This document shows, piece by piece, positions 1 through 64,000 of a stretch of 64,000 nucleotides of DNA (the stretch's first letter is position 1; each line of letters opens with the position of its first letter). This stretch comes from Ramlibacter pallidus (lineage in GTDB: Bacteria; Pseudomonadota; Gammaproteobacteria; Burkholderiales; Burkholderiaceae_C): assembly GCF_015070875.1 (NCBI RefSeq), contig NZ_JADDIV010000001.1:279144-343143 (forward strand), written 5' to 3'. The position numbers were made by a program, and so were the translations under genes. The notes beneath the pieces are model-generated. The model was not told where the DNA came from, did not search any database, and saw only the letters and a list, made by a program, of their open reading frames with translations.

Positions 1-97
1 GCATAGCGTGAGCCTTCGCGAACTCGCCTCCTACTAAGGCTTGTGCAAAAGCCAGGGCGGCGAGCGCCGGCTGGCTGTCCTTGGCTAGTTGTGCCAT
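1..97 (-). CDS. Cassette-encoded hypothetical protein, duplicate copy (cut by window edge)
   Basis: Bases 1-124 are identical to 953-1076, so this is the start of a second copy of the cassette gene at 693-1049. Only the first 32 codons are inside the window. The start is the ATG at 95-97, behind GGAGAGAG. The copy sits two cassettes further from the array edge than its twin. What its own attC looks like cannot be seen here. Confidence 0.75.
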   Translation of the reverse strand, partial: MAQLAKDSQPALAALAFAQALVGGEFAKAHAM

Positions 98-114
98 CGG
101 CTCTCTCCATTGAG

Positions 115-194
115 GCATAACGTAAAGGTGACCGGCGAACAGTAGGCCGGCGAAGCCGGCCGATAGGGCGTCCGTGTCGACCGACCTGTTGTAC
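115..194 (-). repeat. attC site A (80 bp)
   Basis: On the minus strand the site begins GTACAAC and ends GTTATGC, with a short central stem (GGCCGGC / GCCGGCC). It closes the gene-less cassette that starts at 578, whose leading GTTGTAC is complementary to this R''. It belongs to the short attC subtype of this array, together with the sites at 1475 and 2655. Confidence 0.9.
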
Positions 195-571
195 GCGGGG
201 GTTGGAGGGAGCCACGGCTTGGATGATGGGCAGGGCCGTCCAAGGGGTAAACAACGGCGACCGCTTCCAGTGGCGCCGGCCACACAAAGCGCATTTCAAC
301 CTTCTGAGGGGTGGCGGCGCTCGAAGCGACGGCGCGTCCCCTGGCTGCGAGTGCGACTGCATTGCCAGCAGGCGTGACCGCGGGGCCATTACGCCGTTGG
401 CACGATTGACGGAAAGTACCTGACCGGCTACGGCCTCGAATAGCGGCCTTCGAAGAGCCAGCATGGAACCTGCGCGCGGCGCGCGCCAACGCTCGGCCTG
501 AGAGCTACTGAGGGGGCGTGGCGGGTCCAGGCACCAGCACCCTTGCGGAGCAAAGCCCGACTACGCTTGCG
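195..571. other. Cassette body without a convincing gene
   Basis: The cassette between the attC sites at 115-194 and 572-685 carries about 377 bases. Open frames on both strands run through the flanking attC sequence and encode low-complexity, arginine- and proline-rich peptides, which is what GC-rich non-coding DNA produces. No ribosome binding site and plausible start could be paired on the minus strand, where the other cassette genes lie. It may be non-coding or encode a small RNA; I see no promoter or terminator that would settle this. Confidence 0.5.
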
Positions 572-685
572 GTACAACGTGAAGGTGACCGGCACGTTGC
601 GGCAAGGGGCCGCACGGTGCACGATTTCCAACGGCGCCGTGCGGCCCCTTGCTGCAACGTGTCCGAGTCGACCGACCTGTTATGC
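572..685 (-). repeat. attC site B (114 bp)
   Basis: On the minus strand it runs from GCATAAC to GTTGTAC. A long imperfect hairpin fills it: GTTGCGGCAAGGGGCCG on one arm pairs with its near-complement on the other (about 597-655). It closes the cassette holding the gene at 693-1049. It belongs to the long subtype, with the sites at 1067 and 1824. Confidence 0.9.
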
Positions 686-692
686 ATCACCG

Positions 693-1049
693 TCACGGAC
701 GGCCCCACTCAGCGATGCGAATAGCGAGCTTTCCCTGCTCGTCGACCACAAGAAGCGTGACCCCCTCGCAGAATCCTTCTCCGAAAAGGTTCAGGTATGT
801 CCAGGCGACTTCATCGGGCCGCATGTCGGGCATGTCGTCGTCAATGACCTCTACCTCGCATTCCGTAACCGGCTCTTCAGCCCAGGAGATCATCTCCGAA
901 TAGCGTTCGGACAGATCCTGCGCGGAGGTGGACGCACGCGCATCCACGCTCAGCATAGCGTGAGCCTTCGCGAACTCGCCTCCTACTAAGGCTTGTGCAA
1001 AAGCCAGGGCGGCGAGCGCCGGCTGGCTGTCCTTGGCTAGTTGTGCCAT
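693..1049 (-). CDS. Cassette-encoded hypothetical protein (118 aa)
   Basis: Small acidic, probably cytoplasmic protein of 118 residues. No family was recognised. Alternating helical N-terminus (LAALAFAQALVGGEFAKA) and strand-like C-terminal half (VTLLVVDEQGKLAIRI) would be compatible with an NTF2-like fold, but that is only an impression. The start at 1049 was chosen over the ATG at 1070 because GGAGAG lies just upstream of the former, while the latter overlaps the recombination heptamer itself. The frame is well formed and stops 8 bases before the attC. An identical sequence covers its first 32 codons at 1-97. Confidence 0.8.
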   Translation of the reverse strand: MAQLAKDSQPALAALAFAQALVGGEFAKAHAMLSVDARASTSAQDLSERYSEMISWAEEPVTECEVEVIDDDMPDMRPDEVAWTYLNLFGEGFCEGVTLLVVDEQGKLAIRIAEWGRP

Positions 1050-1066
1050 CGGCTCTCTCCATTGAG

Positions 1067-1180
1067 GCATAACGTAGAGGTGACCGGCACGTTGCAGCAA
1101 TGCGCCGCGAGGTGCAGGATATCCACCGGCGCCTCGCGGCGCATTGCTGCAACGTGTCCGAGTCGACCGACCTGTTAGAC
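1067..1180 (-). repeat. attC site C (114 bp)
   Basis: Minus-strand site from GTCTAAC to GTTATGC with a large internal hairpin (GTTGCAGCAATGCGCCGCG against its near-complement, about 1093-1155). It is the attC of the cassette carrying the gene at 1202-1462. Its inner sequence resembles site B more than the adjacent short sites. Confidence 0.9.
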
Positions 1181-1201
1181 ACGCGGCGCACAGTCGCTGC
1201 T

Positions 1202-1462
1202 CTAGCCTTTGCGTACAAACGAAGCTCCCTCGAAAAGATGCGCCCGCTTCGCCTTGGAGCGCGCAAGCTCCAGGACTTCTCCCATGTGCCGAGATGAGAC
1301 CCCCTCCACCACGACTGGATTGGAGTACCGGTCAAGATCCCGCACGGAGCCCAGACCAAGCTGCCGCAGGTCGCGGTCCAGGTCTTCCATGTAGTTCAGC
1401 ACTCGGTGCGCGAAATCAGTATTCTCGTCTGGAACGAGGGAGATGCTGAGACTATGCGCCAT
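1202..1462 (-). CDS. Cassette-encoded hypothetical protein (86 aa)
   Basis: An 86-residue soluble protein beginning MAHSLSISLVPDEN. The composition (FAHRVLNYMEDLDRDLRQLG followed by a strand-like segment and a basic helix) looks like a real folded protein, not a shadow frame. No family was recognised. The start ATG at 1460-1462 lies 12 bases after the cassette's leading GTTAGAC and has no clear Shine-Dalgarno sequence, as is common for integron cassette genes. The stop lies 21 bases before the attC. It is the only gene in its cassette. Confidence 0.75.
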   Translation of the reverse strand: MAHSLSISLVPDENTDFAHRVLNYMEDLDRDLRQLGLGSVRDLDRYSNPVVVEGVSSRHMGEVLELARSKAKRAHLFEGASFVRKG

Positions 1463-1474
1463 GGTTGTACGTCG

Positions 1475-1555
1475 GTCTAACGTTGGAGTTGACCGGCGGA
1501 CAGTAGGCCGGCAAAGCCGGCCGATAGGACGTCCGCGTCGAACAACCTGTTAGAC
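1475..1555 (-). repeat. attC site D (81 bp)
   Basis: Minus-strand site from GTCTAAC to GTTAGAC. The 3' half reads CAACTCCAACGTTAGAC, very close in style to the right arm of classical attC sites. A GGCCGGC hairpin forms the centre. It is the attC of the cassette holding the gene at 1569-1820. Confidence 0.92.
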
Positions 1556-1568
1556 CGCATGCGCCGCC

Positions 1569-1820
1569 TCACGTCCAAGGGAAGAAGAAGATGAGGAATG
1601 TTGCCACGACTCCGGTCGGCTTCTCGAACGCGGCAGATACGAGCAAGACGACCCCGACGCTACATGCAGCCGCGGGACCCCACCAACTCGAGGAGGCGGC
1701 CAGATTCATCCACATTGCGGCCCCGAGGACCAGGAAGAGGCCGCCAATGCCAAACAAGAAGATTCGCGCCAGGACAACGGCTCTCGGGCGAAGACGCGGC
1801 TCGCGAGTTGGGAGTTCCAT
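1569..1820 (-). CDS. Cassette-encoded small membrane protein (83 aa)
   Basis: An 83-residue protein with two predicted membrane segments, about residues 15-37 (LARIFLFGIGGLFLVLGAA) and 45-78 (AAACSVGVVLLVSAAF plus a second hydrophobic run near the C-terminus). It starts MELPTREPRLRPRAV, giving a positively charged, probably cytoplasmic N-terminus. The ATG at 1818-1820 follows the leading GTTAGAC after only three bases, so there is no room for a ribosome binding site within the cassette. No family was recognised. It is one of three small membrane proteins encoded by consecutive cassettes. Confidence 0.75.
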   Translation of the reverse strand: MELPTREPRLRPRAVVLARIFLFGIGGLFLVLGAAMWMNLAASSSWWGPAAACSVGVVLLVSAAFEKPTGVVATFLIFFFPWT

Positions 1821-1823
1821 GCG

Positions 1824-1937
1824 GTCTAACGTCGGAGTTGACCGGCACGCAGCGGCATTGCGCCGCGGGGCGTAAGCTCGCCAGCACGCTTCGCGGCGCA
1901 ATGCCGCTGCGTGTCCGAGTCGAACGACCTGTTAGAC
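1824..1937 (-). repeat. attC site E (114 bp)
   Basis: Minus-strand site from GTCTAAC to GTTAGAC of the long subtype, with arms GCAGCGGCATTGCGCCGCG and its near-complement (about 1849-1912). It is the attC of the cassette holding the gene at 1826-2215, whose annotated frame runs through the whole site. Confidence 0.9.
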
Positions 1938-2215
1938 CGCATCACGCCCACATCCCCAGTGCGATCGCGCCCCACTCCCAGCCCCACTAGGATGAATAGC
2001 CAACCGTAAAACTGCATAGAAGCTCCGGTAGCAATCGGGAAGCGCCTCTCAGCAAATGCTCGGACTTCGTCGGAGATCGGGCGGCGGTGGGCCTTCCCAA
2101 AGATCATTTCGTCCCGCTCGATCTGGTTCATAGGCGAACTGTGTCTCGACAGGTTGAGCGCGTCAACGCCCAGCCAAACGAGAAAGGCGGCAACGAGAAA
2201 CAGAAGAACTGCCAT
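1826..2215 (-). CDS. Cassette-encoded membrane protein reading through its attC (129 aa)
   Basis: The protein starts MAVLLFLVAAFLVWLGVDAL, an N-terminal membrane segment, followed by a charged middle part (IERDEMIFGKAHRRPISDEV) and a second hydrophobic stretch (MQFYGWLFILVGLG). From about residue 86 the frame enters the attC and only stops at the TAG inside the next GTTAGAC, giving a basic tail of roughly 38 residues coded by recombination-site DNA. A neighbouring frame would instead continue the second membrane segment as WGWEWGAIALGMWA and stop just before the attC, so a one-base indel near 1985-2000 is an alternative explanation. No family was recognised. The start ATG is at 2213-2215. Confidence 0.6.
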   Translation of the reverse strand: MAVLLFLVAAFLVWLGVDALNLSRHSSPMNQIERDEMIFGKAHRRPISDEVRAFAERRFPIATGASMQFYGWLFILVGLGVGRDRTGDVGVMRSNRSFDSDTQRHCAAKRAGELTPRGAMPLRAGQLRR

Positions 2216-2220
2216 GTGCG

Positions 2221-2313
2221 GTCTAACGTCGGAGTTGACCGGCGACCGGCGGAGAGGACCGGAGCGAAGCGAAGGACCGCCGCTGGGCGTCCGTGTCGGA
2301 CGACTTGTTAGGC
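2221..2313 (-). repeat. attC site F (93 bp)
   Basis: Minus-strand site from GCCTAAC to GTTAGAC, of intermediate length, with an internal stem built on GGTCCTTCGCTTCGCTCCGG-like sequence. Its R'' supplies the stop codon of the gene at 2308-2649. The first heptamer complements the GTTAGGC that starts that cassette at 2661. Confidence 0.9.
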
Positions 2314-2649
2314 TGCAGCGCCACGGACGGTCTCCAAGCGCTCGGTCACCAGACCTCGCATGGCAAAGAATGAGTACAAGAACGCAAATGGCAGAAATAT
2401 CGCCCACAGCACGACCCAGACGATGAAGCCTTTCTTAAGCTCTCTGCAGAGTCTCCAATACAAGAACACGTAGACGAGAAAGGCGACTGCGCAGGCCCAC
2501 AGCGCAACCCGGAACACTTGCTCTCCGATCTCGCGATTCCCGGAAATGTTCAAAGCAACGCCACTCGCCAGGCCAAAAAGAAACAGGGCGCAGATGGCTG
2601 CGAAGCACAAACGAAGCATTCGGTAGTCGTTTTGCAAGCGGGTCTTCAT
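2308..2649 (-). CDS. Cassette-encoded membrane protein (113 aa)
   Basis: A 113-residue protein with three likely membrane helices: about residues 11-33 (LRLCFAAICALFLFGLASG), 47-66 (VALWACAVAFLVYVFLYW) and 74-95 (FIVWVVLWAIFLPFAFLYSF). It begins MKTRLQNDYR, so the N-terminus is probably cytoplasmic. The start ATG lies five bases after the cassette's leading GTTAGGC, with no Shine-Dalgarno sequence. The TAA stop is part of the attC R'' heptamer. No family was recognised. Confidence 0.78.
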   Translation of the reverse strand: MKTRLQNDYRMLRLCFAAICALFLFGLASGVALNISGNREIGEQVFRVALWACAVAFLVYVFLYWRLCRELKKGFIVWVVLWAIFLPFAFLYSFFAMRGLVTERLETVRGAAA

Positions 2650-2654
2650 CTGCA

Positions 2655-2735
2655 GCCTAACGTGAAGGTGACCGGCGGACCATAGGCGGGCGGAGGCCCG
2701 CCGCGAGTACGTCCGTGTCGACCGGTCTGTTATGC
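2655..2735 (-). repeat. attC site G (81 bp)
   Basis: Minus-strand site from GCATAAC to GTTAGGC, short subtype, with a central GGGCGGGC-type stem. It closes the cassette that begins at 3124 with GTTATGC, which is complementary to this R''. Confidence 0.9.
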
Positions 2736-2803
2736 GCGAGGGCTGAGGAGTGCACCGAACTCATGATACTGACGCGCCGTTTATGAGGGAAGCGTCGGCG
2801 TTG

Positions 2804-2935
2804 TTAGTGACCCGAACTCGTGCGCGCAAAGAGTCTTTTGAGGCGTTCCCAGGGGTCGCGGCGTACTGTTGCGACGGCGTCAGAAGCAACGGCGTTCGAA
2901 GCTAGGGCGCTCACACGATTGACTTGGATGGCCAT
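2804..2935 (-). CDS. Possible small cassette ORF (43 aa)
   Basis: The cassette between 2655 and 3158 has no obvious long gene. The best candidate on the expected strand is a 43-codon frame starting MAIQVNRVSALASNAVASDA and ending RLKRLFARTSSGH. It has no recognisable ribosome binding site. A 62-codon frame at 2911-3099 overlaps its start and looks less protein-like. The rest of the cassette (2936-3117) appears empty. The cassette could equally be non-coding. Confidence 0.3.
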   Translation of the reverse strand: MAIQVNRVSALASNAVASDAVATVRRDPWERLKRLFARTSSGH

Positions 2936-3117
2936 GCGCTCAAAACGAGGCGCTGCGGCCTGGCACGGACCGCGGCTGCCTCAGAAGGTGCCGCCGAAGG
3001 GCCAGCGTACGCCAGCTCGCAGCTCGCGCCACACCGCGGCAAGAGAGCTTCGCTGGGGACGAGGCGTGCCGCATCTAGCGACGCGTGCAGAGGGATCACA
3101 ACATCAGCGGGGCTGCG

Positions 3118-3158
3118 GCATAACGTAATTTAGACCGCACCGCACGAACCTGTTATCC
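3118..3158 (-). repeat. Shortened attC-like site at the array edge (41 bp)
   Basis: On the minus strand it begins GGATAACAGGTTCGTGCGG and ends TACGTTATGC. The left end matches the TAACAGGTYG pattern of the complete attC sites and the right end matches the GGTC-N5-TACGTTATGC of site A, but the hairpin between them is missing. It is therefore read as an attC that lost its middle. It could also be the recombination point of an attI. It marks the boundary of the array with the host chromosome. Confidence 0.55.
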
Positions 3159-3175
3159 CGCACCTGCGGGATAAC
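3152..3175. repeat. Perfect 24-bp palindrome
   Basis: GTTATCCCGCA and TGCGGGATAAC are exact reverse complements separated by CC. The outer heptamers GTTATCC/GGATAAC have the form of cassette core sites, and one of them is also the left end of the shortened attC at 3118-3158. No run of T follows on either strand, so a transcription terminator is less likely. Confidence 0.7.
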
Positions 3176-3476
3176 ACCTCCCGCGCATCCACTGCAAGTT
3201 GTTGATTCCGCTTCACTTCTTCCTCCCCGTGCCGGATATGAGGTCCGGATAACTCCGACCTGAAATCCCGCATCTGACACTTCGTCGACATGCTGGATAA
3301 AACTGCCGGATAAAACTTGCTCCACCGTCGCAGGGTGCTCTCCCAACCCCGCGTCACGGCTCGCCTATCCCCGAGGATGCTACGGCCCAGAAGCGGAGAA
3401 GTCCACGCGAAACACCGCACCCTGTCCATCCGCAACGACAGGGACGGGAGACAATGCCCGTGTTGGCCGGGACTCC
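3176..3476. other. Gene-free stretch with repeated GGATAA motifs
   Basis: No convincing gene lies between the array edge and the thioesterase gene. GGATA-type motifs recur at 3234, 3247, 3295 and 3308 (plus 3169 inside the palindrome), forming two pairs with the same 13-base spacing. The frames open here encode no recognisable domain. It is where an attI and integrase gene would be expected if the array had kept them, but no tyrosine recombinase motif was found in any frame. Confidence 0.5.
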
Positions 3477-3965
3477 CTACGAAATGATGTAAGCCCCCGC
3501 CCCCGTCGACAGCAGCTTCCCGTCCGCCCCGCGGAACTCCATGCGCGTGCTCGCCACGCGCGACCCGAGGCGCAGCACCTCCGCCTCCAGATCGAAGTAC
3601 TCGCCGATTCCCGGGCGCAGGTAGTCGATGCGCAGGTCGATCGTCCCCAGCTTGCCGAAGCGCTGCAGCCGCTGCGCGGGCGCCTCGTCCATGTGGCGCG
3701 CGCCGATCGCGGCCATCGACGCCAGTCCGCCCATCGCATCGAGCCCGGCGCTGATGACGCCGCCATGCACGCGATTGAAGGTGTAGTGCCCGACCAGGTC
3801 GGGCTTCATGGCGATGCGGCCCGTCACGCGGTCGCCGCGCAGGCTGGTGACCTTCAGGCCCAGCACCTGGTTGAAGACGATCCGCGTCTCGAAGATCTCC
3901 GTCAGGCCGCGGACGAACTCCTCTTCGAAGACCACTTCGGAAGGCGGCGTCTGGTGGCGCGTCAT
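3477..3965 (-). CDS. Hotdog-fold acyl-CoA thioesterase (PaaI/YbgC-like)
   Basis: A 162-residue single hotdog-domain protein that probably hydrolyses an acyl-CoA thioester. The segment HYTFNRVHGGVISAGLDAMG (about residues 60-79) holds the HGG-x-x-x-x-x-D signature of the PaaI-type thioesterase family. The start codon overlaps the TGA of the upstream acyl-CoA dehydrogenase (ATGA), so it is the last gene of the carboxylase operon and translationally coupled. In that context it may release CoA from a dead-end or product acyl-CoA. The substrate cannot be read from the sequence. Confidence 0.88.
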   Translation of the reverse strand: MTRHQTPPSEVVFEEEFVRGLTEIFETRIVFNQVLGLKVTSLRGDRVTGRIAMKPDLVGHYTFNRVHGGVISAGLDAMGGLASMAAIGARHMDEAPAQRLQRFGKLGTIDLRIDYLRPGIGEYFDLEAEVLRLGSRVASTRMEFRGADGKLLSTGAGAYIIS

Positions 3966-5149
3966 AGCCCGAGCTGCCTCGCGGCCAGGTCCTTCATGAT
4001 CTCCTCCGCGCCGCCGCCGATCATCATCACCTTCACCTCGCGATAGATGCGTTCGCTCTTCGTGCCGCGCATGTAGCCCATGCCACCCAGGATCTGAACG
4101 GCCTGGTCGGCGCAGAACTGCATGGCCTGCGTGCTGTGGTTCTTGAGCATGCAGACCTGCGCGATCAGCTGCGCGTCCGTTTCCAGCTTGCCCGGCGCCG
4201 CCAGCATGGGGTTCCATCCTTCGTCGGCGCCCTGCGTCACCGCCTGCAGCCACGCCTCGGTGGAATGGATGCGCATCTGCATGTCCACCAGCTTGTGGCG
4301 GATCACCTGCTTCTCCACCAGCGGCCCGCCGAAGGCCTGGCGCTGGCGCGCCCAGTCCAGCGCCTCGTCGTAGCAGGCGTGCGCGAAGCCGAGCGCCATG
4401 GCCGACATCGCCAGCCGCTCGCCGTTGAAGTTGCCCATGACCATGCGGAACCCGGCGCCTTCCTCACCCACCAGGTAGCGCGCCGGCACGCGCACGCCGT
4501 CGAAGCGCAGTTGCGCGGTGTCGCTGGCATGCCAGCCCATCTTGTCCAGCCGCGTGCGGGTGATTCCTGGCGCGTCGCCGGGCACCACGATCAGCGAGAT
4601 GCCGCCACTGCCGCGGTCGCCGGCATCGCCAGTGCGGACCGCCACGGTGATCCAGTCGGCGCGCAGCCCCGAAGTGATGAAGGTCTTCTCGCCGTCGATG
4701 ACGTACGCGTCGCCGTCGCGGCGCGCCTTGGTGCGCAGGGCCGCGACGTCGGAGCCACCGCCCGGCTCGGTGATCGCGAGCGCGGCGATCTTCTCGCCAC
4801 GCAGCACCGGCGGGATCACCTCCTGCTGCAGCGCGCGGCTGCCGTGCCGCAGGATCGGCGGCAGCCCGATGTTGTGCGAGAACAGCGCCGCCATCACGCC
4901 GCCGCTGGCGCCCCAGCGGCTCATCACCACCGACAGCGCGTTGCGCACCGCGTAAGGCGCCGGCAGGCCGCCGAGTTCCTCGGGATAGCCCAGGCCCAGC
5001 ACGCCCAGCTTCGCGGCTTCCCGGTACAGCTCGCGCGGGATCTCGCCCGCCTGCTCCCACTGCGCGACGTTCGGCGCCACGCGCTCGTGCATGAAGCGGC
5101 GCACGCCATCGGCCATCAGCGCCAGGTCGAAATCCAGGTCTTCGGTCAT
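3962..5149 (-). CDS. Acyl-CoA dehydrogenase (IVD/LCAD-like active site)
   Basis: FAD-dependent alpha,beta-dehydrogenation of an acyl-CoA, passing electrons to ETF. The 395-residue protein has the N-terminal helical, middle beta (ITEPGGGSDVAALRTKA, residues 126-142) and C-terminal helical domains of the family. At the position where short- and medium-chain enzymes have IYEGT it has IGGGA, so the catalytic base is likely Glu244 in NGERL, as in isovaleryl- and long-chain-type enzymes and citronellyl-CoA dehydrogenase. It overlaps the biotin carboxylase gene upstream and the thioesterase downstream by four bases each. It is a paralogue of the dehydrogenase at 7037-8212, suggesting two oxidation steps in one pathway. 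Confidence 0.92.
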   Translation of the reverse strand: MTEDLDFDLALMADGVRRFMHERVAPNVAQWEQAGEIPRELYREAAKLGVLGLGYPEELGGLPAPYAVRNALSVVMSRWGASGGVMAALFSHNIGLPPILRHGSRALQQEVIPPVLRGEKIAALAITEPGGGSDVAALRTKARRDGDAYVIDGEKTFITSGLRADWITVAVRTGDAGDRGSGGISLIVVPGDAPGITRTRLDKMGWHASDTAQLRFDGVRVPARYLVGEEGAGFRMVMGNFNGERLAMSAMALGFAHACYDEALDWARQRQAFGGPLVEKQVIRHKLVDMQMRIHSTEAWLQAVTQGADEGWNPMLAAPGKLETDAQLIAQVCMLKNHSTQAMQFCADQAVQILGGMGYMRGTKSERIYREVKVMMIGGGAEEIMKDLAARQLGL

Positions 5150-7032
5150 GCGTCCTCGAAAGTCACCAACACCTGCGACGTGGCCACCTGCTGGCCCGCC
5201 TCCACATGCAGCGATCGCACCTTGCCGTCGCGGGCTGCCGCGAGCACGTGCTCCAGCTTCATCGATTCCAGCACCAGCAGCGGATCCCCCTTGCGCACGG
5301 CGGAACCCGCGCGCGCGTGCAGCGCCACCACCTTCCCGTTGAAGGGCGCGCGCAGTTCGTTCGCGCCGGCGCCGGCGCCGCTGCCCGCGGGCGGGTCGAA
5401 GGACGCATCCTGCAGGAAAAGGTCGACGGCACCGACCTGGACGTGCCAGTGGCCCGTGCCCAGCGACACCACCTGCGCCTGCCCCGCGCTCACGCCTTCG
5501 GCCTCGCGGACCGGCACATCGAACTGCGTGCCGCGGTGCCGGATGCGCAGCGGCCGCGTGAAGGGCGACGGCAGCGCCGGGGCGGCGCCGTGCGGCAGCA
5601 GCGTGCAGAACGCGGCCTCCGCCGCGGCCCCGAACTCCTCCTGCTGCAGGTGGTGGCGCAGCGAAGCGCCATGCTCGTCGAGGAAGGGAACGAGGGCGTT
5701 GCCGTCCGTGAACACGGGATGGCGCAGGCAGGCCGCCAGCATGCGGCGGTTGGTGGGCAGGCCCAGGACGTGCAGGCGGTCGAGGGCGGCCGCGAGCCTG
5801 GCGATGGCTTCACCGCGCGTGGACGCGTGCGACACCAGCTTGCCGAGCATGGAGTCGTAGTAGGGCGGGACCTCCAGGCCCTCGAAGAGGGCGTGGTCGA
5901 AGCGCAGGGCCGGGGCGGCCACGGTGCTTCCTGCGGCCCCGCCCCGACCCTCCCCCAGCGGGGGAGGGAGGAACTTCAGGACGGTCCCGGCGTGCGGCCG
6001 GAAGTCCTCGTCCTCGGCGCAGAGGCGCACCTCGATCGCATGCCCGGTGAAGCGCACTTCGCTTTGCCGCTTCGGCAGCCGCTCGCCCATGGCGATGCGC
6101 AGTTGCCATTCGACGAGGTCGAGCCCCGTGACCATCTCGGTCACGGGGTGCTCCACCTGCAGCCGCGTGTTCATCTCCATCAGGTAGAACTCGCCGCCTT
6201 CCAGCAGGAACTCCACCGTGCCCGCGCCCAGGTAGCCGCAGGCCCGCGCCAGTTCCACGGCGCACAGGCCCATGGTCTGGCGCAGCTCGCTCGTGAGCGC
6301 CGGGCTGGGCGTTTCCTCGATGATCTTCTGGTGGCGGCGCTGCACCGAGCAGTCGCGCTCGCCCAGGTGGATGCAGTTGCCGTGCATGTCGGCAAAGACC
6401 TGGATCTCGACGTGGCGCGGCGCAAGCAGCGCGCGTTCCAGCAGCAGGTCGCCGCTGCCGAAAGCCGACTCCGCCTCCGAGCGCGCCGACCGCAGCGCGG
6501 GCAGCAGCTGGCCCGCCTCGGTCACCAGGCGCATGCCGCGCCCGCCACCGCCCGCGGCCGCCTTGACCATCAGCGGGAAGCCGATGGCGCCGGCCTCGTG
6601 CACCAGGCGCTCGTCCGACTGGTCCTCGCCCTGGTACCCGGGCAGGCAGGGAATGGCCCGCGCCTGCGCAAGCGCCTTCGCGCGCGACTTGTTGCCCAGC
6701 GTGCGGATGGCCGCGGCGGGCGGGCCGACCCACAGCAGGCCGGCGTCTTCCACGGCCTGGGCGAACTCGGCGTTCTCGCTGAGGAAACCGTAACCGGGGT
6801 GGATCGCATCGGCACCCGCCTGCCGCGCAGCGGCCACCAGCTTGTCGATGCGGAGGTAGGAGTCCGCGGAGGTGCTGCCGCCCAGCGGCACCGCGAAGGT
6901 CGCCTCGCGCACGTGCAGCGCGGACGCGTCCGGCTGCGCATACACCGCCACGGTCTCCAGCCCCATGCGGTGCGCGGTGCGGAAGATGCGCCTGGCGATC
7001 TCTCCGCGATTGGCGACCAGCAGGCGCTTCAT
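5146..7032 (-). CDS. Acyl-CoA carboxylase alpha subunit (biotin carboxylase + BCCP)
   Basis: ATP-dependent carboxylation of biotin, transferred to an acyl-CoA by the partner subunit at 8225-9877. The 628-residue chain has the biotin carboxylase N-domain (MKRLLVANRGEIARRIFR), the ATP-grasp glycine loop GGGGRGM near residue 161, the active-site segment EMNTRLQVEHPVTE, and a C-terminal biotinyl domain with ESMKLEH (biotinylated Lys592). This layout is that of methylcrotonyl-CoA and geranyl-CoA carboxylase alpha subunits. Residues about 354-365 (PPPLGEGRGGAA) are coded by a copy of the GC-rich palindrome found elsewhere in this window, an in-frame insertion between the biotin carboxylase C-terminal strands. 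Both gene ends overlap or nearly touch neighbours. Confidence 0.93.
   Translation of the reverse strand: MKRLLVANRGEIARRIFRTAHRMGLETVAVYAQPDASALHVREATFAVPLGGSTSADSYLRIDKLVAAARQAGADAIHPGYGFLSENAEFAQAVEDAGLLWVGPPAAAIRTLGNKSRAKALAQARAIPCLPGYQGEDQSDERLVHEAGAIGFPLMVKAAAGGGGRGMRLVTEAGQLLPALRSARSEAESAFGSGDLLLERALLAPRHVEIQVFADMHGNCIHLGERDCSVQRRHQKIIEETPSPALTSELRQTMGLCAVELARACGYLGAGTVEFLLEGGEFYLMEMNTRLQVEHPVTEMVTGLDLVEWQLRIAMGERLPKRQSEVRFTGHAIEVRLCAEDEDFRPHAGTVLKFLPPPLGEGRGGAAGSTVAAPALRFDHALFEGLEVPPYYDSMLGKLVSHASTRGEAIARLAAALDRLHVLGLPTNRRMLAACLRHPVFTDGNALVPFLDEHGASLRHHLQQEEFGAAAEAAFCTLLPHGAAPALPSPFTRPLRIRHRGTQFDVPVREAEGVSAGQAQVVSLGTGHWHVQVGAVDLFLQDASFDPPAGSGAGAGANELRAPFNGKVVALHARAGSAVRKGDPLLVLESMKLEHVLAAARDGKVRSLHVEAGQQVATSQVLVTFEDA
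5948..5968. repeat. GC-rich palindrome inside the alpha-subunit gene
   Basis: CCCTCCCCC-AGC-GGGGGAGGG is a perfect hairpin within the coding sequence of the biotin carboxylase. It is a single copy of the unit found in pairs at 9006, 24341, 25665/26079 and 28590. The insertion keeps the reading frame and codes for PPPLGEGRGG. Confidence 0.85.
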
Positions 7033-7036
7033 CGCC

Positions 7037-8212
7037 TCAGGCCGCCGGCGCGCGCTTGGCGACGCCCATCAGCTTGGCCAGGATGCCCATCATCACCTCG
7101 TCGGCCCCGCCGCCGATGGAGGCCAGGCGGCCGTCGCGGTACATGCGCGAGACCTTGTTCTCCCACGTGTAGCCCATGCCGCCCCAGAACTGCAGGCAGG
7201 TGTCCGGCACCTGCCGGTACAGGCGGCCCGCCTTCAGCTTGGCCATCGTGGCGAGCTCCAGCACGTCCTGCCCCTGCACGTACAGCTCGCAGGCGCGGTA
7301 GGTCAGCGCGCGCAGCGCCTCCACTTCCGTCTTGAGCTCCGCCAGCTTGAACTGCACCCACTGCTGGTCGGCGAGCGCCGCACCGAACAGCTTGCGCTCC
7401 TGCGCCCATTCCACCGTCCACCGGATGCAGTTGTCCAGCGCCACCAGCGCGCTGGCGGCGCACCACAGGCGCTCTTCCTGGAACTGCTGCATCTGGTAGA
7501 TGAAGCCCTGGCCCTCCTCCCCGATGCGGTACCGCTGCGGCACCCGCACCTCGTCGAAGTAGATCAACCCGGTGTCGCTGCTGTTCATGCCGATCTTGCG
7601 GATCTTCTTCGCCACCTCGATGCCCGGCCGCAGCCTGCCCTGTTCGCGCATGGGCACCATCACCAGGCTCTTGTTCCTGTGCGCCGGCCCCTCGCCGGTG
7701 TTCACCAGCATGCACATCCAGTCGGCCTGGAGGCTGTTGGTGATCCACATCTTCTGGCCGGTGATCACGTAGTCGCCGCCGTCCTTGCGCGCGCGGCTCT
7801 TGATGCCGGCGACATCGCTGCCGGCGGCCGGCTCGCTGACGCCGATGCAACCCACCACGTCGCCCGCGATCGCCGGCGCCAGGAACTCGCGCTGGAGTTC
7901 CTCGCTGCCAAAGCGCGCCAGAGCCGGCGTCGCCATGTCGGTCTGCACGCCGATCGCCATCGGCACGCCGCCGCAATCGATGTGGCCCAGCGCCTCCGCC
8001 ATGGCCATCGAGTACGAGTAGTCCAGGCCGGCGCCGCCGTGCGCCTCCGGCTTGGTCAGACCGAGCAGCCCGAGCTGGCCGAGCCGCTTGAAGACCTGGT
8101 GCGCCGGGAAGATCTCGGCGGCCTCCCACTCGTCGACGTGCGGGTTGATCTCGTCGTCGATGAAGCGCTTGAGCGTCTTCTGGATCTCGAGGTGTTCATG
8201 GGTGTACTGCAC
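7037..8212 (-). CDS. Acyl-CoA dehydrogenase (citronellyl-CoA/AtuD-like)
   Basis: A 391-residue flavin-dependent acyl-CoA dehydrogenase. The FAD/substrate signature GVSEPAAGSDVAGIKSRAR lies at residues 124-142, and the C-terminal motif SIGGGADEVMMGILAKLMG resembles AtuD-type enzymes of acyclic terpene degradation. The catalytic base is probably Glu247 in QEERL because the usual IYEGT is replaced by SIGGG. The start is a GTG at 8210-8212 preceded by GAGAGGAGA at good spacing. The stop lies 4 bases before the biotin carboxylase start. Assignment to citronellyl-CoA is by resemblance only, since the atuA and atuE-like genes of that pathway are not in this operon. Confidence 0.9.
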   Translation of the reverse strand: MQYTHEHLEIQKTLKRFIDDEINPHVDEWEAAEIFPAHQVFKRLGQLGLLGLTKPEAHGGAGLDYSYSMAMAEALGHIDCGGVPMAIGVQTDMATPALARFGSEELQREFLAPAIAGDVVGCIGVSEPAAGSDVAGIKSRARKDGGDYVITGQKMWITNSLQADWMCMLVNTGEGPAHRNKSLVMVPMREQGRLRPGIEVAKKIRKIGMNSSDTGLIYFDEVRVPQRYRIGEEGQGFIYQMQQFQEERLWCAASALVALDNCIRWTVEWAQERKLFGAALADQQWVQFKLAELKTEVEALRALTYRACELYVQGQDVLELATMAKLKAGRLYRQVPDTCLQFWGGMGYTWENKVSRMYRDGRLASIGGGADEVMMGILAKLMGVAKRAPAA

Positions 8213-8224
8213 GTGCGTCTCCTC

Positions 8225-9877
8225 TCACATGCGGGCCACGCCGAACTGCATGGGCCGCGGTTGCGCCGCTTCGCCTTCGGCGATGGTGTCCAGGCAGAAC
8301 GCCAGCACCGCCCGCGTGTCGCGCGGGTCGATCACGCCGTCGTCCAGCAGCAGGCCCGACGTGTAGAAGGCGTCCGCCTGCGACTCGAACACCTGCACGA
8401 TCTTGTCGAACTGCGCCTTCGCCTGCACCGGGTCGGGCCGCTGCCCCTTGCGCCCGTGCGCCGCCTCGGTGACGATCTGCATGGTGCGCGCGGCCTGCTC
8501 GCCGCCCATCACGGCCGTGCGCGCGCTCGGCCAGCTGAAAAGGAAGCGCGGCGCGTAGCCGCGGCCGCACATGCCGTAATTGCCCGCGCCGAAGGAGGCG
8601 CCGCACTGGATGGTGAGCTGGGGCACGGTGGCGTTCGTCACGGCCTGGATCATCTTGCTGCCGTGCTTGATCATGCCGCCCTGCTCGCTCTCCCGGCCCA
8701 CCATGTAGCCGGTGGTGTTCTGCAGGTACACGATGGGGTGGCCCAGCTGGCACATCCACTGGATGAAGTGGGTGGCCTTGTTGGCGCCCGGCACGTCGAT
8801 GGGCCCGTTGTTGCTGACGAAGCCGACCGCGTGCCCGCCGATGCGGCCTTGCGCGCACAGCGTCGCGGCGCCGTACAGCGGCTTGAATTCGAGGATGCCG
8901 TCGTCGACGAGGCGCACCATCACCTCGCGCATGTCGACGGGTTCGCGCAGGTTGGCAGGCATGAGGGTAAGGAGGTCTTCACGCTGGGGAGCGCCCCCAC
9001 CCCAACCCTCCCCCGGAGGGGGAGGGAGCGAGGCAGTCACCCTCCCCCCTTGGGGGAGGGCCGGGGTGGGGGCACGCCCCAGCCGCCCCACCACCTCCCG
9101 CGCGATCCCCAGCGCATGCCGGTCATCCTCCGCCAGGTACTCGCCCAGCCCCGACATCGCGGTGTGCATCTCCGCCCCGCCCAGCTCCTCCTCCGTCGCG
9201 ACCTCGCCGGTGGCGGCTTTCAGCAACGGCGGGCCGGCGAGGAAGGCGCGCGAGCGGCCCCGCACCATGATGACGACGTCGCTCAACCCCGGCATGTAGG
9301 CGCCGCCGGCCGTGCCCGACCCGTGCTGCACGGTGATGACGGGGATGCCCGCGGCCGACAGGCGCGCGAGGTTGCGGAACAGCGCGCCGCCCTGCACGAA
9401 ACCTTCGACGCGGTAGCGCATCAGGTTGGCGCCGGCGCTTTCCACCAGGTGCAGGAACGGCAGCCGGTTCTGCAGCGCGATCTCCTGCACGCGCAGGATC
9501 TTCTCCAGCCCCATCGGCTGGATGGCGCCGGCGTCGATGCCCGAGTCGCTCGCCACCACCATGCAGCGCACGCCGCGCACGAAGCCGATGCCGGCCACCA
9601 CGCCGCCGCCGGGCACCGAGGCATCGGGCTCCCGGGCGTCCTGCAGGTACCCCGCCAGCGTGCACAAGGGCAGGTAGGGCGTGCCCGGGTCCAGCAGCAG
9701 CCCGACCCGCTCGCGGGGCAGCAACTGCCCGCGCTTCTCGAACACCGCGCGCGCCTCGGCCGACCTCTCCGCCGCGCGCTGCTCCAGCGCGCGCAGCTGG
9801 CCCACGCGCGCCAGCATGGCCTCGCGCCGCTGGCGGGCGAGCGGTCCTTGCGCGTTCCAGGCCGATGCGAAGTTCAT
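8225..9877 (-). CDS. Acyl-CoA carboxylase beta subunit (carboxyltransferase)
   Basis: Transfers carboxyl from carboxybiotin to an acyl-CoA. The 550-residue chain contains the two crotonase-like halves of the family, with VQHGSGTAGGAYMPGLSDVV in the N-terminal half and QCGASFGAGNYGMCGRGY, an oxyanion-hole region, in the C-terminal half. This layout matches methylcrotonyl- and geranyl-CoA carboxylase beta subunits. Residues about 268-296 are unrelated to the family: they are proline/glycine-rich (APTPALPQGGR, then PPPPGEGWGGG) and are coded by a pair of GC-rich palindromes inserted in frame at the junction of the two halves. The gene follows the SDR with a four-base overlap and precedes the acyl-CoA dehydrogenase by 12 bases. 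Confidence 0.92.
   Translation of the reverse strand: MNFASAWNAQGPLARQRREAMLARVGQLRALEQRAAERSAEARAVFEKRGQLLPRERVGLLLDPGTPYLPLCTLAGYLQDAREPDASVPGGGVVAGIGFVRGVRCMVVASDSGIDAGAIQPMGLEKILRVQEIALQNRLPFLHLVESAGANLMRYRVEGFVQGGALFRNLARLSAAGIPVITVQHGSGTAGGAYMPGLSDVVIMVRGRSRAFLAGPPLLKAATGEVATEEELGGAEMHTAMSGLGEYLAEDDRHALGIAREVVGRLGRAPTPALPQGGRVTASLPPPPGEGWGGGAPQREDLLTLMPANLREPVDMREVMVRLVDDGILEFKPLYGAATLCAQGRIGGHAVGFVSNNGPIDVPGANKATHFIQWMCQLGHPIVYLQNTTGYMVGRESEQGGMIKHGSKMIQAVTNATVPQLTIQCGASFGAGNYGMCGRGYAPRFLFSWPSARTAVMGGEQAARTMQIVTEAAHGRKGQRPDPVQAKAQFDKIVQVFESQADAFYTSGLLLDDGVIDPRDTRAVLAFCLDTIAEGEAAQPRPMQFGVARM
8991..9077. repeat. Paired GC-rich palindromes inside the beta-subunit gene
   Basis: Two hairpin units, at 9006-9026 (CCCTCCCCCGGAGGGGGAGGG) and 9040-9060, face each other with GCCCCCACCCC-like sequence on the outside. 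The whole 87-base insertion keeps the reading frame. The arrangement is opposite to that at 24341 and 28590, where the GGGGTGGGGGC parts face inwards. Confidence 0.85.
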
Positions 9878-10761
9878 GCGCGGAACAGCTTCGGCGTTTC
9901 GTACCGATGGAAGCCGTCGAAGGGCTTCACCGCGTCGCGCTCCCGCGCCTCGGCCGGCGCGGCCACCTGGCCCCAGCCCTGCCGCACCTGCGGGCGAGCG
10001 CCGTCGATGCGCAGCACAGTGCCACTGATGAAGGCGGCCGCCGGAGACAGCAGGAACACGATGCCCGCGCTCGTCTCGGCCTCGTTGCCGAAACGCCCGG
10101 CCGGCACCGTTTCCTGCATCTCGCGCAGCATGCCGGCGGCCTCGGGCGGGTAGTGGTCCATGCCGCTGGAGGCGATGTAGCCCGGCGCCACCGCGTTCAC
10201 GCGCACGCCGCTCTTCGCCCATTCCAGCGCAGCGGTTTCCGTGAAGCTCACCATGCCGGCGCGCGCGGCGCCGCTGTGCCCCATGCCCGGCATGGAGCCC
10301 CAGATGTCGGCGACCATGTTGACGATGGCACCGCCGTGCGCCTGCATGGACTGCAGGTAGCACTCGCGCGCCACCAGGAAGCCGCCCGTGAGGTTGGTCG
10401 CGACCACCGCGTCCCAGCCCTTGGCGCTGATCTGCTCCAGCGGCGTGATGTACTGGCCGCCCGCGTTGTTCACCAGGCCGTCGATGCGGCCCTGCGCGAC
10501 GACGATGGCCTGCACGACGTCCTGCACCGCCGCTTCGTCGCGGATGTCGACCGCGTGGAAGCTGCAGCGGCCGCCGTCGACCACGATCTCGCTGGCCACG
10601 TGCTGCAGCTTGTCGAGCTTGCGCCCGAGCAGCACGACGTGCGCGCCCAGTGCCGCGAGCTCGTGCGCGGTGCAGCGGCCGATGCCCGAGCCGCCACCGG
10701 TGACGACGACCACCTTGCCGGCGAACAGGCCCGGCCGGAACACGGAACGGTAGGCGCTCAT
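9874..10761 (-). CDS. SDR-family enoyl-CoA reductase-like protein
   Basis: A 295-residue short-chain dehydrogenase/reductase. The nucleotide-binding motif TGGGSGIG lies at residues 21-28 and NNAG follows near residue 95. The usual catalytic YxxxK is replaced: the segment reads HSGAARAGMVSFTETAALEW, so Tyr and Lys are His and Arg. The same substitution pattern is known in peroxisomal trans-2-enoyl-CoA reductase (PECR) and AtuG-type proteins, which suggests reduction of an unsaturated acyl-CoA, not an alcohol/ketone reaction. The C-terminal extension of about 45 residues is unusual for plain SDRs. The start overlaps the TetR stop (ATGA), tying it to the operon. Confidence 0.88.
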   Translation of the reverse strand: MSAYRSVFRPGLFAGKVVVVTGGGSGIGRCTAHELAALGAHVVLLGRKLDKLQHVASEIVVDGGRCSFHAVDIRDEAAVQDVVQAIVVAQGRIDGLVNNAGGQYITPLEQISAKGWDAVVATNLTGGFLVARECYLQSMQAHGGAIVNMVADIWGSMPGMGHSGAARAGMVSFTETAALEWAKSGVRVNAVAPGYIASSGMDHYPPEAAGMLREMQETVPAGRFGNEAETSAGIVFLLSPAAAFISGTVLRIDGARPQVRQGWGQVAAPAEARERDAVKPFDGFHRYETPKLFRA

Positions 10762-11426
10762 GCCTTCTCCCCGATGAACAGTGACAGGGCGGCCTGCGTC
10801 AGGTCGTCCAGGGATGCTTCCTTGCGGCGGTCGAACCACTGCACCGACCAGTTCAGCGCGCCGAAGATCATCAGGCGGGCCAGCTTCACGTCGGCCTTCA
10901 GGCGACCGGAGGCATGCAGGGCCTGCAGCACCGGCTCCCAGGCGGCCTCGTAGGTGCTGCGCAGCTCGGACAGCGCGGCGTGCTGGCGCGCCGTGATCGA
11001 CCGGGCCTCGTAGAGCATGACCGGGATGAAGTCGCTGCCGGGGCCCAGCAGGATCTCGAAATGGTTACGCACCAGCAGCCGCAGTTGCTCGGGCGGCCGC
11101 AGCCTGTCCATGCCCGCGGCGGCGATCGCCTGCTCCTGCCGTTCGACCGCGTGTCGCATGCCCTGCTCCATCACGGCGAACAGCAGTGCCTGCTTGCTCT
11201 CGAAGTGGTAGAACGGGGAACCGCTCTGCATGCCGGCGGCGGCGGCGATGTCGCGGGTGCTGGTGCCGTCGAAGCCCTTGCGGCGGAACAGGCGCGCGGC
11301 GCCCAGGATCAGCTTGCGGCGGCGGTTGCCGTCGTCGCGCTCGTCCACCGTCTTGCGGGGCCGCCCGCGTGGCCGCTTCGCCGCGGCGGGCACGGCGGCA
11401 GCGCGGCGGGCGGTGGCGGTCTGCAT
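10758..11426 (-). CDS. TetR-family regulator of the acyl-CoA carboxylase operon
   Basis: A 222-residue repressor with a basic N-terminal extension (RRAAAVPAAAKRPRGRPRK, AT-hook-like GRPRK) before the helix-turn-helix (GTSTRDIAAAAGMQSGSPFY, residues about 55-74). The C-terminal half is the helical ligand domain. It is the first gene of the operon and overlaps the SDR by four bases. A 30-base palindrome lies directly upstream (11453-11482), which points to autorepression relieved by an acyl-CoA. The ligand is unknown. Confidence 0.9.
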   Translation of the reverse strand: MQTATARRAAAVPAAAKRPRGRPRKTVDERDDGNRRRKLILGAARLFRRKGFDGTSTRDIAAAAGMQSGSPFYHFESKQALLFAVMEQGMRHAVERQEQAIAAAGMDRLRPPEQLRLLVRNHFEILLGPGSDFIPVMLYEARSITARQHAALSELRSTYEAAWEPVLQALHASGRLKADVKLARLMIFGALNWSVQWFDRRKEASLDDLTQAALSLFIGEKA

Positions 11427-11452
11427 GGCGCCGGACCATAGCAGACGCCGGG

Positions 11453-11482
11453 ATTTTCGGCAAGCAAGTGCTTGGTGAAAAT
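11453..11482. promoter_or_regulatory. Palindromic operator upstream of the TetR gene
   Basis: ATTTTC-GG-CAAGCA-AG-TGCTTG-GT-GAAAAT is symmetric over 30 bases apart from the two spacers. It fills the gap between the uvrA-like stop and the TetR start (26 bases away) and is of the size and form bound by TetR-family dimers. It probably overlaps the operon promoter. Binding by the adjacent regulator is inferred. Confidence 0.7.
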
Positions 11483-14158
11483 CTAGCGGCGAAGCACCTC
11501 GGCCAGGTACGGCGCCGTCCGGCTGCCCCGGGCCTGCGCCACTTCCTTCGGTGGACCGGCCGCCACCACCGTTCCACCCTCCGCGCCGGCGCCCGGCCCC
11601 ATGTCGATCACCCAGTCCGCCTGCGCCACCACGCGCATCTCGTGCTCCACGACGACCACGGTGTTGCCCTCCTCCACCAGCTTCTGCAGCTGCGCCATCA
11701 AGCGGTCGACGTCGCACGCGTGCAGCCCCGTGGTCGGCTCGTCCAGGATATAGAGCGTGTCGCCGCGGTGCGTGCGCTGCAGCTCGGTGGCCAGCTTGAT
11801 GCGCTGCGCCTCGCCGCCGGAAAGCTCCGTCGCCGGCTGGCCCAGGCGCAGGTAGCCCAGGCCGATGTCCTGCAGCACCTGCAGCGGGCGCAGCACCTGC
11901 GGCTCGCCGGTGAAGAACGCCGCGGCTTCGTCCACCGTCATGCCCAGCACGTCGGCGATGCTGCGGTCCTGCCAGCGGATCTCCAGCGTCTGCGCGTTGT
12001 AGCGCGCGCCGTGGCAGGTGGGGCAAGGTGCATATACGCTCGGCATGAAGAGCAGCTCCACGGAGACGAACCCTTCGCCCTCGCAGGTGCCGCAGCGGCC
12101 CTTGGGCACGTTGAACGAGAAGCGGCCCGGGTCGTAGCGCCGCTTGCGGGCGGCCGGCGTGGCGGCGAACAGCTTGCGGACCGCGTCGAACAAGCCGGTG
12201 TAGGTGGCCAGGTTCGATCGTGGCGTACGGCCGATGGGTTTCTGGTCCACCTGCACCAAGCGCCCGATCGCACCGGTGTCCCCGGCCAGCCGGCCCGACC
12301 AAGTGCCGTCGCGTGCGTCGGCGTCCATCGCTTCGTCGGCCTCTTCCTCGTTGCCCGGCAGATCGCTGCCGAGGTGTTGCGCGACGAGTTCCAGCAGCGC
12401 GCGCGTGACCAGGGTGGACTTGCCGGAGCCGGACACGCCGGTCACCGCCGTGAGGCAGCCGACGGGGATCGCGGTGTCCAGCCCTGTGAGGTTGTTGCGC
12501 GTCACGCCTTCCAGGCGCAGCCAGCCCCGTGGCTCCCGTGGCGCGACGACCGGCAGCGGCACCTCGCCGAACAGGTGCGCGCGCGTCTGCGAAGCCTCCA
12601 CCTGCGCCAGCCCCTGCGGCGGCCCGCTGTACAGCACCTGCCCGCCCTTCTCGCCCGCCGCGGGGCCGACGTCCACCAGCCAGTCGGCCTTGCGCATCAG
12701 CGAGAGGTCGTGCTCCACGACGAAGACGGAATTGCCGCTGCGCTTGAGGCGCTGCAGCGCGTCGAACAGCGCCTCGCCGTCGGCGGGGTGCAGGCCGGCC
12801 GACGGCTCGTCCAGCACGTAGATCACGCCGAACAGCTGCGATCCGAGCTGCGTCGCCAGGCGCAGGCGCTGCAGCTCGCCGGGCGACAGGGTCGGCGTGG
12901 TGCGGTCGAGGGACAGGTAGCCCAGTCCCAGCTGCCGCAGTGTCTCCATGCGTCCGACCACGTCATGCGCCAGGCGCCGCGCCGCGACGCGCTTCTCCTC
13001 CGACACCGGCGAAGTGAGCCGCACGTCGGGCGCGGCCGCATGCGCGTTGCCGCCATGTGCGACCCGCTCGCGCGTGGCACGCCGGGACGCGGCCCGCGAC
13101 AGCGTGTCGCCGGCGGGCGTCACCTCCTGCAGCCGCCCTTCGGCGACCGGCCGCAGGATCCCGGCCACTTCGTCGATGGGCAACTGCGACAGCGCACCGA
13201 TGTCGTGGCCCGCGAAGGTGACCGCCAGCGCCTCCGGCTTCAGGCGCTTGCCCGCGCACACGGGGCATGGCGTGCTGACCATGTACTGCGACACGCGCTT
13301 CTTCATCATCGCGCTCTGCGTGGTGGCGAAGGTGTGCAGCACGTAGTTGCGCGCGCTGGTGAAGGTGCCCATGTAGGCGGGGTCGGTCTTGTGCCGCAGC
13401 GCCGCCTTCGTTTCCTTCGGCGTGAAGCCGGGATAGACCGGCACCGTCGGCGTTTCGTCGGTGAACAGGATCCAGTCGCGCACCTTGCGCGGCAGCGCCT
13501 TCCACGGCGTATCGACGTCGTGGCCCAGGGTGACCAGGATGTCACGCAGGTTCTGTCCGTGCCAGGCCGGCGGCCAGGCCGCGATGGCGCGCTCGCGGAT
13601 CGTGAGCGCGTCGTCCGGCACCATGGACGCCTCGGTGGCGTCGTACACCCGACCCTGCCCATGGCAATGCGGGCACGCGCCTTGCGGCGTGTTGGGCGAG
13701 AAGTCCTCCGCGTACAGCATCGGCTGCCCCGGCGGGTAGTGGCCGACGCGCGAATAGAGCATGCGCAGCAGGCTGGAGATGGTCGTCACGCTGCCGACCG
13801 AGGAGCGCGTGCTGGGCGTGCCGCGCTGCTGCTGCAGGGCCACGGCCGGCGGCAGGCCGTCGATGGCATCGACCTCGGGCACGCCGGCCTGGTCGATCAG
13901 GCGGCGCGCGTAGGGCGAGACCGATTCGAGATAGCGGCGCTGCGCCTCGGCGTAGATCGTGCCGAAGGCGAGCGAGGACTTGCCCGAGCCCGACACGCCG
14001 CTGAACACCACCAGGGCGTCGCGCGGCACGTCCACGTCGACGTCGCGCAGGTTGTGCTCGCGGGCGCCGCGCACGCGCACGAAACCGCGTTCGCGCGGCT
14101 CCTGCTGCGGGGGCGGCTCATCGGGCGCGGCATTGCCGGCTTTGCGTTCCTTGGCCAT
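11483..14158 (-). CDS. UvrA paralogue (excinuclease ABC subunit A-like ATPase)
   Basis: A 891-residue tandem ABC ATPase of the UvrA family. Walker A motifs GVSGSGKSS lie at residues 54-62 and, again, near 573. The ABC signatures are [12 protein letters not shown] (near 423, Gly to Pro against the canonical LSGGE) and [12 protein letters not shown] (near 777). Zinc-binding pairs [16 protein letters not shown] and [14 protein letters not shown] are present. It is shorter than housekeeping UvrA (around 940-1000 residues), as in UvrA2-type paralogues associated with drug or DNA-adduct resistance that need not act with UvrB. It lies upstream of the TetR operon but ends before that operon's operator. 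Confidence 0.88.
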
Positions 14159-14242
14159 TCCCCACGGTACAGCCTGTCGCGGCACCGCCCGGTCGGATGC
14201 ATCGGAAAGTACTGTAGGAGCGGCACGCCCTAAGATGGGCGG

Positions 14243-14833
14243 ATGTCCGCGCCGCTGCCCGCCCCCGTCCCCCGCAAGCCCGTCCACACCCGCCGCATCG
14301 CCTTCGAAGGTTTCCTGCGCGAGGACGGCCTCTGGGACATCGACTGCGAACTGAAGGACACCAAGGCCGAAGACATCCACATGCGCGAACGCGGCGTGCT
14401 GCCCGCCGGCGAGCCGGTGCACTTCCTGCGCGTGCGCCTGACCCTGGACGACAGCCTGACCATCCGCGGCGTGCAGTCGGCGACGCTGAACGTCCCGTTC
14501 GAGGAGTGCCACGTCGCCGCGCAGGACCCCATGCAGAAACTGGTCGGCCTGACGATGGGGCCCGGCTGGCGCAAGGCCATCGACGGCGCGATCGGCACCG
14601 TGGCCGGTTGCACGCACCTGCGCGAGCTGGTGTTCAACGCCGCCACGGCGGCCTTCCAGATGATCCCGCACTACCGCGCCACCCACGGCGACACCCGGGT
14701 CGACGCGCCGTCGGCCGGCGCCCGGCCGCCCTTCTACATGGGACAGTGCATGACCTGGCGGTTCGACGGGCCGGTGGTGCAGCGCCTGGCGCCGCAGTTC
14801 TACCGGCCGCCGGCCGTCACGAAGGAAGACTGA
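14243..14833 (+). CDS. DUF2889 domain protein
   Basis: A 196-residue protein starting MSAPLPAPVPRKPVHTRRIA. The order of conserved elements (HTRRIAFEGFLREDGLWDID, DTKAED, then CTHLREL and a C-terminal MTWRFDGP) is that of DUF2889, a family of unknown function. It is transcribed divergently from the uvrA-like gene, 84 bases apart, so the two may share a promoter region. Its last 17 bases overlap the end of the convergent sigma-factor gene. Confidence 0.85.
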   Translation: MSAPLPAPVPRKPVHTRRIAFEGFLREDGLWDIDCELKDTKAEDIHMRERGVLPAGEPVHFLRVRLTLDDSLTIRGVQSATLNVPFEECHVAAQDPMQKLVGLTMGPGWRKAIDGAIGTVAGCTHLRELVFNAATAAFQMIPHYRATHGDTRVDAPSAGARPPFYMGQCMTWRFDGPVVQRLAPQFYRPPAVTKED

Positions 14834-16094
14834 GGCCGGCCGCGCGCGCCAGCAGCAGTTCGCGCTCGCGCGCATTGCCTGCCAGCTCCGCCGCCTGCAG
14901 GAACTCCGCCCGCGCTTCGTCGTTGCGCCCCAGTTTGGCCAGCAGGTCGCCGCGGACGCTGGGCAGCCACTGGTAGCGGCGCAGCGCCGCGTCCGCCCGC
15001 AAGCGGTCGACGATCTCCAGCGCCGCGGCCGGACCGTCGGCCATCGACACCGCGACCGCGCGATTGAGCTCGATCACGGGGGAGGGCGCGACCTGGGCGA
15101 GCTGCGCATAAAGCGCCGCGATGCGGAACCAGTCGGTCTCCGCCGCCGTGTGCGCCCGCGCGTGGCAGGCGGCGATCGCGGCCTGCAACGCGTACACGCC
15201 GCGGGCGCCGCCCAGCGCCTCGGCGCGCTCCAGCGCCGCGAAGCCGCGGCGGATCAGCAGGCGGTCCCAGCGCGTCCGGTCCTGGTCCGGCAGCAGCACC
15301 GGGCGGCCTTCGGCATCCGTGCGGGCCGCCGTGCGCGACGCCTGCAGTTCCATCAAGGCCACGAGGCCGTGGACTTCGGGTTCGTCCGGCGCGATGCCGG
15401 CGAGCATGCGCCCCAGGCGCAGCGCCTCCTGCACCAGTGCCGGCCGCATCCAGTCGTCACCCGCTGTGGCCGTGTAGCCCTCGTTGAACACCAGGTACAC
15501 GACCTCCAGCACGGAGGCGAGACGGGGCGCCAGCTCTTCGCCGCGCGGCACCTCATAGGGCACCTTGGCGTCGCTGAGCGTGCGCTTCGCGCGCACGATG
15601 CGCTGCGCGATGGTCGGCTCGGGCACCAGGTAAGCCCGCGCGATCTCGTGCGTCGTGAGGCCCCCCAGCAGCCGCAACGTCAGCGCCACGCGCGCCTCCG
15701 TCGACAGCACCGGGTGGCAGGCGGTGAAGATCAGGCGCAGCAGGTCGTCGCCGATGTCGTCCTGCCGCGCGGCGTCCAGAGCGTCGACGAAGTCGGGCAC
15801 CACCAGCGCCTCCTGCGCCTCGAGGTCGTGCCCGAGTTCCTCCAGCTTGCCGTCGCGCATCTTCGCGTGGCGGATGTGGTCGAGCGCGCGGCGCTTGGCG
15901 GTGGCCATCAGCCAGGCTCCCGGCTTGTCGGGGATGCCCTCGCGCGGCCAGTGCTCCAGCGCGGCGACCAAGGCGTCCTGCGCCAGTTCCTCGGCCACGC
16001 CGATGTCGCGCACCATGCGCGCGACCACCGCCACCACCTTGGCGGCGTCGATGCGCCAGACGGCGGCGATGGCATCGTGGGTGGCCGAGTGCAT
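14817..16094 (-). CDS. ECF RNA polymerase sigma factor, ECF42-like
   Basis: A 425-residue extracytoplasmic-function sigma factor. The N-terminal sigma-70 region 2 (ELAQDALVAALEHWPREGIP) is followed by region 4 with LRLLGGLTTHEIARAYLVPE, and then by a long C-terminal helical, TPR-like extension (residues about 200-425) typical of DUF6596/ECF42 proteins. No anti-sigma factor gene is adjacent. ECF42 factors are known to sit next to DGPF/YCII genes, and two such genes follow here at 17061 and 17594 in the same orientation, with VOC and SRPBCC genes between. These neighbours are upstream of the sigma gene on the same strand and probably form its operon or regulon. Confidence 0.9.
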   Translation of the reverse strand: MHSATHDAIAAVWRIDAAKVVAVVARMVRDIGVAEELAQDALVAALEHWPREGIPDKPGAWLMATAKRRALDHIRHAKMRDGKLEELGHDLEAQEALVVPDFVDALDAARQDDIGDDLLRLIFTACHPVLSTEARVALTLRLLGGLTTHEIARAYLVPEPTIAQRIVRAKRTLSDAKVPYEVPRGEELAPRLASVLEVVYLVFNEGYTATAGDDWMRPALVQEALRLGRMLAGIAPDEPEVHGLVALMELQASRTAARTDAEGRPVLLPDQDRTRWDRLLIRRGFAALERAEALGGARGVYALQAAIAACHARAHTAAETDWFRIAALYAQLAQVAPSPVIELNRAVAVSMADGPAAALEIVDRLRADAALRRYQWLPSVRGDLLAKLGRNDEARAEFLQAAELAGNARERELLLARAAGLSLPS

Positions 16095-16104
16095 GCGCGG
16101 AGGG

Positions 16105-16515
16105 TCAGGCTTGCGGCGGGGCGGCCTTGGGGTCCATCCACACCAGCTCCCAGACGTGGCCGTCCAGGTCCTCGAAGCCGTGCGAGTACATGAAGCCGTG
16201 GTCCTGCGGCGCGTTGGGCGCGGTGCCGCCGGCGGCCAGCGCCTTCTTCACCAGCGCGTCCACTTCCTCGCGGCTGTCGCAGGAGAGGCAGACCAGCACC
16301 TCGGTGACCTTCTTCGCGTCGGCGATCGGCTTCTTGGTGAAGCCCTGGAAGAACGGCTCCACCAGCAGCATGGTGAAGATGTCCTCGCTGATCACCATGC
16401 AGGCGCCCTGCTCGTTGGTGAACTGCGGGTTGAAGGAGAAGCCGAGGGCCTTGAAGAACGCCTGCGAGCGTTCCATGTCCTTGATCGGCAGGTTGACGAA
16501 GATCTTGCGGGCCAT
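16105..16515 (-). CDS. VOC-family (glyoxalase/bleomycin-resistance-like) protein
   Basis: A 136-residue single-domain protein with the paired beta-alpha-beta modules of the vicinal oxygen chelate superfamily: MARKIFVNLPIKDMERSQAF at the N-terminus and GFMYSHGFEDLDGHVWELVW at the C-terminus, where His and Glu could bind metal. It is close to PhnB/YaeR-type members for which a substrate is rarely known. It lies 10 bases upstream of the ECF sigma gene, and probably belongs to its operon. Confidence 0.85.
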   Translation of the reverse strand: MARKIFVNLPIKDMERSQAFFKALGFSFNPQFTNEQGACMVISEDIFTMLLVEPFFQGFTKKPIADAKKVTEVLVCLSCDSREEVDALVKKALAAGGTAPNAPQDHGFMYSHGFEDLDGHVWELVWMDPKAAPPQA

Positions 16516-16531
16516 GAAGATTCCTTTGGGT

Positions 16532-17053
16532 TCAGTGGCGTTCGGCGCGCAGCTTGAGGGCCGCGAGCCCGTTCTCGAATTCGGAGCCGATCATGCGGTC
16601 CATGTTGACGAAGAGGCCGATCAGCCGGCTGAGGAAGGGACTCTCGCCCTGCATGGACCAGGACACGTCCGTGGCGTTGCCGCGCGGCCGCAGGGTGAAC
16701 TCGATGTCGTTGCGCCCTTCCATGGGCTTGAGCATGTGCAGTTCCATCCGCACCTTCGCCGGCGCGGCGTCGACGATGCGCAGGCTGCCGCTGCCGGACT
16801 TGCCGCCTTCGAAGTGGTACGCGGAGCCCGGGCCCGTGGCCGGCCCGCGGTATTCGCCCTTCATGGCGGGGTCGCGGTTGAAGGGGTTCCAGGTGTTGAA
16901 TTGATGCAGGTCCGCGATCATCGGCTGCAGTTTCTCCGGCGGCGCCTGCACGGTCAGCGAGCGTTCCACGCGGTAGCTGCCGGGCCGCAGGGCGGCGGCG
17001 ACCAGGACGCCGGCGACGACGGCGAGCGAAAGGAGGGCGATGGCCTTGAGCAT
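16532..17053 (-). CDS. SRPBCC-family (polyketide cyclase/START-like) protein with membrane anchor
   Basis: A 173-residue protein. Residues 1-22 (MLKAIALLSLAVVAGVLVAA) form a signal anchor or signal peptide. The rest is a START-like fold: RVERSLTVQAPPEKLQPMIA, then NTWNPFNRDP and WSMQGESPFLSRLIGLFVNM. Proteins of this kind bind hydrophobic ligands. The gene lies between VOC and YCII genes of the sigma-factor cluster, and its function there is unknown. Confidence 0.82.
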   Translation of the reverse strand: MLKAIALLSLAVVAGVLVAAALRPGSYRVERSLTVQAPPEKLQPMIADLHQFNTWNPFNRDPAMKGEYRGPATGPGSAYHFEGGKSGSGSLRIVDAAPAKVRMELHMLKPMEGRNDIEFTLRPRGNATDVSWSMQGESPFLSRLIGLFVNMDRMIGSEFENGLAALKLRAERH

Positions 17054-17060
17054 GGCGGCC

Positions 17061-17483
17061 TCAGCGCAGCTCGAGCCGGTCGAAGCGCTGCTTCGTGCCG
17101 GACTGGATCAGGCCCTCGAAGTCCTCCATCTCGTACAGCTGGCGGACCTCGATGTGGCAGCGGACGCCTTCGCCGATGGGGTTGGGGAAGCGGCGCGACC
17201 ACTCGATCGCCTCTTCGCGCGTGCGGGTCTGGATCAGCGTGTAGCCGGCGACCAGTTCCTTGCTCTCGGTGAAGGGGCCGTCGATGACGCTGCGCTTGCT
17301 GCCTTCGTATTCGACGCGCCAGCCCTTGCTGGTGGGTTGCAGGCCGGCGGCGTCGAGCAGCGCGCCGGCCTTGGCGAGTTCCTCGTGGTAGCCCGCCATG
17401 GCGGCGAACACCGGCTCGGGGTTGTCGGGGAAGCGGCCCGCCTCGGAGTCGGCGGTGGCCTTGACGATGATCATGAAGCGCAT
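17061..17483 (-). CDS. YCII/DGPF-domain protein 1
   Basis: A 140-residue protein beginning MRFMIIVKATADSEAGRFPD with the DGPF motif in SVIDGPFTESKELVAGY (about residues 67-83). The YCII fold is a ferredoxin-like barrel of uncertain, possibly catalytic, role. The start has AGGAGA upstream at good distance. DGPF proteins are the hallmark partner of ECF42 sigma factors, and this gene supports that classification of the gene at 14817. The C-terminal 40 residues (QLYEMEDFEGLIQSGTKQRF) extend beyond the core domain. Confidence 0.86.
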   Translation of the reverse strand: MRFMIIVKATADSEAGRFPDNPEPVFAAMAGYHEELAKAGALLDAAGLQPTSKGWRVEYEGSKRSVIDGPFTESKELVAGYTLIQTRTREEAIEWSRRFPNPIGEGVRCHIEVRQLYEMEDFEGLIQSGTKQRFDRLELR

Positions 17484-17593
17484 GGACTTCTCCTGGGGTG
17501 GTGGAAGGGAGCGCGCTTTTCCTGCGCTCCTGGTTCCACGACGAAGGAGGGACGGCCCGATCGACAAGGCCGACTCAGTAGAAACCCTGGGCC

Positions 17594-17950
17594 TCAAAGG
17601 AAACAGGGACCGGTCTCGCGGACTTCCACGGTGGCCCACTCGGCGGCGGGGCAGGTCGCCGCGATGTCCAGGGCTTCCTCCCGGGTCTTGCACGCCAGCA
17701 GGAAGAAGCCGCCCACCATCTCCTTGGCTTCGGCAAAGGGACCGTCGAGCACCTGGGCGCGGCCGGAACGGACCTGCACCCGCGCGCCGCCCTCCTCCGG
17801 GCTGAGCAGGGATTCGCCGGAGACCAGCAGGTCGCGGTCGCGCAGGCCGCGTCCCCACTGCACCATGCGCTCGTAGACGGCCTCGCCTTGCGCGCGCGTG
17901 CGCGTCGCGCGCTGTCCGGCGGGTTCGTGGATCAGGAGCATGTAGGCCAT
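17594..17950 (-). CDS. YCII/DGPF-domain protein 2
   Basis: A 118-residue paralogue of the preceding gene with VLDGPFAEAKEMVGGFFLLA. The start was placed at MAYMLLIHEP (17948-17950), where the domain's first strand begins; in-frame starts 12 codons further upstream are possible. About 110 bases separate it from the first YCII gene, so it could have its own promoter and be the first gene of the cluster. Conserved DGPF suggests the same unknown activity. Confidence 0.84.
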   Translation of the reverse strand: MAYMLLIHEPAGQRATRTRAQGEAVYERMVQWGRGLRDRDLLVSGESLLSPEEGGARVQVRSGRAQVLDGPFAEAKEMVGGFFLLACKTREEALDIAATCPAAEWATVEVRETGPCFL

Positions 17951-18004
17951 GCGGCGCATGATAGTGCGCACTTTCGGCCGCGTCATCCACCAGCCGGGAT
18001 GGGA

Positions 18005-18844
18005 TCAATCCACGAAGAAGTCGGGGATGAACTTGCGGTTGCCCGGCGTCACCGCGTAACGGTCGAGGTCCGTGTGGCCATGCTGGCCCAGCAGCGTGTC
18101 GTCGATGTGGAAGTTGCCGCTGTTCTTCGCATCCGCCGCGTCGGACGTGAGGACGAGGTAGGCCGCGTCCGCCAGGATCTCCGGCGTGCGGCAGGCCTTC
18201 AGGTCGACGCCCGGGATCATCTGCAAGGCGGCCGTGGCGATGGCGGTGCGCGGCCACAGGCTGTTGACGGCGATGCCGTACTGGCGGAACTCGCCGGCGT
18301 GTCCCAGCGTGCACATGCTCATGCCGTACTTGGCCATGGTGTACGCGGTATGCGGCGCGAACCAGTGCTCCTTCATGGACAGCGGCGGCGACATGTTGAG
18401 CACGTGCGGGTTGCGACCCGCGGCGGCGGACTTCTTCAGCTCGGCCAGGCAGGCCTGCGTGCACAGGTAGGTGCCGCGCGCGTTGATCCCGTTCATCAGG
18501 TCGTAGCGCTTCATCGGCGTGTGCTCGGTGTCCGTGAGGCTGATCGCGCTGGCGTTGTTGACCAGGATGTCGATGCCGCCGAAGGTGAGCACCGCCTGCT
18601 GCACGGCCGCCAGCACCGCGGCCTCGTCGCGGATGTCCACCTGCATCGGCAACGCCTGGCCGCCGGCGGCACGCACCTCCTCCGCTGCGCTGTAGATGGT
18701 GCCGGGCAGCCGCGGGTCGGGCTCCGTGGTCTTGGCGGCGATGACGATGTTGGCGCCGTCGGCGGCGGCGCGCTTCGCGATCGCCAGGCCGATGCCGCGC
18801 GAGGCACCGGTGATGAAGAGCGTCTTTCCCTGGAGCGTGGGCAT
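18005..18844 (-). CDS. SDR-family protein, HSDL2-like
   Basis: A 279-residue short-chain dehydrogenase. It has TGASRGIG (residues 12-19), NNAS near 97, and the catalytic YTMAK in HTAYTMAKYGMSMCTLGHAG, with LNMSPPLSM before it. The sequence NPHVLNMSPPLS and the long loop after strand 3 are typical of hydroxysteroid-dehydrogenase-like protein 2. Such proteins are associated with fatty-acid metabolism but have no established substrate. The gene has no close partner on either side (55 bases after, about 57 before), and is probably monocistronic. Confidence 0.86.
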   Translation of the reverse strand: MPTLQGKTLFITGASRGIGLAIAKRAAADGANIVIAAKTTEPDPRLPGTIYSAAEEVRAAGGQALPMQVDIRDEAAVLAAVQQAVLTFGGIDILVNNASAISLTDTEHTPMKRYDLMNGINARGTYLCTQACLAELKKSAAAGRNPHVLNMSPPLSMKEHWFAPHTAYTMAKYGMSMCTLGHAGEFRQYGIAVNSLWPRTAIATAALQMIPGVDLKACRTPEILADAAYLVLTSDAADAKNSGNFHIDDTLLGQHGHTDLDRYAVTPGNRKFIPDFFVD

Positions 18845-18901
18845 GGGGCCTCCTTTGGCTGTTCCGCCGCATTGTGGGGCAGCGGGGGAGCCAGCGTATC
18901 C

Positions 18902-19798
18902 TCAGCCCTGCGGCTTCGGCGGCAGCCCGCGCAGGTACAGGTGCAGGGCCCGCACGTCGGTGTCGCTCATCTCGCGCAGGGAGTTGAACGGCATGACCTT
19001 CACTTCGCTGCCGTCGTGGCGCTTGCCGGTCCGGAACAGGCGCAGCAGCGCATCGGCATCCGGGTAGCGGGTCATCACCGTGCCCTCGCCGGGCGTGAGG
19101 TTGGACGCCGCAGGCCAGTCCGGCGGGCCGCCCGGGATGCGGCCACCGGCCAGCTGCGGGCCATGGCAGCCCAGGCACATGTTGGCGACGTAGGCGCCGT
19201 GCGCCACGTTCACGCCTTCGGCGACGGGCTGCGCCGGCGGCAGGGCGTGGTCGATCTTGGCGGCGGCGTCCTGGATCGCGCCGAAACCGTAGAGCACGCG
19301 CACCGGCACCGGCAGCCGCAGTTCGGCCGCTCCGCCTTCGGCGGGCGGCATGGAACGGACGTAGGCGACCAGTGCGGCCAGGTCCGCATCGGTGAAGCGG
19401 TTGTAGTCCTCGCTGGGCATGATCATCAGGGGGCGCCCGTCGGGCGCGACGCCGTGCCGGATCGCGCGCACCCAATCCTGCGGCTGGTAGCCCCCGACCA
19501 CGCCGCCCGCCGCGCGCGTGATGTTGGGGCCGCGGATCTTCAGCCCGTCGGCCTCCTCCACGAACGTCCGCCCGCCGCCGTTGGCACCGTGGCAATCCAC
19601 GCAGCCGCGAGAGGCGAACAGGTAGCGGCCGCGCTCCACGGCCGCCGCGTCGGTGGTGTACGCCACCGGCTGCACCTTCACCTCCACCCGGCGCTGCATC
19701 TTGCGGTCGGCCAGTTGCAGGCCCGCGAACACGGCGCCGGCCACCAGCACCGCCAGCAGGCCGGCGGCGAGCCCCAGCCTCTTCATCCACTTCCCCAT
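18902..19798 (-). CDS. Dihaem cytochrome c
   Basis: A 298-residue exported protein with an uncleaved or cleaved N-terminal hydrophobic segment (residues 7-28, LGLAAGLLAVLVAGAVFAGL). Two haem-binding motifs, CVDCH (66-70) and CLGCH (about 207-211), divide it into two cytochrome c domains. Possible axial methionines lie in MIMPSEDY and KVMPFNSL. It is likely periplasmic and involved in electron transfer, perhaps to a membrane dehydrogenase, but no dehydrogenase subunit is adjacent. The start at 19798 was chosen because AGGAGAAGG lies just upstream. It is divergent from the TetR gene at 19853. Confidence 0.88.
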   Translation of the reverse strand: MGKWMKRLGLAAGLLAVLVAGAVFAGLQLADRKMQRRVEVKVQPVAYTTDAAAVERGRYLFASRGCVDCHGANGGGRTFVEEADGLKIRGPNITRAAGGVVGGYQPQDWVRAIRHGVAPDGRPLMIMPSEDYNRFTDADLAALVAYVRSMPPAEGGAAELRLPVPVRVLYGFGAIQDAAAKIDHALPPAQPVAEGVNVAHGAYVANMCLGCHGPQLAGGRIPGGPPDWPAASNLTPGEGTVMTRYPDADALLRLFRTGKRHDGSEVKVMPFNSLREMSDTDVRALHLYLRGLPPKPQG

Positions 19799-19852
19799 CA
19801 CCTTCTCCTCTAGAATGGAGGCAAGCTCCAATTTTGGTGTTTGTGTCGAAAA

Positions 19853-20545
19853 ATGGATGGTATGTCAAATTACTGGCCGACGTCAATGCCACCCCTCCCC
19901 CCCGCCCTGGCCGCGGCCTTCCTCGAGGGGACGAGCGGCGGCCCCAAGCGGGAGCGCACCCATTCGCAGCTGCTCCATGCGGCCGTGCAGGTGATCTGCG
20001 AGCGCGGATTGCAGGCCGCGACGATGCAGCAGGTCGCGCAGGCGGCCGGCGTGACGACGGCCACGCTCTACAACCACTTCAGCACGAAGGACGCGCTGGT
20101 GCAGCGGCTGGCGGCGGTGCTGGCCGAGACCCTGTGCCGCGCCATCAACGACAGCTACGCCCACATCGCCGACGGCGCCGAGCGCATGGCGATCGGCCAG
20201 AGGCGCTACGTGCGCCTGGCCGCCGACAGCCCGGACTGGACGCTGCTGCTGCTCGACGTGATGACGGCGAGCCCTCTCGTGCAGGAAACGATCATGCAGT
20301 ACCCCCTGGCGGACCTGCGCCTGGGCGTGAAGCAGAAGAAGTTCAAGGTGCCCAGCGAGGCCGCGGCGCTGGACGCGATCAATGGCATCTGCACGCAGGC
20401 GATGCGGCGCGTCGCGCTCGGCGCGGCGCCGGCGAAGCACGACCAGGCCTGTGCGGCCCTGCTGCTGCGTGCGCTGGGGATGTCCGCGGCGGAGGCGGCG
20501 GAGGTCGCGGCCCGGCCGCTGCCCCCGCTCACCATGGAAGGCTAG
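19853..20545 (+). CDS. TetR-family regulator
   Basis: A repressor with a helix-turn-helix at AATMQQVAQAAGVTTATLYN followed by HFSTKDALVQR, then an all-helical ligand domain. Start codons at 19841 (TTG), 19853 and 19862 are all possible and none has a clear ribosome binding site. The gene is divergent from the cytochrome c gene, with about 55 bases between the starts, and convergent with the enoyl-CoA hydratase gene: their stop codons share the four bases CTAG. It could control either neighbour, and its ligand is unknown. Confidence 0.85.
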   Translation: MDGMSNYWPTSMPPLPPALAAAFLEGTSGGPKRERTHSQLLHAAVQVICERGLQAATMQQVAQAAGVTTATLYNHFSTKDALVQRLAAVLAETLCRAINDSYAHIADGAERMAIGQRRYVRLAADSPDWTLLLLDVMTASPLVQETIMQYPLADLRLGVKQKKFKVPSEAAALDAINGICTQAMRRVALGAAPAKHDQACAALLLRALGMSAAEAAEVAARPLPPLTMEG

Positions 20546-21309
20546 ACCTTCGAGAAGTCCGGCTTGCGCTTTTCCATGAAGGCCGTGAAGGCTTCCTTGG
20601 CGGCCGGCTCCTGCAGCATGCGGCGGAAGCTGTCGCCTTCGTCCTTCATGCGCGCCACGGCGGCCTGCTGCTGCCCCAGCTTCATCAGGCGCTTGATCTC
20701 GACCAGGCTGGAAAGCGGCTTGGCGGCCAGCTTCTTCGCCTGCTGCTGCGCGTAGGCATTCGCTTCCGTCGGCGGCAGCACGCGGTTGACCAGGCCGACC
20801 TCGAGCGCGGCTTCGGCCATGAAGGGCTCGCCAAGCAGCAGCGCCTCGGCGGCGCGGTGGTAGCCGAACATCTGCGGCACCAGCAGGCTCGACGCCGCCT
20901 CGGGGCACAGGCCCAGGTTCACGAAGGGCATGGAGAAGGCGGCGTTGTCGCCCGCATAAACCAGGTCGCAGTGGAACAGCAGCGTGGTGCCGACGCCAAC
21001 GGCCGGACCGCACACCGCGGCCAGCAGCGGCTTGGGAAAGGTGGCGATGCCGTGCAGGAAGCGGAACACCGGGGATTCCTCGCCGGCGGGCGGCTTGTTC
21101 AGGAAGTCGCCGATGTCGTTGCCGGCGGAGAACACCGTCTCGTGCCCCTGGATCACCGCGACGCGCACGGATGCGTCGTCGCGCGCGCGCTGCAGCGCGT
21201 CGGCGAGCGCGCCGTACATGTCCGACGTGATCGAGTTCTTGCGCTCCAGGCGGTTGAGCGTCACGGTCATCACGCCGGCTTCGGCGTGGGCGAGGATTTC
21301 CTGGCTCAT
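20542..21309 (-). CDS. Enoyl-CoA hydratase/isomerase family protein
   Basis: A 255-residue crotonase-fold protein that probably hydrates or isomerises an enoyl-CoA. The oxyanion-hole regions are FSAGNDIGDF (near residue 62) and CGPAVGVGTTLLFHCDLVYA (near 100). In the second active-site region, where classical hydratases have a Glu-Gly pair, it reads LCPEAASSLLVPQMFG. The start follows the DsbA-like gene with a four-base overlap, so it is the last gene of the operon that begins at about 24305. It fits a beta-oxidation role. Confidence 0.9.
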   Translation of the reverse strand: MSQEILAHAEAGVMTVTLNRLERKNSITSDMYGALADALQRARDDASVRVAVIQGHETVFSAGNDIGDFLNKPPAGEESPVFRFLHGIATFPKPLLAAVCGPAVGVGTTLLFHCDLVYAGDNAAFSMPFVNLGLCPEAASSLLVPQMFGYHRAAEALLLGEPFMAEAALEVGLVNRVLPPTEANAYAQQQAKKLAAKPLSSLVEIKRLMKLGQQQAAVARMKDEGDSFRRMLQEPAAKEAFTAFMEKRKPDFSKV

Positions 21310-21896
21310 TGGAGGCTTTCCTTCACGAAATCGAGGCGGTCCTGGCCCCAGAACATCTGGTCGCCGACGAAGAAGGTGGGCGCGCCGAAGACGCCGCGCG
21401 CCACCGCATCCTGGGTCACGGCCTTCAGGCGTTCCTTCACTTCCGGGTCGCCGGCGAGCGCCAGCATCTGCTGCGCATCGAAGCCCGCCTGCTGCAGCAC
21501 TTCGCCGACGGTCGCCGGGTCGTTCATGTCGCGCGCCTCCACCCAGATCGCGCGGTACACGGCGTCGGTGTAGGGCAGCATCCGGGCGGGTTCGCGCATC
21601 TGCAGCCCGGTCGCGATGCGCATCAGCGCCAGCGTGTTGATCGGGAAATGCGGGTTGTGGCGGAACGGCGCGGCGTAGCGCCGGGCGAAGCGATCGAGGT
21701 CGTCCAGCAGGTACTTGCCCTTGGAGGGCACCTCCGTCGGCGACCGGTTGCCGGTGGCGTGGAACACGCCACCCAGCAGGAAGGGCCGGTACGCAATGTT
21801 GGCGCCGGCCTCCCGCGCGATGCGCGGCAGCTGCGTCCAGGCAATGTAGGCGGCGGGGCTGCCCACGTCGAAATAGAACTCGACTTCCTTGCCCAT
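21306..21896 (-). CDS. 2-hydroxychromene-2-carboxylate isomerase-like (DsbA-family) protein
   Basis: A 196-residue DsbA/kappa-GST-fold protein beginning MGKEVEFYFDVGSPAAYIAW. The catalytic Cys-x-x-Cys is absent and a serine (Ser13 in GSP) stands at the glutathione-activating position, as in 2-hydroxychromene-2-carboxylate isomerases. The C-terminal GVFGAPTFFVGDQMFWGQDR, with cis-Pro, completes the thioredoxin site. Within a beta-oxidation-type operon it may isomerise an intermediate, but many homologues have no proven substrate. It overlaps both neighbouring genes. Confidence 0.88.
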   Translation of the reverse strand: MGKEVEFYFDVGSPAAYIAWTQLPRIAREAGANIAYRPFLLGGVFHATGNRSPTEVPSKGKYLLDDLDRFARRYAAPFRHNPHFPINTLALMRIATGLQMREPARMLPYTDAVYRAIWVEARDMNDPATVGEVLQQAGFDAQQMLALAGDPEVKERLKAVTQDAVARGVFGAPTFFVGDQMFWGQDRLDFVKESLQ

Positions 21897-22633
21897 CAGA
21901 ATTTCTCCATCCAGGGACGCAGGTCCAGCTCGTGCGTCCAGGCGTCGCGCGGCTGCTGGTGCAGCATCCAGTACGTCTCGGCGATATGGTCGGGGTTCAC
22001 GATGCCGTCCTGGTCCTTCAGTGCATAGCGATCGGGGAAGTTCTCGCGGATGAACGCGGTGTCGATGGCGCCGTCGACGACGACGTGCGCCACGTGGATG
22101 CCGCGCGGGCCGAGCTCGCGCGCCATGCTCTGGGCGAGCGCGCGCAGGGCGGCCTTGGCGCCCGCGAACGCCGCGAAGTTGGCGGAGCCACGCAGCGACG
22201 CCGTCGCGCCCGTGAAGAGGATCGTGCCGCGGCCGCGCGGCGCCATGCAGCGCGCCGCCTTGCGTCCCACCAGGAAGCCGGCGAAGCACGCCATCTCCCA
22301 GATCTTGAAGTACTTGCGCGCCGTCTCTTCCAGGATGCTGCTCTGCACGTTGGCGCCGATGTTGAACACCAGCACCTCCACCGGGCCGATGCGGCCTTCG
22401 ATGTCGTCGAACAGCGCCGCGACCGCGTCCTCGTCGCGCGCATCGGAAGCAAAGCCATGGGCCGTGCCGCCTTCCGCGCGGATCTGCTCCAGCAGCGGCT
22501 GCAGCTTGTCGGCATTGCGCCGCGCGGCGCACACCGTGTAGCCGCCGCGCGCGAAGCGCCGCGCGATCGCGCCGCCCGTGGCGTCACCGGCGCCGATGAC
22601 GACCGCCACCGGGCGCGCTGCTGCTTCGGCCAT
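21896..22633 (-). CDS. SDR-family protein with altered catalytic tyrosine
   Basis: A 245-residue short-chain dehydrogenase-like protein. The cofactor motif reads VIGAGDATGGAIARRFARGG (instead of TGxxxGxG) and the catalytic site reads FAGAK, with Phe where the usual Tyr would be but the Lys kept. It ends with LDLRPWMEKF. The missing Tyr suggests either a different chemistry or a non-catalytic role. It overlaps the DsbA-like gene by one base (TGATG) and follows the thioesterase by 5 bases. Confidence 0.85.
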   Translation of the reverse strand: MAEAAARPVAVVIGAGDATGGAIARRFARGGYTVCAARRNADKLQPLLEQIRAEGGTAHGFASDARDEDAVAALFDDIEGRIGPVEVLVFNIGANVQSSILEETARKYFKIWEMACFAGFLVGRKAARCMAPRGRGTILFTGATASLRGSANFAAFAGAKAALRALAQSMARELGPRGIHVAHVVVDGAIDTAFIRENFPDRYALKDQDGIVNPDHIAETYWMLHQQPRDAWTHELDLRPWMEKF

Positions 22634-22638
22634 GGGGC

Positions 22639-23445
22639 TCACTCCTTGTAGTAGACGACCTGGTGGGTGGTGGCCAGGAGCCGGCCGGCTTCGTCCCACA
22701 GCTGTCCCGCGTGGTCGAAGTAGCCCCCGCCGAAGCCCTGCCCCTGCGCCTGCACGAGCAGGTAGCCGGACGAGGCGGCCGCCAGGTGGGCGGCGTCGGC
22801 GTGGAAGTAGACGGTCATGCTCACGGTGCCAATGGCCGTCAGTTTGGCACGGCGCAGCCAGACGCGGGGGAAGAACACGTCCGCCAGGGCGGTGAGCGAC
22901 GCGAAGTCGAGCGGCCGCGCCGGGTCGTCGCGCACCCACAGGCGCGTCAGGCTGCTGGCGTTCTCGGCGCCCTTCCATTCCTGCGGGATGGAACCTTCCA
23001 GGAAGCGCATGTCGTAGCGGTTGAGCCACTCGACGCCGTGGCGCGGCGTGCGCGGCGTGTCGTGGGGGCGCGGCACCTGCGGCATGCGGGCCTCGTGGCC
23101 GGACCAGGTCTCGCGCCGCACCGCGGTGAACACGGTGGCGGTGATGACGACCTCGTCGCCCTGCAGCATCTCCACGATCCAGTGCTGGGTGGAGCGGTTG
23201 GTGCGGGCGGGCCGCGGCCGGGCGATGAAGGGGCCGTCGGCCAGGGCCGCCGCGAAGTTGATGGTCAGGGACACCGGGTCGCCCAGCCGCTGCGGGTGCG
23301 CCAGCACGGACTGCAGGCACTGCGCGGCGGTGATGCCGCCGTACGGCCCGATCATGTTGGCGTAGGCGGGGCTGGTGCGGCCCTGGAAGCTGCCGTCCGC
23401 CTGCGGCTGCAGGGCGACGGCTTCGTCGAAGGGATGCGTGCTCAT
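22639..23445 (-). CDS. Acyl-CoA thioesterase (double-hotdog, TesB-like)
   Basis: A 268-residue protein formed from two hotdog domains: N-terminal YANMIGPYGGITAAQCLQSV with substrate-pocket glycine pair and C-terminal TALADVFFPRVWLRRAKLTA followed by SMTVYFHADAA. This is the 4HBT_3/TesB-like arrangement of medium-chain acyl-CoA thioesterases. The start overlaps the stop of the alpha/beta hydrolase by four bases. It probably removes CoA from intermediates that accumulate during acyl-CoA oxidation. Confidence 0.87.
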   Translation of the reverse strand: MSTHPFDEAVALQPQADGSFQGRTSPAYANMIGPYGGITAAQCLQSVLAHPQRLGDPVSLTINFAAALADGPFIARPRPARTNRSTQHWIVEMLQGDEVVITATVFTAVRRETWSGHEARMPQVPRPHDTPRTPRHGVEWLNRYDMRFLEGSIPQEWKGAENASSLTRLWVRDDPARPLDFASLTALADVFFPRVWLRRAKLTAIGTVSMTVYFHADAAHLAAASSGYLLVQAQGQGFGGGYFDHAGQLWDEAGRLLATTHQVVYYKE

Positions 23446-24305
23446 GCGGCTTGCGGCGTGGACAGCGTGCGCAGCCGGTCGGCCATCCGCGGCCAGAGGC
23501 GCGTTTCCTGTTCGCTGCGGAAGGGACCGAAGTGGCCGATGCGCCGCAGGGCCACGTCGGCCGGCGCGATCCGCTCGATCTGGCGCGGCGCGTTCTCGTA
23601 CAGCGACACCAGGCTGCGCGTGCCCTGCAGCGTCATCAGCTCGTCGTCGGAGATGGAGAGCGCCAGCACCGGGAAACGTGCGCGCGCATAGGCCGCGCGG
23701 GCCAGCTCGCCCTCCGCGCCCACGCTGTAGCGCGGATGCAGGCACCAGCGGCGCCACTGCAGGATGACGCCGGCCGGCAGGTCGCCGACCTTGCGCAGCT
23801 TGCGGCCGGGGAAGTAGCCGCACAGGCGCGTGGCCACCGGCACCAGCACGAACCAGAACCACGGGATCACGCGCTTGAGTTGCGGTGCGTTCTCGCGCCA
23901 GTAGCCGCTGCCGGCCGCCACGCTGAGCAGGCCGCTGACCTTGGCCTGGTTGGAGAGCAGGCCCGGGAGCTGCGCGCCCAGGCTGTGGCCGAGGAGATGG
24001 AGCGGCGCATCCGGCAGTGCCGCATGCGCGTGGTCGATGGCCGCCTCGTAGTCGCGCGTCCAGTCGAACAGGTCGGCCCGGAAGCCGCGCAGGCTGGCCG
24101 GCGCCGACTCGCCGCTGCCGCGGTAGTCGAAGGTGGTCACGCGCCAGCCCTGCACCGCGAGCCAGGTGGCGAAGGGTGCGTAGAACTCCTGCCGCACGCC
24201 CATCGCGCCGCCAATGACGACGTTACCGGCGGGCGAGCCTTCGGGCGCATAGACGCGAGCGGAGATCTCCGCGCCGTCCGTGGCCCTCAGCGTCACTCGT
24301 TCCAT
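23442..24305 (-). CDS. Alpha/beta-fold hydrolase
   Basis: A 287-residue serine hydrolase. The nucleophile elbow GHSLGAQ is near residue 110, the oxyanion region is GGAMGVRQEFYAPFA near 35, and the C-terminal histidine is in RRIGHFGPFRSEQE. This resembles the quorum-quenching/esterase-like group of hydrolases annotated only in general terms. It is the first gene of an overlapping set of five (hydrolase, thioesterase, SDR, DsbA-like isomerase, enoyl-CoA hydratase). Its own upstream region contains a pair of GC-rich palindromes (24341-24423). Confidence 0.85.
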   Translation of the reverse strand: MERVTLRATDGAEISARVYAPEGSPAGNVVIGGAMGVRQEFYAPFATWLAVQGWRVTTFDYRGSGESAPASLRGFRADLFDWTRDYEAAIDHAHAALPDAPLHLLGHSLGAQLPGLLSNQAKVSGLLSVAAGSGYWRENAPQLKRVIPWFWFVLVPVATRLCGYFPGRKLRKVGDLPAGVILQWRRWCLHPRYSVGAEGELARAAYARARFPVLALSISDDELMTLQGTRSLVSLYENAPRQIERIAPADVALRRIGHFGPFRSEQETRLWPRMADRLRTLSTPQAA

Positions 24306-24340
24306 GCTTACTCCTCTCGTTGCTGTCTTCTTTTCTTCCT

Positions 24341-24423
24341 CCCTCCCCCTCTGGGGGAGGGTCGGGGTGGGGGCACTCGGTCGGCCGCGCGCCCCCATCC
24401 CTTCCTTCCCCCAGAGGGGGAAG
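24341..24423. repeat. Paired GC-rich palindromes between thiolase and hydrolase genes
   Basis: Two hairpins, CCCTCCCCCTCTGGGGGAGGG at 24341-24361 and a degenerate copy CCTTCCCCCAGAGGGGGAAGG at 24403-24423, are inverted to each other, with GGGGTGGGGGC and GCCCCCATCCC facing inwards. The 83-base unit fills most of the intergenic region. It has the same length and layout as the unit at 28590-28672. Confidence 0.85.
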
Positions 24424-24434
24424 GAAAAAATCCG

Positions 24435-25643
24435 TCACACGCGCTCGAAGATCCCCGCCGCGCCCTGCCCCATGCCGACGCACATCGTCACCATCCCGTA
24501 CTTCAGGTTGTTGCGGCGCAGGGCGTGCACCACGGTGGCGGAACGGATCGCGCCGGTGGCGCCCAGCGGGTGGCCCAGGGCGATCGCGCCGCCCATGGGA
24601 TTGATCTTGCTGGCGTCCAGGCCCAGTTCGCGGATCACGGCGAGCGACTGCGCGGCGAAGGCCTCGTTCAGCTCGAACCAGTCGATGTCTTCCTGCTTCA
24701 GGCCGGCGGACTTGAGCGCGGCGGGGATCGCCTGGATCGGGCCGATGCCCATGATGTGCGGCGGCACGCCGCGGCTGGCGTAGCTGACGAAGCGCGCGAG
24801 CGGCTGCAGGTTGAAGCGCTTGATGGCCGCCTCGCTGGCGATGATCAGCGCGCCGGCGCCGTCGGAGGTCTGCGAGCTGTTGCCGGCCGTGACGCTGCCG
24901 CGCGCGGCGAACACCGGGCGCAGCTTGCCCAGCGCCTCGAGGGTGGTGTCCGGGCGCGGGCCTTCGTCGAGCTTCACCGTGTGGGTGTCGATCGCGACTT
25001 CGGCGGATTCGAGGTCCAGCTGGCGCTCCTCGACCTGCACGGCGGTCATCTCGTCGGCGAACAGGCCGGCCTGCTGCGCCTTCACGGCGCGCTGGTGCGA
25101 GGCCAGGGCGAAGGCGTCCTGGTCTTCCCGGCTCACCTTGTATTGCTGCGCCACCTTCTCGGCGGTGAGGCCCATGCCGTAGGCGATGCCGTAGTTGCCG
25201 ATGTCGTCGGGGTCGCGGAAGATCTCCGGCGACAGCGAGGGCGTGTTGCCCATCATCGGCACCATGCTCATGCTCTCGGTGCCGGCGGCGATCATCACGT
25301 CGGCCTCGCCGACCCGGATGCGGTCGGCGGCCATCTGCACCGCGGCCAGGCCGGAGGCGCAGAAGCGGTTGACGGTGATGCCGCCCACGCTCTTGGGCAG
25401 CCCGGCGAGCACCGCGCCGACGCGCGCCACGTTCAGGCCCTGCGGCCCTTCGGGAATCGCGCAGCCGCAGATCAGGTCTTCGATGGCGTTCGGGTCGAGG
25501 TTCGGCACCTGCGCCAGCGCCGCCTTCAGCACCGTGGCCAGCAGGTCGTCGGGCCGGGTGTTGCGGAAGAAGCCCTTGTGCGAACGCCCGATGGGCGTGC
25601 GCGTGGCGGCGACGATGTAGGCGTCCTGGAGTTGCTTGGTCAT
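24435..25643 (-). CDS. Acetyl-CoA C-acyltransferase (3-ketoacyl-CoA thiolase)
   Basis: Cleaves 3-ketoacyl-CoA to acetyl-CoA and a shortened acyl-CoA, the last step of beta-oxidation. The 402-residue protein has all thiolase active-site elements: nucleophile Cys95 in VNRFCASGLAAV, His358 in ALGHPLGATGA, and Cys388 in MCVGMGQGAAG, plus NEAFAAQ. The start at 25641-25643 is shared by four bases with the stop of the DUF559 gene, so that gene's insertion put it upstream and in translational contact. It is a fadA-type partner of the bifunctional enzyme at 26107. Confidence 0.93.
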   Translation of the reverse strand: MTKQLQDAYIVAATRTPIGRSHKGFFRNTRPDDLLATVLKAALAQVPNLDPNAIEDLICGCAIPEGPQGLNVARVGAVLAGLPKSVGGITVNRFCASGLAAVQMAADRIRVGEADVMIAAGTESMSMVPMMGNTPSLSPEIFRDPDDIGNYGIAYGMGLTAEKVAQQYKVSREDQDAFALASHQRAVKAQQAGLFADEMTAVQVEERQLDLESAEVAIDTHTVKLDEGPRPDTTLEALGKLRPVFAARGSVTAGNSSQTSDGAGALIIASEAAIKRFNLQPLARFVSYASRGVPPHIMGIGPIQAIPAALKSAGLKQEDIDWFELNEAFAAQSLAVIRELGLDASKINPMGGAIALGHPLGATGAIRSATVVHALRRNNLKYGMVTMCVGMGQGAAGIFERV

Positions 25644-26056
25644 GGTTGGTTCCTGGTATTCACTCCCTCCCCCTCTGGGGGAGGGCTGGGGTGGGGGCAC
25701 GCGGCCCCCAACGCCTGCAATTGGTCGAGGATGGACTGGCGTACGCCGTCCAAATTCGTCAGTGCTGCGTTGCTCGGAAATCGCAGCACCGCAAAGCCGT
25801 GGGCGCGAAAGAAGCCATCTCGCCGGCCGTCGTAATCGACTTGCCGCTCGTGCTGGGACCCATCGAGCTCCACGATCAGCTTGGGGGCGAGGCAGGCGAA
25901 GTCCGCGATGTAGTTGCCGAGAGGGTGCTGACGGCGGAACTTCACTCCGAGTTGCTCGCCACGCAGGCCAGACCAGAGCTTGCGCTCGGAATCCGTCATC
26001 TCGCGCCGAAGCACGCGCGCGTTGCGCTGGGCCGTCGATGTGGACTGGTTCTGCAT
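25640..26056 (-). CDS. DUF559 endonuclease-like protein
   Basis: A 138-residue Vsr/restriction-endonuclease-fold protein. DUF559 conserved parts are visible: LRREMTDSERKLWSGLRGEQ at the N-terminus, then GVKFRRQHPLGNYIADFACL with a catalytic-type Asp, and LIVELDGSQH with Glu-x-Asp, followed by the helix DYDGRRDGFFRAHGFAVLRF. The C-terminal PHPSPPPEGEGVNTRNQP is coded mostly by the left inverted repeat and is not part of the domain. No ribosome binding site was recognised; the gene begins 7 bases inside the right inverted repeat. It is likely the only gene of a small mobile unit (25665-26099). Activity as a nuclease is inferred from the family. Confidence 0.88.
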   Translation of the reverse strand: MQNQSTSTAQRNARVLRREMTDSERKLWSGLRGEQLGVKFRRQHPLGNYIADFACLAPKLIVELDGSQHERQVDYDGRRDGFFRAHGFAVLRFPSNAALTNLDGVRQSILDQLQALGAACPHPSPPPEGEGVNTRNQP

Positions 26057-26099
26057 GCGTGGTGTGCCCCCACCCCAGCCCTCCCCCAGAGGGGGAGGG
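25665..26099. mobile_element. Inverted-repeat-bounded element carrying the DUF559 gene
   Basis: The 36-base sequence at 25665-25700 (hairpin CCCTCCCCCTCTGGGGGAGGG followed by CTGGGGTGGGGGCAC) recurs as an exact reverse complement at 26064-26099. The 363 bases between them hold almost only the DUF559 gene. Pairs of the same repeats with short spacers occur at 24341 and 28590, as if the gene had been lost from them. No target-site duplication is evident at the borders. The element resembles a tiny transposon with internal nuclease, although the mechanism is unknown. Confidence 0.7.
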
Positions 26100-26106
26100 A
26101 GCAGGG

Positions 26107-28506
26107 TCAGTTCCGAACAGGCTTCCCCGTGCTCAGCATCCCCAGGATCCGCTCCTGCGTCTTCGGGTGCTGCACCAGCTCGCAGAAGGCCCTGCGCTCC
26201 AGCGTCATCAGGTACTCCTCGTTCACCAGCTGGTTCGCGTCCACGTCGCCCCCGGTCACCACGTTGGCGATCAGGCCGGCGATGCGGAAGTCGTGCTGGC
26301 TGATGAAGCCGCCGTCGCGCATGTTGATCAGCTGGCCCAGGATCGTCGCCTTGCCGCTGCGGCCCGCCACCGGGAACAGGCGCTTGTGCGGCGGACGGTA
26401 GCCGGCATCGAACATCGACTTGGCCTGCTGCACAGCGACGTAGAGCAGTTCGTCCTTGTTCGGGACGATCACGTCGCTCTCCAGCAGGTAGCCGATCTTG
26501 CGCGACTCGATCGCGCTGGTGCCCACCTTGGCCATGGCCGCGGCCGTGAAGCCCTCGGTCAGGAACTTCAGCAGCTCCTTGTCCATGCTGTGCTGCGCGT
26601 TCTCCGCCGCGCGGCGCGCGATGTAGGTCAGGCCGCCCGCGCCCGGCACCAGGCCGACGCCGACCTCCACCAGGCCGATGTAGCTTTCCATCGCGGCGAC
26701 GCGCTTGGCCGAATACAGGCCCAGCTCACAGCCGCCGCCCAGCGCCAGGCCGCGGATGGCGGACACCACCGGCACGCTGGCATAGCGCAGGCGCAGCATG
26801 GTCTGCTGCATGAAGCCCTCGGCATCCTCGATGGCCGCGACGCCGACGGCGATGAAGGCCGGCAGCGTGGACTCGAGGTCGGCGCCGGCGCTGAAGGGCT
26901 CGTCGCCCGACCAGATCACCAGGCCCTCGTAGTCCTTCTCCGCCATCTCGACCGCCTGCTGCAGCCCTTCGCAGACCTCGGGGCTGATGACGTGCATCTT
27001 GGTCTTGAGGCTGCAGATGAGGACCTCGTCGTCCAGCGTCCAGAGACGCAGGTTCTTGTCCTCGTGCAGCGTGGTGCCCGCGGTTTCGAAGCGCGGACCG
27101 GCCTCGCCGCGCAGCAGTTCGGGGAACAGCTGGCGCTGGTAGACCGGCAGCACGCGGCGCGGCTGGAACTTGCCGGTGGTCGGGTTGAACGAGCCCTGTT
27201 CGGTGTGCACGCCGCCCGCATCCGCGACGGGACCCTTGAACACCCAGGCCGGCAGCGGCGCCTTCGACAACGCCTTGCCCGCATCGATGTCTTCCTGGAT
27301 CCATTGCGCCACCTGCAGCCAGCCGGCTTCCTGCCACAGCTCGAACGGGCCCTGCTTCATGCCGAAGCCCCAGCGCATGGCCTGGTCGACGTCCCGCGCG
27401 GTCTCGGCGATGGTCGCCAGGTGCACGGCGGCGTAGTGGAAGCTGTTGCGCAGGATGGACCAGAGGAACTGGCCCTGCGGGCCGGTGGCATTGCGCAGCA
27501 GCTTCAGGCGCTCGGCGGCCGGCTTCTTCAGCATGCGGCCGTAGACCTCGTCGGCCTTCTGGCCGGCCGGCACGTAGCTTTCGCTTTCCAGCTCGAAGCG
27601 CAGGATGTCCCGCCCGGCCTTCTTGAAGAAGCCCGCCTTGGACTTCTGCCCCAGGTGGCCCTTCTCCAGCAGCTTGGTCAGCACGGCCGGCGTGCCGAAG
27701 CTCGAATAGAACGGGTCGGTCTCGGGCGACAGCGTGTCCTGCAGCGTCTTCATGACGTGGGCCATGGTGTCCAGGCCGACCACGTCCGCGGTGCGGAAGG
27801 TGCCGCTGGACGCGCGGCCCAGCTTCTTGCCGGTGAGGTCGTCGACCACGTCGAAGGTCAGGCCGAACTTCTCGACCTCGCGCATCGTGCCCAGCATGCC
27901 GGCGATGCCGACGCGGTTGGCGATGAAGTTGGGCGTGTCCTTGGCGCGCACGACCCCCTTGCCCAGGCCGCTGGTGACGAAGGTCTCCAGGTCGTCCAGG
28001 ATCTCCGGCTTCGTCGTCGGGGTCGGGATCAGCTCCACCAGGTACATGTACCGCGGCGGGTTGAAGAAGTGGATGCCGCAGAACCGGGGCTTGATCGCCT
28101 CCGGCAGCGCCTCGGACATCTTCGTGATCGACAGGCCGGACGTGTTGGATGCGACGATGGCGTGCTTCGCCACGTGCGGCGCGATCTTCTTGTACAGGTC
28201 CAGCTTCCAGTCCATGCGCTCGGCGATCGCCTCGATCACCAGGTCGCATTCGCCCAGCAGGGACAGGTGCTCTTCATAGTTCGCCTGCTGGATCAGCGCG
28301 GCGTCCTCCGGCACGCCCAGCGGCGACGGCTTGAGCTTCTTCAGGCCTTCGACGGCCTTCGTGACCACGCCGTTCTTCGGGCCTTCCTTGGCGGGCAGGT
28401 CGAACAGCACCACCGGCACCTTCACGTTGACCAGGTGCGCGGCGATCTGCGCGCCCATCACGCCGGCGCCGAGCACGGCCACCTTCTTCACCTGGAAGCG
28501 GTTCAT
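26107..28506 (-). CDS. Bifunctional 3-hydroxyacyl-CoA dehydrogenase/enoyl-CoA hydratase (FadN/FadB-like)
   Basis: A 799-residue beta-oxidation enzyme. The N-terminal half is the NAD-dependent 3-hydroxyacyl-CoA dehydrogenase (VAVLGAGVMGAQIAAHLVN, then IHFFNPPRYMYLVELIPTP). The C-terminal half is the crotonase (SAGADLES near residue 535, LALGGGCELGLYSAKRVAAM near 585, EVGVGLVPGAGGL). The dehydrogenase-before-hydratase order and length are those of FadN-type proteins and differ from E. coli FadB. It lies upstream of the thiolase, from which it is separated by the inserted DUF559 element. Confidence 0.92.
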   Translation of the reverse strand: MNRFQVKKVAVLGAGVMGAQIAAHLVNVKVPVVLFDLPAKEGPKNGVVTKAVEGLKKLKPSPLGVPEDAALIQQANYEEHLSLLGECDLVIEAIAERMDWKLDLYKKIAPHVAKHAIVASNTSGLSITKMSEALPEAIKPRFCGIHFFNPPRYMYLVELIPTPTTKPEILDDLETFVTSGLGKGVVRAKDTPNFIANRVGIAGMLGTMREVEKFGLTFDVVDDLTGKKLGRASSGTFRTADVVGLDTMAHVMKTLQDTLSPETDPFYSSFGTPAVLTKLLEKGHLGQKSKAGFFKKAGRDILRFELESESYVPAGQKADEVYGRMLKKPAAERLKLLRNATGPQGQFLWSILRNSFHYAAVHLATIAETARDVDQAMRWGFGMKQGPFELWQEAGWLQVAQWIQEDIDAGKALSKAPLPAWVFKGPVADAGGVHTEQGSFNPTTGKFQPRRVLPVYQRQLFPELLRGEAGPRFETAGTTLHEDKNLRLWTLDDEVLICSLKTKMHVISPEVCEGLQQAVEMAEKDYEGLVIWSGDEPFSAGADLESTLPAFIAVGVAAIEDAEGFMQQTMLRLRYASVPVVSAIRGLALGGGCELGLYSAKRVAAMESYIGLVEVGVGLVPGAGGLTYIARRAAENAQHSMDKELLKFLTEGFTAAAMAKVGTSAIESRKIGYLLESDVIVPNKDELLYVAVQQAKSMFDAGYRPPHKRLFPVAGRSGKATILGQLINMRDGGFISQHDFRIAGLIANVVTGGDVDANQLVNEEYLMTLERRAFCELVQHPKTQERILGMLSTGKPVRN

Positions 28507-28589
28507 CGTTCTTGCCTTCCCTTGCGCCGACGGCGCGCTGCCGGAACGTTCGTCTTGATCTTTGTACACGGGAACTCCTGATTCTTGCT

Positions 28590-28672
28590 CCCTCCCCCTC
28601 TGGGGGAGGGTTGGGATGGGGGCGCTGCGACCGCCGGGCGCCCCCACCCTGCCCTCCCCCAGAGGGGGAGGG
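28590..28672. repeat. Paired GC-rich palindromes between fadN and DUF2147 genes
   Basis: Hairpins at 28590-28610 (CCCTCCCCCTCTGGGGGAGGG) and 28652-28672 (CCCTCCCCCAGAGGGGGAGGG) are exact reverse complements and face inwards through TTGGGATGGGGGCGC and GCGCCCCCACCC. The unit is 83 bases long, as at 24341. It lies between two genes of the same strand, in a 178-base gap. Confidence 0.88.
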
Positions 28673-28684
28673 GAAAAAAAGCGT

Positions 28685-29116
28685 CTACTGCACGCGCACC
28701 CAGGTCTGGGTGCGGCCGAACGGCCCGATCGAGCCGCGCACTTCCAGCCGCTTGCCGCCCTCGATGGGCGTCAGGCGCAGCGTGTACTCGCGGCCGTTCT
28801 CCGGGTCGAGGATCTTGCCGCCTTCCCAGACGTCGCGGCCCTCGGCCTTCTTCGCGCCGCGGATGATCTCCAGTCCGGTCAGGGGCTGGCCCTTGCGCTC
28901 GTCCTTGCATTCCTCGCAGACGGAGTCCGGCTTGGCATCCTTGGCCAGCCGCTTCTCGATGCGGCCGTTCAGCACGCCGCCGCTCTCGGTGATGCGGATC
29001 TCGGCCTTGGCCTCGCCGGTCTTGTCGTCGATGTTGCGCCAGGTGCCCACGGGGGACACCTGGGCGAGCGCCGTGCCGGCGAACAGCATGCCGGTGGCGA
29101 TCAGCGCCGCTTTCAC
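28685..29116 (-). CDS. DUF2147 family exported protein
   Basis: A 143-residue protein with a Sec signal peptide (MKAALIATGMLFAGTALAQ, cleavage probably after TALA). The mature part VGTWRNIDDKTGEAKAEIRI, then PENGREYTLRLTPIEGG and a C-terminal GRTQTWVRV, matches the DUF2147 lipocalin-like family of unknown function. Cysteines occur in VCEECKDERKG. Its start overlaps the stop of the acyl-CoA dehydrogenase by four bases, so it is co-transcribed with fatty-acid genes. A role in handling lipids or stress at the envelope is a guess. Confidence 0.88.
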   Translation of the reverse strand: MKAALIATGMLFAGTALAQVSPVGTWRNIDDKTGEAKAEIRITESGGVLNGRIEKRLAKDAKPDSVCEECKDERKGQPLTGLEIIRGAKKAEGRDVWEGGKILDPENGREYTLRLTPIEGGKRLEVRGSIGPFGRTQTWVRVQ

Positions 29117-30909
29117 GCGAGCGCCTCTTCGGTGTCCAGCAGCACCTTCACGCCGGAGCGCGCCGTGCGCATCAGCGTCGCCGTTTCCGGGAACAGGCGC
29201 GCGAAGTAGAAGCGCGCGGTCTGCAGCTTCGCCTTGTAGAACGGGTCGGTGTTGCCGGCCGCGATCTCGCGCAGCGCGACCTGCGCCATGCGCGCCCAGA
29301 AATAACCGAACACCAGGTGGCCGGCCACGCGCAGGTAGTCGACGGCGGCGCCGCCCACTTCGTCCGGGTTCTGGAAGGCCTTGAAGCCGATCTCGGTGGT
29401 GAACTTGGTCATCTGGTCGCCCAGGTAGGCCACCGGATTGATGAACTCGGCCATCTGCTCGTTGACGCCTTCCTCTTCCACCAGCTGCGCCACCAGCTTG
29501 CCGAACTTCTTCAGCGTGGCGCCCTGGTTGCCCAGGATCTTGCGGCCCAGCAGGTCCAGCGACTGGATGGTGTTGGTGCCTTCATAGATCATGTTGATGC
29601 GGTTGTCCCGCACGAACTGCTCCATGCCCCATTCCTTGATGAAGCCGTGGCCGCCGAACACCTGCATGCAGGCGTTGGTGGAGATGTGGCCGTTGTCCGT
29701 CAGGAAGGCCTTCACGATCGGCGTGAGCAGCGCCACCATCTCGGCGCTCTCCTTGCGGACCTTCTCGTCGGGGTGGTACAGCTCCTTGTCCAGCAGCAGC
29801 GTGCAGTAGATCGCCATCGCGCGGCCGCCCTCGGCGTAAGCCTTGGCAGTCAGCAGCATCTTGCGCACGTCCGGGTGGACGATGATCGGGTCGGCCGGCT
29901 TGTCCTTGGCCTTGGGGCCGGACAGCGCGCGCATCTGCAGGCGGTCCTTCGCGTAGGCCAGCGCGTTCTGGTAGGCCACTTCGGTCAGGCCCAGCGACTG
30001 GTTGCCCACGCCCAGGCGGGCGGCATTCATCATCACGAACATCGCGGCCAGGCCCTTGTTCGGCTCGCCGACCAGCGAGCCGACGGCGCCCTCCAGCACC
30101 AGCTGCGCGGTGGCGTTGCCGTGGATGCCCATCTTGTGCTCCAGGCCGCCGCAGTAGATGCCGTTGCGCTCGCCCAGCGAGCCGTCGGCCTTCACGTTGT
30201 ACTTCGGCACGACGAACAGCGAGATGCCCTTGCTGCCCTGCGGCGCGTCCGGCAAGCGGGCCAGCACCAGGTGCACGATGTTCGCCGTCATGTCGTGCTC
30301 GCCGGCGGAGATGAAGATCTTGTTGCCGGTCAGCTTGTAGGTGCCGTCGGCCTGCGGTTCGGCCTTGGTGCGCAGCAGGCCGAGGTCCGTGCCGCAATGG
30401 GGCTCGGTCAGGCACATGGTGCCGGTCCACTCGCCGGAGACGAGCTTGGGCAGGTAGGTCTTCTTCTGTTCGTCGGTGCCGTGCGCGTGCAGGGCCTCGT
30501 AGGCGCCGTGCGACAGGCCGGGGTACATGGTCCAGGCCTGGTTGGCGCTGTTCAGCATCTCGTAGAAGCACTGGTTCAGCACGAAGGGCAGGCCCTGTCC
30601 GCCGTACTCCGGGTCGCACGACAGCGCCGGCCAGCCGCCTTCGACGTACTTGGCATAGGCGTCCTTGAAGCCGGTGGGCGTCTTGACCTCGTGCGTCTTC
30701 GCATCGAGCTTGCAGCCTTCGGTGTCGCCGGTGATGTTCAGCGGGAAGGTCACTTCCGAAGCGAACTTACCGCCCTCTTCCAGCACCGCATTGATGGTGT
30801 CGGCGTCGATGTCCGCGTGCTTCGGCAGGGCCTTCAGTTCGTCGGTGGCGTTCAGCACTTCGTGGATGACGAACTGCATGTCGCGCAGGGGCGGGGTGTA
30901 CGTGGGCAT
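29113..30909 (-). CDS. Acyl-CoA dehydrogenase with C-terminal extension (DmdC/FadE-like)
   Basis: A 598-residue acyl-CoA dehydrogenase. It has an extra N-terminal helical region (MPTYTPPLRDMQFVIHEVLN), the central FAD site TMCLTEPHCGTDLGLLRTKA, and the classical catalytic motif MIYEGTNTIQSLDLLGRK near residue 440. An additional helical C-terminal domain of about 130 residues follows. Such proteins act on medium- and long-chain acyl-CoA or 3-methylmercaptopropionyl-CoA. It is the first enzyme gene of the fatty-acid operon, one base after the TetR stop, so the regulator and dehydrogenase are co-transcribed. Confidence 0.92.
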   Translation of the reverse strand: MPTYTPPLRDMQFVIHEVLNATDELKALPKHADIDADTINAVLEEGGKFASEVTFPLNITGDTEGCKLDAKTHEVKTPTGFKDAYAKYVEGGWPALSCDPEYGGQGLPFVLNQCFYEMLNSANQAWTMYPGLSHGAYEALHAHGTDEQKKTYLPKLVSGEWTGTMCLTEPHCGTDLGLLRTKAEPQADGTYKLTGNKIFISAGEHDMTANIVHLVLARLPDAPQGSKGISLFVVPKYNVKADGSLGERNGIYCGGLEHKMGIHGNATAQLVLEGAVGSLVGEPNKGLAAMFVMMNAARLGVGNQSLGLTEVAYQNALAYAKDRLQMRALSGPKAKDKPADPIIVHPDVRKMLLTAKAYAEGGRAMAIYCTLLLDKELYHPDEKVRKESAEMVALLTPIVKAFLTDNGHISTNACMQVFGGHGFIKEWGMEQFVRDNRINMIYEGTNTIQSLDLLGRKILGNQGATLKKFGKLVAQLVEEEGVNEQMAEFINPVAYLGDQMTKFTTEIGFKAFQNPDEVGGAAVDYLRVAGHLVFGYFWARMAQVALREIAAGNTDPFYKAKLQTARFYFARLFPETATLMRTARSGVKVLLDTEEALA

Positions 30910-30910
30910 C

Positions 30911-31615
30911 TCAGGACTCCTTGGCGGTCTTGGCCGGGCGGGTGGTTCGGGGGGATCGGGCTGCAGCGGCCGGGCTGGCGCCGTAGCGCTGCAGGATGTT
31001 CTCGAATCCGGCGTTCGCGCGGGCGATCGAGCCGGGGTTCTTGAGGAAACGCGCTTCGTAGTGCAGCGCGAGGATGAGGCCGTGGATCTCGAAGAGCATC
31101 TGCTCCTCGTCCACGTCGGATTGCAGGTGGCCCTGCTGCTTGGCGAGGGTGATGGCGCGCTTCATCGCCGAATGCCAGGTCTGCACGGACCAGGCCAGCG
31201 CATCGCGCACGGGGCCGGGCCGGTCGTCGAATTCGACGGCACCGCTGATGTAGATGCAGCCGGAATCGAGCTCCACCGAGGTGCGCTTCATCCAGTTGGC
31301 GAACATGGCGCGCAGGCGCGGCAGGCCACGCGTTTCGCTCATCGCGGGGTAGAAGACCTCGTCCTCGAAGCGCCGGTGGTACTCGCGCACCACGGAGATC
31401 TGCAGTTCCTCGCGCGAGCCGAAGTGGGCGAACACGCCCGACTTGCTCATCTGCGTGACTTCGGCCAGCGCGCCGATGGACAGCCCCTCCAGGCCGATCT
31501 GCGTGGCCAGGCCGAGCGCGGCATCCACGATCGCCGCCTTGGTCTGCTGGCCCTTCTGCAAGGCCTTGCCCTCCCGGGCGCGGCCGGGCTTCAGGGGCAG
31601 GGAGGTGACGGACAT
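30911..31615 (-). CDS. TetR-family regulator of the fatty-acid degradation locus
   Basis: A 234-residue TetR protein with the helix-turn-helix GLSIGALAEVTQMSKSGVFA and HFGSREELQ, and a helical C-terminal sensor domain. The C-terminal tail PRTTRPAKTAKES is basic. It heads the operon that continues with the 598-residue acyl-CoA dehydrogenase, and a palindrome of TetR-operator type lies 15 bases upstream (31630-31644). Autoregulation with induction by an acyl-CoA is the simplest reading. Confidence 0.9.
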   Translation of the reverse strand: MSVTSLPLKPGRAREGKALQKGQQTKAAIVDAALGLATQIGLEGLSIGALAEVTQMSKSGVFAHFGSREELQISVVREYHRRFEDEVFYPAMSETRGLPRLRAMFANWMKRTSVELDSGCIYISGAVEFDDRPGPVRDALAWSVQTWHSAMKRAITLAKQQGHLQSDVDEEQMLFEIHGLILALHYEARFLKNPGSIARANAGFENILQRYGASPAAAARSPRTTRPAKTAKES

Positions 31616-31629
31616 GGCGGCAAAATAAA

Positions 31630-31644
31630 ACGAACGGTCGTTCT
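31630..31644. promoter_or_regulatory. TetR-type operator
   Basis: ACGAACGGTCGTTCT contains the perfect half-sites GAACG and CGTTC around GT, a common operator form for TetR proteins. It sits between the TetR start at 31615 and the upstream AT-rich sequence (CAAAATA and TATTTTG at 31621 and 31644). The last of these could supply a -10-like element. Binding is inferred from position and symmetry. Confidence 0.65.
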
Positions 31645-31705
31645 ATTTTGCAGCATTTCCGGCGGCCATGGGAAGGCCGTCAGGTTTTAGAGGGACTGCC
31701 CCAGC

Positions 31706-31728
31706 GAGGGGAGCCCCGGCTCCCCCTC
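31706..31728. terminator. Possible hairpin after the FAH hydrolase gene
   Basis: GAGGGGAGCC and GGCTCCCCCTC form a strong stem with one bulged base and a tiny loop, about 26 bases after the stop codon of the gene at 31754. No T-run follows on the minus strand, so an intrinsic terminator is not certain. Bases 31651-31753 hold nothing else recognisable. Confidence 0.35.
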
Positions 31729-31753
31729 GCCAGGCGGAGACGGGGCGAGCGCC

Positions 31754-32605
31754 TCAGGATGCCTTGAACGGCACCACCAGCTGGCGCTGCTCGCCCAGCC
31801 CTTCGATCCCCAGCGTGATGACGTCGCCCTTCTTCAGGTACGTCGGCGGCTTCATGCCCAGGCCGACGCCGGGCGGCGTGCCGGTGGTGATGACGTCGCC
31901 GGGGAGCAAGGTCATGAAGTGGCTGACGTAGCTCACCAGCTTGGCCACGTTGAAGATCATCGTGCGCGTGTTGCCGGTCTGCATGCGCTTGCCGTTCACG
32001 TCCAGCCACATCGCCAGGCGCTGCACGTTCGGGATCTCGTCGGTCGTCACGAGCCAGGGACCGAGCGGGCCGAAGGTGTCGCAGCCCTTGCCCTTGTCCC
32101 ATTGCGGGCCGCGCTCCAGCTGGAACTCGCGCTCGCTCACGTCGTTGCAGACCGCGTAGCCCGCGACATGCGACAGCGCCTTGCTCATGGGCACGTAGCG
32201 CGCGGTGGTGCCGATCACCACCGCCAGCTCCACCTCCCAGTCGGTCTTCACCGAGCCGCGCGGCAGCATGACCGGGTCGTTCGGGCCCTGGATGCAGCTG
32301 GTCGCCTTCATGAAGACGACCGGCTCCTTCGGGATCGGCACGCCGGATTCCGCCGCGTGGTCCGCGTAGTTGAGGCCGATGGCGACGAACTTGCCCACGT
32401 TGGCGACCGGGCAGCCGAAGCGCGGGTTGCCGCGCACCAGGGGCAGCTTGGCGGGGTTGGCCTTGCGGATGCGGGCCAGGCCCACCTGGCCCAGCTGTTC
32501 CGGGCCGATGTCCGGCACGACCGAGCTCAGGTCGCGCAGCTTGCCGTCCGCATCCACGAGGCCCGGCTTCTCGCGGCCGGGGTTGCCATAGCGCACCAGT
32601 TTCAT
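31754..32605 (-). CDS. Fumarylacetoacetate hydrolase family protein (likely diketo-acid hydrolase)
   Basis: A 283-residue FAH-family hydrolase. Metal ligands are in the usual spots: VVIGTTARYV with DWEVELA before it, and SEREFQLERGPQWDKGKGCD. The C-terminus has TTGTPPGVGLG, a conserved family motif. Sequences of this type include 2,4-diketo-3-deoxy-L-fuconate hydrolase and ureidoglycolate-lyase-named proteins. With two SDR genes just upstream and an UxaA-family dehydratase across the GntR gene, cleavage of a 2,4-diketo-3-deoxy sugar acid to pyruvate and a hydroxy acid is the best guess. It lies 26 bases after the SDR at 32632. Confidence 0.88.
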   Translation of the reverse strand: MKLVRYGNPGREKPGLVDADGKLRDLSSVVPDIGPEQLGQVGLARIRKANPAKLPLVRGNPRFGCPVANVGKFVAIGLNYADHAAESGVPIPKEPVVFMKATSCIQGPNDPVMLPRGSVKTDWEVELAVVIGTTARYVPMSKALSHVAGYAVCNDVSEREFQLERGPQWDKGKGCDTFGPLGPWLVTTDEIPNVQRLAMWLDVNGKRMQTGNTRTMIFNVAKLVSYVSHFMTLLPGDVITTGTPPGVGLGMKPPTYLKKGDVITLGIEGLGEQRQLVVPFKAS

Positions 32606-32631
32606 TCCTGTCTTCCTTCTTGGTTTGGGGA

Positions 32632-33372
32632 TCAATAGGTCGAGCGGCCGCCCGAGAGGTCGAACACCGCACCGGTGGAGAACGAGCACTCCTCCGTGCA
32701 CAGCCAGCCGACCAGCGCGGCCACTTCCTCCGGCGTGCCGAAGCGGCCCATCGGGATCTTCGACAGCATGAACTGGATGTGCGCCTCGGTCATCTGGTCG
32801 AAGATCGCGGTCTTCACCGCGGCGGGCGTCACGCAGTTCACGCGCACGCCGGTATCGGCGAGCTCCTTGCCCAGCGACTTGGTCAGTGCGATCACCGCCG
32901 CCTTGCTGGCGCTGTAGGCGCTGGCGTTGGGGTTGCCGTCCTTGCCGGCCACGGAAGCGATGTTGACGATGCGCCCGTAGTTCGCGGCACGCATGGCCTG
33001 CGCCACTTCGCGGCAGCAGAGGAAGAGGCCGTGCACGTTGACGTCGAAGACCTGCTTCCAGGCGTCGAGCGGATAGTCCCAGACCTTGGTGTTGGGGCCG
33101 GTGATGCCGGCGCTGTTGACCAGCGCGTCGATGCGCTGCACGCGCCGCAGCGTGGAAGCCACGGCGTCGCGCACCGAAGTCTCATCGGTCACGTCCACCT
33201 GCACGAAGCTGCAGCCGATGCGCTCGGCGGCCTCGCGGCCGTTGACCGGGTCGCGGTCCCAGAGCGTCACGCCGCCGCCGGAGGCGACCAGGCGCTGCGC
33301 GATGGCGTAGCCCAGGCCGGCGGCGCCGCCGGTGACCACGGCCTGCCGCCCCTGGAAGTCGAGCTGGTTCAT
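32632..33372 (-). CDS. SDR-family dehydrogenase (sugar-acid pathway) 1
   Basis: A 246-residue classical SDR with TGGAAGLG (residues 15-22), NSAG, and the intact catalytic site IVNIASVAG ... YSASKAAVIALTK. It starts MNQLDFQGRQAVV; the ATG overlaps the stop of the second SDR (ATGA). It probably oxidises a hydroxyl group of a 2-keto-3-deoxy or related sugar acid using NAD(P). The precise substrate cannot be told from sequence. Confidence 0.88.
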   Translation of the reverse strand: MNQLDFQGRQAVVTGGAAGLGYAIAQRLVASGGGVTLWDRDPVNGREAAERIGCSFVQVDVTDETSVRDAVASTLRRVQRIDALVNSAGITGPNTKVWDYPLDAWKQVFDVNVHGLFLCCREVAQAMRAANYGRIVNIASVAGKDGNPNASAYSASKAAVIALTKSLGKELADTGVRVNCVTPAAVKTAIFDQMTEAHIQFMLSKIPMGRFGTPEEVAALVGWLCTEECSFSTGAVFDLSGGRSTY

Positions 33373-34115
33373 AGCGTGATGCCGCCGTCGACCGCGTAGG
33401 CCTGGCCGGTGACGAACACCGACTCCTCGCTGGCGAGGTAGACCACCAGCGGCGCGATCTCCTCCGCCGTGGCGAGCCGCCCCATCGGCTGGCGCGCGAC
33501 GAACGCCTGGCGCGCGGCCACCGGGTCGTCGAAGGCATTGATGCGGCCCTGCAGCGACGGCGTGTCCACGGTGCCCGGACAGATCGCGTTGCAGCGGATG
33601 CCGTGCGCCACGTAGTCGGCGGCGACGCTCTTGGTCAGGCCGATCACCGCCGCCTTGGTGGTGCCGTAGATGAAGCGGTTCGGCAGCCCCTTGATGCTGC
33701 TGCACACGCTGGCCATGTTGATGATGCTGCCGCGCCCGTGGCCATCGGCGTTTCCCAGCATGCGCGGCAGCGCCGCCTGGATGGCCCAGAACTGCGCGCG
33801 CACGTTCAGGTTCAGCGCGAAGTTCCATTCCTCGTCGGTCGCCTGCAGCACGGTGCCGCTGTGGACGAAGCCGGCGCAGTTGAACAGCACGTCGATCGCC
33901 GGCATCGCGCCGACCACCTTGGCGATGGCGTCCTTGTCCAGCACGTCCAGCTGCACGCAGCGGATGCCCTCGATGCCCTCGTAGCTGTCCAGCAGCTTCG
34001 GGTTGACGTCGGTCGCCCAGACCTGGGCGCCTTCGGCGGCGAGGGCCAGGGCGCTGGCGCGGCCGATGCCCTGGCCGGCGGCGGTGACGAGGGCGGTCTT
34101 GTTCTGCAGTCGCAC
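33369..34115 (-). CDS. SDR-family dehydrogenase (DHRS6/2-keto-3-deoxy-sugar-acid dehydrogenase-like) 2
   Basis: A 248-residue SDR with TAAGQGIG near the start, FNCAGFVHSG, and INMASVCSSIKGLPNRFIYG-TTK catalytic segment. The NRFIYGTTK and CNAICPGTVDTPSLQGRIN blocks are typical of DHRS6/BDH2 proteins and of bacterial 2-keto-3-deoxy-L-fuconate 4-dehydrogenase. The start was set at the GTG 34113-34115, preceded by AAGGAG at seven bases; the ATG 15 codons upstream has none. It is the first gene of the minus-strand half of the locus, divergent from gntR. Confidence 0.88.
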   Translation of the reverse strand: MRLQNKTALVTAAGQGIGRASALALAAEGAQVWATDVNPKLLDSYEGIEGIRCVQLDVLDKDAIAKVVGAMPAIDVLFNCAGFVHSGTVLQATDEEWNFALNLNVRAQFWAIQAALPRMLGNADGHGRGSIINMASVCSSIKGLPNRFIYGTTKAAVIGLTKSVAADYVAHGIRCNAICPGTVDTPSLQGRINAFDDPVAARQAFVARQPMGRLATAEEIAPLVVYLASEESVFVTGQAYAVDGGITL

Positions 34116-34194
34116 GCGGGCGCTCCTTCCATGCGGAAAACGGGCCCGGCTAGGGAACACCCCGATGCACCGGGCGGGGTTCGGGCCGGATAGT

Positions 34195-34211
34195 AATTGG
34201 CCTGACCACTT
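34195..34211. promoter_or_regulatory. GntR (FadR-type) operator in the divergent promoter
   Basis: AATTGGCCTGACCACTT is close to the ATTGG-N4-ACCAAT form of operators bound by FadR-subfamily GntR proteins such as PdhR and LldR. It lies in the 127-base gap between the SDR and gntR starts, where both divergent promoters must be. A partly overlapping palindrome with arms CTGAC and GTCAG spans 34202-34221. Regulation of both arms of the locus by GntR is inferred. Confidence 0.6.
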
Positions 34212-34242
34212 GGCCAGTCAGCAACAACCCTAGTGCCCCATC

Positions 34243-34968
34243 ATGCCCCTGCAAGCCGTCGAGTCCAGCCGCCTGTACCGCCAGATCGCGGAACAGGTGC
34301 GCGAGCTCATCGCGCAGGGCGAGTTCGCGCCCGGGTCGCGCCTGCCGGCCGAGCGCGACCTGGCCAAGCAGCTGGGCGTGAGCCGCCCCTCCGTGCGCGA
34401 AGCCCTGATCGCGCTGGAGGTGGAAGGCTGGGTCGAAGTGCGCATCGGCTCCGGCATCTACGTGCAGGACGCCCGCCAGCGCAGCAGCACCCGCGCGCCG
34501 GCCAACGGCAATGGCACCGGCACCGACTGGGGCCCCCTGGAGCTGATGCATGCCCGCGAACTGGTCGAGGGCGAAGTCGCCGCGCTGGCGGCCCGCAACG
34601 CGCGCAAGCCGCAGATCCAGCGGATCGCCTCGGCCCTCGCCCAGATGCAGGACGAGGTCGCCGCCGGCATCGTGCCGCGCGCGGGCGATGAAGCCTTCCA
34701 CAACGCCATCGCCGATGGCTGCGGCAACGAGGTGCTGAGCGACACGGTGCGCGGCTACTGGCATGCGCGCCGCGGCCCGATCTCCGAGCGCCTGGGCGAC
34801 CACTTCGAGAACCCGCCGTCCTGGCAGCGCGCGCTGGCCGAGCACGGGGCCGTGCTGGACGCGATCCGCGCGCACGACCCGGCCGCCGCGCGCGCCGCCA
34901 TGCAGCAGCACCTGCGCAAGGCCTACACCCGATACAGCGCGAGCTGGCGCCGCGCCAACCAGTCCTGA
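34243..34968 (+). CDS. GntR-family (FadR subfamily) regulator
   Basis: A 241-residue regulator. The N-terminal winged helix (LYRQIAEQVRELIAQGEFAP, then LPAERDLAKQLGVSRPSVRE) is followed by an FCD domain; DEAFHNAIADGCGN holds the helix with Asp/His metal ligands and the final His is in EHGAVLDAIRAHDP. FCD regulators of this sort respond to carboxylic acids such as uronates or lactate. The gene heads the plus-strand arm, 35 bases before dctP. Confidence 0.92.
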   Translation: MPLQAVESSRLYRQIAEQVRELIAQGEFAPGSRLPAERDLAKQLGVSRPSVREALIALEVEGWVEVRIGSGIYVQDARQRSSTRAPANGNGTGTDWGPLELMHARELVEGEVAALAARNARKPQIQRIASALAQMQDEVAAGIVPRAGDEAFHNAIADGCGNEVLSDTVRGYWHARRGPISERLGDHFENPPSWQRALAEHGAVLDAIRAHDPAAARAAMQQHLRKAYTRYSASWRRANQS

Positions 34969-35003
34969 CGCCAGGAGACCCAGTCCACCAACGGAGACAA
35001 GCC

Positions 35004-35981
35004 ATGAGCAAACGCCTCACCCTGCAACTCATCGCCGCCTGCGCGCTCGCCGCCGCGGCCGCGGCCCCGGCCCATGCCCAGACCAAGCTGAAATGGGCCC
35101 ACGTCTACGAGACGTCCGAGCCGTACCACAAGTGGTCGGTCTGGGCCGGCGAGGAATTCAAGAAGCGCACCAACGGCAAGTACGAGATCCAGGTGTTCCC
35201 GGCCTCCAGCCTGGGCAAGGAAAGCGAGATCAACCAGGGCCTGCAGCTCGGCACCGTGGACATCATCCTGACCGGCGCCTCGTTCGCGGCCACATCCTTC
35301 CCCCGCCTGGCGGTCAGCTACTACCCGTTCACCTTCCGCGACGCCGACCACGTCATCAAGTACAGCAAGAGCGACGTGTTCAGGGAGCTGACCGAGGGCT
35401 ACAAGAAGGCCACGGGCAACACCGTGACCGCCCTCACCTACTACGGCGCGCGCCACGCCACCAGCAACAAGCTGTTCACCACCTGCGAGCAGATGAAGGG
35501 CCTGAAGATGCGCGTGCCGGACGCGCCGGCCTACACCGCGCTGCCGCGCGCCTGCGGCGCCAACCCGACGCCCATCGCCTTCGCCGAGGTCTACCTCGCG
35601 CTGCAGAACGGCACGGTGGACGCGCAGGAGAACCCGCTGCCCACCATCGAGGCCAAGAAGTTCTTCGAGGTGCAGAAGAACATCATCCTCACCGGCCACA
35701 TCGCCGACTCGCTGCTCACCGTGGTGTCGCCCACCACCCTGGGCAAGCTGACGCCGGCCGAGCAGAAGATCCTGGCCGAAGTGACGCAGGAAGCCGCCGA
35801 ACGCGCCACCAACGACATCCGCAAGCGCGAGGGCGAGCTGGTCGACGAGTTCAAGAAGAAGGGCATCAACGTCGTGACCGTCGACCGCAACGCCTTCCAG
35901 CAGCACGTGCTGAAGAACATCACCTTCGAGTCCATGAAGCTCGACAAGAAGGACTGGGACCGCATCGTCAACATCAAGTAG
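35004..35981 (+). CDS. TRAP transporter substrate-binding protein (DctP family)
   Basis: A 325-residue periplasmic receptor. The signal peptide is MSKRLTLQLIAACALAAAAA to about residue 25, with cleavage in AHA-Q. The conserved carboxylate-binding Arg is Arg170 in LKMRVPDAP. The family binds organic or sugar acids and delivers them to the DctQM permease coded downstream. GGAGAC precedes the start. A 99-base gap with strong hairpins separates it from dctQ, which could allow more receptor than permease to be made. Confidence 0.93.
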   Translation: MSKRLTLQLIAACALAAAAAAPAHAQTKLKWAHVYETSEPYHKWSVWAGEEFKKRTNGKYEIQVFPASSLGKESEINQGLQLGTVDIILTGASFAATSFPRLAVSYYPFTFRDADHVIKYSKSDVFRELTEGYKKATGNTVTALTYYGARHATSNKLFTTCEQMKGLKMRVPDAPAYTALPRACGANPTPIAFAEVYLALQNGTVDAQENPLPTIEAKKFFEVQKNIILTGHIADSLLTVVSPTTLGKLTPAEQKILAEVTQEAAERATNDIRKREGELVDEFKKKGINVVTVDRNAFQQHVLKNITFESMKLDKKDWDRIVNIK

Positions 35982-35984
35982 GCC

Positions 35985-36072
35985 CACCCCGAAGCCGGCG
36001 CGGGGCGCCGGCCTCCCCTCAAGGGGCCATGCAGCGGACCGGCAAAGCCGGATCCGCGCATTCCCGACAAAG
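35985..36072. repeat. Hairpin-rich intergenic region between dctP and dctQ
   Basis: Two stems are visible: GCCGGCG-CGGGG-CGCCGGC and ATCCGGCTTTGCCGG-type pairing at GGACCGGCAAAGCCGGATCC. They lie directly after the dctP stop. Such structures often stabilise the upstream part of a polycistronic mRNA. They are unrelated to the GC-rich palindromes near the fatty-acid genes. Confidence 0.5.
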
Positions 36073-36080
36073 GCAGACCC

Positions 36081-36653
36081 ATGGATCATTCGATCGACGA
36101 CATGCCGCAGGTGATGGGCGAGGACGGCCAGTTCCATGCCCAGGACGAAGCGGTCGACCTCTCGGGCACGCCCTGGGAAGGCTGGATCGCCCTCGGCTTC
36201 TTCTGGATCCTCGGCGCCGTGGTGGTGTACCAGTTCGTCACGCGCTACGTGCTGAACGACTCGGCCGCCTGGACGGAGGAGATCGCGCGCTACCTGCTGA
36301 TCGCCACCGTGTTCACGGGCGCGACGCTGGGCGTCATCAAGAACAACCACATCCAGGTGGACTTCTTCTACCGCTACATGCCGGCGCGCATGGGACGCGT
36401 CATGGCCACGGTCGTCGACGTGGTGCGCATCGCCTTCTTCGCCGCGGCGGTGGTGCTGACGATCCTGATGATGCTGCGCCTGGGCTCCAACTCGCGCATG
36501 ACGATGGTCGACCTGCCGATGAACTGGGTGTACGCCACCGCGTTGCTCGGCTTCGTGCTGATGACGCTGCGCGCCGTGACTGTCGCGATCCGCCACAGAA
36601 AGCGCGGTTACTCGGTGCTGGAACGCCCGATGACCGAGATCACCGACAACTAG
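36081..36653 (+). CDS. TRAP transporter small permease subunit (DctQ family)
   Basis: A 190-residue inner-membrane protein with four predicted helices, starting with WIALGFFWILGAVVVYQFVT after a hydrophilic 35-residue N-terminus. DctQ subunits brace the large permease. WTEEIARYLLIATVFTG carries the conserved helix of the family. It is placed 15 bases before dctM, and the C-terminus is long and charged (RHRKRGYSVLERPMTEI). Confidence 0.92.
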   Translation: MDHSIDDMPQVMGEDGQFHAQDEAVDLSGTPWEGWIALGFFWILGAVVVYQFVTRYVLNDSAAWTEEIARYLLIATVFTGATLGVIKNNHIQVDFFYRYMPARMGRVMATVVDVVRIAFFAAAVVLTILMMLRLGSNSRMTMVDLPMNWVYATALLGFVLMTLRAVTVAIRHRKRGYSVLERPMTEITDN

Positions 36654-36668
36654 AACGAACGGAGCGCC

Positions 36669-38063
36669 ATGCTCAAGGTCATCTTCCTGCTGCTCATGAG
36701 CGGCGGCATCCCCGTGGCCATCGCGATGGCCGGGTCGGCGCTGCTCTACATCCTGTGGAGCGGCAACCTCCCGCCCTTCGTGGTGATTCACCGGATGGTG
36801 AGCGGCATCGACAGCTTCCCGCTGCTGGCCGTGCCCTTCTTCATCCTCGCCGGCAACCTGATGAACAACGCCGGCATCACCAACCGCATCTACAACTACG
36901 CGCTTGCGCTGGTCGGCTGGCTCAAGGGCGGCCTGGGCCACGTCAACGTGGTGGGCTCCGTGGTGTTCGCCGGCATGAGCGGCACGGCGATCGCCGACGC
37001 GGCCGGCCTCGGCACCATCGAGATCAAGGCCATGAAGGACCACGGCTACGACACCGAGTTCGCGGTGGGCGTGACGGCGGCCTCGGCGACGCTCGGGCCG
37101 ATCATCCCGCCCAGCCTGCCCTTCGTGATCTACGGGATGATGGCCAACGTGAGCGTGGGCGCGCTGTTCCTGGCGGGCATCCTGCCCGGCGTGGGCATGG
37201 CGCTGCTGATGATGCTGACGGTCGCCTACTTCGCGCACAAGAACGGCTGGGGCGGCGACATCAAGTTCGAGTGGCCGCGCGTCGTCAAGGCGCTGGCCGA
37301 AACGGCGGTGGTGGTCCTGTGGCCGCTGTCAATGTGGCTGCTGATCGCCAAGGCCGGCCTGCAGCCGCAGCTGACCGTCCTGGGCGGCGCGATCGTGCTG
37401 TTCGCCCTGGACCGCATCTTCCGCTTCCAGGCGGTGCTGCCGATCATGACGCCCGTGCTGCTGATCGGCGGCATGACGACGGGCGTGTTCACGCCCACCG
37501 AAGGGGCGATCGCCGCCTGCCTGTGGGCGATGGCGCTGGGCTTCCTCTGGTACCGCACGCTGAACTGGAAGATGTTCGTCAAGATCAGCCTCGACACGGT
37601 GGAAACCACGGCGACGGTGCTGTTCATCGTGGCGGCGGCCAGCATCTTCGGCTGGATGCTCACGGCCACCGGCGTCACGGCCGCGATCTCCTCCTGGGTG
37701 TTGGCATTCACCAAGGAACCGTGGGTCTTCCTGCTGCTGGCCAACCTGCTGATGCTGTTCGTGGGATGCTTCCTGGAGCCCACGGCCGCGATCACCATCC
37801 TCGTGCCGATCCTGGTGCCGATCTGCCAGCAGCTCGGCATCGACCTCGTGCACTTCGGGCTGGTGATGGTGCTGAACCTGATGATCGGGCTGCTGCACCC
37901 GCCGATGGGCATGGTGCTGTTCGTGCTGGCACGGGTGGCGAAGCTGTCGGTCGAGCGAACGACGATCGCGATCCTGCCGTGGCTGGTGCCGCTGCTCGTC
38001 TCCCTGGCGATCATCACCTACATGCCGAAAGCCGTCCTCTGGCTGCCCAAGATGTTCTACTGA
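36669..38063 (+). CDS. TRAP transporter large permease subunit (DctM family)
   Basis: A 464-residue sodium-coupled permease with about 12 membrane helices. Family features are SGSAxxD-type segment FAGMSGTAIADAAGLGTIEI, the ASATLGPIIPPSLPFVIYG loop and the repeat unit near residue 360 (EPTAAITILVPILVPI). Together with the DctP receptor and DctQ it should import a sugar or organic acid for the downstream dehydratase. It is 28 bases upstream of the UxaA-family gene. Confidence 0.94.
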   Translation: MLKVIFLLLMSGGIPVAIAMAGSALLYILWSGNLPPFVVIHRMVSGIDSFPLLAVPFFILAGNLMNNAGITNRIYNYALALVGWLKGGLGHVNVVGSVVFAGMSGTAIADAAGLGTIEIKAMKDHGYDTEFAVGVTAASATLGPIIPPSLPFVIYGMMANVSVGALFLAGILPGVGMALLMMLTVAYFAHKNGWGGDIKFEWPRVVKALAETAVVVLWPLSMWLLIAKAGLQPQLTVLGGAIVLFALDRIFRFQAVLPIMTPVLLIGGMTTGVFTPTEGAIAACLWAMALGFLWYRTLNWKMFVKISLDTVETTATVLFIVAAASIFGWMLTATGVTAAISSWVLAFTKEPWVFLLLANLLMLFVGCFLEPTAAITILVPILVPICQQLGIDLVHFGLVMVLNLMIGLLHPPMGMVLFVLARVAKLSVERTTIAILPWLVPLLVSLAIITYMPKAVLWLPKMFY

Positions 38064-38091
38064 AGATGGCTCCACGCGAAAGAGAGTCCGC

Positions 38092-39618
38092 ATGACCCCG
38101 TTCATTCGTTTGCACCCCAACGACGACGTCCTGATCGCCCGCGCGCAGCTGGTGGGCGGCACCGTCGTCGAAAACATCACCGCCCGCGGCCTGATCCCGC
38201 CGGGGCACAAGGTGGCCACGCGCGCCATCGCGCCGGGCGAGCCGGTGCGCCGCTACAACCAGATCATCGGTTTCGCCAGCAAGCCGATCGCGCCGGGCGA
38301 GCACGTGCACACGCACAACCTTGACGTCGGGCCGGACGGCGGGGCCTTCGCGCGCGACTACGCCTTCGGTGCCGACGTGAAGCCGGAGCCGCCGCGGCGC
38401 GAGGCGACCTTCATGGGTATCAAGCGCGCCGACGGCCGCGTCGCCACCCGCAACTACATCGGCGTGCTCTCCAGCGTGAACTGCTCCGCGACCGCCGCCC
38501 GCGCCATCGCCGACCATTTCTCGCGCCTGACCAACCCGGGCGCGCTCGAGCCGTTCCCGAACGTCGACGGCGTGGTGGCGCTCACGCACGGCACCGGCTG
38601 CGGCATGGACACCGAAGGCCTCGGCATGCGCATCCTGGAGCGCACGCTCGCCGGCTATGCCACGCACGCGAACTTCGCCGCGGTGATCGTCGTCGGCCTG
38701 GGCTGCGAAGCCAACCAGATCAACGCCTGGCTGGCGCACAGCAGCCTGCGCGAAGGCGAGACGCTGCAGGTGTTCAACATCCAGGACGCCGGCGGCACCC
38801 GCCGCACGGTGGAGAAGGGCATCGCCCTCGTGAAGGAGATGCTGCCCGCCGCCAACCGCGTGAAGCGCGAGCCGTGCAGCGCGTCGCACATCACCATCGG
38901 CCTGCAGTGCGGCGGCTCCGACGGCTACTCGGGCATCAGCGCCAACCCGGCGCTGGGCGCCGCGGTGGACATGCTGGTGGCGCACGGCGGCACCGCGATC
39001 CTGTCGGAGACGCCGGAGATCTACGGCGCCGAACACCTGCTGACGCGCCGTGCGGTGCGTCGCGAAGTGGGCGAGAAGCTGGTGGAACGCATCCGCTGGT
39101 GGGAGCACTACACCCAGGTGAACGAAGGCGAGATGAACAACAACCCGTCGCCCGGCAACAAGGCCGGCGGCCTCACGACCATCCTCGAGAAGTCGCTGGG
39201 CGCGGTGGCCAAGGGCGGCACCACCAACCTGCAGGCCGTGTACGAGTACGCAGAGACCGTCGACGCGCACGGCTTCGTCTACATGGACACGCCCGGCTAC
39301 GACCCCGTCAGCGCCACCGGGCAGGTGGCCGGAGGCGCCAACATGATCTGCTTCACCACCGGCCGCGGCTCCGCGTACGGCTGCGCACCCTCGCCTTCGC
39401 TGAAGCTCGCCACCAACTCGGCGCTGTGGCAGCGGCAGGAGGAGGACATGGACATCAACTGCGGCGAGATCATCGACGGCAAGGCCTCGGTGCAGGAGAT
39501 GGGCGAGCGAATCTTCCGCCTCGTGCTGGCCACCGCGTCGGGCGAGCACAGCAAGAGCGAGCAGCACGGCTACGGGCAGAACGAGTTCGTGCCCTGGCAG
39601 GTCGGCGCGGTGATGTGA
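38092..39618 (+). CDS. UxaA-family dehydratase (altronate/galactarate dehydratase family)
   Basis: A 508-residue dehydratase that should convert an aldonic or aldaric acid to its 2-keto-3-deoxy form, using Fe(II). The N-terminal SAF domain (residues about 8-85, DDVLIARAQLVGGTVVENIT) is fused to the catalytic part with THGTGCGMDTEGLG, LGCEANQIN and LQCGGSDGYSGISANPALG, the conserved Cys/Asp/Glu motifs of the altronate/galactarate family. In some relatives the two parts are separate (SuyAB); here they form one chain. It follows the TRAP genes and precedes the Ldh-type gene by 10 bases. The substrate is unknown. Confidence 0.9.
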   Translation: MTPFIRLHPNDDVLIARAQLVGGTVVENITARGLIPPGHKVATRAIAPGEPVRRYNQIIGFASKPIAPGEHVHTHNLDVGPDGGAFARDYAFGADVKPEPPRREATFMGIKRADGRVATRNYIGVLSSVNCSATAARAIADHFSRLTNPGALEPFPNVDGVVALTHGTGCGMDTEGLGMRILERTLAGYATHANFAAVIVVGLGCEANQINAWLAHSSLREGETLQVFNIQDAGGTRRTVEKGIALVKEMLPAANRVKREPCSASHITIGLQCGGSDGYSGISANPALGAAVDMLVAHGGTAILSETPEIYGAEHLLTRRAVRREVGEKLVERIRWWEHYTQVNEGEMNNNPSPGNKAGGLTTILEKSLGAVAKGGTTNLQAVYEYAETVDAHGFVYMDTPGYDPVSATGQVAGGANMICFTTGRGSAYGCAPSPSLKLATNSALWQRQEEDMDINCGEIIDGKASVQEMGERIFRLVLATASGEHSKSEQHGYGQNEFVPWQVGAVM

Positions 39619-39628
39619 GGAGCGAGGG

Positions 39629-40687
39629 ATGACCCAGCAGTTCTCGGCCGCGACGTTGCGGTCCACCGTCGCCACCGTGATCCAGGCCGCCGGCAGTTCG
39701 CCGGAAGAAGCCGGGAAGGTGGCGGACAACCTGGTGCTCGCCAACCTGAGCGGCCACGACTCGCACGGCGTCGGCATGGTGCCGCGCTACGTCGAGGCGG
39801 TGCTGGAAGGCGGCCTGAAGCCCAACGCGGGTGTGGCCGTCAAGCTCGATGCCGCCAGCCTGCTGGCACTGGACGGGCAGCGCGGCTACGGCCAGGTGGT
39901 CGGCGAGCAAGCCATGCTGCTGGCGATGGAGCGCGCGCAGCAGGCGGGCAGCTGCGTGATGGCGCTGGCCAACGCGCACCACCTGGGCCGCATCGGGCAC
40001 TTCGCCGAGATGGCGGTGGCGCGCGGCCTGGTGTCCATCCACTTCGTCAACGTGCAGTCGCGTCCGGTGGTCGCACCCTGGGGCGGCGGCGACGGCCGCT
40101 ACGGCACCAATCCCTTCTGCGTGGGCGTCCCGCTGGTGGGCCGCGAGCCTTTCGTGCTCGACTTCGCCACCAGCCGCGTGGCGCAGGGCAAGATGCGCGT
40201 CGCCCACAACGAGGGACGCCAGGTCGAGCCCGGCTACCTGATCGACGAACACGGTCGTCCCACCACCAACCCAGGTGTCGTGGTGGTGCCGCAGCCGGGA
40301 GGCATGTTCGGCGCCCTGCTCGCCTTCGGCGAGCACAAGGGCTACGGGATGGCGGTCGCCTGCGAACTGCTGGGCGGCGCGCTCACGGGCAGCGGCACCT
40401 GGCACCGGCCGGCCGACAACCTGCGGGCCGTCATCAACGGCATGTTCACCATCGTCGTCGACCCGCGCAAGCTCGGCACGCAGTCCAGCTTCGACGGCGA
40501 GGCCACCGCCTTCGTCGACTGGCTGAAGCAAAGCCCGCCCGCGCCCGGTTCCGACGCCGTTCTGGTGGCCGGCGAACCCGAGCGCCAGGCCCGCGTGCAG
40601 CGCGAGACCGAAGGCATCGCGCTGGACGACCAGACCTGGGCGGAGATCGTCGCCGCGGGCGCCAAGGTCGGCGCCCGCGTGGGCTGA
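39629..40687 (+). CDS. Malate/L-lactate/ureidoglycolate dehydrogenase family (Ldh2) oxidoreductase
   Basis: A 352-residue NAD(P)-dependent dehydrogenase of the LDH2/MDH2 family (not a Rossmann LDH). The conserved NLSGHDSHGVGMVPRYVEAV segment (residues about 43-62) carries catalytic His and Arg; ALANAHHLGRIGHFAEMA and GTNPFCVGVPL form the cofactor region. In this locus it may oxidise or reduce the hydroxy acid released by the FAH hydrolase, such as lactate or glycolate. It is the last plus-strand gene, converging on the gene at 40692 with 4 bases between. Confidence 0.9.
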   Translation: MTQQFSAATLRSTVATVIQAAGSSPEEAGKVADNLVLANLSGHDSHGVGMVPRYVEAVLEGGLKPNAGVAVKLDAASLLALDGQRGYGQVVGEQAMLLAMERAQQAGSCVMALANAHHLGRIGHFAEMAVARGLVSIHFVNVQSRPVVAPWGGGDGRYGTNPFCVGVPLVGREPFVLDFATSRVAQGKMRVAHNEGRQVEPGYLIDEHGRPTTNPGVVVVPQPGGMFGALLAFGEHKGYGMAVACELLGGALTGSGTWHRPADNLRAVINGMFTIVVDPRKLGTQSSFDGEATAFVDWLKQSPPAPGSDAVLVAGEPERQARVQRETEGIALDDQTWAEIVAAGAKVGARVG

Positions 40688-40691
40688 GGCC

Positions 40692-41108
40692 TTACTTCAG
40701 GCGCTGCCAGCGCTGGAAGCGGTCGTCCGTGTGGACGTTCGCCGGCACGTTGGCCCAGTACTGGGTCGTGGTGATGGTGCTGTTGCCGTCGACGCGCGTG
40801 CTCTGGTGGGCCTGCACCACCGAAGCGCCGTGGATGTGCGTCTGCACGACGGGCATGCTGCCCTGCGTGCCCATGCCGCCCGGCTGCTGCAGCGCGTTGC
40901 TGCCGTCGGCCGGGGCGATGCGGTTGGCCGTGGTGGTCGCGCCGGCGGTGCTGCCGGTGGTCACGCCGGTCGTGCCGGCCGCGCCGGCGGCGGCGCCCGC
41001 GGAGGCACCGGACGCGGCGCCGGCCGCGCTGCCCGACTGGGCCAGCGCGCCGCCCGCGGCGAGTGCGAGGACTGCGGCAAGGCCCGCGGCCTGGGTGAAC
41101 TTCTTCAT
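40692..41108 (-). CDS. Exported protein with C-terminal FQRWQRL motif, paralogue 1
   Basis: A 138-residue secreted or periplasmic protein. The signal peptide (MKKFTQAAGLAAVLALAAGG, cleavage after ALA) is followed by a low-complexity Ala/Gly/Ser/Thr region, then a C-terminal module ending YWANVPANVHTDDRFQRWQR and two final residues. The start ATG at 41106-41108 is preferred over one two codons earlier because GGGAGAG lies at proper spacing. No known family was recognised. It is the third gene of a tandem set of related genes (41482, 41138, 40692) on the minus strand. Confidence 0.8.
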   Translation of the reverse strand: MKKFTQAAGLAAVLALAAGGALAQSGSAAGAASGASAGAAAGAAGTTGVTTGSTAGATTTANRIAPADGSNALQQPGGMGTQGSMPVVQTHIHGASVVQAHQSTRVDGNSTITTTQYWANVPANVHTDDRFQRWQRLK

Positions 41109-41137
41109 GTGCATCTCTCCCTTGGGGTTGGTGGGGC

Positions 41138-41470
41138 TCAGCGCAGGCGCTGCCAGCGCTGGAAATCGGCGTCACGCTCGACGCCCGCGGGAACGTTGAC
41201 CCAGTAGCGGGTGGTGACCGTGCGGGTGTTGCCGTTCACCGACTCGCTGGTGGCGGCCTGCGCCACCACCGCGCCCGGCACGGTGGCCGAAGGCATCACC
41301 GCCACGGTGGCCGCCGGCGTGGCAGAAGCGGTCGCCACGCCGGGCGTGACCACCACGCCGGTGCCCGAACTCACGGCGACGCCGCCGGCGGACTGCACGT
41401 GCGTCTGCGCGAAGGCGGGGGCGGAGACGACGAGTGCCGCGAGCGCCCATCCGATGTGCTGCTTTTGCAT
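41138..41470 (-). CDS. Exported protein with C-terminal FQRWQRL motif, paralogue 2
   Basis: A 110-residue protein with signal peptide MQKQHIGWALAALVVSAPAF (cleavage after FA-Q) and a Val/Ala/Thr-rich linker (GVAVSSGTGVVVTPGVATAS). The C-terminus ends YWVNVPAGVERDADFQRWQR, closely like its two neighbours. AAGGAG precedes the start by six bases. Only the last about 25 residues are strongly conserved among the three, suggesting that this module is the functional or recognition part. Confidence 0.82.
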   Translation of the reverse strand: MQKQHIGWALAALVVSAPAFAQTHVQSAGGVAVSSGTGVVVTPGVATASATPAATVAVMPSATVPGAVVAQAATSESVNGNTRTVTTRYWVNVPAGVERDADFQRWQRLR

Positions 41471-41481
41471 GGCTTGCTCCT

Positions 41482-41829
41482 TTACATCAACCGTTGCCAG
41501 CGCTGGAAATCGACGCGGGTGCCGATGTCGCTGGGGACATTCCAGTAGTGCTTCACGACCGAGGGGCCGGCCGACACGCTGGCGGCCGGGCCGCCGAGGA
41601 CCGCGGTGGAAGGCGCCGCGGCGACGGTCGCCTGGCTGGGCGCCACCGCGATGTGCGAACCGGCGAGCACCGCTTCGCCGACGACGGCGCCGCGGATCGG
41701 CTTCGATTGCGGCGGTCCTTCGAAGATGACGTAGCCGGGGGTCGTGAAGGTGCCTGCGGCGGACTGCGCGAACGCGGCAGGCGCCGCGATGGCTGCGATC
41801 GCCGCGGCGGCGAGGACGATTCTTTTCAT
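41482..41829 (-). CDS. Exported protein with C-terminal FQRWQRL motif, paralogue 3
   Basis: A 115-residue protein with signal peptide MKRIVLAAAAIAAIAAPAAF and AAGGAG eight bases before its ATG. The central region (GYVIFEGPPQSKPIRGAVVG) differs from the other two, but the last residues are HYWNVPSDIGTRVDFQRWQR followed by Leu-Met. It is the first gene of the tandem set; 11 bases separate it from the second. No partner or regulator gene is adjacent. Confidence 0.82.
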   Translation of the reverse strand: MKRIVLAAAAIAAIAAPAAFAQSAAGTFTTPGYVIFEGPPQSKPIRGAVVGEAVLAGSHIAVAPSQATVAAAPSTAVLGGPAASVSAGPSVVKHYWNVPSDIGTRVDFQRWQRLM

Positions 41830-41936
41830 GGAGGGCACTCCTTGTGGGATCTGGTCGTGCCATTCCAAGCCCATCGCGCGAGCCTGAGCGCAGGCCTGCG
41901 TTGATGCCGCGTGTCAGCGGTCCACGGACGCCGCGC

Positions 41937-42623
41937 TTACGGCACAGGCAGCGGCGGCAGCGCACGCACCACGTCGCCCGCGATCGGGAAGATGCGGTCG
42001 CCGGCGCGCGGCTCGATGCGGTGCATGCCGGTGAAGCTGCCGAAGGCCGGCAGGATGCCGACTGCCTGGCGCGGCAGCTGGCCGCTGTCGTCGCCCAACC
42101 AGAAGCAGGGCAGCCTCAGCCGTTCGAACGCGCGGCCGGTCACGCTGATGCACGGGTGCCAATGGCCGGCGAGCACGTAGGCGTCCCGGACCGGGCGGGG
42201 GTGGTGGCACAGCGCGAACGGCCCCGCGCGGAGCGGCTCGTCCACCACCGCGAAGCCCAGGCTGGCGGGGGGATCGCCTGCGCGGTCGTCGTGGTTGCCG
42301 CGCACGAGAGTGACCTGCAGGCTGGGATGGCGCGCCCGCCACGCGTGCAGGACGGCCAGCGTGCCGCTGGCATGCGAGCGCACCGAATGCAGGAAGTCGC
42401 CGAGGAAGACGACGTGCTCCGCCTGCGTGTCCGCGATCGCGGCATCGAGCTTGGCGACGGTCTCGGTCGTCGTGCCGCGCGGCACCGGCACGCCGAGCTT
42501 GCGGAAGCTCACGGCCTTGCCGAAATGCGCGTCGGCGACCAGCAGCATGCGCTGCGCGGACAGGAACAGGGTGCCGGAGGGATGCAGCAGCGCATCCTCG
42601 CCGGCCAGGCGGATTCTCAGCAC
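41937..42623 (-). CDS. pdeM: Ligase-associated DNA-damage-response endonuclease PdeM-like metallophosphoesterase
   Basis: A 228-residue calcineurin-like phosphoesterase. Metal-binding motifs are complete: LVADAHFGK, VVFLGDFLHS, LVRGNHDDRAGD, ALCHHPRP and AGHWHPCISV. The size and motif spacing match PdeM, a metallophosphoesterase usually coded with an ATP-dependent DNA ligase, exonuclease and helicase in a DNA-repair cluster. None of those genes is seen here, so this is an orphan copy or those partners are elsewhere. It is 37 bases after the slmA-like stop on the same strand. Confidence 0.85.
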   Translation of the reverse strand: MLRIRLAGEDALLHPSGTLFLSAQRMLLVADAHFGKAVSFRKLGVPVPRGTTTETVAKLDAAIADTQAEHVVFLGDFLHSVRSHASGTLAVLHAWRARHPSLQVTLVRGNHDDRAGDPPASLGFAVVDEPLRAGPFALCHHPRPVRDAYVLAGHWHPCISVTGRAFERLRLPCFWLGDDSGQLPRQAVGILPAFGSFTGMHRIEPRAGDRIFPIAGDVVRALPPLPVP

Positions 42624-42660
42624 GTCGGGAAGATGGGAAGCGCGCGGGGCGCCGCCCAGC

Positions 42661-43293
42661 CTACAGCATGCGGGCCAGGCTGGCTTCGAGGTGCTCCGAC
42701 GGCGGGCGCTTGAAGCCCGAGCGCGCGAAGCGCTGCAGGCGGCCGACGATGAAGGCGGTGAGCACGGAGGCCCGCACCGAGGCGTCCACCGTCGGCGTGG
42801 CGCCGTCGGCGCCGGTGCGCAGGCACTGCTTCAGCGAGGCTTCGACCTTGTCGAAGAACTGGTTCATGCGCTGCTGCAGGCGGTCGTTCTCGAACACCAG
42901 GGCGTCGCCGACCATCACGCGGGTCATGCCCGGGTTCTTCTCGGCGAACTGGATCAGCATCGCCACGATGCGCCCGGCCTGGGCCGGGCCGGCGGCTTCG
43001 CGCTCGGCGATCTGGTTGATCAGGGTGAAGACGCTCTGCTCGATGAACTCGATCAGGCCTTCGAACATCTGCGCCTTGCTGGCGAAGTGGCGGTACAGCG
43101 CGGCCTCGCTCACGTCCAGGCGGGCGGCCAGTGCGGCCGTGGTGATGCGCTCGGCGCCGGGCTGCTCCAGCATGGTGGCCAACGCCTGCAGGATCTGCAC
43201 GCGGCGCTCCCCCGGCTTCGGGCGCTTGCGCACCGCCGCGGGCGTGTCGCCGGCGGGCGTGGGTTCGGGGGTGTCGAGCTCGGCGTGGGACAT
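42661..43293 (-). CDS. slmA: Nucleoid occlusion factor SlmA
   Basis: A 210-residue TetR-fold DNA-binding protein. The N-terminus is proline-rich (DTPEPTPAGDTPAAVRKRPK), then the helix-turn-helix TTAALAARLDVSEAALYRHF with FASKAQMFEGLIEFIEQSVF, the hallmark of SlmA, which binds the chromosome and inhibits FtsZ near it. The C-terminal dimer domain follows. The start at 43291-43293 begins MSHAELDTPEPTP. In related Burkholderiales slmA is commonly near argB, as here. Confidence 0.9.
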   Translation of the reverse strand: MSHAELDTPEPTPAGDTPAAVRKRPKPGERRVQILQALATMLEQPGAERITTAALAARLDVSEAALYRHFASKAQMFEGLIEFIEQSVFTLINQIAEREAAGPAQAGRIVAMLIQFAEKNPGMTRVMVGDALVFENDRLQQRMNQFFDKVEASLKQCLRTGADGATPTVDASVRASVLTAFIVGRLQRFARSGFKRPPSEHLEASLARML

Positions 43294-43393
43294 AGGGCCT
43301 AGGTCAGCTGTTGCGATTTGATTCTCGCATACCCGGCCGTGGGAACCTCCCACCCCATCCATGAGAAATACAGCCAGGACGCCGAGTAGGTGC

Positions 43394-44821
43394 TTACCCC
43401 GGGAGGGGAAGTGTGACTTTCAAGCCACGCCCGCCGGCCCCGGGCTGCAGTTGCAGGTGGCTGTGGTGGACGCGCGCGATCTCCTCGGCGATCGCCAGGC
43501 CGAGGCCGTTGCCTTCCGCCACCGTGCCCTGCACGCGGTAGAAGCGCTCCAGGATGCGCGGGATCTCGGACGCATCGACCCCGGGCCCGTCGTCCTCCAC
43601 CTCGATGAAGGGATCGCCGGCGCGCCGGCCGCAGCGGATCGTCACGCTGCCGCCCTCGTGCGTGTACTTCACCGCGTTGTCCACCAGGTTGGCCAGCAGC
43701 TCGCGCAGCAGCCATTCGTGCCCCATCACCTGCACCGGCGCCGCGTCCAGGCCCAGGTCGATGTGGCGCGCCGTCGCCGCGTCCAGGTGCGCCTGCAGGC
43801 CGTCCTCGCAGAGGGATTTCAGGTCGACGCGCTGCTGCGGCTGCGCGTGCATGCCGCGCGCGTCGGCCCGCGAAAGCGCCAGCAGCTGGTTGGCGAGCTG
43901 CGACGTGCGGCGCGTCGCATTGCGCAGCTTGTAGACCTGCTCCGTCGGCAGGGCCAGGGTGCCCTGCTGGCCGGTGGTGCCCGCCGCCTGCGCCCAGGCC
44001 TCCACCTGTGCCTGCAGGCCGGCGAGGGGCGTGCGCAGCTGGTGCGCCGCGTCGGCGACGAAACGCCGCTGGCTCTCCGCCTGCGCGTTGACCAGGCCGA
44101 ACAGGCGGTTCAGCGAGTCCACCAGCGGCCGCACCTCCTCGGGCGAGGCGCCTTCGTCGATGGCGCTCAGGTCGCGCGGCGAGCGCCGTTCCACCGCCTC
44201 CTTCAGCGCCAGCAGCGGCTTGAGGGCGCGCTGGACCGCCCACCGCACCGCAAACGCCGCGGCGGCGATCAGCACCAGGTTCGGCAGCAGCACCTTGAAC
44301 AGGATGGAGCGCGCCCATTGCTGGCGCGGGTCCGATCCGTCGCTGACGGCCACCACCACGTCGCCGGACACGGTCTGCTGGCGCTGGCGCACGATGCGCC
44401 AGGTGGTGCCGTTGTGCTCCTCGCTGTGGAACTCCGCGGCGGTGTCCGACGGCGGCAGTCCGCCCAGCCATTCCTCGCCGTGCAGCACCTTGCCGTCGAG
44501 GTCGGTGATCGCATAGGCCGAGGAGCCGGGGCGCTGCTTCAGGAACTCCTCCACCGGCGGCGCCAGCAGCAGCAGCGGCTTGTCGCCCGTGTCGCCGATG
44601 ACGGAGTCGGCCACCAGCGGCACCAGCGCCAGCAGCCGCTGGTCCTGCTGCGTCGCGACGTTGTCGGCGGAGCGGTAGTCGAACCAGGCATTGAGCACCG
44701 CCAGCAGGATCAGCGGCGTGATCAGCATGACCAGCAGCCGCCGCCGCAGGCCGGAGGTCACCCCCGTCACGTCGGCGCCGCGGGTCCGCGAGGCGCGCGC
44801 GGCGGGGCGCAGCCGCGGCAT
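43394..44821 (-). CDS. Sensor histidine kinase (TctE-like)
   Basis: A 475-residue membrane kinase. It has a first membrane helix at about residues 27-46 (LLVMLITPLILLAVLNAW), a periplasmic sensor region, a second helix around 172-192 and a HAMP-like linker. The phosphoacceptor histidine is in FVADAAHQLRTPLAGLQAQV (near residue 260) and the ATPase domain has ANLVDNAVKY, DGPGV and GNGLGLAIAEEI. The gene overlaps its response regulator by one base. TctE-type kinases sense tricarboxylates; no transporter is adjacent, so the signal is unknown. Confidence 0.92.
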   Translation of the reverse strand: MPRLRPAARASRTRGADVTGVTSGLRRRLLVMLITPLILLAVLNAWFDYRSADNVATQQDQRLLALVPLVADSVIGDTGDKPLLLLAPPVEEFLKQRPGSSAYAITDLDGKVLHGEEWLGGLPPSDTAAEFHSEEHNGTTWRIVRQRQQTVSGDVVVAVSDGSDPRQQWARSILFKVLLPNLVLIAAAAFAVRWAVQRALKPLLALKEAVERRSPRDLSAIDEGASPEEVRPLVDSLNRLFGLVNAQAESQRRFVADAAHQLRTPLAGLQAQVEAWAQAAGTTGQQGTLALPTEQVYKLRNATRRTSQLANQLLALSRADARGMHAQPQQRVDLKSLCEDGLQAHLDAATARHIDLGLDAAPVQVMGHEWLLRELLANLVDNAVKYTHEGGSVTIRCGRRAGDPFIEVEDDGPGVDASEIPRILERFYRVQGTVAEGNGLGLAIAEEIARVHHSHLQLQPGAGGRGLKVTLPLPG

Positions 44822-45522
44822 CACTCCGCCTCGGGCGGCCGCAGTTCCAGGCGGTAGCCGAAGCCGCGGATCGAGCGCAGCGCCACGCCGTAGGGCTCCA
44901 GCTTGCCGCGCAGCCGGGAGATGTAGACCTCCACGGCGTTGGGCGTGATCTCCTTGTCCCAGCCCGTCAGGGCCTGCAGCAGCTTGTCCTTGCTGGCCGG
45001 CTTGGGGGCGTTGATCAGGAGGTATTCCATCACCGTCCACTCGCGCGGGCCGAGCTCGATCGGCACCGACTGGCCGCTGCGCTGCGCGCTGGCGCGCCGG
45101 TTCGCGGTGTCGAGCTCGATCGGGCCGAAGCTGAGGACGGCCGAGGTCGCGGCCTGCGAGCGGCGCAGCAGCGCGCGCAGGCGCGCGAGCAGTTCCGGCA
45201 GCTCGAAGGGCTTGACCATGTAGTCGTCGGCGCCGAGGTCGAGGCCCTGCACGCGGTCGTGCAGCGCGTCGCGCGCGGTGAGGATCAGCACCGGCATGTG
45301 CTGGCTCGCCATCTCCGGGCGGCGCAGCCGGCGCGTGAGCTCCAGTCCGTCCATGTTCGGCAGGCCGATGTCGATGATGGCCGCATCGAACACCTCGGAG
45401 CGCAGCACTTCCTCGGCCCGCTCCCCGCTGCCGACCCAGTCGACCGCATAGCCGGCGTTCGACAGCCCCAGCTTGATGCCGCTGGCGACCATCACATCGT
45501 CTTCGACCAACAACAGCCGCAT
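44821..45522 (-). CDS. OmpR-family response regulator (TctD-like)
   Basis: A 233-residue regulator. Receiver domain: acidic pocket EDD at 7-9, phosphorylated Asp51 in IIDIGLPNMDG, Thr and Lys in LTARDA and VKPFELPELLARL. The C-terminal winged helix (GPREWTVMEYLLINAPKPAS then VEVYISRLRGKLEPYG) completes an OmpR/PhoB type protein. It is coded directly before its kinase and 7 bases after argB, so argB and this pair may be co-transcribed. Confidence 0.92.
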   Translation of the reverse strand: MRLLLVEDDVMVASGIKLGLSNAGYAVDWVGSGERAEEVLRSEVFDAAIIDIGLPNMDGLELTRRLRRPEMASQHMPVLILTARDALHDRVQGLDLGADDYMVKPFELPELLARLRALLRRSQAATSAVLSFGPIELDTANRRASAQRSGQSVPIELGPREWTVMEYLLINAPKPASKDKLLQALTGWDKEITPNAVEVYISRLRGKLEPYGVALRSIRGFGYRLELRPPEAE

Positions 45523-45529
45523 CGTGGCC

Positions 45530-46423
45530 TCAGTTCGAACGGATCATGGTGCCGTACGCCTGGTCGGTGAGGATCTCCAGGAGCATGGCGTGCGGCACGC
45601 GGCCGTCGATGATGTGGACGGCGTTCACGCCGGCCTTCGCGGCGTCGAGCGCGCCGCTGATCTTGGGCAGCATGCCGCCGGAGATGGTGCCGTCGGCGAA
45701 CAGTTCGTCGATGCGCGCCGCCGTCAGGTCGGTCAGCAGGTTGCCGGCCTTGTCCAGCACGCCGGGCGTGTTGGTCAGCAGCACCAGCTTCTCGGCCTGC
45801 AGCACCTCGGCCAGCTTGCTCGCCACCACGTCGGCGTTGATGTTGTAGCTCTCGTTCTCGTCGCCGAAGCCGATCGGGCTGACCACGGGGATGAAGTTGT
45901 CCTCCAGCAGCGCGCGCACCACGCCCGGGTCGATCTGCACGATGTCGCCGACCTGGCCGACGTCGTGTTCCTTCGTCGGGTCCTTGCTGTCGACCATCTT
46001 CAGCTTGCGCGCGCGGATCAGGCCGCCGTCGCGGCCCGTCAGGCCCACCGCCTTGCCGCCGGCCTTGTGGATGAAGCCGACGATGTCCTGCTGCACCTCG
46101 CCCGCCAGCACCCATTCGACGACTTCCATCGTCTCCGCATCGGTGACGCGCATGCCCTGGATGAACTCGCCCTTCTTGCCCAGGCGGTTGAGCGCCTGCT
46201 CGATCTGCGGGCCGCCGCCGTGCACCACCACCGGGTTGATGCCCACCAGCTTGAGCAGCACGACGTCTTCCGCGAAGTCGGCCTGCAGCTCCGGGTCGGT
46301 CATGGCGTTGCCGCCGTACTTGATCACCATGGTCTTGCCATGGAAGCGCCGGATGTACGGCAGCGCCTGGGCCAGGATTTCGGCCTTGTCGCGGGGGGCG
46401 ATGGAGGGAGCGGGCTGGGTCAT
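45530..46423 (-). CDS. argB: Acetylglutamate kinase
   Basis: Phosphorylates N-acetylglutamate in arginine biosynthesis. The 297-residue amino-acid kinase has [10 protein letters not shown] at the ATP site, [10 protein letters not shown] for the glycine-rich loop, and [19 protein letters not shown] near the C-terminus. It is close to full size, with an N-terminal helix ([18 protein letters not shown]) as in arginine-sensitive ArgB. Its upstream neighbour is the polysaccharide cluster, its downstream the two-component regulator. Confidence 0.94.
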
Positions 46424-46445
46424 GGTGGCTTCTTCGATGGCGGCT

Positions 46446-48425
46446 TCAGGCTTGCGCGGGCGCGGGTTCCGGCGGGATCGACACCGGGCCGAGGTGGTCG
46501 ACGATCTCGTTGCCACCGGCATACCCGGACACCAGGACCGACAGCGCCGACTTGATGGCCGCGACGTCGTTGCATTCGACGGCGGCGCGCATCGCCTGCA
46601 GCTGGCGCACGAGCTCGGGCCACTCCACCAGCTCCTCGCGCGCCTTCATGATGCGGGGGTGCGAGGTCTGCAGCGGATTGTCGCCGATGAGCAGTTCCTC
46701 GTAGAGCTTCTCGCCGGGGCGCAGGCCCGTGATCTCGATCTCGATGTCGCCGAAGGGGTGGTCCGCGTCTCGCAGCGACAGCCCGGACAGCGCGATCATC
46801 CGCTGCGCCAGGTCGAAGATGCGCACCGGCGTGCCCATGTCCAGGACGAACACGTCACCGCCCACCGCCATCGCGCCCGCCTGCAGCACCAGCTGCGCCG
46901 CCTCCGGGATGGTCATGAAGTAGCGCGTGACCTCCCGGTGCGTCACCGTCAGGGGGCCGCCGAGCGCGAGCTGCTTGCGGAACAGCGGCACGACGCTGCC
47001 GCTGGAGTCGAGCACGTTGCCGAAGCGCACCATGGCGAAGCAGGTGCGGCGGGGCAGGTTCTGCGCGTGCACCGGAAGCAGCCCGGTGAAGTCGACGGCC
47101 TGCTGCGCCGCGAGCGCCTGCAGGATCAGCTCGGCGACGCGCTTGCTCGCCCCCATCACGTTGGTGGGGCGCACCGCCTTGTCGGTCGAGATCAGCACGA
47201 AGCGCTCCACGCCACACGCGATTGCCGAAGCCGCGACCTTGAGCGTGCCGAAGACGTTGTTGTCCACGCCCTCGGCGGCGTTGTGTTCCACCATCGGAAC
47301 GTGCTTGTAGGCGGCCGCGTGGTAGACGGTCTGCGGCCGGTAGGCGCGGAAGATGTCGCCGAGCCGCCGGAAGTTGCGCACGCTGCAGAGGAGCGGCACG
47401 AGGTCCACCTCGAGGCCCTGCCTGGAACAAAGCGCCATCAGCTCGTTGTGGATGGCGTACAGGCCGAACTCGTTGTGCTCCACGAGCAGCAGGCGCCGCG
47501 GCCGCTGCCCCGTGATCTGCCGGCAGAGTTCGCCGCCGATGCTGCCGCCGGCGCCCGTGACGAGCACCACCTTCCCGGTCAGGTTCATCGCGAGCAGCTC
47601 GGGATCGGGCGCGACGGCGTCGCGGCCCAGCAGGTCTTCGAGGTCGAGTTCCTGGATGTCCTGGACGGAGACCCGGCCGGACGCCAGGTCCGTCATCGCA
47701 GGCACCGTCCGCACGTGCACCGGCAGGCGGCGCAGGCTCTCGATGATCTCGTTGCGCTGCGCCCTCGTGATGCCGGGAAGGGCCAGCAGGATGTCCGTCA
47801 CCTTCTGCAGCTCGACGATCTCGTCGACCTCGTCGGCGGCGATGACGCGATGGCCGTGGATGGTCCGGCCGGTCTTGTGCGGATCGTCGTCCACGAAGGC
47901 CACCAGCCGGAACTTGCGCGAATGGGCGATGGCGGCGGCGGCCTCGATGCCGGCCCGGCCTGCACCGTAGATCAGCACGCGCGCGCGGTGGCCGGGGTCG
48001 ATCAGTTCGTGCAGCGCCTCGTCGCGCAGCAACGCGCCGGCGAGCGCCCGGCTCGCCGCCACCAGCACCAGCACGATCACCGGCTGGATCAGGCCGAGGC
48101 TGCGCGGGATCTCCGGCAGCCGCAGGACCAGCAGCACGCCGAACAGGATGGCGCCGTGCAGGGCCGTCGCCTTCGCCATCGACAGCAGCGACTGGAGGTC
48201 GACGTACCGGAACACCACCCGGTAGAGGCGGAACTGCATGAACGCGGCGACCTGGATGGCCAGGGCCATCGCGAAGACGCCCCAGGCGAGCTGCGTCGGC
48301 TCGTAGGGCGTGTCCAGACGCAGCGAGAAGGCACACCAGGTGGCGACCACCGAGATGACGGCGTCGACCGCCATCACCGTGAGGACCTTGGCGTACCGCG
48401 GCCAGCCGAGCGAACTAGTCCACAT
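46446..48425 (-). CDS. wbpM: Polysaccharide nucleotide-sugar 4,6-dehydratase (WbpM/CapD-like)
   Basis: A 659-residue membrane protein with four N-terminal helices (from residue 13, [20 protein letters not shown], to about 125), a CoA-binding-like domain ([20 protein letters not shown]) and the catalytic Rossmann domain [20 protein letters not shown]. The active site [18 protein letters not shown] is the large-type SDR variant of WbpM, which forms UDP-4-keto-6-deoxy-GlcNAc. It is the last gene of the polysaccharide cluster, as in Pseudomonas aeruginosa O-antigen loci. It probably supplies the QuiNAc/FucNAc-type first sugar used by the sugar transferase at 48458. Confidence 0.92.
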
Positions 48426-48457
48426 GGCGGCTCCCGTCCGGCCAGCGGCCGGCCATG

Positions 48458-49096
48458 TCAGTGCGAGACGCCGTCACGGCGGAGGACCTTCCAGACGGTG
48501 CGTGCCAGGATCTCGAGATCCAGCGCGAGGGACTGGCGCCGCAGGTATTCGGCGTCGAGCGCCACCTTCTGCGGGATCGGCAGCTCGTCGCGCCCGTTCA
48601 CCTGCGCCCATCCCGTCACGCCGGGGAGCAGCCGGTGCACGCCCTGTTCGGTGCGGAGCGCGACCAGGTCGTGCTGGTTGAAGAGGGCCGGCCGCGGACC
48701 GACCAGGCTCATGTCGCCGCGCAGGACGCTCCAGAGCTGCGGCAGTTCGTCCAGGCTGCTCTTGCGCAGGAAGCCGCCGATGGGCGTCAGGTGTGCATGC
48801 GGGTCGGCCAGCAGGTGCGTGGCCACGGCGGGCGTCTCGATCTTCATGCTGCGGAACTTGGGCATGCGGAAGATCGCGTTGTCGCGCCCCACGCGGTCGG
48901 ACCAGTACAGCGCGGGACCGCGCGACGTCAGCCGAACGAGCAGCGCGATCGCGAGCGCCGGCAGGAGCAGGACGACGCCGGCGGCCAGGGAGAGCGCGAG
49001 GTCGAGGACGCGCTTGCCGGCGCCGGCCGTGGGCACCGGCGGCGCCACCCGCGTGGCCCCGGACCGCTCAGGCAGGGGTGGATGGTTCAAGCTCAT
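48458..49096 (-). CDS. Bacterial sugar transferase (undecaprenyl-phosphate glycosyl-1-phosphate transferase)
   Basis: A 212-residue monotopic membrane transferase of the PglC/WcaJ C-terminal type. It has one N-terminal re-entrant helix (LDLALSLAAGVVLLLPALAI) and the catalytic signature FRMPKFRSM with RKSSLDELPQLWSVLRGDMS, where the DE and RPALFNQHD residues act. It should start O-unit assembly by putting the first sugar phosphate on undecaprenyl phosphate. In the P. aeruginosa O5 locus WbpL of another family does this job, so the initiation step differs. The preferred start is MSLNHPPLP. Confidence 0.9.
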   Translation of the reverse strand: MSLNHPPLPERSGATRVAPPVPTAGAGKRVLDLALSLAAGVVLLLPALAIALLVRLTSRGPALYWSDRVGRDNAIFRMPKFRSMKIETPAVATHLLADPHAHLTPIGGFLRKSSLDELPQLWSVLRGDMSLVGPRPALFNQHDLVALRTEQGVHRLLPGVTGWAQVNGRDELPIPQKVALDAEYLRRQSLALDLEILARTVWKVLRRDGVSH

Positions 49097-49157
49097 GGTG
49101 ATGCCGTGATTATCGCCGGAGGCACCCGGCCCCGCCCCGCGCAAACGGTGAAGCCGT

Positions 49158-50084
49158 TTACCGCGCCGGGCCCACCACCGACGCCCGCAACGCCTCGGCG
49201 GGCGCCAGCACCGGCTGCCAGCCCATCGCGCGCCCGGCCTCCTGCCAGTCGACACGCAGCGGCAGGGTGAGGCTTTCCAGCTCGCGCCGGCGCCCGATCA
49301 GCGTCCCGGCCAGGCGCAGCAGTCCCGGCGGGACGCTGACCAGCCGGGACGGCATGTCCAGGGCCGCCGCCATGCCGCGCACCAGCTCGGCGAGCGACCA
49401 GTCGGAACCGTCACCCGCGACGAAGGTGCGCTGCGCCGGCAACGGCCCGAGCGCGCAGGCGCCGAGGAACGAAGCCAGGTTGTCGACGTGGACGAACGAG
49501 CGCACGGCGCGGGCGGCGCCGAACGGCAGCGGCAGCCCGGAACGCACCAGCCGCACCAGCCGCGGGAAATTGCCGGGGCATCCGGCGCCGTACACCATCG
49601 GCGGGCGCACGATCACGAGCGCGGGGCCCTGCTCCGCGCAAGCCGCCGTGAGCTCCTGCTCCGCGGCCCACTTCGATCGCGCATAGGCTGCGGCGGGGCG
49701 CGCCGGGGAGTCGGCCCGGACGGTTTCGGCCGACCAGTTGCCATGCACGCCGATCGAGCTGACGAAGACGAAGCGGCCCACCCCCGCCGCGCGGGCGGCC
49801 GCGGCGGTCCGCACCGCGAGCTGCCGGTTCACCTCGTCGAACAGGTCGCGCCCGCGTTCGGACGCGACCTGCGTGTGCGCGCGTCCGGCCAGGTGGACCA
49901 CCGCCGTGCAGCCGCGCAGCATTTCGGGCGTGGGCGGCCCTTCGCCCGTGGCCGCCACCTGCACACCGGCCCGTTCCAGGCCGGCCGGGGCCGTCCGCCC
50001 GATCGCAAGCACGGGGCCGCTCGCCGCGAGGAAACGCACCGTCGCGCCTCCGATGTAACCGCCCGCGCCCGTCACTGCGATCAT
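49158..50084 (-). CDS. NAD-dependent epimerase/4-reductase (WbpV/WbpK-like)
   Basis: A 308-residue extended SDR: MIAVTGAGGYIGGATVRFLA for NAD(P) binding, VHLAGRAH, and YARSKWAAEQ as the YxxxK catalytic site. Such enzymes reduce the 4-keto-6-deoxy sugar made by WbpM to QuiNAc or FucNAc. The ATG overlaps the stop of the glycosyltransferase (50081-50084). With the WbpM-like enzyme and the sugar transferase it probably makes and loads the initiating sugar. Confidence 0.86.
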   Translation of the reverse strand: MIAVTGAGGYIGGATVRFLAASGPVLAIGRTAPAGLERAGVQVAATGEGPPTPEMLRGCTAVVHLAGRAHTQVASERGRDLFDEVNRQLAVRTAAAARAAGVGRFVFVSSIGVHGNWSAETVRADSPARPAAAYARSKWAAEQELTAACAEQGPALVIVRPPMVYGAGCPGNFPRLVRLVRSGLPLPFGAARAVRSFVHVDNLASFLGACALGPLPAQRTFVAGDGSDWSLAELVRGMAAALDMPSRLVSVPPGLLRLAGTLIGRRRELESLTLPLRVDWQEAGRAMGWQPVLAPAEALRASVVGPAR

Positions 50085-51322
50085 GCGCCGGCCTTCCCCA
50101 GCAGCTGCAGGTAGGCGGTGGCAAGGGTGTCGTAGCCGTGGTGGCGCGCCACGTACGCTTCACCCCGCCTTCCCATGTCCGCCCGCTCGGCCTCCGGCAT
50201 CTGCGCGAGCCGCGTGATCGCGGCGGCGATCGCCTTCGCGTCGCCGGGATCGATGGAGAAGCCGCAGCCGCATTCCGCCACGGGATCGTTGCCCGCGCGC
50301 ACCGCGAACAGCACCGGCAGCGCGGCCTGCATGTAGTCGAACAGCTTGTTGGGGCTGACCCCGAAGCGGAAGATCGGCTCCGGCCGCAGCGAGATGTAGC
50401 CCGCGCTCGCCTCGCGCAGCAGGCGCTGCACCGCTGCCTTGGGAACCTGGTCGAAGATGCGCACGTGTCCCTGCAGGCCGAGCGCCTCGACCTGCGCGCG
50501 CAGTTCCGCCTGGAGCTCGCCGCGGCCCACGATCACGGCCGACGCCAGCCGGCGGGGGCCCTCTTCCGCCATCGCCTCCACCAGCGTGCTGACGTGGTTG
50601 GGCCGGCCCATCGCGCCGGCGTAGACGACGACGGCACGCCCCTCGGCGCGCCAGGCGCGGACCTGCCGCGCGGCCTCCGAATCGGGCAGCTCGCCCGGCG
50701 CGGACGCCGCGGCCACGCCGTTGGGGATGTAGTGCCAGCGCGCCGTGTCCAGGCCGGCGGCGCGCATGTGCTCCCGCGTGCAGGGAAGCAGGGAAACGAC
50801 GTCGTCGGACGTGCGGTAGGCCTCCCGCTCCAGCCAGCCGGTGAAGCGCACCAGCGGATGCGAGGCCCGCACGCCGGCCAGTTCCACCAGGCTCAGCGGC
50901 CACAGGTCACGTACTTCGAACACGCAGCGGGCACCGAAGCGGCGCGCGAGCCTGCGGCCGGCGAGGAAGGCATACGGATGCGGCGAGGACGTGACGACGA
51001 GCGACGGGCGGCCGTGGTCGCGCGCGAGCCGGTCCGCGTGGCGGACCAGCTGGAAGCTGAAGGCCGCCATGTTGGCGATGCGCCCGAGCCCGTTGCCGCG
51101 ATAGCGCGGCGTCGGCAGGAACTCGTAGGGGACGCCCTGCACGGACTCGCATCCCGCCGGCCGGGGCACGTCGAGCAGGTGGTGGTTCGCGGCCGTGAGG
51201 ATCACGCTCGGCTGCCCGCGCGCGGCCCACTCGCGCGCCAGGTGGAACGGCCGGTCGTAGCGCCCGATGCCGGGCCCGCCCGCATACGGATGGATGTACC
51301 AGATGCTGCCGCCGGCGCTCAT
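50081..51322 (-). CDS. Glycosyltransferase family 4 (WbuB-like)
   Basis: A 413-residue cytosolic GT-B glycosyltransferase. The N-domain begins IWYIHPYAGGPGIGRYDRPF, and the C-domain has VVYAGAMGRPNHVSTLVEAM and the nucleotide-binding FRFGVSPNKLFDYMQAALPV with the SPNK pattern typical of GT4 enzymes close to WbuB. It should add a sugar to the growing lipid-linked unit. It overlaps the stop of the asparagine-synthase-like gene by four bases. Confidence 0.88.
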   Translation of the reverse strand: MSAGGSIWYIHPYAGGPGIGRYDRPFHLAREWAARGQPSVILTAANHHLLDVPRPAGCESVQGVPYEFLPTPRYRGNGLGRIANMAAFSFQLVRHADRLARDHGRPSLVVTSSPHPYAFLAGRRLARRFGARCVFEVRDLWPLSLVELAGVRASHPLVRFTGWLEREAYRTSDDVVSLLPCTREHMRAAGLDTARWHYIPNGVAAASAPGELPDSEAARQVRAWRAEGRAVVVYAGAMGRPNHVSTLVEAMAEEGPRRLASAVIVGRGELQAELRAQVEALGLQGHVRIFDQVPKAAVQRLLREASAGYISLRPEPIFRFGVSPNKLFDYMQAALPVLFAVRAGNDPVAECGCGFSIDPGDAKAIAAAITRLAQMPEAERADMGRRGEAYVARHHGYDTLATAYLQLLGKAGA

Positions 51323-53214
51323 CCGGCCCGCACCTCGAACTTCTCGGCCCAGTGGGCCAGCACGCCGGCGCGGAACAGCATCGGCTCCATCGTCTGGCGC
51401 TGGCGGTCGCCGGCCGAACGCCAGGCGGCCAGCAGTTCGTCGACGCGCAGCCACTCCTGCAGGCGCGGCTTCGCGGCGGCGAGCGACTGCTGCATGCGTT
51501 CGCCCAGGGCGCCGCGCATCCACAGCGATTGCGGCGTGACGAAGCCCATCTTGTCGCGGCGGTCGAGGATCTCGTCCGGCACCAGCCCGCGCAGGGCGGT
51601 GCGCATCAGCGCCTTGGTGCGTCCCTGCCGCAGCTTGTGCTGCAGGGGCAGCGCCAGCACGAACTCGGCCAGGCGGTAGTCCAGGAAGGGAACGCGGCTC
51701 TCGATCGACCAGGCCATCGAATTGCGGTCCTCGTAGCGCAGCAGGCTGGGCACGCTGTACTGCCGCAGGTCCGCGACCTGGCGCTGGCGCAGCCCGCCGG
51801 GGGCGCCCAGCTGCACGCGCGAATCGCCTGCAGCCGCGGCGACCGCCGGGCCGAGCCAGTCCGACGCGGCGCCGAGCTTCGGCTGCAGGAAGCGGGGCAT
51901 GTAGCGCAGGCCCTCGCGCCAGCGCAGGTAGCCGCGGTCGCCGTGCAGCGCCACCGACGCGGCTTCGCGGCCGGCGGCGACCAGCCGCCCGCGGCGCGCG
52001 AGCGACAGGATGTGGAACGCATAGAACTTCTTGTAGCCGCCGAGGATCTCGTCGGCGCCCTGCCCGTCGAGCAGCACGGGGATGCCGGTCTCGCGCGCCT
52101 GCTTCATCACGAGCCATTGCGCATAGATGCTGGCGGTGGAGAACGGCTCGTCCTGGTGCCACACCAGGTCGCCGAGCTCCGCGAGGTAGCCCTCTTCGGT
52201 CGGGACCGAGAAGTGCGGCTGCGCGCGCGCCCGTTCGGCGGCCATCCGTGCCCAGCGGGATTCGTCGAACTGGGGCTCCGGAAAGCGCGCGGTGAAGGTG
52301 TGGATGGACGACTGCTGTTCCTGCTGCCGCATCGCGCACACGATCGAGGAGGAGTCCAGCCCGCCGGACAGGCAGGCGCCCACCGGCACGTCGCTGCGCA
52401 TGCGCAGCTGCACGGAGGAGCGGAACAGCTCGGCGAAACGCGCGCAGGCCTCGTCGAACGGGAGGTCCAGCTCGCGGGCCGGATCCAGTTGCCAGAACGG
52501 CACCGGCCGGACCTCCAGCGACTGCCCCGGACGCAGCACGGCATGGCAGCCGGGCGGAAACGCGGTGATCCCCTGGAAGAAGGTGGCGTCGTCGGTGTTC
52601 AGTGCGCCGTGGGCGAGGTAGTCGTGGATCGCCACCGGGTTCGCGGCGGGGCTGCCGCCCCAATGCGCCAGGATGCCCTTGATCTCCGAGGCGAAGGCGA
52701 GGACGCCGTCGCGCACGCCCAGGTGCAGCGGCTTGACCCCGAAGCGGTCGCGCGACAGCACCAGGCAGCGTTCGGTCCGGTCCCAGATCGCCAGCGCCCA
52801 CATGCCGTTGAAGCGGCGGAAGCACTCCGTGCCCCATTCCGCATAGGCCGCGAGGATCACCTCGCTGTCGGAAGCGGAGCTGAAGTGCCGGCCGAGCGCG
52901 CGCAGCTCGTCGCGCAGTTCACGGTAGTTGTAGATCTCGCCGTTGTAGGTGAGCCAGTAGCGGCCATCCGCGTACGGCATGGGCTGGTGGCCGCCTTCGG
53001 TGCAGTCGATGATCGCCAGGCGGCGGTGGCCCAGCGCCACGATCGCCGGCGGTGCGGCGGCCGGGACGTCGGAGGCGAACGGCCCCGCACCGTCCGGCCC
53101 GAAGAAGGCATGGCCGCTGCCGTCCGGCCCGCGGTGGGCCTGCACGCGCGTCATCGCGAACACGTCGGAGAGGTCGGTCGGCCGGCCGGAGACCAGCCCC
53201 GCGATTCCACACAT
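51319..53214 (-). CDS. asnB: Asparagine synthase (glutamine-hydrolysing) family amidotransferase
   Basis: A 631-residue AsnB-type protein. The N-terminal glutaminase has Cys2 as nucleophile (MCGIAGLVSG) and RGPDGSGHAFFG, with YNGEIYNYRELRDEL; the C-terminal synthetase domain has the PP-loop SGGLDSSSIVCAM and ESRVPFLDYRLAEF. In polysaccharide clusters members of this family amidate uronic-acid carboxylates of the glycan and do not make asparagine. It overlaps the glycosyltransferase downstream and is 6 bases from the one upstream, so it is part of the same transcription unit. It is distinct from the WbpG amidotransferase at 55595. Confidence 0.9.
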   Translation of the reverse strand: MCGIAGLVSGRPTDLSDVFAMTRVQAHRGPDGSGHAFFGPDGAGPFASDVPAAAPPAIVALGHRRLAIIDCTEGGHQPMPYADGRYWLTYNGEIYNYRELRDELRALGRHFSSASDSEVILAAYAEWGTECFRRFNGMWALAIWDRTERCLVLSRDRFGVKPLHLGVRDGVLAFASEIKGILAHWGGSPAANPVAIHDYLAHGALNTDDATFFQGITAFPPGCHAVLRPGQSLEVRPVPFWQLDPARELDLPFDEACARFAELFRSSVQLRMRSDVPVGACLSGGLDSSSIVCAMRQQEQQSSIHTFTARFPEPQFDESRWARMAAERARAQPHFSVPTEEGYLAELGDLVWHQDEPFSTASIYAQWLVMKQARETGIPVLLDGQGADEILGGYKKFYAFHILSLARRGRLVAAGREAASVALHGDRGYLRWREGLRYMPRFLQPKLGAASDWLGPAVAAAAGDSRVQLGAPGGLRQRQVADLRQYSVPSLLRYEDRNSMAWSIESRVPFLDYRLAEFVLALPLQHKLRQGRTKALMRTALRGLVPDEILDRRDKMGFVTPQSLWMRGALGERMQQSLAAAKPRLQEWLRVDELLAAWRSAGDRQRQTMEPMLFRAGVLAHWAEKFEVRAG

Positions 53215-53220
53215 GGTGTT

Positions 53221-54324
53221 TCAGCTCCTGCAACGCTGGTAGACGTCGAGCAGCACATGCTGCTCGCGCTCCCAGTTGAATTTTTCGAGCACCGCGCGGC
53301 GCCCGTTCGCGCCCATGCGGCGCGCGCGCTCCGGATCGGCCGCGAGGGCCGACATGGCGGCGGCGATCGCCCGCGGGTCGCAGGGATCGACGCAGACGCC
53401 GCAGTCGTAGCGTTCCACGATGTCCTTCCACATCGGGAAGTCCGACGCGATGACCGGCAGCCCCGCCGACATGTACTCGAACAGCTTGTTGGGCTGCGAG
53501 TTCACGTGGTTCGGCTCGGGATGGAACAGCACGAGGCCGGCGATGCTGCGCGCCAGCACGGCGGCGACATCGGCGCGCGACAGCTGGCCGCGGTAGTCCA
53601 CGTGCTTCCAGCCAGGCAGCGCCTGCAGGGAGGCCGCGAGCGCCTGCGTCTCCATCGGACCGGCCACCACCAGCGGCTGGCCCGCCAGCGCGCACGCCTC
53701 CACCATTTCGCGGGCACTGCGGATCGCCGAGATGCCGCCCACGTAGCAGAAGCCACGCCGCTCGCCGTCCGGCCCTTCGGGCGGCGGGGCGAGTTCGTCC
53801 ATCATCGGATAGTTGTTGACGGTGGTGGTCTGCGGGTTGAGCCGGCGAAAGCGCTCGCCGATGAAAGGGGTGGCCGTCACCACCGCGCTCATCCGCTTGG
53901 CCGCGAAGTCCTCGAAGACCTCGAACACCCGCGCGATGACGCGGCGCGCGCGCACCGGGATCCACTCCTTCGACAGGATGTCGCGCGGCACGTCCTCGTG
54001 CGCATCGTAGATCACCCGCCGGCCGGCCGCCCGCATCAGCAGGGCGTACGGCAACAGGTCCGGATCGTGGAAGTGGTAGATGTCCGCGCCCTGGTGCAAC
54101 GCGGCCCGCCAGGTCCGCCAGCCCAGCAGGGTGAAGCGGCCCAGGCGGCCGCCCGGCGGCGGCGACAGCGGCACGTGCCGCACCGCCGCGCAATCGGCGG
54201 GCATGTCGCCCTGGATGACGACGCTGACCTCGTGGCCGGCCGCAGCGGCCGCCCGGGCCTCCTTGCGGACGATGCGGATGTCGCCCGCGCGGTGGGCCGA
54301 GGAAAAGTGGCAGATGCGTGCCAT
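53221..54324 (-). CDS. Glycosyltransferase family 4 (WbpH-like)
   Basis: A 367-residue GT-B glycosyltransferase beginning MARICHFSSAHRAGDIRIV. The donor-site segment is HPEPNHVNSQPNKLFEYMSA, with the E-x7-E type catalytic Glu in that region. It probably adds an acetamido-sugar or mannuronic derivative to the O unit; the specific acceptor is unknown. The start overlaps the stop of the polymerase gene by one base. Confidence 0.87.
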   Translation of the reverse strand: MARICHFSSAHRAGDIRIVRKEARAAAAAGHEVSVVIQGDMPADCAAVRHVPLSPPPGGRLGRFTLLGWRTWRAALHQGADIYHFHDPDLLPYALLMRAAGRRVIYDAHEDVPRDILSKEWIPVRARRVIARVFEVFEDFAAKRMSAVVTATPFIGERFRRLNPQTTTVNNYPMMDELAPPPEGPDGERRGFCYVGGISAIRSAREMVEACALAGQPLVVAGPMETQALAASLQALPGWKHVDYRGQLSRADVAAVLARSIAGLVLFHPEPNHVNSQPNKLFEYMSAGLPVIASDFPMWKDIVERYDCGVCVDPCDPRAIAAAMSALAADPERARRMGANGRRAVLEKFNWEREQHVLLDVYQRCRS

Positions 54325-55598
54325 CACGCGCCCTGCGGCCCCGCGGCCGCACGCAGCCGGCCGCCCTGCTGCAGCAGCAGCGAGGCGAAGATGACCAGCA
54401 GCCAGCCGCCGGAATTGAGCACCGTGGACAAGGGCATCTCGATCAGGCTCAGCACCGGCATCAGGCTCAGGCACAGGGCCGCGGGCGAGTTGCGGCACAG
54501 GTAGCGCAGCGCCGTGAAGAGGAAGGCGAACAGCACGGCGCCGGCCAGCACGCCGACATAGCCGAAATTGGCGAAGTCGTGGATGTAGGAGCCCGAGTTC
54601 AGGCTGCCGGTGAGCCCCCGCTCGCGCACCAGGTCTTCGTGATAGATCGCGTAGAGCTTGGTCGGCATGTGCTGGTATTCGCAGCCGAGCATCCTGGCCA
54701 CGAGCCGGTAGCCGCAACCGTCCTCCCGGCGCTCCGGCTCTTCGTACTGGAAGTACCACTGGGCCGTGACCCGCGCCGGCACGATGAACAGGCGTTCGCG
54801 CACCGATGCCACGACCATCGCCCCCGGATAGTCCCCGAGGGAGGAGTCCGCGGTCGGGATGTCGCGCGGCTTGCGCATCCCCTTGCCTTCGACGAATTCC
54901 ATCAGGCGGGCGACGTCCTCCCGCACCGGCGGACTGGACGACGTCCAGTTGATGCCGACGGAAACCACGATCAGCAGCGCCATCAGCGCGGCCTTCTTCC
55001 AGGCGCGCGTGAACGAGAAGTAGAAGACCAGCGGCAGCAGGAGGTACACCGAATTCGCCTTCACGAACAGCGACGTGGTGTAGAAGAGCCCCACCGCCAG
55101 CGCCGGGTAGAGCAGGCGCGAGCGGTATTGCGCGGCCAGCACCAGCAGGATCGGCCCGACGCCCTTGATCGCGTAGTCGGAGGCGTAGCGCTGCCAGCGC
55201 GCCAGGCTGTAGTAGCCCTCCTGCCGGATGCGCGCGATCTCATAGTCGTTGTCCGACCGATGGGCTTCGACCATCGGAAGGTAACCCAGCGTCGTCAGGT
55301 GCATCACCACGACGCCCGCGAAGAGGGCGAACAGCACGGCGATCATGATGCGCACGCCCCCGTCCGGCAGTGGCACCTGCTCCACTTGCGGCAGGCGGCG
55401 GCGCAGCAGGAACCAGAGCAAGACGTAGAGGCCGACGAACACTGCGCCGAACAGCAGCAGCGGCTGCACGAATTCCGGGTCCATGCGCGCGGCGCTGGCG
55501 TAGTAGTAGCAGGCGAACATCAGCCATCCGAGGCTCGCCGCGTAAAGCAGGAAGAGGCTGTGCTCGCGCAGCCCTTGGGAAGCGGCCCGTGACGTCAT
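54324..55598 (-). CDS. wzy: O-antigen polymerase-like membrane protein (putative Wzy)
   Basis: A 424-residue multi-spanning protein with about ten helices (LFLLYAASLGWLMFACYYYA first, then VLLWFLLRR and IMIAVLFALFAGVVVMHLTT). A long periplasmic loop near residues 205-345 (with SSPPVREDVARLMEFVEGKG) lies between helices, as in Wzy polymerases. There is little sequence identity to known families, which is normal for Wzy. The position between wbpG and the glycosyltransferase genes and the absence of another candidate support this call. The start overlaps wbpG's stop. Confidence 0.75.
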   Translation of the reverse strand: MTSRAASQGLREHSLFLLYAASLGWLMFACYYYASAARMDPEFVQPLLLFGAVFVGLYVLLWFLLRRRLPQVEQVPLPDGGVRIMIAVLFALFAGVVVMHLTTLGYLPMVEAHRSDNDYEIARIRQEGYYSLARWQRYASDYAIKGVGPILLVLAAQYRSRLLYPALAVGLFYTTSLFVKANSVYLLLPLVFYFSFTRAWKKAALMALLIVVSVGINWTSSSPPVREDVARLMEFVEGKGMRKPRDIPTADSSLGDYPGAMVVASVRERLFIVPARVTAQWYFQYEEPERREDGCGYRLVARMLGCEYQHMPTKLYAIYHEDLVRERGLTGSLNSGSYIHDFANFGYVGVLAGAVLFAFLFTALRYLCRNSPAALCLSLMPVLSLIEMPLSTVLNSGGWLLVIFASLLLQQGGRLRAAAGPQGA

Positions 55599-56719
55599 AC
55601 GCCGGCGACGGCCCTCTTCACCTTGAGGGCGGTCCTGAGCAGCCAGTCGTTCGAGCGGTAGTCGGAGTAGTGCCGGTTCGGCTGCGCGAAGATGGCGTCG
55701 AGGTCCTGCGGGCGCACGCCCAGCTTCTTGGCGACGAACTCCTTGTCCTGCTGCTGCAGGGCCGCGTCGTAGGTGGGATGGGCGAGTTCGGCCAGCGCGG
55801 CCTCGCGGGTCATCTGGCCCGAGTTGATCAGGGAGGCGAGGTGGGCGCGCCGCTTGTCGTAGCCGAACTTCACCGGCAGGTAGTAGCCCTGGAAGAAGCG
55901 GGTGAACACGGACTCGTAGTGCTTGCCGCCGTAGTCCCGCCAGCCGAGCTCGGCCGCGATGGTCTTCTTCGCCTCGTCCTTGTTGTAGGGGATGTAGTTC
56001 AGCAGGCGAACGGTCTTGATGCCGCGCACGTAGGGATACCAGACGTACTGTGCGAAGAAGCCGATGGTCGGGTACTCGCGCAGGCGCATCGTGCCGAATC
56101 GGCGCGAGATGTCCATCAGCTGGCGCTTGTCGCTCGAGGAGTAGCCCCACGCCGGCGGCAGGATGAACTCGGTGGCGTAGTTGGTGCCGGAGAGGATGTA
56201 CTTGATGCCGTGGCGCGCCGCCTCGCGGTAGAGGACGGCGGGAAAGGCATGGTCCGTCGGCGTGTCGCAATTGGCCACCGACGCCTTGAAGAAGGCCAGC
56301 TGCAGGTCGCGCATCTCCTCCCAGTCGACGACGTGCGTGTGCAAGTCGATGCCCAGCTTCTTGACGATGTTCTCGATGTTGTTGACGGCCAGCTCGGAGT
56401 TCCAGCCGCTGTCGAAATGCACGGCCAGCGGGCGCAGGCCCATCCTTGCCGCCGTGTAGGCGACGTAGGAGCTGTCCACGCCGCCGCTGAGGCCCATGAT
56501 GCAGTCGTAGTCGCGGCCCTTGCCGGCTTCGCGCATGCGTGCGACCACGGCTTCGAGTTCCGCCTGGCGTTCGCCGCGCGAGGCGCGTTCCACGGTGGAG
56601 CGCACCATGGCGTCGTAGCTGCGGCAGTGGCTGCAGACGCCCTGTTCGTCGAACGTGATGTCGGGGTCCGACGTGTCCATGACGCAGCGGGAACAGATCT
56701 GGTAGGGGCGAGCGTTCAT
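55595..56719 (-). CDS. wbpG: N-acetyl sugar amidotransferase WbpG
   Basis: A 374-residue PP-loop ATPase that converts a carbonyl/acetamido group of a diacetamido-uronic acid sugar to an acetamidino group. The motif CSRCVMDTSDPDITFDEQGV with CSHC forms a zinc-binding N-terminus, the PP-loop is MGLSGGVDSSYVAYTAARM, and GTNYATEFILPPAW follows. Ammonia should come from HisH2 through HisF2, coded just upstream. This WbpG-HisH2-HisF2 trio is known from P. aeruginosa O5, making ManNAc3NAmA. The gene overlaps hisF2 by four bases. Confidence 0.92.
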   Translation of the reverse strand: MNARPYQICSRCVMDTSDPDITFDEQGVCSHCRSYDAMVRSTVERASRGERQAELEAVVARMREAGKGRDYDCIMGLSGGVDSSYVAYTAARMGLRPLAVHFDSGWNSELAVNNIENIVKKLGIDLHTHVVDWEEMRDLQLAFFKASVANCDTPTDHAFPAVLYREAARHGIKYILSGTNYATEFILPPAWGYSSSDKRQLMDISRRFGTMRLREYPTIGFFAQYVWYPYVRGIKTVRLLNYIPYNKDEAKKTIAAELGWRDYGGKHYESVFTRFFQGYYLPVKFGYDKRRAHLASLINSGQMTREAALAELAHPTYDAALQQQDKEFVAKKLGVRPQDLDAIFAQPNRHYSDYRSNDWLLRTALKVKRAVAGV

Positions 56720-57489
56720 CGGGTGGTGGGGGAGAGCTGGAGCTGTGCCAGCGTCTCGGGAGGGGGATAGTTGATCAGGACGGCCCGGTGCTTGCCGTGG
56801 AAGACGAACATGCTGCCGGCGGCCGCGGCGGACACCCCGGCCTGGAGCGCTTCGCGGATGTGGTCCAGCGTGCCGGCGCCGCCGCAGGCGATCACCGGCG
56901 TGTCGACGGCGGAGGCGACCTTCTTGAGCAGGGCTGCATCGTAGCCGGACATGGTGCCGTCGCGGTCGATGGAGTTGACGAGGATCTCGCCGACGCCCAG
57001 TTCCGCCAGCTTCTCGGCGTGGCGCACGGGGTCCTCGCGGGTGTTGGTGCGGCCGGAATCGATCCACACCTCGTGCTTGCCGAACAGCGTCTTCTTCACG
57101 TCGATCGCGGCCACGATGCTGGAGCTGCCGAACATGTCGCAGCTTTCCTGCACGAGACGCGGGTTGCGGAACGCCGAGGAATTGAGGCAGACCTTTTCGA
57201 CGCCCATGCGGTGCAGCTTGCGGATCTGGTCGATGGAGCCGACGCCGCCGCCGTAGCCCAGCGGCATGAAGCATTCGCCGGCGATGTCGGCGATGAGTTC
57301 GAAGTTCGGGTCGCGCTTCTCCACCGTCGCCGTGATGTCCAGCAGCAGCAGCTCGTCGACTTCCTTCTCGTTGAAGATCTTCACGGCGTTGACCGGATCC
57401 CCGACGTACTTGGGCTCGGCGAACCGGACGGTCTTGTAGAGGCCGCGCCCGCGCAGGAGCAGGCAGGGGATGACGCGCGGTTTCAGCAC
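56716..57489 (-). CDS. hisF2: HisF2-like imidazole-glycerol-phosphate synthase cyclase subunit paralogue
   Basis: A 257-residue TIM barrel. It has RVIPCLLLRGRGLYKTVRFA at the N-terminus, then GYGGGVGSIDQIRKLHRMGV and NSIDRDGTMSGYD near the C-terminus. In polysaccharide loci such a protein channels ammonia from HisH2 to WbpG and does not make histidine. The start is a GTG at 57487-57489 with GAGAGG upstream; the last codons of hisH2 overlap it. Confidence 0.9.
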   Translation of the reverse strand: MLKPRVIPCLLLRGRGLYKTVRFAEPKYVGDPVNAVKIFNEKEVDELLLLDITATVEKRDPNFELIADIAGECFMPLGYGGGVGSIDQIRKLHRMGVEKVCLNSSAFRNPRLVQESCDMFGSSSIVAAIDVKKTLFGKHEVWIDSGRTNTREDPVRHAEKLAELGVGEILVNSIDRDGTMSGYDAALLKKVASAVDTPVIACGGAGTLDHIREALQAGVSAAAAGSMFVFHGKHRAVLINYPPPETLAQLQLSPTTR

Positions 57490-58109
57490 GTTTCGAACCT
57501 CTCGACGAAGTTGCGGTAGACCTGCAGCCCGTACTTGTGGCTCTTCTCCGGGTGGAACTGCAGCGACACGATGTTGTCCCGCGCCATGGCGCTGGTGAAG
57601 CGATGGCCGTAGTGGGAGCTGGCGAGCTCCAGGCCGGCTTCGTCCACGACCATGTGGTACGAGTGCACGAAGTAGAAGCGCATCGGCTGCGGGACGTCGC
57701 GGAAGATCCCGCCGCCTTCCGCCTCCGCCTGCACCGTGTTCCAGCCCATGTGCGGCACGCGCAGCGTCTGCCCCTCGGTCCCGCGGAAGCGCACCATGCG
57801 CGCGTTGATCCAGCCGAGGCCGGGTTGCACCCCTTCCTCGCTCGCCCTGCCCACCAGCTGCGCGCCCAGGCACACCCCCAGCAGCGGACGCCGCTGTTCG
57901 ATCACGAGTTCGTTGAGCAGGTCCACCAGGCCGAAGCGGTGCAGGTTGCCCATCGCCTCGTCGAAGGCGCCCACGCCGGGCAGGACCAGCTTGGTCGCCG
58001 AACGCAGCACCTCGTGGTCGCGCGAGACCACCGCCTGCGCGCCGACCTTCTTCAGCATGTTGAGCACGGAGCCCACGTTGCCCGTGTCGTAGTCGACGAT
58101 GCCGATCAC
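57483..58109 (-). CDS. hisH2: HisH2-like glutamine amidotransferase
   Basis: A 208-residue class I glutaminase. The Cys nucleophile is in LLGVCLGAQLVGR (near residue 85) and the His/Glu pair in SLQFHPEKSHKYG. It starts with a GTG at 58107-58109, with GGAGG six bases upstream, and overlaps the flippase stop (GTGA). It supplies ammonia for sugar amidination with HisF2 and WbpG. Confidence 0.91.
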   Translation of the reverse strand: MIGIVDYDTGNVGSVLNMLKKVGAQAVVSRDHEVLRSATKLVLPGVGAFDEAMGNLHRFGLVDLLNELVIEQRRPLLGVCLGAQLVGRASEEGVQPGLGWINARMVRFRGTEGQTLRVPHMGWNTVQAEAEGGGIFRDVPQPMRFYFVHSYHMVVDEAGLELASSHYGHRFTSAMARDNIVSLQFHPEKSHKYGLQVYRNFVERFETC

Positions 58110-59539
58110 CGCAATCCTCCAGCAAAGCTTCCACGCAGGCCGTGGCGCGCCAGGCGCCAACCCAGCGCGGCCGAAGCGACGGCCGCCAGCGCCATCGCCG
58201 GCGCCCAGCCGGCGACGCCCGCCTGCCCCCCCTCCACGCGGATCACCGCCAGCGCCGCGCAGGACGCACCGAACACCAGCCAGCCGGCCAGCAGTGTGCG
58301 CGCCAGCAGCCCGGCGGAGAAGCCGGAGATCCGGAAGATGGCGGCAAGGTACACGTGGTGGTACAGCACGTTGCACGCTGCGTAGACGGCCACGGCGACC
58401 ACGCCGTCGCGCGTGAACCAGAACGTGGCGGCGAACGCCAGGGCGGTCACCGCATCCGACGTCAACTGCACGGCGAAGGAGACGCCCTGGCGCATGTTCA
58501 CCTCGAACAGCCGCTCCGGCCATCCCGTCTGCACGGCGAGCCAGGCGGCGGGGGCCAGCACCATCGCGAACACGCCGGCGGTGCGCCAGCCCTCGCCGAA
58601 CAGCGTGGCGAAGAGGGCATCGCCCCAGACCGCGCAGAACGCGAAGAGGGGCGCCAGCACCAGCAGGCCGGCACGCAGCAGGGTCACGGTGAGGTCCTGC
58701 AGCCGCGGGCTCCCCTTCAGCGCGACGGCCTCGCGGTAGAACACCTGGCTGAACGCGTTGGAAGCGAGCAGCGTCGGCGCGAGCAGGACGGTGCGGGACA
58801 GGCCGAAGAAACCGGCCAGTCCGACGGCGGCGAACGCGGAAAACGCATAGACGGGCGCGTCGCGCGCCACCGAACCGACCAGGCTGTAGGGCGTGTTGAA
58901 CACGAGGAACTGCCGGTACTTGCGGGCGGCGGCCATGGCGGCGGCCAGTGAACGGCGGCGGAAGGCGGCGGAGATCTCCGCCGCCGCGGTGCGCCACACG
59001 AGGACGGCGCCCACCGCCTGGCCGGCCAGCTTGGCGATCACCAGGCCGAGCGACCATGTGCCCGCCAGGCCGAGGGCCAGGGCCGCCCCGACATAGGTCC
59101 CCTGGTTGGCGACGCCGGCGCCGGCCACTTGCCGGAAGGCGCGGCGCCGTGCCGCCAGGCCGGTGGCGAGCTGGAACACGGCGGTCGCCAGCACCATGAG
59201 GGGCAGCAGGGCCATCCAGGCCAGCGGAAGCTCCCGCCCCGTGACGGCGGCCACGGCCGGCACCGCCAGCCAGGTGAGCGCGCAGGTGGCCAGGGTGGTC
59301 GCAGCCATGAAGGCGACCAGCGCCAGCGCCTCGCCGTCGTCCGGCGGCAGCACCAGGGCCAGGTCCATCCGGCAGGTGGCCAGGACCGCCAGGCTCGCCG
59401 CGAGGCCCATGAACAGCGTCTGCAGGCCGAACGCCTCCGGCGTGTACAGGCGCGTCAGCACCGGCGCGGCCAGCAAGGGCAGCGCCTGCGCCATGACGGT
59501 TCCCGTCAGCATCGCAAGGGCGTTCGACCGGAAACTCAC
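58106..59539 (-). CDS. wzx: Polysaccharide flippase (Wzx, MATE/oligosaccharide flippase family)
   Basis: A 477-residue protein with about 12-14 membrane helices. It begins MSFRSNALAMLTGTVMAQAL with the family's first helix, and VLTRLYTPEAFGLQTLFMGL is the conserved region. It should move the lipid-linked unit across the inner membrane. The start is GTG (59537-59539), and the adjacent gene ends two bases before it. It belongs to the same operon as the wbp genes. Confidence 0.86.
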   Translation of the reverse strand: MSFRSNALAMLTGTVMAQALPLLAAPVLTRLYTPEAFGLQTLFMGLAASLAVLATCRMDLALVLPPDDGEALALVAFMAATTLATCALTWLAVPAVAAVTGRELPLAWMALLPLMVLATAVFQLATGLAARRRAFRQVAGAGVANQGTYVGAALALGLAGTWSLGLVIAKLAGQAVGAVLVWRTAAAEISAAFRRRSLAAAMAAARKYRQFLVFNTPYSLVGSVARDAPVYAFSAFAAVGLAGFFGLSRTVLLAPTLLASNAFSQVFYREAVALKGSPRLQDLTVTLLRAGLLVLAPLFAFCAVWGDALFATLFGEGWRTAGVFAMVLAPAAWLAVQTGWPERLFEVNMRQGVSFAVQLTSDAVTALAFAATFWFTRDGVVAVAVYAACNVLYHHVYLAAIFRISGFSAGLLARTLLAGWLVFGASCAALAVIRVEGGQAGVAGWAPAMALAAVASAALGWRLARHGLRGSFAGGLR

Positions 59540-59540
59540 G

Positions 59541-60617
59541 CTACCCCAGCAGCTTCTGCAGGATCGCCTGGCTGGCTGCGCCGTCCCCGTAAGGGCGCGC
59601 CTCCGGGCCGGCGGGCGGGCGCGCGCCCCGCACGGCCGCCACGATGCGGCCGCGATCGGCCCCGACGAGCTGGTTCCAGCCGAGGTCGACGGTTTCGGTC
59701 CACTCCGTCTCGTCGCGCATGGTGACGCAAGGCACCTGGTAGAAGAACGCTTCCTTCTGGACGCCGCCCGAGTCCGTCACGACCACGCGGGCTGACTGCT
59801 CCAGCCGGACCATGTCCATGAAGGACAGCGGGTCGACCACCCGCACCTTGCCCAGGACGTCGGCCATGCCGCGCTCCCGGATGATGTTGCGCGTGCGGGG
59901 ATGCACGGGCAGCACCACGGGCAGCTCCTCGGCAAGCTCGCCCAGCGCGCCCAGGATCGATGCCAGCCGCACCGGGTCGTCGGTGTTCTCCGCGCGGTGG
60001 CACGTGGTGAGGACGTAGCCGCCCTCTTCCAGCCCGAACCGCTGCACTGCATCGCTGCTGCGGCGCGCGAGATCGCGGTAGTACAGCGAGACATCGAACA
60101 TGACGTCGCCCACGAGGTGGACGCCGTGCGTCATGCCTTCGTTGCGGAGGTTCTCCACCGCCACCTGCGTGGGGCAGAACAGCAGCGTCGACACGCGGTC
60201 GGCGACGATGCGGTTGACCTCTTCGGGCATCCGCATGTTGAAGGAGCGCAGGCCGGCCTCGACGTGCGCCAGCGGGATGTGCATCTTCACCGCGGCCAGG
60301 GCCGCCGCGAGCGTCGAGTTGGTGTCGCCGTAGACCAGGACCCAGTCGGGCTTCTCGTCGGCCAGCACGGCCTCCAGCGCCTGCAGCATGCGCCCGGTCA
60401 TGGCGCCGTGGCCGCCACCGGAAATCTCGAGGTGGTGCGCCGGCGCGGGGATGCCCAGTTCCTCGAAGAACACGGCGGACATGTTGCTGTCGTAGTGCTG
60501 GCCGGTGTGGACCAGCACTTCCTGCACCCGCCCGGCAGCGTCGCCGCGGATGGCGCGCGAGACGGCGGCGGCCTTGATGAACTGCGGGCGTGCGCCGACG
60601 ACGGTGACGATCTTCAA
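59541..60617 (-). CDS. wbpI: UDP-N-acetylglucosamine 2-epimerase family (WbpI/WecB-like)
   Basis: A 358-residue nonhydrolysing 2-epimerase beginning TTG-KIVTVVGARPQFIKAA. Conserved parts are HTGQHYDSNMS, VYGDTNSTLA, HVEAGLRSFNMRMPEEVNR and TDSGGVQKEAFFYQVPCVT. In this pathway (with WbpA, B, D, E) it should epimerise UDP-GlcNAc3NAcA to UDP-ManNAc3NAcA, hence wbpI not wecB. The TTG start at 60615-60617 has GAGG eight bases upstream; the ATG 24 codons earlier would add unrelated residues. It ends two bases before wzx. Confidence 0.91.
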   Translation of the reverse strand: MKIVTVVGARPQFIKAAAVSRAIRGDAAGRVQEVLVHTGQHYDSNMSAVFFEELGIPAPAHHLEISGGGHGAMTGRMLQALEAVLADEKPDWVLVYGDTNSTLAAALAAVKMHIPLAHVEAGLRSFNMRMPEEVNRIVADRVSTLLFCPTQVAVENLRNEGMTHGVHLVGDVMFDVSLYYRDLARRSSDAVQRFGLEEGGYVLTTCHRAENTDDPVRLASILGALGELAEELPVVLPVHPRTRNIIRERGMADVLGKVRVVDPLSFMDMVRLEQSARVVVTDSGGVQKEAFFYQVPCVTMRDETEWTETVDLGWNQLVGADRGRIVAAVRGARPPAGPEARPYGDGAASQAILQKLLG

Positions 60618-60627
60618 TTCGTTGCCC

Positions 60628-61761
60628 TCAAAGGATACGGCGGAGCACGGAAACGACGCGTTCCATCTGCTCCTGCGTGAGGTCCGCACTCATCGGCAGG
60701 CTCATCACGCGCTCGCCGGCCCAGTGGCTGTGCACCGTCTCCGCGGCCGACGCGTCGTCGCGGTAGGCGGGCTGCCGGTTGAGCGAAAGCGGGTAGTGGA
60801 CGGCGGTCGGGATGCCCTGTTCCTGCAGCGCCTTCTGCACCGCTTCGCGCCCTTCGACGAAGATCGTGTACTGGGCCCAGACGCAGTCGCGGTCCGGACG
60901 CACGGCGAGCAGGCCGGCGGTCGTGCCGGACTGCTGCAGCATCGCACGGTACTGGTCACCCAGCGCCAGGCGGCGTTCGATCTCCCATTCGAAGCGTTCC
61001 AGCTTCCCGAGCACCACCGCGCACTGGAGCGTGTCCATGCGGCCGCCCACGCCGACGCGCGTGTGGTAGTAGCGGCGTTCCTGCCCGTGCACACGGATCT
61101 CGCGCAGCGCCTTGGCCAGGCCGTCGTCGTTGGTGAAGATCGCGCCGCCGTCGCCGTAGCAGCCGAGCGGCTTGCTCGGGAAGAAGCTGGTGCAGCCGAT
61201 GGTGGACAGGTTGCAGCTCTTGCGGCCCTTGTAGCTGGCGCCGAAGCTCTGCGCGGCGTCCTCGATGACCGGGATGTTGCCGTGGCGCGCCGCGATGGCG
61301 TTGATCGCGTCCATGTCGGCGACCTGCCCGTACAGCGACACCGGCATGATGGCCTTCGTGCGCGGCGTGATCTTCGCTTCGAGCTTCGTCGCGTCGATGA
61401 GGCAGGTGTCCGGCTCGATGTCGACGTAGACCGGCGTGGCGCCGGCCAGCACGATCATCTCCACCGTCGCGGCGAAGGTGAACGGCGTCGTGATCACCTC
61501 GTCCCCGCGGCCGATCCCGAGCGCAAGCAGGGACATCAGCAGGGCCTCCGTTCCGGAGGCGCAGCTGATGCAGTGCTTCGCGCCCGTCAGGGCGGCGAGC
61601 TTCTGCTCCATCTCGGCCACCTCGGGGCCCAGGATGTACTGGCCGTGGTCCAGCACCTTCTGGATGCGGGCGTCGATCGACTTCTTGAGGGCACGGTACT
61701 GCGCCTTCAGGTCGATGAACTCGATCTTTCCCGGGGAGGCTTCCTTGGGGACGGCATTCAC
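60628..61761 (-). CDS. wbpE: DegT/DnrJ/EryC1-family aminotransferase (WbpE-like)
   Basis: A 377-residue PLP enzyme. Conserved FIDLKAQYRALKKSIDARIQ, CASGTEALLMSLLALGI, the catalytic Lys in FFPSKPLGCYGDGGAI, and GGRMDTLQCAVVLGKLERFE. WbpE transfers amino nitrogen from glutamate to UDP-3-keto-GlcNAcA. The start is GTG at 61759-61761, where AAGGA lies nine bases upstream. It lies between wbpD and wbpI, in the order expected from P. aeruginosa O-antigen loci with wbpC missing. Confidence 0.92.
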   Translation of the reverse strand: MNAVPKEASPGKIEFIDLKAQYRALKKSIDARIQKVLDHGQYILGPEVAEMEQKLAALTGAKHCISCASGTEALLMSLLALGIGRGDEVITTPFTFAATVEMIVLAGATPVYVDIEPDTCLIDATKLEAKITPRTKAIMPVSLYGQVADMDAINAIAARHGNIPVIEDAAQSFGASYKGRKSCNLSTIGCTSFFPSKPLGCYGDGGAIFTNDDGLAKALREIRVHGQERRYYHTRVGVGGRMDTLQCAVVLGKLERFEWEIERRLALGDQYRAMLQQSGTTAGLLAVRPDRDCVWAQYTIFVEGREAVQKALQEQGIPTAVHYPLSLNRQPAYRDDASAAETVHSHWAGERVMSLPMSADLTQEQMERVVSVLRRIL

Positions 61762-61774
61762 TTGGGGGATTCCT

Positions 61775-62353
61775 TCACTGTTCGAGGGTACAGACGCCGG
61801 CGCGCAGGCGGTAGCGCTCGCCCGTGTGGGCGCAAGTCGCCTCGCCATCTCCCTGCAGGGGAAGGTCGAGACGTTCGCCGAAACGGCTCATCCAGCCGGC
61901 CTGGCGGGCGGGCACGCCCAGCATCAGCGCGAACGCCGGCACGTCGCGGTTGACGACCGCCCCCGCGCCGACAAAGGCATATTCGCCGATCGTGGTGCCG
62001 CACACGATGGTGGAATTGGCGCCCAGGGTGGCGCCCTTCTTCACCAGGGTGCGGCGGTATTCGTCCTTGCGCGTGACCGCCGAGCGCGGGTTGTACACGT
62101 TGGTGAACACCATGCTGGGTCCGCAGAACACATCGTCCTCCAGCGTCACGGCGTCGTAGACCGACACGTTGTTCTGGATCTTGACGTTGTTGCCGATCCG
62201 CACGTCGTTGCCCACGAAGACGTTCTGCCCGAGCGAGCAGCGCTCGCCGATGCGGGCGCCCCCGCACACGTGCACGAAGTGCCAGACCCGCGAGCCGTCG
62301 CCGATCTGCGCGCCCTCGTCGACGATGGCGGAGGGATGGACCGAGTACGCCAT
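61775..62353 (-). CDS. wbpD: UDP-sugar N-acetyltransferase (WbpD-like)
   Basis: A 192-residue left-handed beta-helix acyltransferase. The hexapeptide-repeat run [40 protein letters not shown] and [16 protein letters not shown] is evident. WbpD acetylates UDP-GlcNAc3NA to the diacetamido sugar. The C-terminal 40 residues ([20 protein letters not shown]) are extra to the helix. It overlaps the wbpB stop by one base. Confidence 0.92.
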
Positions 62354-63408
62354 CAGAGCTCCAGCGGCAGGTTGACGCGCACGCCGTCGCGCGCCGATCG
62401 GTAGGCCGCGATCAGCACCTCGAGCGACTTCAGGCCCTCGCGGCCGTCCACCTCCGGCACCGCCTTGCCGCGCATCACGTCGATGACGTTGCGGTAGTAG
62501 AGCGGATGGCCGAAGCCGTAGACGCTCGTCGTCTCGTAGCTCGCCGTCTTGACGTCGGCGTCCTCGGGACGCTGGTCCTCGAATTCCCAATGCTGGATCT
62601 CGTTGACGGCGACGCCGCCGACGCGCACGGTGCCCTTCTCGCCGAGGATGGTGATGCTGCCCTCGAAGTTCTTCGGGTAGGTGAGCATCGTCACGTTCAG
62701 CGAGCCCATCGCGCCGCTGCGCCACTTGCACGTCAGCACGCCGGTGTCCTCGGCCTCGATGTCGCGCGCGAGGGTGCCGGTGTAGGCATGCAGGCTCTCG
62801 ATCGGGCCGATCAGCCACTCCAGCAGGTCGACGTAGTGGCTCGCCTGGTTCATGAAGGCGCCGCCGTCCATTTCCCAGGTGCCGCGCCAGGCGGCCTGGT
62901 CGTAGTAGCCCTGCTGCGGGCGCTGCCAGAAGACGTTCAGCGTCACCATGTAGATGCGGCCGAAGCGCTTCTGCTCCACGGCGCGCCGCAGCAGCTGCAG
63001 CGTGGCGTTGCGGCGGTTCTGCTTGACCACGAAGAGGTGCACGCCGGCCTCGTCGCAGTGGCGCACCATGCGCACGCCGTCCTCCCACTTGGTCGCCATC
63101 GGCTTCTCGGTGAGCACGTGGAAGCCGGCATGCGCGCACTTGACGGCGTGGCCGGGATGCACGCCGCTCGGGGTGGTCAGGATGACGATGTCGGCGTCGG
63201 TGTCGGCGAGCAGGTCGTCGATGTCCGCATACCCCTTGGCGCCCGTCGCCGCGACGGCGGCCTGCAGGGCGGCAGGATCGATGTCGCACACGCCCACGAG
63301 TTCCGCGTCGTCGGCGTGTTCCTGCAGGGAGGCGACGTGGTTCTTGGAGATGCGGCCGCAGCCGACCAGCGCGAAGCGGATCTTGCGGCCAGTGATGTGC
63401 TGGGTCAT
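62353..63408 (-). CDS. wbpB: Gfo/Idh/MocA-family oxidoreductase (WbpB-like)
   Basis: A 351-residue NAD-dependent dehydrogenase. The N-terminal Rossmann domain has [23 protein letters not shown] is in [16 protein letters not shown], and the C-terminal substrate domain has [13 protein letters not shown]. WbpB oxidises UDP-GlcNAcA at C3. It lies between wbpA and wbpD, 14 bases downstream of wbpA. The start is MTQHITGRK. Confidence 0.92.
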
Positions 63409-63422
63409 CGGGATCCTCGTGG

Positions 63423-64000
63423 TTACAGGCGCCAGACCGTGAAGTCCGCGGCTTCGAGCTCCGCGCGGTCGTAGATCGACTTCACGTCCACCAGCACCGG
63501 CTTCTCGCCCCGCACCATCGCCCGCAGCTTCGCCGGCGTCAGCGACTTGTACTCGCGGTGCGACACGGCCACCACCAGGGAGTCGACCGCGTGGTCCGCA
63601 TCGATCCTGCCGAGCTTCAGGCCGTACTCTTCTTCCACCTCGTGGGGGTCGGCGTGCGGGTCCGCGACCACCACGTCGATGCCGTAGCTCTGCAGCTCCT
63701 TCACGATGTCGACGACCTTGGAGTTGCGCACGTCGGGGCAGTTCTCCTTGAAGGTGAAGCCCAGCACGCCGACGCGGCTGCGCGCCACGTCGATGCCGTT
63801 CACCAGCATCTGCTTGACGGCGGCACGGGCGACGTAGCGGCCCATGTTGTCGTTGATCCGGCGGCCGGCGAGGATCACCTGCGGGATGTAGCCGAGCTTC
63901 TCGGCCTTGTGCGTAAGGTAGTACGGGTCGACGCCGATGCAGTGGCCACCGACCAGGCCCGGCTTGAAGGGCATGAAGTTCCACTTGCTGCCGGCGGCTT
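63423..64000 (-). CDS. wbpA: UDP-N-acetylglucosamine 6-dehydrogenase (WbpA-like), C-terminal part
   Basis: The last ~192 residues of a UDP-glucose/GDP-mannose dehydrogenase family enzyme; the gene starts beyond the window. The catalytic Cys lies in [20 protein letters not shown], and [20 protein letters not shown] and the C-terminal domain follow. With wbpB, wbpD, wbpE and wbpI after it, WbpA (making UDP-GlcNAcA) is the best identity. It should be the first or an early gene of this operon, and the promoter lies outside. Confidence 0.9.

Follow-up and report, generated by a model that had tools for sequence, protein, structure and literature searches.

The 64,000-nucleotide stretch of Ramlibacter pallidus DNA that we analysed (the window, taken at its full length) contains a gene for a DUF559 nuclease of predicted Vsr fold, framed by a perfect inverted repeat. 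The two arms, at 25663–25700 on the plus strand and 26064–26101 on the minus strand, are each 38 nt long, 100% complementary and spaced by 363 nt, and the sole open reading frame between them (25640–26056, minus strand) encodes a 138-amino-acid protein that matches the profile PF04480 (DUF559) at E 2e-36 over profile positions 3–109 of 109, which fulfils membership of the family. Both arms are triplex-hairpin units of the kind described below: the upstream one ends 7 nt before the ATG of the DUF559 gene, and the downstream one overlaps the 3' end of the reading frame and codes for the C-terminal tail of the protein. The DUF559 stop codon shares the bases ATGA with the ATG of a host thiolase gene (24435–25643, minus strand), which is the neighbour on one side of the insertion site; on the other side, and again on the strand of the DUF559 gene, lies a host 3-hydroxyacyl-CoA dehydrogenase/enoyl-CoA hydratase gene (26107–28506, minus strand). 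An initial annotation had described exact inverted repeats enclosing nothing but a DUF559 gene whose C-terminus is coded within one of them, and every part of this description was borne out, the arms being slightly longer than stated. The genome (G000, 4.31 Mb) carries just this one DUF559 gene. No cytosine methylase gene, the companion expected of a Vsr mismatch-repair system, lies beside it at this locus; a scan of five neighbouring genes showed metabolic genes and genes of unknown function.

Copies of the repeat without the gene occur elsewhere in the window. Two are inverted pairs of units that resemble MITEs or REPINs, one at 24339–24427 (cores at 24341, plus strand, and 24424, minus strand) and the other at 28586–28674 (cores at 28590, plus strand, with one triad mismatch, and 28672, minus strand). 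Both had been pointed out in the initial annotation and both are present, although complementarity between their arms is incomplete (83% and 88%, respectively); as single strands, their folding beats that of 200 out of 200 shuffled sequences (z -5.4 and -8.5). Two further units with their tails outward lie at 8994–9072 (cores at 9026, minus strand, and 9040, plus strand), and a lone unit with one triad mismatch at 5937–5968 on the minus strand. Searching both strands of the window for the 17-nt hairpin core with up to three mismatches returned 17 matches at nine sites, where 0.42 matches were expected. A search for copies across the genome, which the initial annotation had proposed, found 35 cores with at most one mismatch and none in the reversed control. 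Rfam returned only sub-threshold matches to the hairpins. Both gene-less pairs, like both 38-nt arms, are free of stop codons in all six frames, so that they can lengthen a reading frame or run into one without terminating it.

Each unit consists of a hairpin and a tail, and the tail obeys reverse-Hoogsteen rules with the stem: when the purine strand of the stem, read 3' to 5', is set against the tail, read 5' to 3', the triads are G*G:C, A*A:T and T*A:T. Perfect triads were found in 51 of 83 distinct units; the direct orientation gave 14, and shuffled tails averaged 1.3 (maximum 6; 300 shuffles). This count excludes 81 of 260 arms that had no hairpin with enough tail within the trimmed arm and, as in the arm comparisons below, rests on distinct loci only (12 of 142 flanked elements were duplicate loci and were removed). 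The window itself holds nine units with at most one triad mismatch, the reversed window none. At the variable position of the A-type units, to which those of the window belong, stem and tail read G-G in 55 cases, A-A in 94, G-A in three and A-G in none, with eight involving T; these cases fall into two subfamilies and hence represent fewer independent events. A G-quadruplex was considered as the conserved structure and rejected: four G-runs occur in just 80 of 230 distinct arms (3.1 when shuffled), so that the triplex rule, set beside this figure, covers more of the units. Protein-site symmetry was ruled out as an account of the tail as well, since stem and tail mirror each other and are not inverted. 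By eye, the turn between stem and third strand appears to have been swapped for a separate stem-loop at two loci (L110, in the left arm upstream of position 329, and L290), beyond which the triad rule seems to resume.

The arrangement at this locus recurs among relatives of the gene. Inverted repeats scoring at least 20 flank 57 of 80 DUF559 relatives (the best 80 of 97 found, three of them near contig ends), whereas none of 3,698 control placements of identical geometry, slid along the same loci, met this score. In samples chosen without regard to repeats, flanking inverted repeats were present at 19 of 23 full-length loci of the genus and at 24 of 29 loci of the family, the latter being those read among 33 full-length matches outside the window's genome. 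Across the Pseudomonadota, at a score of at least 18, they were found at 38 of 70 loci (30 best by profile score and 40 picked by hand, multi-copy genomes included) compared with one of 258 controls. The genus, family and phylum samples overlap and their counts are not additive. From lineage to lineage the flanking repeats vary in their letters. One palindrome is, as judged by eye, translated in three different frames among relatives, which indicates conservation as DNA, not as protein, and on this ground a conserved protein tail was rejected. Arms belonging to the same element share more identity (92.8%) than arms taken from separate elements (89.1%; p 5e-5, 45 distinct A-type elements).

There are counterexamples, as two genomes rich in A hairpins (G286, with 151, at L159; G005, with 39, at L134) have DUF559 genes without flanking repeats. 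The longest inverted ends seen, about 101 nt, almost perfect and with a score of 98, enclose a DUF559 gene in another genome (L261 in G499, about 1501–1806); these ends break the simple triplex rule. Flanked DUF559 genes were also seen outside the Alpha-, Beta- and Gammaproteobacteria, in a member of the Cytophagales (L103) and one of the Deltaproteobacteria (L091), and a rumen bacterium (L095) has one as well.

Across many bacteria, gene and hairpins tend to be present or absent together. Among 59 genomes of the genus, the median number of A hairpins is 24.5 in the 26 genomes with DUF559 and 1 in the 33 without it (p 3e-8); among 250 genomes of the family, at least four hairpins occur in 13 of 32 with a full-length gene but in only 10 of 218 without. 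In 398 Pseudomonadota genomes, a generic form of the hairpin is present in 81 of 108 with DUF559 and in 34 of 290 without, and at least five such hairpins in 64 and 14 of these, respectively; permutation inside the 17 mixed genera of this sample gave p 2e-5. Hairpin counts take in the copies that flank DUF559, and the reversed-pattern control gave at most one match per genome and strand. The generic hairpin is absent from 27 of the 108 phylum genomes despite their DUF559 gene. On a tree of the neighbouring genes, DUF559 presence switches 17 times among 55 genomes, and phylogenetically independent pairs at a threshold of 20 A and B hairpins gave 7.3 for and 0.1 against the association (median p 0.016); the median p was 0.03 at a threshold of 10 and only 0.22 at a threshold of 5. 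Two element types, A and B, occupy one common site, and the B share of hairpins is greater in genomes whose gene is of B type (p 0.0014, seven versus 16 genomes). This comparison covers 23 of 26 genomes: G286, G288 and G297 were left out as their flanks could not be typed, and G301 and G305 were typed on weak flanks. The initial annotation had held that its reading would fall if DUF559 genes never accompanied such palindromes, and the genus, family and phylum samples all point the other way.

It had likewise named a lack of empty-site alleles as refutation, and such alleles exist. Of 33 genus genomes without a full DUF559 match, the neighbour gene was found in 30 and the site could be read across in 28. 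At 17 of these 28 loci the gap is just 5–31 bp; the others hold DUF559 fragments at five (L170, L176, L179, L185 and L186, three detected by profile and two by eye), hairpin remnants at two (L177, L184) and other spacers at four. In the Comamonadaceae, 43 of the 80 relatives carry the DUF559 gene at one conserved site, and such a near-constant site implies that the gene does not hop often. The gene-less copies were followed at 12 chosen sites of G000, ten of which could be aligned in five relatives. At nine of the ten the copy is missing from at least one relative, and at five (L008, L014, L019, L024 and L029) the spacers of some relatives hold a different or degenerate hairpin, G271 having an A-type pair of its own at L029. 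Copies are therefore gained and lost, and some places accumulate repeats. A search for target-site duplications, among E. coli strains and within the genus of the window, brought up none, the junctions being blurred by old sites and by identities of about 85%. In the intergenic region on the dehydrogenase side, a second palindrome family occurs at L041, L216 and L218, with ATTCCCGC-GAAG-GCGGGAAT in L041 and L218; by eye it resembles published CGTC-tagged repeats, which reportedly have no dedicated transposase (PMC3733652).

Exchange at a single site was seen in Variovorax, where two element classes alternate between closest relatives. The near flanks are about 95% identical, the element itself about 75%. 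A tree of the flanks rejects a class 1 clade (p 4.8e-8) and a class 2 clade (p 1.5e-62, from five rows, with L056 apart), while the DUF559 tree supports both. All nine fixed differences between the classes, gapped columns excluded, fall at element positions -4 to 415, and none falls in the roughly 700 bp on each side. Another genus has a B-type element in one genome (G232) and an A-type in a second (G020) between flanking genes about 95% identical; here the left junction is not clean. With exchange limited to the element and the arms most similar within it, the unit acts like a discrete module and its two ends stay matched.

The boxC/PIT/TM repeats of E. coli have been known since the 1990s. 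Like the units described here, they combine a pyrimidine-purine hairpin with an antiparallel third strand and at times form inverted pairs, and the three triads of their motif plan are those met by our units (PMC4666352). The E. coli motifs closely resemble the B units, and by eye the B units of relatives match the strict E. coli consensus; the A units of the window do not, their tail being GGGTGGGGG and not GGGNGAGGG (PMC4666352). The same source reports a triplex fold in vitro, with none detected by footprinting in vivo. This survey, from 2015, describes no transposase or integrase remnants and no mobility function beside the motifs, and calls their origin unclear (PMC4666352). The repeats and their triplex plan are thus already in print, and the nuclease partner is the new part. 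In a full-text literature search, which did not cover subscription papers or preprints, none of the listings suggested a link between DUF559, YcjD or COG2852 and palindromic repeats.

One published motif, no. 9, is placed between fabI and ycjD, the E. coli DUF559 gene (PMC4666352). At its 3' end, ycjD itself extends into a boxC-like unit, with a longer form in strain TC_EC10 and a shortened one in MG1655. No inverted partner is evident 5' of ycjD in E. coli, and the element looks decayed. At a query coverage of at least 80%, ycjD is present in 3,364 of 5,426 E. coli genomes. Other boxC-like places average 3.4 in 39 genomes with ycjD versus 1.8 in 21 without, a comparison made on 60 evenly spaced rows of a separate search and confounded by lineage (326 genomes had no match at all), and copies are present in ycjD-negative strains too. 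Some E. coli strains retain only one hairpin at places that hold a pair in K-12 (L330 at one locus, L331 and L332 at another), which looks like deletion between units, and between hrpB and mrcB the filled and empty alleles differ in about 15 flanking bases as well. Two E. coli strains without ycjD beside fabI (L319, 5252–7635, and L320) have an efflux operon there, in agreement with an earlier report (PMC12817139). In ETEC6 (H1/H146, NZ_CP041627.1), an IS1 element splits ycjD in two.

Fourteen residues of the protein are invariant in 48 relatives (R17, E24, W28, F40, R42, D52, F53, E63, G66, H69, D76, R79, G87 and R92), and four of these, E24, D52, H69 and D76, match the pattern E-D-x-H-D. The predicted model has a mean pLDDT of 79.8 and a pTM of 0.72, with residues 67–71 poor. 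Its best fold match among those listed is 3hrl, a DUF559 structure (Z 15.5), YcjD being of this family too; next comes the homing endonuclease I-Bth0305I (Z 11.4), which we take to be a member of the EDxHD family, and a mitochondrial ribosome protein (Z 9.0) and Vsr (Z 8.8) follow. The Vsr fold assigned in the initial annotation, of PD-(D/E)XK type, is thereby supported by the predicted model. I-Bth0305I and the DUF559 protein are alike in fold and in the E-D-x-H-D residues; they differ in that the DUF559 gene lies outside any intron or intein and is flanked by whole repeats, not by a split target. An earlier survey grouped YcjD beside Vsr (PMC1189080). A search of the PHROGs gave nothing convincing.

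The parallel drawn in the initial annotation was to REP palindromes and their RAYT transposases, with the gene-less pairs as MITE-type derivatives, and both readings fit, the cutting and spreading of the palindrome by the nuclease still being inferred. In REP/REPIN–RAYT (TnpA-REP) systems, a lone chromosomal gene sits amid two inverted palindromic units, inverted doublets that can fold into long hairpins are scattered about the genome, and gene and repeats co-occur and coevolve (PMC2817692, PMC3116915). At our locus, too, the gene lies between inverted copies of the genome's own repeat, and copy number tracks the gene. The differences are in the parts. The enzyme has a Vsr/EDxHD-type DUF559 fold and is not a tyrosine HUH (Y1) transposase, a Pfam scan of the window protein having returned DUF559 matches only; no GTAG stands at the foot of the palindrome in the window arms or in the A-type arms listed; and the units follow the triplex rule. 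With an unrelated enzyme and a triplex motif as its repeat, the element works like REP/RAYT without being a member.

Anatomy, co-occurrence, empty and decayed sites, allele exchange, matched arms and conserved fold and residues are all observed, and on this basis we think it quite probable that the element is a minimal mobile unit, a DUF559 nuclease of Vsr/EDxHD fold within inverted triplex-hairpin repeats, RAYT-like in its organization and with the gene-less copies as its non-autonomous forms. Binding, cleavage and movement by the nuclease, and copying driven by it, are inferred. The unit would fold once single-stranded, for example at a replication fork, and the nuclease would bind the folded unit and nick at or near the folded structure; host repair might then take the hairpin, once freed or displaced, or else the complete element, and copy it into a break or a homologous site, as in homing, or alternatively swap the whole element. 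With the same inferred steps, the DUF559 nuclease probably is the enzyme so far missing behind the spread of a well-known bacterial repeat family.

Other readings of the same data were weighed. The nuclease could belong to host repair, resolving triplexes or mismatches, and be kept for this reason by repeat-rich genomes, the repeats spreading by other means. Vsr, which has the DUF559 fold, is a nuclease of DNA repair. In Caulobacter, the DUF559 protein VsrA is required for the SOS response of cells without the ScmA methylase and has been modelled as a mismatch-repair nuclease (PMC12907096), so that one DUF559 protein at least seems to work on DNA in vivo. A repair role nonetheless leaves unexplained why the gene is bounded by inverted repeats that match, why arms match within an element and why exchange takes the unit as a whole, edge to edge, and we regard it as unlikely. 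We find it more doubtful still that the DUF559 gene is a trapped passenger among repeats spread by some other enzyme, or by slippage and recombination. Units do adjoin other genes, some intergenic sites differ in hairpin between relatives, and E. coli copies alter by internal deletion between units; but the absence of flanking repeats from all the control placements in the same loci, the cognate A and B types and the association within genera speak against it.

The two deep classes at a single site inside one genus might also suggest a fast-diverging allelic locus under diversifying selection, for example in defence or restriction, at which recombination between strains swaps short tracts. To this we give very little credence: the fixed class differences end at the element, the matched genome-wide repeats remain unexplained, and the PADLOC defence models returned nothing convincing (best E 0.007). 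The preferred reading remains that of a mobile unit with its own nuclease. Its broadest form, in which DUF559 is a separate class of mobile-DNA enzyme that recognises and copies triplexes, and is the source of boxC/PIT/TM in E. coli and much of the Pseudomonadota, reaching other phyla, seems to us evenly poised between true and false.

What the association offers at present is a named candidate enzyme for boxC/PIT/TM, and a role for a family of unknown function, in a form that becomes testable in E. coli K-12 and Caulobacter. A small structure-specific nuclease may also prove possible as a tool. If true, the proposal would mean that the REP/RAYT way of life was invented a second time, independently, with a DNA triplex as the object recognised.
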